Below the pieces are notes generated by a model. The model had not been told where the DNA came from, did not search any database, and saw only the letters and a program-made list of their open reading frames with translations. DNA of 21,687 bases from a virus. Positions 1-21,687 of this stretch are shown in pieces. Position numbers and translations under genes: made by a program. Every line of letters begins with the position of its first letter. Positions within the stretch are counted from its first letter, which is position 1. Location: the IMG/VR virus record IMGVR_UViG_3300025000_000460, positions 1 through 21,687 of that record; one strand, written 5' to 3'.

Positions 1-14
1 GGGCTGGCGAGCCC
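1..14. other. short perfect inverted repeat at window edge
   Basis: Five bases (GGGCT, 1-5) pair with AGCCC (10-14) around a GGCG loop. No T-run follows, so it is not a clear intrinsic terminator. It could be part of a larger structure cut off by the window start. Positions 15-78 show no other gene apart from a possible upstream extension of the first gene. Confidence 0.25.
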
Positions 15-78
15 CGGAATTCGTTTAGGTATGAAAATTTTTTTAAGAGGTTTTCTTTCCAAAATAGAGGTGTTGTTT

Positions 79-633
79 GTGGCAGTAAATGTTAAAAAAG
101 ATATATCTGATGTAATTGTTAACACTGACGTAATGGCTGAATTGTTGGGCTATACGCGTCAGCGCGTAAATCAACTTGCAAAAGAAGGCGTCCTGGATAA
201 ACAAGCACCAGGGCGTTTTTTATTGCGGCAAAACATCAAAAAATATGTTGATTACATGCGTGTCAACCAGCCGGGGAAAGACGAAGAAGGAGCAACCGCC
301 CAGTATTGGGAAGAGAAAGCCTTGCACGAAAAAGCAAAGCGTGAGATGGCCGAGATAAAGCTGGCTAAACTAAAGAATCAGATGCACGATGCCGCCGATA
401 TAGAACTGGTTATGACCAATATGCTAGTGACATTTAGAACCCGTATACTTTCTATACCACAAAAGGTATCTCCGAAAGTTATTGGTGTTACTAATCTGGC
501 TGAAATAAGCGAGACTATCAACATTGAATTGCTGGAAGCTCTGACTGAGCTAAGCGAATATGACCCGGCCATGTTTGCCGGGGGTGATGCTATTGAAGAG
601 GAAGACGACGAAGTTATACAGCAGGATATTTAA
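79..633 (+). CDS. terS: terminase small subunit (Nu1-like)
   Basis: This is the probable DNA-recognition subunit of the packaging terminase, about 184 residues from the GTG at 79. It would bind the phage packaging site and deliver DNA to the large subunit encoded next. The N-terminal part reads as a winged-helix/MerR-like HTH: a segment around VMAELLGYTRQRVNQLAKEG is followed by a basic stretch, then an alanine- and lysine-rich helix (about residues 80-105) typical of Nu1-type small subunits. The C-terminus is strongly acidic (IEEEDDEV). I chose GTG 79 because GAGGTG at 67-72 lies 6 bases upstream. The longer in-frame ATG at 31 has no comparable ribosome site. The 3' end overlaps the large subunit start. 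Family assignment rests on the HTH, the size and the position directly before GpA. Confidence 0.8.
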   Translation: MAVNVKKDISDVIVNTDVMAELLGYTRQRVNQLAKEGVLDKQAPGRFLLRQNIKKYVDYMRVNQPGKDEEGATAQYWEEKALHEKAKREMAEIKLAKLKNQMHDAADIELVMTNMLVTFRTRILSIPQKVSPKVIGVTNLAEISETINIELLEALTELSEYDPAMFAGGDAIEEEDDEVIQQDI

Positions 634-2470
634 AGCGGCAGCCCCTCCGCCAAAGCTTACTATAAGCGAGTGGGCAGACCGGTATAGGAAGTTATCATCT
701 GAAAACGCTGCGGAGCCTGGCCAATGGCGCACAGATAGGGCGCCTTACCAGCGTGAGATAATGGATTGCATCACTAACCCAAAGATTGAAAAGGTTATTG
801 TTATGTCAAGCTCCCAGGTTGGTAAGTCAGAAATAATAAACAATACCTTAGGTTACTTTATAGATATTGATCCAGGTCCTTTGTTGATGATTCAGCCAAC
901 CATTGAAGTAGCACAGGATTACTCTAAGCGGCGTATCACGCCAATGATTAACGATACAGAAGCCCTAGCGGCAAGAGTGGCCGATTCAAAAACCAGAGAC
1001 CTTAATAACACAATCTTGATGAAAGTTTTCCCCGGTGGTTTCTTGGCTATGGGGGGTGCAAACTCTCCGGCTGGTTTAGCTAGTAGACCTATTCGCATTC
1101 TACTAGCTGATGAGGTTGACAGATATCCTGACAGTGCCGGTGGCGAAGGCGATCCCATTGCCCTGGCTGAAAAACGGACAACTACCTTCTGGAATCGGAA
1201 AAAAATATTTGTTTCTACCCCTACGATAAGGGGAGTCTCACGTATCGAACAGGAGTACGAACTTGGTACCCAAGAAAAATGGTGTATTTTATGTACTAAA
1301 TGCGGTGAGTATCACTTTATAACACTGCGGGATATTCAGTTTGATTATGAAAAGCATGAAAAAAACCGCAAAATAATTTATACCGTGAACGATGTAAAAT
1401 GGCGCTGCCCATCCTGCCTAGCGGAATACGATGAATATGCAGCCAAAAAACTCCCAGCCATATGGATTGCTGAAAATCAAATGGCCATAGAAAACGGTAT
1501 CAGAAGTTTTCGGATGAATTCTTTTGTATCTCCGTGGTATTCCTGGAAGCGGATCATCCAAGAATTTTTAGAGTCAAAGAAAGACCCGGAACGGTTTAAG
1601 GTTTTTGTCAATACCGTCCTGGGAGAAACATGGGAAGAGCGTGGAGAAATTGACGACGAGAGCATCTTGCTTGACCGGCGAGAAGAATATAAAGCCGATC
1701 TCCCTGATGGTGTTTTGATTATCACGATGGCCGTTGATACTCAGAATGACAGGCTGGAATATGAAGTAATAGGCTGGGGGCACGGCGAAGAATCTTGGGG
1801 AATTGAAAAAGGTATCATCTGGGGCAAGCCGGACGATAAGAAAACCTGGCTAATGCTGGATGATAAGCTTTCTAGGGTATGGAATTTTTCAGATAGCACC
1901 GGTCTGGTAATAGCCTGCACCTGCATAGACTCAGGCGGTCACTTCACGGAAGATGTTTATAAGTATTGCGGTGAGAGACTGCAAAAGAGAGTATTTCCGA
2001 TCAAGGGCCAGGGCGGTTCCGGAATACCTCTGGTACATAAAATTTCACGGAATAATAAGTATAAGTTGCCGCTAATCATGCTTGGCGTAGACTCTGGTAA
2101 AACCTCTACCATGCAGCGACTAAAAATAAAAAAACCTGGCCCGAAGTATTGCCACTTCCCACTCCAGGAAGAGCGGGGTTATGACCAAATATATTTTAAG
2201 GGATTAATTTCAGAAAAGCAGGTCATAAGAAAAGAGAAGGGCCGGACAGTAACTGCATGGGAAAACATAGCTAAGGACAAAAGAAACGAGCCGCTTGATT
2301 TACGGGTATATGCTTTAGCAGCACTGCAATTGCTTAAACCAAATTTTGAAGCCTTAGAAAAACGGCTTAAGGAGGTTGGTTTGGGGCAACAAAACAGCAG
2401 TCCTAAGTCAGCAAGTAAAGCACCTCAAAAGCGTTATGGAAGTGCCCAAAAAACATCGGATTATTATTAA
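587..2470 (+). CDS. terL: terminase large subunit (GpA family)
   Basis: Packaging motor ATPase and nuclease that cuts phage DNA and translocates it into the prohead through the portal. Numbered from ATG 587, the ATPase shows the GpA-type Walker A SSSQVGKSE near residues 74-82 and a Walker B LLADE near 172-176. A cysteine set, CxxCxxC at about 233-239 and CPSC at about 274-277, looks like the zinc-binding insertion common in GpA proteins. The C-terminal nuclease half has acidic candidates in AVDTQND (about 384) and CIDSGG (about 448). The length (about 627 residues) is normal for the family. The start is uncertain: ATG 560 and ATG 587 are possible, but TTG 593 has the best-spaced ribosome site (GGTGA, 583-587). 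The gene overlaps the small terminase. Confidence 0.95.
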   Translation: MLLKRKTTKLYSRIFKAAAPPPKLTISEWADRYRKLSSENAAEPGQWRTDRAPYQREIMDCITNPKIEKVIVMSSSQVGKSEIINNTLGYFIDIDPGPLLMIQPTIEVAQDYSKRRITPMINDTEALAARVADSKTRDLNNTILMKVFPGGFLAMGGANSPAGLASRPIRILLADEVDRYPDSAGGEGDPIALAEKRTTTFWNRKKIFVSTPTIRGVSRIEQEYELGTQEKWCILCTKCGEYHFITLRDIQFDYEKHEKNRKIIYTVNDVKWRCPSCLAEYDEYAAKKLPAIWIAENQMAIENGIRSFRMNSFVSPWYSWKRIIQEFLESKKDPERFKVFVNTVLGETWEERGEIDDESILLDRREEYKADLPDGVLIITMAVDTQNDRLEYEVIGWGHGEESWGIEKGIIWGKPDDKKTWLMLDDKLSRVWNFSDSTGLVIACTCIDSGGHFTEDVYKYCGERLQKRVFPIKGQGGSGIPLVHKISRNNKYKLPLIMLGVDSGKTSTMQRLKIKKPGPKYCHFPLQEERGYDQIYFKGLISEKQVIRKEKGRTVTAWENIAKDKRNEPLDLRVYALAALQLLKPNFEALEKRLKEVGLGQQNSSPKSASKAPQKRYGSAQKTSDYY

Positions 2471-2483
2471 AGACGGTGATTTT

Positions 2484-2720
2484 ATGTCTACAGACAGACT
2501 TCAATTAGCTAAAGACCGCCTTGCCGCTTATTATCAGGCTGAAATGGCTGTCTTAACCGGGCAAGAATATACAATTGGTTCGCGTTCCTTGAAGCGTGCA
2601 GACCTGGCGCAAATACGCTCCGCGATAAAAGAACTGGAAGGCCATGTTCAGATGCTGGAAGCTCAGGCAAGTGGTAGCACAGCTAGCAGGGCTAGGCGCA
2701 TAGTCCTGCGTGACATTTAG
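2484..2720 (+). CDS. gpW-like / DUF6148 head completion protein
   Basis: A 78-residue protein between the terminase and portal, the place occupied by lambda gpW. It begins with an amphipathic helix and contains the segment AVLTGQEYTIGSRSLKRADL, followed by a second long helix and a short basic tail (RARRIVLRDI). This GQSYTIGSRSLxRA-type pattern is familiar from DUF6148/gpW-like head-tail joining proteins of Firmicutes phages. By analogy with gpW it would bind beneath the portal after packaging and retain DNA. ATG 2484 is preceded by GGTGAT at 2475-2480. The open frame extends upstream into the terminase gene, but the homologous-looking sequence begins only at this ATG. Confidence 0.8.
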   Translation: MSTDRLQLAKDRLAAYYQAEMAVLTGQEYTIGSRSLKRADLAQIRSAIKELEGHVQMLEAQASGSTASRARRIVLRDI

Positions 2721-2731
2721 GTGGTGAGATA

Positions 2732-4339
2732 TTGAATATAGTCGACAGAGCGATAGCGTTTTTAAATCCCCGAAAAGCCTTGGAGCGCACAGCAGCACGT
2801 AAAACCCTTGAAGTTTTAAACTCGGGATATTCCGAATCGGGCGCATCGATGCGCAAAAAATCAATGAAGGGTTGGCGGGCAAGCAGTAGTAGTCCCCAGG
2901 CCGATATCGACATGAATCTGGATACCCTTCGACAGCGGTCAAGGGATTTGTTTATGGGTGGTGCACTGGGCCGGTCGGCTATCGTTACCCCTAGGACAAA
3001 TGTGGTTGGGGCAGGACTAAGACTTAAAAGCCGCATCGACTACGAATTTTTGGGTATCACTAGAGAGCAAGCCGACCAATGGGAAAGAAGTGTCGAGCGA
3101 GAATTTTCACTTTGGGCAGATTCTAAATTCTGCGATATTTTGCGACTGGATAATTTTTACGAAATGCAATCAAAGTTATTTATTTCTAAGTTATTAAACG
3201 GTGACGGATGGGCGGCCATAAAGCAGGGTGAGATAAAAAGATATTTCCCCTATGCGCTACGCATTCACTTGTTTGAGGCAGACAGGGTAAGTACACCTGA
3301 CACGTTCTCATCATATGGGATGCAGGGCATAAATCCAGATAACGGCAACCGCATATACAGTGGCGTGGAAGTTAATTCAGAGGGTGCAATTGTTGCCTAC
3401 TGGATTTCAAGTCACTATCCCTACGACCCGGCAAACCCCGAATGGAAATATGAGTGGACAAGGGTTGAGGCTTTCGGGGAGAAAACCGGTCAGCCAAACA
3501 TACTACAAATTATGGAGGCAGAACGTTGTGAGCAGTATAGGGGTGTACCATTTTTAGCACCGGTACTTGAAGCGATAAAACAAATTAGCCGCTACACCGA
3601 GGCAGAATTGATGGCAGCTATTGTCACCGGATTTTTTACGGTATTTATCAAAGAGGGGGAAACTCCGGTATCTGATTTTGCTTTGGCCGAGGCAGTGCCC
3701 GAGACAGAGAAGGTCAGTATTGACCCCAATGATTTTGAGTTGGGTGCAGGGACAATCAACTCCCTTCCTCCTGGCTACGATGTTGATATAGCTGATCCGA
3801 AAAGGCCAGCAACAAATTTTGATGCTTTTGTTACCGCTATATCCCGTCATATCGGGGCTGCTTTGGAGATACCTTACGAATTGCTACTAAAAAGTTTTAC
3901 ATCTAGCTATTCGGCATCAAGGGCAGCACTCCTGGAGGCTTGGAAATCTTTTAAGATGTCTCGGACATGGTTTGCAAATGACTTTTGTCAGCCGGTATAT
4001 GAATTATGGCTTTATGAAGCAGTAGCCAGGGGCAGGATTATAGCTCCTGGTTTTTTCAATGACCAGCTAATAGCCAAGGCCTGGGCAAGGGCTGAGTGGC
4101 ATGGTCCAGCTCCTGGGCAGATAGACCCAACTAAAGAGGTACAGGCTGCTAAGTTTCGGGTGGAAAATGGCTTCAGTACTAGGGAGAGGGAGACGATTGA
4201 GCTTACCGGTGGTGATTTTGACAGAAATATTGAGCAGTTGCAGCGTGAAAACGAGCTAATGAAGCAGGCGGGATTAAATCAGCCTGCTGCCGCGACACAG
4301 ACCGATGGGGGTAATAATAATGGCAAAGGTGCAGATTAA
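2732..4339 (+). CDS. portal protein (lambda gpB family)
   Basis: The dodecameric portal at the capsid vertex through which DNA enters and to which the tail attaches. The 535-residue length and sequence style match the lambda-family portal (Phage_portal_2). Visible elements are an N-terminal arginine-rich region with the pattern LRQRSRDLFMGG, followed by NVVGAGLRLKS, an alpha-helical wing, and a C-terminal half with SSYSASRAALLEAWKSF, which is characteristic of the family. The tail end is low-complexity (Gln, Asn, Gly). The start is TTG 2732 with GTGGTGAG at 2721-2728. The stop lies 11 bases after the preceding stop plus the gene length, and the 3' end overlaps the protease gene by about 20 bases, suggesting coupled translation. 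Confidence 0.95.
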   Translation: MNIVDRAIAFLNPRKALERTAARKTLEVLNSGYSESGASMRKKSMKGWRASSSSPQADIDMNLDTLRQRSRDLFMGGALGRSAIVTPRTNVVGAGLRLKSRIDYEFLGITREQADQWERSVEREFSLWADSKFCDILRLDNFYEMQSKLFISKLLNGDGWAAIKQGEIKRYFPYALRIHLFEADRVSTPDTFSSYGMQGINPDNGNRIYSGVEVNSEGAIVAYWISSHYPYDPANPEWKYEWTRVEAFGEKTGQPNILQIMEAERCEQYRGVPFLAPVLEAIKQISRYTEAELMAAIVTGFFTVFIKEGETPVSDFALAEAVPETEKVSIDPNDFELGAGTINSLPPGYDVDIADPKRPATNFDAFVTAISRHIGAALEIPYELLLKSFTSSYSASRAALLEAWKSFKMSRTWFANDFCQPVYELWLYEAVARGRIIAPGFFNDQLIAKAWARAEWHGPAPGQIDPTKEVQAAKFRVENGFSTRERETIELTGGDFDRNIEQLQRENELMKQAGLNQPAAATQTDGGNNNGKGAD

Positions 4340-5375
4340 GGGTCCAATAGTTTCAAGTGGAGTCAAAAGGATTTATGAATGGTTCGGTATAGATGCCACA
4401 AGCCCCAGAGATATAGAAAAATCTTTGGTTGAGGCTAACGGCGAAGATCTGGAAGTAGAAATAAATAGTGGCGGCGGAGATGTATTCTCAGGGACCGAAA
4501 TATATACAGCACTAAAGGATTATAAGGGGAATGTCACCGTCAAAATCGTTGGGATAGCGGCAAGTGCAGCAAGCGTTATTGCTATGGCTGGCAAAAAAGT
4601 ATTAATTTCACCTCCGGCGCAGATTATGATGCATAATGTAGCTTCTTTTGCAAGCGGCGACTATCGGGCGATGGAGCACAGCGCTGAAGTCTTAAAGAAT
4701 TACAATAAATCAATATCAAATGCTTATATGCTTAAGACCGGCCTGGAGCAAGAAAAACTGCTTGAGTTAATGAATAAAGAAACATGGCTTAATGCTCAGC
4801 AAGCAGTGGAATATGGCTTTGCTGATGAAGTTATGTTTGATGATAACAACCAGTTAGTTGCTAGTCTTGGAAGTACCTTTGTTTTGCCACAGGAAGTTAT
4901 AAATAAAGTCAGGAATTTTATTGAAAAACCTGCCGACCTAACGGAAAACTTTATCACAAATAAATCAAAGGAGGATGAACCATTGGAAATCAAAAACGTA
5001 GACGAACTAAGGCAACACTTCCCTGATTTAGTTAATCAGCTTGTTGCTGCAGCAAAGGAAGAAGGGGCAAAGGACGAACGAAACCGGATCAAGTCTATCG
5101 ACGAAATCAGCAATACCATAGCCCCGGAACTGGTAAATAAGGCTAAGTATGAAGAGCCTATGACTGCTGAGCAGCTGGCATTCCAGTCTCTTAAAAACGA
5201 TGCTGCAAAAGGCCGCCAGTATCTTAATGACGTGGCTGCAGATAATGCCAAATCTAAAGCTAATGAAATACCTGGTCAGCAAGGTCAGCAAAACCAGGGC
5301 AAAGAGAATGAAGCCAAAGAGGTAGATGATGCAGTAGACTTTATTGCAAACTCTGCCAATCAAAGGAGGAGATAA
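4320..5375 (+). CDS. ClpP-like prohead maturation protease with C-terminal scaffold region
   Basis: Serine protease of the ClpP/S49-like head-maturation group, 351 residues. It acts inside the prohead to remove scaffold before DNA packaging. The fold signature is clear: NSGGGDVFSG (about 49-58), the nucleophile motif GIAASAAS with Ser82 the likely catalytic serine, MMHN with His105, and ETWLNAQQAVEYGFADE in which Glu154 occupies the ClpP aspartate position. From about residue 200 the protein becomes charged and helical, as expected for a scaffolding domain. I prefer ATG 4320 to ATG 4305 because GGGGG lies 8-9 bases upstream and the conserved sequence starts there. The gene overlaps the portal gene. 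A second, internal start is described separately. Confidence 0.9.
   Translation: MAKVQIKGPIVSSGVKRIYEWFGIDATSPRDIEKSLVEANGEDLEVEINSGGGDVFSGTEIYTALKDYKGNVTVKIVGIAASAASVIAMAGKKVLISPPAQIMMHNVASFASGDYRAMEHSAEVLKNYNKSISNAYMLKTGLEQEKLLELMNKETWLNAQQAVEYGFADEVMFDDNNQLVASLGSTFVLPQEVINKVRNFIEKPADLTENFITNKSKEDEPLEIKNVDELRQHFPDLVNQLVAAAKEEGAKDERNRIKSIDEISNTIAPELVNKAKYEEPMTAEQLAFQSLKNDAAKGRQYLNDVAADNAKSKANEIPGQQGQQNQGKENEAKEVDDAVDFIANSANQRRR
4967..4974 (+). promoter_or_regulatory. strong internal Shine-Dalgarno in protease gene
   Basis: AAAGGAGG lies 8 bases upstream of an in-frame TTG at 4983, within the protease reading frame. It is as strong as the sites before the gene starts at 5377 and 6038. This is where a scaffold start would be expected. 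Confidence 0.6.
4983..5375 (+). CDS. probable nested scaffolding protein (Nu3-like, in-frame internal start)
   Basis: A second product of about 130 residues, identical to the C-terminal part of the protease, is predicted from TTG 4983. It has a full SD (AAAGGAGG, 4967-4974) at ideal spacing. The sequence begins with EIKNVDELRQHFPDLVNQLV and continues as charged, alanine-rich helices, ending in a glutamine-rich low-complexity tail. This composition suits an internal scaffold that guides capsid assembly and is later degraded by the protease. Lambda makes Nu3 in the same way inside gene C (established knowledge). TTG starts occur at four other genes here. Separate translation is inferred from sequence only. 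Confidence 0.6.
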   Translation: MEIKNVDELRQHFPDLVNQLVAAAKEEGAKDERNRIKSIDEISNTIAPELVNKAKYEEPMTAEQLAFQSLKNDAAKGRQYLNDVAADNAKSKANEIPGQQGQQNQGKENEAKEVDDAVDFIANSANQRRR

Positions 5376-5376
5376 G

Positions 5377-6024
5377 ATGGCGCAACTTCTTAGTAATCTG
5401 GGTACATACGTACCTGATAATTTATTTGCAAGTCTCGATGTACCGGTTCTCGTTAAGCCGGTTACGCTACTTACTGGTCAAGGAGTTATTAAGCGTGGGA
5501 CCGTTTTAGGTAAAATAACTAAGGCTATTGGTGCACCGGTTAAAACTGGCACTGGTAACGGCACTTGCACAGACGTTTCGCTTGGTGCAACTGCTAAAAT
5601 AGGCACATACACTATGACTTGCACTGCTGCAGTGGGTAATGGTGGTACTTTTAGCGTTGTGGATCCTGATAATATGCAACTTACCAATGCTACTGTAGGC
5701 ACTGCTTATGCCGGTCCTATTAATTTTAAAATTAACGACGGTACCACTGATTTTATTGTTGGTGACAAATTTACTATTGCCGTAGCTGCCGGAAGCGGTA
5801 AATACAAGGTTGTTGACAGTACAAGTGTTGACGGTAGTCAAGTGGCAGAACGTGTTCTTATTGCAGATACTGACACTACCGATGCTGACGTTATTACCGA
5901 AGCTTATATTAGCGGGCACTTTAACCGTGAGGCCTTAATTTTCGGTGGTGAGGATACTGCCGATGATCACGAAGTAGCGCTCAGAGATCTTAATATTATT
6001 CTGAGCGACAATATTACCTACTAG
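5377..6024 (+). CDS. head decoration protein (lambda gpD-like, with inserted beta domain)
   Basis: Capsid-stabilising decoration protein that would bind the outside of the expanded shell. It has 215 residues, about twice lambda gpD. The first 45 residues (containing VTLLTGQGVIKRGTVLGKIT) and the last 60 (RVLIADTDTTDADVITEAYI, then FNREALIF) form a gpD-like frame. Between them is a Gly/Thr/Val-rich beta segment of roughly 85 residues, starting TGTGNGTCTD and ending DFIVGDKFTIAV. Similar GNGT-type inserts are seen in decoration proteins of other phages. ATG 5377 has AAAGGAGGAG at 5362-5371. The location between scaffold and capsid genes matches the lambda order C-Nu3-D-E. Confidence 0.85.
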   Translation: MAQLLSNLGTYVPDNLFASLDVPVLVKPVTLLTGQGVIKRGTVLGKITKAIGAPVKTGTGNGTCTDVSLGATAKIGTYTMTCTAAVGNGGTFSVVDPDNMQLTNATVGTAYAGPINFKINDGTTDFIVGDKFTIAVAAGSGKYKVVDSTSVDGSQVAERVLIADTDTTDADVITEAYISGHFNREALIFGGEDTADDHEVALRDLNIILSDNITY

Positions 6025-6037
6025 GAGGTAAGCTAAA

Positions 6038-7090
6038 TTGACCATAAATATCTATGAAACCAGGACAATGATGCGGGCCATTGAAAAGATGATGCCCAAG
6101 CAAACATTTCTCCGTGATACATTTTTCCCAAATATCCAAACATTTGTAAATGAGAAAGTTGACGTTGATTTCCGTAAGGGTAAGCGTAGAATGGCACCAT
6201 TTGTAGCCCGTAATAGTGGCGGTATTACAGTTAGTCGCCAGGGCTTTCAAACTGACACCTGGCAGACTCCTTACGTTGCACCGCAAAGGCTGCTGACCAA
6301 GAATGATTTAAATAACCGTATGATTGGTGAAAATATATACAGTACCAGAACCCCGGCACAGCGGGCAATGGAGTTGCTGGGCAGAGATTTAGTTGAGCTT
6401 GAAGATATGATTGTTCGCCGTGAGGAATGGTTCTGTCGTCAAGTGCTGCTGTATGGTGTCGTAACAATTAAAGGCTGGATTGATAAGTTTGGTGGTACCG
6501 ATTATGTCGAGGATACCGTTGATTACCAGTTTACTAATAAGGAAACCTTATCCGGTGCCGATGCCTGGGATCAGTCTACTTGCGATATGTACGCCGACCT
6601 TAAGCGTATCCGTCTGGCAATAATTCAGGCTGCAGGTATGAATCCTAACGTTGGTATTATGGCCGGAAATGTGGCTGACTTATTCATCAATAACTTAGCT
6701 GTCCAAACGTTACTCGATATCAGGAACCTTACCATTGGTACAATCCAGCCCCGCATTCAGCAAGACGGCATAACCTATATCGGTACTATCGCATCCCTGG
6801 GCCTTGAACTTTACACCTACGATGAGTGGTTCCTTGACGACGATGACGTTGAATACCCGATGATGCCGGATGATTACCTGATTATGGGCCGCACTGGTTT
6901 AGGTTCTAGGCTCTATGGTGCTGTTACTCAGGTGGAAGAAGTAGATAAAGAGTTTCATACCTACGAAGGTACCCGTATTCCGAAGGTATGGACTGACACC
7001 AATAATGACATGAAGCTGGTTCGTATTGCGTCCAGGCCACTGCCTAAGCCTGATGATGTTGACTCCTGGTATGTACTGAAGGTGAAATAA
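6038..7090 (+). CDS. major capsid protein (gpE family)
   Basis: The main shell subunit, 350 residues, resembling Phage_cap_E. It starts with short helices, then has a beta-rich stretch with DVDFRKGKRRMAPFV, and the segment YVAPQRLLTKNDLNNR that is typical of this family. A helix-rich middle includes RAMELLGRDLVELEDMIVRREEWF, here cited as the region around residues 105-135. The C-terminal part contains YDEWFLDDDD followed by MMPDDYLIMG, also family-typical. The start is TTG 6038, preceded by TAGGAGGT at 6022-6029. A non-AUG start on a highly expressed gene is compensated by that near-perfect ribosome site. The stop overlaps the next ATG in TAATG, implying coupling. Confidence 0.93.
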   Translation: MTINIYETRTMMRAIEKMMPKQTFLRDTFFPNIQTFVNEKVDVDFRKGKRRMAPFVARNSGGITVSRQGFQTDTWQTPYVAPQRLLTKNDLNNRMIGENIYSTRTPAQRAMELLGRDLVELEDMIVRREEWFCRQVLLYGVVTIKGWIDKFGGTDYVEDTVDYQFTNKETLSGADAWDQSTCDMYADLKRIRLAIIQAAGMNPNVGIMAGNVADLFINNLAVQTLLDIRNLTIGTIQPRIQQDGITYIGTIASLGLELYTYDEWFLDDDDVEYPMMPDDYLIMGRTGLGSRLYGAVTQVEEVDKEFHTYEGTRIPKVWTDTNNDMKLVRIASRPLPKPDDVDSWYVLKVK

Positions 7091-7398
7091 TGGCAGTTAT
7101 CGTTAATCGTTTTAAAGTACGGCGCAACGGCATCGTTTACGGCCCTGGGCAGCCGGGCGGTAAAATTATTACGGGCCTTTCCAAGGCAGAAGAGGCCCGT
7201 TTGATTGCTGGTTCTAACGGTACTATCGAAAAATATATCCCGTTTGTGGTTGAAAAATCGGCTGAAAAAGCAGTAAAAGAACCAGCTGGAAATACTGAAC
7301 CGGAAAACACCGAAGAACCGGAAGAAACGGAAGAAAACACCGAAGAAGACATTTTAAATATTAATATTGACGATTTAATTAAGTCTGGTGATAAGTAA
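7090..7398 (+). CDS. small head-region protein with acidic tail, function unknown
   Basis: I do not recognise a defined family. The 102-residue protein has a compact N-terminal part with MAVIVNRFKVRRNGIVYGPG, a pattern that suggests a small beta fold, and a helical segment around LSKAEEARLIAGSNGT. After about residue 65 it becomes highly acidic and repetitive (Glu-Asn-Thr-Glu-Pro units), ending with LNINIDDLIKSGDK. Placement between the capsid and connector genes is that of lambda FI or other accessory head proteins, so a packaging or head-assembly helper role is possible but not shown. Start ATG 7090 overlaps the capsid stop, and its stop overlaps the next start (TAATG on both sides), so it is translationally embedded in the head operon. 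Confidence 0.7.
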   Translation: MAVIVNRFKVRRNGIVYGPGQPGGKIITGLSKAEEARLIAGSNGTIEKYIPFVVEKSAEKAVKEPAGNTEPENTEEPEETEENTEEDILNINIDDLIKSGDK

Positions 7399-7703
7399 TG
7401 GGATTTAAGGACCAATTAGCTCTAGATACGGCTGTTTTTCTTAATACTGACGAGTTTGCCGACACGCACAACATTGACGGAGAGCAGGTTACCTGTGTTT
7501 TTGACAACGATATTTTTCAGAAAGGGCAGACTGCTGACGGAGTTTATATTAGCATAAAAAAACTATTTATAAAATCCGCAGATTTGCCTGACCGACCAGT
7601 TGTTGGTCAACATGTCCGGGTAGACGGCGAATTGTATTTAGTTTCCGACTCAACAGAAGTCATGGGACTGCTTGAAATAACCCTAGAGGCGAATGAGACA
7701 TGA
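7398..7703 (+). CDS. head-tail connector, lambda gpFII-like
   Basis: A 101-residue protein with the pattern expected of the Phage_attach/FII group: an N-terminal helix followed by AVFLNTDEFAD, then alternating beta strands and a conserved-looking ending, GELYLVSDSTEVMGLLEITL. FII-type proteins form a ring that joins the filled head to the tail. The location after the capsid and before the Z-like gene fits that role. ATG 7398 overlaps the preceding TAA. The end overlaps the next gene as ATGA. Assignment is by pattern and position; distant alternatives are other small neck proteins of the same fold. Confidence 0.72.
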   Translation: MGFKDQLALDTAVFLNTDEFADTHNIDGEQVTCVFDNDIFQKGQTADGVYISIKKLFIKSADLPDRPVVGQHVRVDGELYLVSDSTEVMGLLEITLEANET

Positions 7704-8254
7704 TAGAAGTCGATGTCGGGCAAATGGAAAATATAGAAAGGCTTTTAGGTCACATACCTGGTGCTGTCCCAAAGGCTGTGTCTCGTGCGATTAACCGGGC
7801 TATTGATGTGGCAAAAACCGAAGCTGCCCGGAAGGTGCGCGAAACGTATTATATTAAAAATAAAGATATCATGGACACAGTAAAGGTAAAAAAGTCTAGT
7901 CCTAGCGATCTTATGGCTGAATTTGTTTCCCGCGGTCCGGCTATGCCGGTAATAAAATTCCAAGTAAACCCCAAAAAACCACAGCCCAAAAGAAAAAAAC
8001 AGATTATCGTCAGGGTAAAACGGGGTGAAGGCGGTACCATTATGGGTGCGTTTGTTGCTAAAATGCGTAACGGCAGAATCGGTGTTTATAACCGTGTCGG
8101 TAGGGCAAGATTTCCAATAGTCGAGCGCTACGGCCCAGCAGTACCGGAGATGTTAGGAGAGGATGGAGTTAGGGAATATATCGAAAGTAAAGCACAGGAA
8201 ACCCTCGAAAAACGTCTTGATCACGAAATAAACCGCCTATTAGGAGATGACTAA
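7700..8254 (+). CDS. minor tail protein Z-like tail completion protein
   Basis: 184 residues, basic, matching the prophage minor tail protein Z pattern. An N-terminal helix has VPKAVSRAINRAIDVAKTEA, followed by VRETYYIKNKDI. A Lys/Arg-rich central part (KKPQPKRKKQI) precedes GAFVAKMRNGRIGVYNR and IVERYGPAVPEML. In lambda, Z is needed at the head-proximal end of the tail so that the tail can join the head. Its position, right after the connector and before the tail genes, is consistent with a neck protein. The ATGA overlap with the preceding gene and TAATG with the next indicate coupled translation. Confidence 0.85.
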   Translation: MIEVDVGQMENIERLLGHIPGAVPKAVSRAINRAIDVAKTEAARKVRETYYIKNKDIMDTVKVKKSSPSDLMAEFVSRGPAMPVIKFQVNPKKPQPKRKKQIIVRVKRGEGGTIMGAFVAKMRNGRIGVYNRVGRARFPIVERYGPAVPEMLGEDGVREYIESKAQETLEKRLDHEINRLLGDD

Positions 8255-8733
8255 TGACACCTCTTATTTTAGTTGACAAATTAATTGAATTTATTACGTT
8301 GGTGGTAGTTAATTTTGAGCTTGAATCAAATATACCGGGAATTAAGAAAGCTCCGCAAGTAATATCCGGCTATCTTAAAGAAAAAAAGCCTAAGGAAAAA
8401 CAAACAGTACCTGATTTTCCATACGTTATTGTTCGTTATTTGGATGATACTGACACAAGTGAAAGTAATACGGCGACTGTCCGGGTCATTGCTGGCACCT
8501 ACAGCGAGGACGAGCAGGGCGGCTGGCGGGATTGCGTTAACGTAATCACCCGGATTAAAGAGGCTCTCCTAAAACAGCGGTTCATAGGTGGGCCTTTTAA
8601 AATTGAGTATCCGATCAAAACCGAGCTGCCCGAGGAGCAGCCATATCCTGAGTGGGTGGCTTTTTTGACGCTCAATGTAACAATTCCATCCATCCAGGAG
8701 GAAGGAGGATACCTAAAAGATGTCTTCAATTAA
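8254..8733 (+). CDS. probable tail terminator / neck protein
   Basis: A 159-residue protein with N-terminal helix, a DFPYVIVRYLDD strand, a TVRVIAGTYSEDEQGGWRDC segment, a helix VITRIKEALLKQRF, and a final strand region PEWVAFLTLNVTIP. This arrangement resembles the small alpha/beta tail-terminator proteins that cap the tail tube in Mu-like and Firmicutes phages, and the place between the Z-like and sheath genes is the usual one. The specific family name cannot be confirmed from sequence alone. ATG 8254 has AGGAG at 8242-8246. The 3' end overlaps the next gene by 14 bases. Confidence 0.6.
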   Translation: MTPLILVDKLIEFITLVVVNFELESNIPGIKKAPQVISGYLKEKKPKEKQTVPDFPYVIVRYLDDTDTSESNTATVRVIAGTYSEDEQGGWRDCVNVITRIKEALLKQRFIGGPFKIEYPIKTELPEEQPYPEWVAFLTLNVTIPSIQEEGGYLKDVFN

Positions 8734-8983
8734 TGAAAAAATGCCGTTAATTTATTGTGGCCCGACATTGCCGAGGGGAGTTTTGACCCAACATACTGTT
8801 TACCGAGGCGGTTTTCCTGCACATTTAAACAAGTATTTTGAGCAATGCCCGGCCATTAAGAGGCTGTTTGTGCCTGCAAGTGACCTAAATAAAACAATGC
8901 TGGCAATATCAAAGACCGGATCTGCTGAGAATGTTTGGTTCGGGCAGATAATTGAATGCTTCAAGGGAGGTGTTAGCCGTTGA
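8720..8983 (+). CDS. small conserved-looking phage protein, function unknown
   Basis: An 87-residue protein that I cannot assign. It contains MPLIYCGPTLPRGVLTQHTV, a Tyr/Phe-rich middle (GGFPAHLNKYFEQCPAIKRL) and a final helix SKTGSAENVWFGQIIECF. There is no signal peptide or transmembrane segment. It starts at ATG 8720, 11 bases after GGAGG in the sequence GGAGGATACC, inside the end of the preceding gene. Its end overlaps the sheath start (TTGA). Its lodging between the presumed tail terminator and sheath suggests a tail-assembly or capping role, by context only. Confidence 0.65.
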   Translation: MSSINEKMPLIYCGPTLPRGVLTQHTVYRGGFPAHLNKYFEQCPAIKRLFVPASDLNKTMLAISKTGSAENVWFGQIIECFKGGVSR

Positions 8984-10437
8984 CATATAAGCATGGTGTA
9001 TTTATTTCCGAAGTTCCAACTTCCGTTATTCCGCCCGTAAGAGTGGCGGCAGGCCTACCTGTAGTAGCGGGCACGGCTCCGATTAACTTAGCCGCAGACC
9101 AGACTTATGTCAATAAGCCAATGCTGGCTTATACATACGCGGAGGCTGTTAAAGCTCTTGGTTATTCATCTGATTGGGAAAGCTACACGCTTTGTGAATT
9201 TATGAAATCTCACTTTGCTCTATTTAGCGTGGCTCCGGTGGTATTTATCAATGTACTTGACCCGGTCACACATAAAAAGACCACCACTAACGCGACAATT
9301 AATATCACCAGTGATGTTGCTATCATTACTGTAAAGGGCGTATTACTGAGCGCACTTGTTGTCAAGCTTCTTGAGGCAGGCCAGCCGCTAATAAAAGACA
9401 CTGACTACACTGCAGCTTTCGATGATGAAGGACAAGTTATCATTACCCGTATTGTCGGAGGTGCTATCGGAGAGGCCCAGGCCACTTTAGTAGTTACTTA
9501 TGACTACCTTGACCCCACTATGGTTGATAGTACCGATATCATCGGCGGCGTGGACGCTACAACCGGTGCATATACCGGCCTTGAGTTAGTTAATAAGGTA
9601 TTTCCTTTATTCCGTTTGGTGCCTGGTCAGATTTTGGCCCCTGGTTGGTCTCACGACTCCGCTGTAGCAGCTGTAATGACCGCAAAGGCTGGAAGTATAA
9701 ACGGTCTATTTAAGGCAATAGCCATTACCGATGTGGATGATACTGCTGGAGGTGCCGATCTTTACGCCGAAGTACCGGCTTGGAAAAATAACAACAGCTA
9801 TACCGACCCTCTACAGGTAGTTTGCTGGCCAAAGGTGAAGCTGGGTGATGAAACATATCACCTTTCCACCCAGTTTGCAGGATTGGTCTGTAAAGTAGAC
9901 GGTCAAAACGATGATATTCCTTATATCAGTCCCTCAAACAAAAACCTCCAGGCCGCCGGTGCCGTTATTAGTAGCGGAGCAGAGGTTACTTTAGACCCCG
10001 CTCAAGCCGCATATCTAAACGGTGAGGGCATTGTTACGGCTCTTAATTTTATCGGAGGCTGGAAACTTTGGGGCAATAGAACCGGGGCTTATCCTGGAAA
10101 CACGGACGTGAAGGATAGCTTTATCCCCGTTAGGCGTATGTTTAACTGGGTTGGTAATACAATTATCCTGACCTTCTGGCAAAAGGTTGATGACCCCACC
10201 AATAAGCGGCTCATTGATACTGTAGTTGACAGCCTAAATATCTGGCTGAACGGCCTCACTGCCAGGGGTGCGCTGCTAGGTGGCAGGGTAGAATTCCAGC
10301 AGGACGAAAACCCGGTTACTGATTTACTTAATGGGATCGTCCGGTTCCATATTTATCAGACCCCACCCACACCAGCTGAAGACATGGAATTTGTGCTTGA
10401 GTTTGACGTGAACTACCTCAATGCACTGTTTGAATAG
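8980..10437 (+). CDS. contractile tail sheath protein (P2 FI / Mu L-like)
   Basis: The sheath subunit, 485 residues, that polymerises around the tail tube and contracts to drive it into the host. The N-terminal part has KHGVFISEVPTSVIPP, the usual extended N-terminal arm. A middle beta-rich insertion holds VITLSSxx-like repeats. The C-terminal domain is most diagnostic: WKLWGNRTGAYPG, SFIPVRRMFNWVGNTI, LNGLTARGALLGGRVEFQQD and FDVNYLNALFE. The start is TTG 8980, with AGGGAGGTG at 8964-8972. It overlaps the preceding TGA. The presence of this gene is the direct evidence that the virion is a myovirus-type particle. Confidence 0.95.
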   Translation: MTYKHGVFISEVPTSVIPPVRVAAGLPVVAGTAPINLAADQTYVNKPMLAYTYAEAVKALGYSSDWESYTLCEFMKSHFALFSVAPVVFINVLDPVTHKKTTTNATINITSDVAIITVKGVLLSALVVKLLEAGQPLIKDTDYTAAFDDEGQVIITRIVGGAIGEAQATLVVTYDYLDPTMVDSTDIIGGVDATTGAYTGLELVNKVFPLFRLVPGQILAPGWSHDSAVAAVMTAKAGSINGLFKAIAITDVDDTAGGADLYAEVPAWKNNNSYTDPLQVVCWPKVKLGDETYHLSTQFAGLVCKVDGQNDDIPYISPSNKNLQAAGAVISSGAEVTLDPAQAAYLNGEGIVTALNFIGGWKLWGNRTGAYPGNTDVKDSFIPVRRMFNWVGNTIILTFWQKVDDPTNKRLIDTVVDSLNIWLNGLTARGALLGGRVEFQQDENPVTDLLNGIVRFHIYQTPPTPAEDMEFVLEFDVNYLNALFE

Positions 10438-10448
10438 GAGGTAAGGCA

Positions 10449-10967
10449 ATGAACCAGGTACCTGAAAAGGTAATTAATTTTCGCGTATACGAAGACGGGG
10501 TCGATTTATTGGGAGTAGCTGACGTGGAGTTGCCCAGCATCGAGGCCATGTCAGAGACCATAAAGGGCGCCGGCATAGCTGGCGAAGTGGAGAGCCCAGT
10601 ACTTGGGCACTTCGGAAAGATGAGTATCAAAATAAATTGGCGCACGGTTACCAAGCCAACGGTAATCCTTGCGCAACAGAGAGTGCATAGCCTTGATTTC
10701 AGGGGCGCCATCCAGGTTCTTAACTCTGGAGCAGGAGAGTATAAAATAGTTCCTCTAAAGGTTGTTGTGCGGTGTCTGCCACAAAAGACCGAACTTGGAA
10801 AGTTGGACGTGGGAGCCAAGTCCGATGCATCAAATGAGCTTGAAGTTATCTATGTCAAGGTAATGTTAGATGGAAAGAAACTTTTGGAAATCGACAAGTA
10901 TAATTACGTCTGCGAGATAGACGGAGTTGATTATCTTAAAGACGTCCGTTCAGCCCTCGGCCTATAA
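10449..10967 (+). CDS. tail tube protein (P2 FII family)
   Basis: 172-residue major tail tube subunit, forming the inner channel under the sheath. The family's features are visible: PEKVINFRVYEDGVDLLGVA near the start, DVELPSIEAMSETIKGAGIA, and the central EVESPVLGHFGKMSIKINWR. It ends with YNYVCEIDGVDYLKDVRSAL, which is also typical. Order sheath-tube-chaperone-tape measure is that of P2. A TAGGAGGT site (10436-10443) precedes ATG 10449 at good spacing. The upstream gap is only 11 bases. Confidence 0.93.
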   Translation: MNQVPEKVINFRVYEDGVDLLGVADVELPSIEAMSETIKGAGIAGEVESPVLGHFGKMSIKINWRTVTKPTVILAQQRVHSLDFRGAIQVLNSGAGEYKIVPLKVVVRCLPQKTELGKLDVGAKSDASNELEVIYVKVMLDGKKLLEIDKYNYVCEIDGVDYLKDVRSALGL

Positions 10968-10987
10968 AAATAGAAGGAGATATATTA

Positions 10988-11302
10988 ATGCATACAATTA
11001 AATTCAGAAAGCCCTTCATATTCGAAGGCAAAGAATATGAAAACATAAGGCTTGACCTTGATTCCCTTACTGGCAGGGACTTGGTTAGCGCAGAGACCGA
11101 ATCAAGAGTAATTGCAGGTATATCATCTTCTCCGATGACAGATTTTTCAAAGCCCTACAACGCAGTAGTAGCGGCTAAGGCGGCTAAAGTTCCAACGGAT
11201 ATGATCTTTGACTTGCCAGCCAGGGAATTTACAAGTGTCGTCATAACGGTACAGGATTTTTTGTTAGGTATGGATTTAATCGAGGAGGACGCCCAGGAAT
11301 AG
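10988..11302 (+). CDS. tail assembly chaperone, zero-frame product (P2 gpE / Mu gp41-like)
   Basis: A 104-residue protein resembling the Mu gp41/P2 gpE tail assembly chaperones that bind the tape measure and help tube polymerisation around it. Diagnostic pieces are the N-terminal HTIKFRKPFIFEGKEYENI, a basic-hydrophobic start common to this family, and LDLDSLTGRDLVSAE. ATG 10988 follows AGAAGGAGA at 10973-10981. The reading frame ends in TAG after an acidic tail (DLIEEDAQE). The gene lies directly upstream of the tape measure gene, as expected. Near its 3' end lies a slippery heptamer, so this product is probably made together with a longer frameshifted form. Confidence 0.9.
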   Translation: MHTIKFRKPFIFEGKEYENIRLDLDSLTGRDLVSAETESRVIAGISSSPMTDFSKPYNAVVAAKAAKVPTDMIFDLPAREFTSVVITVQDFLLGMDLIEEDAQE

Positions 11303-11451
11303 CACTCATGGACACCTGCTTGAGAATGTCAATTGAAACTTCCACTCCAGTTCCTTACTGGCTGTCGCGTCCACTCCCAGAACTAACGGAGTGGATCCAA
11401 GTGTACCTAAATTTAGGTAAAAAGAATGGTGGTGTTCGCAATGGCCGGTAG
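10988..11451 (+). CDS. tail assembly chaperone, -1 frameshift fusion (E-E'-like)
   Basis: If ribosomes slip back one base at T TTT TTG (11257-11263), the first 92 residues of the chaperone are joined to 62 further residues read in the -1 frame from GTT at 11263 to TAG at 11449-11451, giving about 154 residues. The -1 frame has no stop over those 62 codons. The extension contains MDTCLRMSIETSTPVPYWLS and ELTEWIQVYLN, with the Tyr-Trp-Leu and Glu-Leu-x-x-Trp-Ile elements expected of E'-type extensions that bind the tape measure. This fills the otherwise empty 11303-11440. The extension ends inside the tape measure start. Established for P2 E/E' and lambda G/GT; inferred here. Confidence 0.8.
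11257..11263 (+). promoter_or_regulatory. -1 ribosomal frameshift site T TTT TTG
   Basis: The zero frame reads GAT TTT TTG, so the bases form an X XXY YYZ heptamer with X and Y both T. This is the same motif used by phage P2 between E and E'. No convincing stable downstream hairpin was found by eye within the first 10 bases. Confidence 0.8.
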
Positions 11452-13534
11452 AATGTTTGAAGTAGCTTTTCAAATAGCCGGTAGGGTTAGATCGTCTTTT
11501 GGTGGTATGTTTCAATCCGCAAGTAGTCGGATGCGCCAATTAAATCAGCAGACATCGTCCCTGAGAGCAGACTTGCGAAATCTGCAGAGGCAACAGCAGA
11601 CTGGGACAATAAGTACCCAAGAGTACGCGGAATCCTATGCCCGCCTGACAAGTCAACTACGGCAGGCTGAACGTGCACAACAAAGGTACTCCATGGCGGT
11701 AAGCCTACAGCATAGGGTTGGGAACTTTAGAAACCAGTCTCGGGCTAACATGATGGATGCCGCAGCCATGGCGGTTACTCTGGGTGCTCCAGTTGCCGCA
11801 GCTATCAAGTTTGAATCTGCCATGGCTGATGTTAAAAAGGTAGTTAATTTTGATACACCACAGCAATACAAAACAATGGAGCAGGATATTTTGAATCTAT
11901 CAAAGAGGATACCAATGGCTGCAAGCGGTCTGGCTCAGATTGTTGCTGCTGGTGGTCAGGCTGGAATCGGTAGAGACGAGCTCGCTGCATACGCTGAATC
12001 AGCGGCAAAAATGGGTGTGGCTTTCGATATATCAGCAGAAGACGCCGGCCAAACTATGGCCGAGTGGCGCTCTGCATTTAAAATGAATCAATCTCAGGTA
12101 AACACCCTGGCAGATCAAATAAATTTACTCGGAAATACGACTGCAGCTTCAGCTCCTAAAATATCCGATGTGGTGCGAAGAATAGGGCCATTGGGAGATG
12201 TCGGAGGGGCCGCCGCCTCACAAATCGCTGCACTTGGTGCAACGATGGTAGGAGCTGGTGTAGCAGAGGAAGTAGCTGCCACCGGTATAAAAAACATGAT
12301 CCTCTCCCTTGTTGCCGGTGATGCAGCAACAAAGAGCCAATCCGAAGCATTTCAGATGCTAGGCATGGATGCTAAAGAGATGGCATCTATGATGCAAGAG
12401 GATGCAGAAGGATCAATAACTAAGGTTTTTCAAGCCCTACAGAAGCTGCAAAAAGAGAAGCAAGCATCTGTTTTATCGGAGCTGTTCGGAAAGGAGAGTA
12501 TCGGGGCCATTGCTCCGTTACTAACAAACCTAGAAGGGTTGCAAGAAAACCTGAAAAAGGTTGGCGACGCTACTCAGTACGCAGGCAGTATGGAGAAGGA
12601 ATTCGCTGCCCGTTCGGCCACCACAGAGAATAACTTACAGCTTTTGAAAAATAGAGCTGAATCGCTTGCAATCACAACAGGTAGTATACTTTTACCACCA
12701 TTAAACAGCCTAGTTAATAAATTATCAGTAGTGGGAGAAAGAGTTTCAGCGTTTACAGAAAAACATCCAACACTAACTAAGGTAATGGTCATTGGTGCTG
12801 CATCAGCACTAGGATTTGGCATAGCCGTAACCGCATTGGGGTATGCGGCCAGTCTGGCCATATCTCCATTTGTTAATCTCTATGCCTGGGGAACCAGAGT
12901 GCAATTAATGAGTAAATTAAGTGCTGCGGCAACTAAGACATGGACAGCTGCTCAGTGGCTATGGAACACTGCTATGAGCATGAACCCTATTGGTCTGGTT
13001 GTAATGGCTATTGGTGGCCTAATTGCAACCGGTGTTTTGCTTTATAAAAATTTTGATACCATACGAAATATAGTAGATAACCTATGGGGTGTTTTTAAAA
13101 GAACATTTCCCGGTGCGGCAGGTTTCATTGAATCTGTCGGCCAAAAAGTGGGGGCACTATGGGACAAACTAAAAGGATTTTGGAGGTGGCTATCAGGCGG
13201 CGGCTCCAAAAGTAGTAGTGGCGGAGGCGTAACCCCTGAAGCTATGGAGCGATATGCATTCGGAGGGTTTGCCAACCGACCATCCATATTCGGTGACGGG
13301 CCAGGGCTGGAGGCAGCCATTCCGATTGATGGTTCGTCCCGTTCCCGTAGCATATGGGAGCGCACCGGTGAAATGTCTGGCTTTAGTAGCGGAACAAATA
13401 TCCAGGTAACTTTTGCCCCGGTAATACACGGCGCAGGTCCGGAAATTATTCCAGCACTCAAAGAACAGCAGCGTAGCTTCATGGATCAGCTTGGGGATAT
13501 AGCGCATCAGAAAAGGCGGGTTGCCTATGGCTAA
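11441..13534 (+). CDS. tail tape measure protein
   Basis: A protein of about 697 residues that fills the tail lumen during assembly and fixes tail length. It has an N-terminal coiled-coil region (residues about 30-85, Gln/Arg/Leu-rich), then a TP901-type core around AAIKFESAMADVKKVVNFDT. Two hydrophobic segments near residues 445-475 and 513-535 (MSMNPIGLVVMAIGGLIATG region) could insert into the host membrane. A Gly/Ser linker (GGGSKSSSGGG) near 585 precedes a C-terminal beta part with EAAIPIDGSSRSRS, common in these proteins. ATG 11441 is chosen because GGTGGTG (11428-11434) is 6 bases upstream. ATG 11426 and 11453 are alternatives. The stop overlaps the next start. Confidence 0.92.
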   Translation: MAGRMFEVAFQIAGRVRSSFGGMFQSASSRMRQLNQQTSSLRADLRNLQRQQQTGTISTQEYAESYARLTSQLRQAERAQQRYSMAVSLQHRVGNFRNQSRANMMDAAAMAVTLGAPVAAAIKFESAMADVKKVVNFDTPQQYKTMEQDILNLSKRIPMAASGLAQIVAAGGQAGIGRDELAAYAESAAKMGVAFDISAEDAGQTMAEWRSAFKMNQSQVNTLADQINLLGNTTAASAPKISDVVRRIGPLGDVGGAAASQIAALGATMVGAGVAEEVAATGIKNMILSLVAGDAATKSQSEAFQMLGMDAKEMASMMQEDAEGSITKVFQALQKLQKEKQASVLSELFGKESIGAIAPLLTNLEGLQENLKKVGDATQYAGSMEKEFAARSATTENNLQLLKNRAESLAITTGSILLPPLNSLVNKLSVVGERVSAFTEKHPTLTKVMVIGAASALGFGIAVTALGYAASLAISPFVNLYAWGTRVQLMSKLSAAATKTWTAAQWLWNTAMSMNPIGLVVMAIGGLIATGVLLYKNFDTIRNIVDNLWGVFKRTFPGAAGFIESVGQKVGALWDKLKGFWRWLSGGGSKSSSGGGVTPEAMERYAFGGFANRPSIFGDGPGLEAAIPIDGSSRSRSIWERTGEMSGFSSGTNIQVTFAPVIHGAGPEIIPALKEQQRSFMDQLGDIAHQKRRVAYG

Positions 13535-13736
13535 TACATACACGACAATCCAGGGTGATATGTGGGACGGAATATCGTTCAAGGTGTACGGCAGCGAATA
13601 CTGTATTTCAGAGCTTATTGAAGCTAACCCTGACTATCGTGAGATAGTTATTTTCCCAGCCAATATTAGCCTAAGCGTACCTGATATTACTATTCCAACT
13701 ACACAAAGCCTGCCCCCCTGGAAAAGGAGTAGTTGA
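13527..13736 (+). CDS. tail protein X (LysM-like, P2 gpX)
   Basis: A 69-residue LysM-fold protein of the Phage_tail_X family. It starts with an extended strand (YTTIQGDMWDGISFKVYG), followed by the helix SEYCISELIEANPDYREIVIF and PANISLSVPDITIP, the last strand of the domain. In P2, gpX belongs to the baseplate/hub region and lies next to gpD, as here. LysM-like domains of this type may contact cell-wall glycan or other baseplate proteins. ATG 13527 overlaps the tape measure stop (13532-13534). An AAAGGCGGG site precedes it. The Trp-Asp-Gly element is family-typical. Confidence 0.88.
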   Translation: MANTYTTIQGDMWDGISFKVYGSEYCISELIEANPDYREIVIFPANISLSVPDITIPTTQSLPPWKRSS

Positions 13737-14752
13737 TGAAGGCCAGGCGTGCGAGATTGCAGTTAATATATGATAGCGTAGATATTTCCACAGACATACA
13801 ATCTCACTTAATCAACTGGACTTTCACTGATAATTTAAGTGGTCAGGCTGATGATTTACAGGTAACGCTGGAAGATCGGGAACAGCTTTGGATTGGTCCC
13901 TGGATGCCTGATAAGGGAGCCACACTAAAAGCTAAAGTTATCCGCGAAAACTGGGAGCAGGATGGGCAAGTGGATGAGCTTTCCCTGGGGCAGTTCGAAA
14001 TTGATGAAATAGAAAACAACTATCCTCCCTCTACTGTGGCTATTAAGGCAATATCAATACCAGAATCATCTTCCCTGCGCGGAGAGAATAAAAACCGGGC
14101 CTGGGAAAAAACAAAGCTGTCTGTAATCTCGAAGGATATCGCCAGCGGAGCTGGACTGAAGCTTTTTTATGATACTAATGACGACCCTGAATATGACCGG
14201 ATAGAGCAGACCGAAGAAACGGATCTGGTGTTCTTGTTGCGACTATGTAACGATGCCGGTCTCTGTTTAAAGGTTTCCGATGCTCAAGTAGTCATTTTTG
14301 ATGAACAAAAATATGAGCAGCAAGAACCGGTTGATACCATAATAAAGGGCCAGGCACGTATAAAAAATTATCGAGGAAGAACAACTTTAAGTGGTTTGTA
14401 TAAATCATGTCGAGTTGAATACCAGGACGCCGGCAAAAAACAGAAAATAAAATACGAATTTACCCCACCGAACCCGCCGAAAATCGGTAGGGTTTTAGTT
14501 ATTAATGAACGAGTATCGTCGATTAAGGAAGCTGAAAGGTTAGCTAAAAAACGTTTACGCCAGGAAAACAAGAAAGGTATAACGTTTTCAATCACGATGA
14601 TGGGTGACATCAAATACCTGGCTGGTTTGACGGTTAACCTGTTAGGCTTTGGTGTGTTTGACGGGAAATATATTATTACTCAAGCTACTCACGGCCAGCA
14701 AAGTGGCTATGAAGTTAAATTGGAGTTGCAGAAATGTTTGGAGGGATACTAA
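13736..14752 (+). CDS. baseplate hub protein (late control gene D family)
   Basis: A 338-residue baseplate hub of the P2 gpD/Mu gp44 group, related to the gp27-like part of VgrG. It forms a ring around the tube end that carries the spike. Visible family features are the N-terminal beta barrel with DVSTDIQSHLINWTFTDN-type start (DSVDISTDIQSHLINWTF), LEDREQLWIGPWMPDKG, and LGQFEIDEIENNYPPSTVAI. A later segment contains QTEETDLVFLLRLCNDAGLC, and the C-terminal part has YIITQATHGQQSGYEVKLEL. ATG 13736 has AAAAGGAG at 13722-13729. TTG 13733 just upstream is less well spaced. The gene overlaps the X stop by one base and the V start by one base. Confidence 0.93.
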   Translation: MKARRARLQLIYDSVDISTDIQSHLINWTFTDNLSGQADDLQVTLEDREQLWIGPWMPDKGATLKAKVIRENWEQDGQVDELSLGQFEIDEIENNYPPSTVAIKAISIPESSSLRGENKNRAWEKTKLSVISKDIASGAGLKLFYDTNDDPEYDRIEQTEETDLVFLLRLCNDAGLCLKVSDAQVVIFDEQKYEQQEPVDTIIKGQARIKNYRGRTTLSGLYKSCRVEYQDAGKKQKIKYEFTPPNPPKIGRVLVINERVSSIKEAERLAKKRLRQENKKGITFSITMMGDIKYLAGLTVNLLGFGVFDGKYIITQATHGQQSGYEVKLELQKCLEGY

Positions 14753-15237
14753 TGGACCCGATTTTAAAAAACTTAATACGTGTCGGTATAGTATCTTCAA
14801 TAAACCCTGCTAAGTGTACAGCCCGAGTAGCTTTTGAAGACCGGTCCAGTGTAGTATCATTTGACCTGCCCATCTTAGTACGGGGATCCTTTCAAAACAA
14901 AGATTACTGGATGCCAGACCCCGGTGAGCAGGTGGTGTGCCTATTTTTACCCTCTGGGAATGCTCAAGGTTTCATTCTGGGATCTCTGTATTCTGAAAAG
15001 GATAGTACACCGGTAACCGATGGAAACAAGCGACACGTAGCCTTTTCAGACGGCACAAAAATTGAGTATGATCGCGAAACGCATACCCTGACTATTGACG
15101 CAGCAGGACCAGTAAATATAGTCGCCGCTGACAATATAAATGTAATCGGTGATGTAGTGGCAGATGGAATAAGTCTTAAAACGCATACTCATAGCACGCC
15201 AGCTGGTAATACCAGTCCTCCTTTAGGTGGTGCATAA
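14752..15237 (+). CDS. baseplate assembly protein V (spike)
   Basis: A 161-residue spike protein of the P2 gpV type. It is expected to be trimeric, with an OB-fold followed by a beta-helical needle. The OB-fold part has VGIVSSINPAKCTARVAFED and the typical RGSFQNKDYWMPDPGEQVVC. The needle region shows regular strands with VAFSDGTKIEYDRETHTLTI. The C-terminus has KTHTHSTPAGNTSPP, in which HTH is an HxH motif. In P2 gpV and relatives, HxH of three chains holds an iron ion at the tip (established knowledge); the match here is by motif. ATG 14752 overlaps the gpD stop by one base and has TTGGAGGG upstream. Confidence 0.93.
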   Translation: MDPILKNLIRVGIVSSINPAKCTARVAFEDRSSVVSFDLPILVRGSFQNKDYWMPDPGEQVVCLFLPSGNAQGFILGSLYSEKDSTPVTDGNKRHVAFSDGTKIEYDRETHTLTIDAAGPVNIVAADNINVIGDVVADGISLKTHTHSTPAGNTSPPLGGA

Positions 15238-15239
15238 CA

Positions 15240-15632
15240 GTGGCAATTGGCAGTTTTGGAGATATAGTTTTTGAGGTATCTGCCGAAAAAATTAGGACAT
15301 TTGACAACTTTGTCCGCAGCAGTGCCGGTCGTTGGTCAGAACATGAGGTTATAAACCAAAAACCACCGTCTGAGTTTATTGGACCAGGGCTTGACTCAAT
15401 CAGCTTTTCGATGCGATTCGATGTCCAATACGGCATGAATCCACGCGTTGAGATGGAAAAATTACTTATTATGGAGCGTTCCGGGCAAGCAGAAATCTTG
15501 ATTATTGGTGGCAAAGGCCTGGGCATAGATAAATGGGTTATAACTAACTTAAAGCAAAACTGGCAAACGGTAGATAATCAAGGCAATGTTTTGGTCGGTG
15601 TTGCTGAGGTGACTTTAAAAGAATACGTGTAG
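15240..15632 (+). CDS. tail protein U-like (P2 gpU family)
   Basis: A 130-residue protein resembling Phage_P2_GpU. Family-like parts are the start MAIGSFGDIVFEVSAEKI, a WSEHEVINQKPPSEFIGPGL segment (Gly-Pro-Gly turn), SISFSMRFDVQYGMNPRVEM, and the final IDKWVITNLKQNW followed by AEVTLKEYV. In P2, U is part of the tail-assembly set and lies between T and X. Here it sits between V and W, an altered order. Start GTG 15240 with AGGTGG at 15225-15230. Only two bases separate it from the V stop. Exact role (tube terminator or baseplate-linked) is not certain. Confidence 0.82.
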   Translation: MAIGSFGDIVFEVSAEKIRTFDNFVRSSAGRWSEHEVINQKPPSEFIGPGLDSISFSMRFDVQYGMNPRVEMEKLLIMERSGQAEILIIGGKGLGIDKWVITNLKQNWQTVDNQGNVLVGVAEVTLKEYV

Positions 15633-15644
15633 GTGGTGGGATAG

Positions 15645-15968
15645 GTGGCTGAGTATGACGTAACGGAAACTTTAGAAGAAATCGATTTTGGTGCGACCGG
15701 AGTAAAAGAAATTCTTCAAAATGTGCGAATGATATTGGCGACACCGATAATATCCTGCCCCATGAACCGTAATTTCGCATGGAGCCCTGACGTTGATGGC
15801 CCAATTAATATTGCTAAGGCTAAGATTACCGCCCGAATTGTGGCTGCCATACGTGAGTATGAACCCAGGGCACAGGTAACAAGCGTATCCTACCAGGGAG
15901 ATGGTCAAAATGGTACTCTTAAGCCCTTGGTGAAAGTGAGGGTTGCTGATGTTGCTGCCGCGATTTAA
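15645..15968 (+). CDS. baseplate wedge protein W (T4 gp25-like)
   Basis: A 107-residue GPW_gp25 family protein that starts sheath assembly at the baseplate. The sequence has DVTETLEEIDFGATGVKEIL, a helical region with LATPIISCPMNRNFAWSPDV, and IAAIREYEPRAQVTSVSYQG-like stretch: VAAIREYEPRAQVTSVSYQG. The glutamate-proline-arginine in EPR is the family's hallmark. Start GTG 15645 with GGTGGTGGGAT just upstream. The gene follows U by 12 bases and its end overlaps the J start by about 20 bases, as in many contractile-tail operons. Confidence 0.92.
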   Translation: MAEYDVTETLEEIDFGATGVKEILQNVRMILATPIISCPMNRNFAWSPDVDGPINIAKAKITARIVAAIREYEPRAQVTSVSYQGDGQNGTLKPLVKVRVADVAAAI

Positions 15969-17067
15969 TTTACCGGAAATCAGTTTTGCGGAAAAATCAG
16001 CCGCGCAAATAGAGACTGATATACTCAATTGCTATAAAACGCTAACCAGCCAGGCACTGGGTAAAGCAGACCCTCGGAGATTTTTTTTGCAGGCAATTAT
16101 TCCAATTCTTGTTCAGCAGCGAGTTTTAATTGACTTCAGTGCCAAGCAAAACTTACTTGGATATTCAACCGGTGATTATTTGGACCAGTTGGGTGCTTTT
16201 ACTAATACAACACGTTTGCCAGCCACAGCTGCAATAACTACAGAAAGGTTCACGTTGTCAATAGCGACACAGCAAACTATCCCAGCCGGTACAAGGGTAA
16301 CGGCAGGGGATGGTATTTTTTTTGCTACTAAAGAGGATGTTATTGTTGAGGCAGGGCAGTCGTATGTAGATGTAGAGGCCGAATGTACTCAGACAGGGAT
16401 TGCTGGCAATGGTTATGTATCAGGTGAGTTGAATCAGCTTGTAGACCCTCTGCAGTGGGTAGCATCAGTATCTAATATAACGGAGAGTGAAGGCGGTGTA
16501 GATGAAGAGAGTGACGATTCCTATGCTGCTCGTATTCAGCAATCGTCGGAATCATTTTCTGTGGCTGGACCAACCGGAGCATATCAGTACTGGGCAAAAA
16601 CAGCTAGTCAGTCAATAGTCGATGTTTTGATTCGTAGTCCTTCACCAGGAGTCATTGAAATTCGGCCACTGCTGGTAGGGGGAGAAATGCCTAGTCAGGA
16701 GATACTTGACCTAGTGCTTATAACTTGCAGTGACAGCAAAATTAGACCCTTAACGGATAATGTTCAAGTATTAGCTCCTGAACAGGTATTTTATGATATA
16801 TCTCTTATTTACTGGATATCGTCTATAAATTCAAGTACTGCTGGCAGTATCCAAAGTAAGGTTACCCAAGCCATAGAGGACTACAAACTATGGCAAAAAT
16901 CTAAAATGGGTCGAGCAATAGATCCATCTGAATTGATTACCCGCATTAAAAACGCTGGCGCTAAACGTGTGGTCGTAACATTCCCGGTATACCAGCAAAT
17001 CTCTGAATACCACGTAGCAAAAGAAAATCTAGTTACGGTCATTTATGGAGGCCTTGAAAATAACTAA
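15949..17067 (+). CDS. baseplate wedge protein J
   Basis: A 372-residue Baseplate_J-family protein, a wedge component linking the hub to the fibre-carrying parts of the baseplate. It shows an N-terminal helical region, LIDFSAKQNLLGYSTGDYLD, and a middle beta part with IPAGTRVTAGDGIFFATKED and QTGIAGNGYVSGELNQLVDP. The segment ESEGGVDEESDDSYAARIQQ is diagnostic of the family. The C-terminal part ends with GAKRVVVTFPVYQQISEYHV. ATG 15949 is preceded by GAGGG at 15938-15942. TTG 15943 is an alternative start. The gene is followed by a 25-base gap and a strong ribosome site. Confidence 0.93.
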   Translation: MLLPRFNLPEISFAEKSAAQIETDILNCYKTLTSQALGKADPRRFFLQAIIPILVQQRVLIDFSAKQNLLGYSTGDYLDQLGAFTNTTRLPATAAITTERFTLSIATQQTIPAGTRVTAGDGIFFATKEDVIVEAGQSYVDVEAECTQTGIAGNGYVSGELNQLVDPLQWVASVSNITESEGGVDEESDDSYAARIQQSSESFSVAGPTGAYQYWAKTASQSIVDVLIRSPSPGVIEIRPLLVGGEMPSQEILDLVLITCSDSKIRPLTDNVQVLAPEQVFYDISLIYWISSINSSTAGSIQSKVTQAIEDYKLWQKSKMGRAIDPSELITRIKNAGAKRVVVTFPVYQQISEYHVAKENLVTVIYGGLENN

Positions 17068-17092
17068 GCAAGGCGCCGGGTAGGAGGGGTAT

Positions 17093-18724
17093 ATGGTAGC
17101 GCAAATTAATGTGGATTTTTCAAAGGGTAAATATACCAGAACGCAATTTGACGGGAGTTTACTAAAGTTAACCGGTCCTACTGTTATTACTTCCAATCCA
17201 ACGAATACGACATACTGGCATCAATCTGGACAATCATGGGAATTGGAAGGTGATAAAGCCACGATAGATTCAAATGCCGGTAGTAATTATTTGTCGCTGA
17301 CATATAATCTCAGACAAGAAATCGCCACCACGTACCCGATTCTATTTAGAATTAAAGCAAAAGGTGATAATATCGGCGGTTCCGGAAACTATTCCGATTG
17401 GGGTATCCAACTACGAGTAACTTTTACTGATGCTGGACTTTCAGGGGGATACGAAGAGGTTCACCATGCATTTCCTCTGGGCACATGGGATGAACAGCAG
17501 TTTTCTGTTTTATATACACCTACTCAGTCAGCCCGGTATATTTATGCTTATGTCTATACCAGAAATTATACTGGGAAAATTACCGTTTGGGATTTGGAAG
17601 TCATTGAGTTAAAAGCAGAGAAGAATGTTTATGGTGAGTGGGAAAGCGAGGTCATCGATCTTTATAAAGATCTGAATGCCCCAGTAAAGACAAATACTAT
17701 TCGTTTAATTAAAATTGCTTTTAAATACGGTGATCTTTTCAATGTTGACGATCTCTACAGACTTGATCATAGTTTTGATAGGTTATCTCAATTTGATATG
17801 ATAATCTGTGAAAATCCTACGAAGCTAGATTCGCAAGAACAAGAAGTCGCCATAAGGTTAGTTTCTAACGGAAAGACGGTGTATGGGTACACCTATCTCG
17901 GAAGTACGGAAGATATCCCTTTGCTTGCTGATGCCGATCTGAAAAACCATATCGATCAATGCGCTAATTTGGGCTTTAAGGGCATCTTCATGGACATGGC
18001 CGGATATGACTACGGCGTAAGTAGAGATAGGCTGAATACTTATGTAAATTACGCCCATTTAAAAGGCCTTGCTGTTATGGCGAATGCTTGGACTCCCAGC
18101 AATTTGTTATCCAGTGATATTGCTACACTTAACCCAGCAGGCACACCCACGCATCTAGGTGTTGGTGACTGGATTTTGCTTGAAAGTTTTTTCTCTCGCG
18201 GCGATAGTACTTATGCAAACCCAACATTAATTACTACAAAATATATCCCAAGTATCACCTTAGCCCATTCTCTTGGGGTGAAGGTGGCCTCTCTGGCCTA
18301 CATGTTTGATGGTAAAACAATAGCTGAGTCATTACAAGACTGCAATCACTCATATCTCTTGTCGCTTATCCTTGGAGTAAGTGGGTGGTCGTATGGCACT
18401 ACGGATTTTACTGTATCGGAGATCCCAGACATAAGTTTTGGGAGGAATTTTGTTGGTTATGCGGAGCAGGTATCTGCAGATCGATGGGAACGTGAAACGG
18501 ACCAAGGAATTGTATGGATGGAGTGGTCTTCGAGCGTAAGAGAATCAGGAGTATATTCTACTACTGATGTGCTTTCATTTTCTCAGCCAACTGACCTTGA
18601 ATCAAAAATTGAGGGAACTTCCAAATTAACGTGGTTTACGAGTTCGGATAAAGAAAACTGGGTTAAGTGGATAAATGACAAACCAGGTCAATACGTAAAG
18701 TTAGAGGTAGAAATTTATTCATAA
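17093..18724 (+). CDS. putative carbohydrate-active TIM-barrel protein in the baseplate
   Basis: 543 residues, not a standard baseplate protein. Residues 1-175 look like a beta-sandwich carbohydrate-binding domain. Residues about 200-440 show eight strands in TIM-barrel order: IKIAFKYG (207), DMIICENP (235), TVYGYTYLG (262), GIFMDMAGYD (297), AVMANAW (327), ILLESFF (361), VASLAYM (398), GWSYGT (431). Asp301, Asp306 and Glu364 stand at strand ends, where barrel glycosidases keep catalytic acids. GFKGIFMD recalls GH114/spherulin-4-like enzymes, but this is a visual resemblance. The C-terminal 60 residues form another beta module (SGVYSTTDVLSF to QYVKLEVEIY). ATG 17093 has TAGGAGGGG upstream. 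Likely role: binding or cleaving host surface glycan. No signal peptide. Confidence 0.65.
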   Translation: MVAQINVDFSKGKYTRTQFDGSLLKLTGPTVITSNPTNTTYWHQSGQSWELEGDKATIDSNAGSNYLSLTYNLRQEIATTYPILFRIKAKGDNIGGSGNYSDWGIQLRVTFTDAGLSGGYEEVHHAFPLGTWDEQQFSVLYTPTQSARYIYAYVYTRNYTGKITVWDLEVIELKAEKNVYGEWESEVIDLYKDLNAPVKTNTIRLIKIAFKYGDLFNVDDLYRLDHSFDRLSQFDMIICENPTKLDSQEQEVAIRLVSNGKTVYGYTYLGSTEDIPLLADADLKNHIDQCANLGFKGIFMDMAGYDYGVSRDRLNTYVNYAHLKGLAVMANAWTPSNLLSSDIATLNPAGTPTHLGVGDWILLESFFSRGDSTYANPTLITTKYIPSITLAHSLGVKVASLAYMFDGKTIAESLQDCNHSYLLSLILGVSGWSYGTTDFTVSEIPDISFGRNFVGYAEQVSADRWERETDQGIVWMEWSSSVRESGVYSTTDVLSFSQPTDLESKIEGTSKLTWFTSSDKENWVKWINDKPGQYVKLEVEIYS

Positions 18725-18738
18725 GTGGGGGGATATAG

Positions 18739-19392
18739 GTGATTGATATATATACGGTTAAACTGCTAGATATTTTACCCGAGTCAATCAGAAGTGACCC
18801 CCAGGTGCGAGCCATGTCAGAAGCTATCTCCTCAGAACTACGGGCCGTTTCCGCCGCGATAGCAGAAACGATCCTTTTGCCCAGAATTGATGAGTTGGCG
18901 GAGGAAATTGTTGATTTGCTGGCATATCAACAACACGTAGACTTCTATGAAGCGGATCTGGTGCTTCAGCAAAAACGGGATCTAGCGAAACAATCCGTAG
19001 CATGGCATCGGCGAAAAGGAACAAAATGGGCGGTGGAGCAGGTTGTTTCTATTATCTTTCAAAATGCTATTGTTTCGGAATGGTTTGAGTATGGCGGGGA
19101 ACCATATTTTTTCCGAGTTGAAACAGAAGAAACTCTTAAGGCGGAAACGGACCTGGATCGCTTGGTGCGCCTTATAGATGCAACAAAAAACACCAGGTCC
19201 TGGCTTGAAAATATCACTATAAAACGCACCATCAATATGGGCTCAAGTTTAGGCGGATTATTTTCCGAATATAGGAAAACGGAGATTTACCCATTAACCT
19301 TCATTATGCCGGATATTGATAGCAACCAGTATTATTCTGGTGTAGCTTCTTGTTGGAACAATACAACCATAGGAAGCCCATACCCGAGTTAG
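18739..19392 (+). CDS. tail protein I (P2 gpI-like), ending at an amber codon
   Basis: A 217-residue protein resembling the Phage tail protein I family. Its helical N-terminal part includes LLDILPESIRSDPQVRAMSE, and LPRIDELAEEIVDLLAYQQH is the most typical element. A tryptophan-rich part follows: VAWHRRKGTKWAVEQVVSII. Such proteins connect wedge J to the fibre in the baseplate. GTG 18739 is preceded by GGGGGGAT. The order J-I-fibre is that of P2, here with the barrel gene between J and I. The frame stops at TAG 19390-19392, but sense codons continue in the same frame afterwards, so this end may not be the original one. Confidence 0.88.
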   Translation: MIDIYTVKLLDILPESIRSDPQVRAMSEAISSELRAVSAAIAETILLPRIDELAEEIVDLLAYQQHVDFYEADLVLQQKRDLAKQSVAWHRRKGTKWAVEQVVSIIFQNAIVSEWFEYGGEPYFFRVETEETLKAETDLDRLVRLIDATKNTRSWLENITIKRTINMGSSLGGLFSEYRKTEIYPLTFIMPDIDSNQYYSGVASCWNNTTIGSPYPS

Positions 19393-19506
19393 GACGATAC
19401 TATTGCTCAAGATGAATCATATCTATTAGACGAAAACATATCATGGAACGAATATTCCGGAGCTGAAGAACTTATTAATTATCTTTTCAACACTACTTCA
19501 ATTTAA
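19393..19506 (+). other. in-frame continuation of gpI after amber codon (readthrough or broken C-terminus)
   Basis: Directly after TAG 19390-19392, the same frame stays open for 37 codons to TAA at 19504-19506. The encoded stretch begins DDTIAQDESYLLDENISWNE and ends NYLFNTTSI. It is acidic and aromatic in the style of the preceding gpI tail (FIMPDIDSNQYYSGVASCWN). With readthrough gpI would be 255 residues. It may be a nonsense mutation in gpI, a readthrough extension, or a remnant. Positions 19507-19537 hold the ribosome site (AGGAGGTGA, 19523-19531) of the fibre gene and nothing else recognisable. Confidence 0.6.
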
Positions 19507-19537
19507 CGTATAACGTATGACCAGGAGGTGATTTAAT

Positions 19538-20845
19538 TTGGCTGAGTATACGGGCATGATTTTGACGAATTTGGGCCGTGACCTGCAAGCAAAGGCAGAA
19601 GCAGGAACGGCCTTAAGTTTTACAAAGGTAAAAATAGGCGACGGGCAAATTATAGAGGGGCAAACTCTGGAAGAATTAACCGACCTGGTTCACCCTCTCA
19701 AGATACTGGACATAATCAGCGTCCTGGCCGAGGGCGGGGGCCTTTGCCGGATTGTTTCGAGTATCACGAATACTGGCATAACGCAGGGCTTTTATGTCCG
19801 TGAAGTCGGGCTTTTCGCCATAGACCCTGATCTAGGAGAGATTCTATACGCTATTTCAACAACGTCAGCGGCAGACTATTTGCCGCCTGAGGGCGGGGCC
19901 ACAGTAGTAAATAACCAGTTCGACATAATTGTTGTTGTAGGCAATGCAAGTCAAATTACAGCAACAATATCCGCTACTGGATTGATTAACATGGGTATGT
20001 TTCAAGCCCAACAGTACGAGAACATAATTAAAAATGGTGACTTTTGGGGTTGGGCCTCAGATAATGGTATACCTGATGGGTGGGCAGTTATTAATAGCGA
20101 TGTTTTAAACAGTTATGATGTCAGTATCATATACTGGCTAACCGCACCCGCATGTATGAACTTAATAAAGAATGCTGTCGGTAGTGAAATGTCGTTATGT
20201 CAAACTGTAATTGACGCTGTTATATACAGATTGAAAGGCAAGAAGGTTTCACTAACAACTAATATCAAGACATCTGTCTCGTCCGGTGTGCACGCAACAA
20301 TACAATTCCTAGATACATCCAGTGAGGTAATATCCACCCATCACTCCGCTCATCATACTGGCAGTGATGGGTATGAGGAACTCACTATCTCAGTAGTTGT
20401 CCCGTCGAATACTTATACAATAAAAGTGTTTGCCGCTGCCATTGATAGTGATGCTCCTATTGGAGTCGTATATATTGATGAAGTAACGCTTGTGGCTGGC
20501 GAGGTCCCCATGCCTTTTACTAACCATCCTAATGACCAATATATAAAAGCAGTAGAATGTCAGTTGGGTGGAGATGATTCGTATTTTAGCCTCCCCAGAA
20601 TGCAGGTTGGTTACACAATAATCAACGATATTGGGGCTGGGTTAGTGGGTACTATAGCTGTTACTTATCCCTCTACGTTTTCTAATATACTTTCGGTTGT
20701 GACTACTATTGATGATGCCGACCCCAGTAAGTACAAAGTTTCTGTCAGCGACGTAACCGTAACAGGATTCAATCTGCACATCCATAATGGGGATTCGGTT
20801 ACGAGGTCCCTAAAGGCATGTTGGATCGCTATGGGGGTGAGCTAA
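19538..20845 (+). CDS. tail-collar fibre protein with jelly-roll module
   Basis: 435-residue tail fibre. The first 150 residues match the DUF3751/tail-collar N-terminal domain of P2-type fibres that attaches to the baseplate: MILTNLGRDLQAKAEAGTAL, FTKVKIGDGQ, and GFYVREVGLFAIDPDLGEIL. Residues about 160-330 look like a CBM4/9-type jelly roll, beginning IIKNGDFWGWASDNGIPDGW and ending YIDEVTLVAGEVP. The last 90 residues (VGYTIINDIGAGLVGTIAVT to CWIAMGVS) form a small beta domain that is probably the receptor-binding tip. It should recognise a surface glycan. TTG 19538 has AGGAGGTGA at 19523-19531. The stop overlaps the next ATG in TAATG. Confidence 0.85.
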   Translation: MAEYTGMILTNLGRDLQAKAEAGTALSFTKVKIGDGQIIEGQTLEELTDLVHPLKILDIISVLAEGGGLCRIVSSITNTGITQGFYVREVGLFAIDPDLGEILYAISTTSAADYLPPEGGATVVNNQFDIIVVVGNASQITATISATGLINMGMFQAQQYENIIKNGDFWGWASDNGIPDGWAVINSDVLNSYDVSIIYWLTAPACMNLIKNAVGSEMSLCQTVIDAVIYRLKGKKVSLTTNIKTSVSSGVHATIQFLDTSSEVISTHHSAHHTGSDGYEELTISVVVPSNTYTIKVFAAAIDSDAPIGVVYIDEVTLVAGEVPMPFTNHPNDQYIKAVECQLGGDDSYFSLPRMQVGYTIINDIGAGLVGTIAVTYPSTFSNILSVVTTIDDADPSKYKVSVSDVTVTGFNLHIHNGDSVTRSLKACWIAMGVS

Positions 20846-21255
20846 TGGCAGTTAACTATGTGAAACAAAAGAGTGTACTGGAAATGGGCGAAAATGGCGG
20901 TAAACGCTCCCCAAAAGTATGGTTTGACGGTGAAATAATTGTAAATGGTTTAGAACTGCAGCTACCGGCTACTACGTTTTATTATCGCGGCGAGCAGGTA
21001 ACCACTCAAGCGTATAGCTGGGAACTTCAGGCAGACCCCGATTATGCTAAAAATTTGTATGTCTACGTCGACCCCACTGACCCGGATGGGTGGATGTTGG
21101 ATGAGGTATTGCAAGATGGAACACATCAACAGACGGAAGTAGCCATGCTGGATAATAAAGGCCCTGTGAGCGGTAAAGTTGCTTGGGGGTATATTCCTGC
21201 TGCTGGAACGGAAATAGAATTGACTGTACTAAAACATGTATCGGAGGGTAAGTAA
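20845..21255 (+). CDS. beta-rich fibre-associated protein, function unknown
   Basis: A 136-residue protein without a recognised family. It is rich in beta-strand patterns and aromatic residues: SPKVWFDGEIIVNGLELQLP, TTFYYRGEQVTTQAYSWELQ, LYVYVDPTDPDGW. It ends AGTEIELTVLKHVSEGK. No membrane segment or signal is visible. ATG 20845 overlaps the fibre stop by one base, with GGGGGTGAG upstream, so it is probably coupled to the fibre. A fibre chaperone, an accessory fibre tip or a small structural subunit are all possible. Confidence 0.65.
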   Translation: MAVNYVKQKSVLEMGENGGKRSPKVWFDGEIIVNGLELQLPATTFYYRGEQVTTQAYSWELQADPDYAKNLYVYVDPTDPDGWMLDEVLQDGTHQQTEVAMLDNKGPVSGKVAWGYIPAAGTEIELTVLKHVSEGK

Positions 21256-21399
21256 ATGAAGCACACAAAAGGCCAGGTACACGAGAAGTCGGAGAGCGAA
21301 TTGGAATACCTTAAGCGCAGGGTGGAACAGTTGGAAAAGGAAGTGCAAAAGCAAAACCCTGACTATGTAACACCAAAGCGAGTTAAGGGGGATGAATAA
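21256..21399 (+). CDS. 47-residue coiled-coil protein
   Basis: A short open frame with ATG 21256 directly after the preceding TAA and a stop overlapping the next ATG (TAATG), i.e. the same packing as its neighbours. The sequence is lysine- and glutamate-rich with a heptad-like ELEYLKRRVEQLEKEVQKQN in the middle, which predicts a short coiled coil. Ribosome site: GGAGGGTAAG at 21244-21253. No enzyme motif. It could be a linker, an oligomerisation factor or a fibre accessory. Alternatively it resembles the small coiled-coil proteins encoded near the lysis genes in some phages. Confidence 0.6.
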   Translation: MKHTKGQVHEKSESELEYLKRRVEQLEKEVQKQNPDYVTPKRVKGDE

Positions 21400-21687
21400 T
21401 GGTAACATTGAATGCATTGCGTGATTACTGGAAAAATGTTTCCGATGCTATAGTCACCCTTGGTTCGGCTGCCCTAGGTAAAGCCATGCAGGTGGCCGGT
21501 TCGGACGGGGCTATAGCTAGGGTGCTTAAGACAGATACTGACGGTGTTCTGCTTAGCAAGCTAACTGGTAGTAATGCGGTAGAAGGGATTGCGGATTTTC
21601 AATTAAATATACAGGGTGTTTTGTTGGCTAGTGGCGCAAGAAATGTAAGTACATCATGTGCCAAACAAATTAATAAAAACGCTAGAG
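21399..21687 (+). CDS. partial gene at window end, probable fibre or tail-tip protein
   Basis: An open frame from ATG 21399 runs to the window edge without a stop (at least 96 residues). A helix at the start (MVTLNALRDYWKNVSDAIVT) is followed by beta-like repeats: GKAMQVAGSDGAIARVLKTD, then GVLLSKLTGSN, GVLLASGARNVS. The beta-strand and glycine pattern suits phage fibre or adhesin shafts. The start is coupled to the preceding stop and has AAGGGGGATG at 21385-21394. A definite name cannot be given from this fragment. Confidence 0.6.
   Translation, partial: MVTLNALRDYWKNVSDAIVTLGSAALGKAMQVAGSDGAIARVLKTDTDGVLLSKLTGSNAVEGIADFQLNIQGVLLASGARNVSTSCAKQINKNAR

Follow-up and report, generated by a model that had tools for sequence, protein, structure and literature searches.

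The inserted gene and its junction

The window, by which we mean the whole stretch of DNA analysed here, is a 21,687-base virus fragment carrying a myovirus structural cluster that runs from the terminase to a tail fibre. Within its tail operon, between genes J and I, lies an uninterrupted ORF of 543 codons with an ATG start, which is present as a real gene; in shuffled copies of the stretch the longest ORF was at most 157 codons, compared with 543 for the inserted gene. The junction is laid out as follows.

15943..17067, + strand: gene J, baseplate wedge, upstream neighbour (PF04865, E 3.5e-59; phrog_6)
17082..17089, + strand: ribosome-binding site of the inserted gene, AGGAGGGG, a good site by sequence
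17093..18724, + strand: inserted gene, phage-borne glycoside-hydrolase-like protein (ORF, homology to the relative L153, AlphaFold2 model, absence at the J-I site of prophages G091, G392 and G357)
18739..19392, + strand: gene I, tail protein, downstream neighbour (PF09684, E 9.7e-24)
19538..20845, + strand: tail fibre with a C-terminal H-type lectin domain (PF12571; PF09458, E 1.7e-8)

J and I are separated by 1,671 bases and are both complete at the junction, which rules out a split J or I gene as the origin of the ORF. In the three nearest relatives of J that were found (prophages G091, G392 and G357, whose J is 62-69% identical to that of the window by tblastn), J directly adjoins or overlaps I, so that the gene at this site is not conserved in related tails and is an accessory insertion. 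A preliminary description of this DNA had proposed just such an insertion, and both the ORF and the contact of J and I in related prophages bear it out. The G+C content of the gene (0.405) is only slightly under the window mean (0.443). Judged by the terminase, the closest prophage relatives are G230 and G091 (79% identical), taken from the phylum to which an uncultured Selenomonadales genome belongs, and this kinship makes a host in or near the Negativicutes likely.

Further downstream, at 19390-19506, the TAG stop of gene I is followed by a frame that stays open for 37 further codons up to a TAA (DDTIAQDESYLL...), and gpI may contain an in-frame amber stop within a C-terminal extension.

Predicted fold and putative active site

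The AlphaFold2 model of the whole protein (50 sequences in the input alignment) had a pLDDT of 73, with the barrel mostly above 90, while residues 195-490 modelled alone (65 sequences) gave a full eight-strand (beta/alpha)8 barrel with a pLDDT of 92 and a pTM of 0.91. The predicted layout consists of a beta-sandwich (approximately residues 41-172), an eight-strand barrel (206-435) and a C-terminal beta module (458-489), and thus agrees with the three modules that had been read from the sequence beforehand. The beta-sandwich is probably a binding module, going by the model; the N-terminal module had no Pfam match, and no attachment or anchoring domain was recognised in the inserted protein.

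17093..17662, + strand: N-terminal beta-sandwich module, residues 1-190, binding-module-like (model strands 41-172; 32% identity to L153)
17699..18412, + strand: (beta/alpha)8 barrel, residues 203-440 (AlphaFold2 model of residues 195-490)
17993..17995, + strand: Asp301 codon, end of strand 4, proposed nucleophile (Asp in 65 of 65 aligned rows; Lys in phage KLEB27-3)
18167..18169, + strand: Asp359 codon, invariant (65 of 65 rows)
18182..18184, + strand: Glu364 codon, end of strand 6, proposed acid/base (65 of 65 rows)
18425..18562, + strand: C-terminal beta module, residues 445-490 (model strands 458-489)

In the model, strands 4, 5 and 6 end in Asp301, Asn331 and Glu364, respectively. Asp301, Arg311, Asp359 and Glu364 are invariant in the 65 aligned rows, Asn331 and His322 nearly so, and position 301 is never Glu. 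Residues 311, 322, 331, 359 and 364 fall outside the DNA pattern with which the family was collected (see below), and the conservation of Gly297, Phe299, Asp301, Gly304, Tyr305, Asp306 and Gly308 is partly forced by it; of the latter set, only the constant choice of Asp over Glu at 301 counts as independent evidence. The window protein keeps Asp301, Asp306, Arg311, His322, Asn331, Asp359 and Glu364. Asp301, Asp306 and Glu364 were correctly placed in the preliminary description, and its wider claim, acids at the strand ends, fits both Asp301 and Glu364. These two are separated by 63 residues, and the corresponding Asp/Glu spacing is 58-69 in Ega3, PelA and TmGH191 (PMC12054363). Conservation and position both support a retaining mechanism in which Asp301 would be the nucleophile and Glu364 the acid/base, and catalysis by the inserted protein is likely.

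The branch to which the window protein belongs is without several residues common in the family, namely Gly240, His244, Trp290 and the acid at position 302, directly after Asp301, where most members have Asp or Glu and the window protein has Met. Given these missing residues, the binding site of this branch probably differs from that of the rest of the family.

A barrel family in phages and bacteria

Searches of the window protein against Pfam, PHROG and NCBIfam yielded no usable match (those to PmbA and aldolase were at chance level), sequence searches of the PDB returned chance matches only, and no match was found in plasmids. When loci were searched with a single protein, a two-row alignment or a narrow DNA pattern, the only hit was a duplicate contig of the same phage (L002, 6,275 bases, 100% identical), which provides no independent evidence. 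A degenerate DNA pattern encoding G[VI][FY]x[DE]xxG[YF][DE][YF]G, built from the window protein and KLEB27-3, retrieved 72 stretches from viruses and 104 from bacteria or archaea; a profile search then placed the barrel in 103 loci (domain E <1e-3), the window and the duplicate records of its phage included.

The best relative, L153 (a Bacillota MAG contig, 1029-3083), aligns with nearly the entire window protein, N-terminal module included (phmmer E 2e-83), and is probably a phage too, since a holin gene (PF09682) adjoins it. In the tree, the window groups with L153 (support 100/98) and L116 (98/98), and a viral-only clade of 29 rows is present. In L153, an additional domain of roughly 100 residues is set within the barrel, before the strand that bears the acid/base Glu. 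The 600-residue neighbour of L153 (3096-4898) has an S-layer homology domain, a weak glycoside-hydrolase-like match of the Rv2525c type and one more, unassigned part. Tandem pairs of barrel-family genes occur on virus contig L022 (8652-11509) as well as in L032 and L035.

Among 50,697 deposited phages, Bacillus phage KLEB27-3 was the sole detectable relative with four different queries. Its barrel (L003 6010-6870) is homologous to that of the window, which it matches weakly (approximately 25% identity), but it is fused into a 2,078-residue tail fibre and has Lys in place of Asp301, whereas the window protein is encoded by a separate gene and keeps the Asp. Such a substitution means loss of the nucleophile and makes a binding-only role possible; the KLEB27-3 barrel is likely inactive, an enzyme turned binder. 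Elsewhere, some viral loci have the barrel in structural modules together with tape measure, minor tail, neck or portal genes, as in L074, where it is combined with a YQBQ-like N-terminus and a tape measure gene is adjacent. The tail genes of the window had no match in any other barrel-bearing viral locus. Judging by the lack of shared tail genes and by these structural placements, the domain seems to have moved between unrelated phages.

Linkage to pel loci and candidate substrate

PelF (NF038011, over cut-off) is encoded at most 7 kb from the barrel gene in 10 of the 27 bacterial genomes checked, loci that had been picked by the barrel motif and not by pel; by our estimate, a random gene would lie that close to a single pelF in about 0.3% of genomes (14 kb in ~5 Mb). 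The ten comprise seven Bacillota, one Thiomicrospira, one cyanobacterial MAG and one Acidobacteria MAG. As the Bacillota members form one clade (100/97), with the cyanobacterial and Acidobacteria MAG members as sisters, this clustering corresponds to about three independent events. In a sample of the family Paenibacillaceae, the barrel was present in 6 of 105 genomes, with PelF about 5 kb away in two of the six.

In Paenibacillus, the barrel gene is divergent from a locus with an epimerase-PelD-like fusion, a PelA-deacetylase-like gene and PelF, while in Ectobacillus panaciterrae (L171 6352-7998; L226) it comes after PelF, a GH114 gene and a gene whose place and pattern of membrane segments we read as PelG-like. 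The GH114 gene and the barrel gene stand directly side by side, such that one pel locus contains two different hydrolases. In published Gram-positive pel loci, the edge is likewise occupied by a divergently oriented hydrolase of the PelA type (PMC7112168), and the biofilm polymer Pel itself consists of alpha-1,4-linked GalN/GalNAc (PMC9135694). The pelF linkage, the layout of the pel loci and the Spherulin4 matches described below make a galactosamine-type alpha-glycan the leading guess for the substrate of the family, and the linkage lends support to the earlier suggestion of an exopolysaccharide as the likely target. For the window protein itself, a Pel-like substrate is a moderate guess, weaker than for the family, because its branch lies outside the pel-linked clade and because few genomes in the order to which the nearest prophage host (that of G091) belongs have PelF (over cut-off in 4 of 113).

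The gene of this GalN/GalNAc-linked family is near the tail fibre with the H-type lectin domain (window 19538-20845). The founding member of the H-type lectin family binds GalNAc, and the domain is common in fibres; in the present fibre it would suit a GalNAc-bearing target.

Proposed role and alternative explanations

Building on what was computed here, namely the gene, its insertion, the predicted fold, the conserved acids and the pelF linkage of relatives, we consider the inserted protein to be probably a polysaccharide hydrolase carried by a phage, belonging to an unnamed barrel family and encoded in an unusual place. More specifically, and with moderate confidence, we favour a phage polysaccharide depolymerase on or near the baseplate, in which a beta-sandwich accompanies a TIM barrel that cuts an alpha-linked, probably amino-sugar-rich polymer. 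Judging by the position of its gene, the protein would be made together with the late tail genes. It would probably travel at or near the baseplate. The N-terminal beta-sandwich, to go by its fold, would bind the target, the barrel would cleave an alpha-linked surface or biofilm polymer (with Pel-like alpha-1,4-GalN/GalNAc as the leading candidate), and the coat would be cleared ahead of the tail tip. As the bacterial relatives often lie beside Pel-making genes, the virus may use the enzyme to clear such a coat. Counted against a depolymerase are the position of the window branch outside the pel-linked clade, the missing family-common residues, the modest TM-scores reported below, the rarity of PelF in the order of G091 and the lack of a recognised attachment domain. 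A broader and more tentative possibility concerns the family as a whole, which could represent a phage-spread Pel-type hydrolase that bacteria keep as a further pel-side hydrolase and that unrelated phages took into their tail modules, here between J and I, to pass Pel-like coats.

The place of action could also be different. A soluble enzyme, freed at lysis to release progeny from a biofilm or coat and not part of the virion, would agree with the gene's own ribosome-binding site, its recent and clean insertion, the lack of a recognised attachment domain and the holin gene that adjoins its closest relative, L153. We nevertheless consider this somewhat unlikely, as the gene sits within the tail operon and other viral members are found among structural genes or in tail-type proteins (L074 and the KLEB27-3 fibre). 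Slightly less probable is a true glycoside hydrolase that acts on another polymer, be it a fucose-rich polysaccharide (GH168-like), a capsule or a host cell-wall glycan. It is an endo-fucanase of GH168 that provides the best solved match, likely binding residues that follow strand 2 are different in the window branch, and few genomes of the probable host order have PelF; on the other hand, ten relatives are linked to pelF, the family gives a Spherulin4/GH135 sequence signal, and no fucan context was seen. Finally, a protein that only binds glycans, with the barrel retained for adhesion and without catalysis, is improbable: it could draw on Lys301 in the sole deposited phage with the domain and on Met302 in the window protein, but position 302 also varies in L116 and L153 and the window protein keeps all seven of the conserved residues listed above.

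If confirmed, the depolymerase reading would make the family a new source of biofilm-dispersing enzymes, and would provide a function for about 100 unannotated viral and bacterial genes.

Comparison with known hydrolase families

Full-length Foldseek searches returned mostly generic barrels, and the barrel was refolded alone. Against the PDB, its best match was a GH168 endo-fucanase (TM 0.61-0.62 when normalised to query length and 0.52 when normalised to the target), with GH191 next among the glycosidases (matches 5, 9 and 11, TM 0.50-0.52); these scores are modest (0.50-0.62), and unrelated generic barrels score nearly as well with similar E-values. No GH166 protein was among the 50 matches listed. 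Much higher scores (TM 0.78-0.79) were obtained in a library of viral structures for two phage proteins, which include an uncharacterised one from Myoviridae. A class II aldolase or other metabolic barrel was rejected, as the acid pattern, the Spherulin4 signal and the pel context favour a hydrolase.

GH168 has an Asp/Glu pair as in the window protein (206/264 in FunA; PMC11943901), with 11-12% identity and no match at the sequence level. The Spherulin4 profile (PF12138, GH135) weakly matches 36 of the 65 family members at E up to 0.01; among those listed, none reaches the Pfam cut-off (best 27.9 of 30.2 bits), and the window protein itself has no match. GH135 proteins such as fungal Sph3 share with the window model a (beta/alpha)8 barrel in which an Asp follows strand 4 and a Glu follows strand 6. 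Neither the window protein nor the 65 members matched GH114 (PF03537) in Pfam, and an hhalign comparison between the family and the Ectobacillus GH114 protein covered only 59 columns, which does not establish direct sequence kinship with GH114. The GH166 hydrolase domain of PelA, GH114 Ega3 and GH191 appear to share the predicted fold of the window protein and have an Asp/Glu pair at similar spacing (PMC12054363), and Asp and Glu at the ends of strands 4 and 6 are common to the window protein and the retaining endo-galactosaminidases of GH114, GH135, GH166 and GH191. The glycoside-hydrolase kinship put forward in the preliminary description is supported by the Foldseek matches to GH168 and GH191, the sub-threshold Spherulin4/GH135 signal and the GH114/166/191-like active-site spacing, while the particular families it had suggested (GH114, GH18/GH20 and DUF4874) gave no Pfam match.

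Bacterial members of the family resemble PelA_H of bacilli in their position at the edge of pel operons (PMC7112168). A possible virus-borne parallel is provided by the 'spherulation-specific family 4' proteins of Atacama soil viruses, which were found with the Spherulin4 profile and described as a sporulation gene (PMC8269230). As Spherulin4 is the glycoside hydrolase family GH135, these Atacama proteins may cut polysaccharide, and confirmation of our reading would point to polysaccharide-cutting enzymes as the products of some virus genes termed 'spherulation' stress genes.
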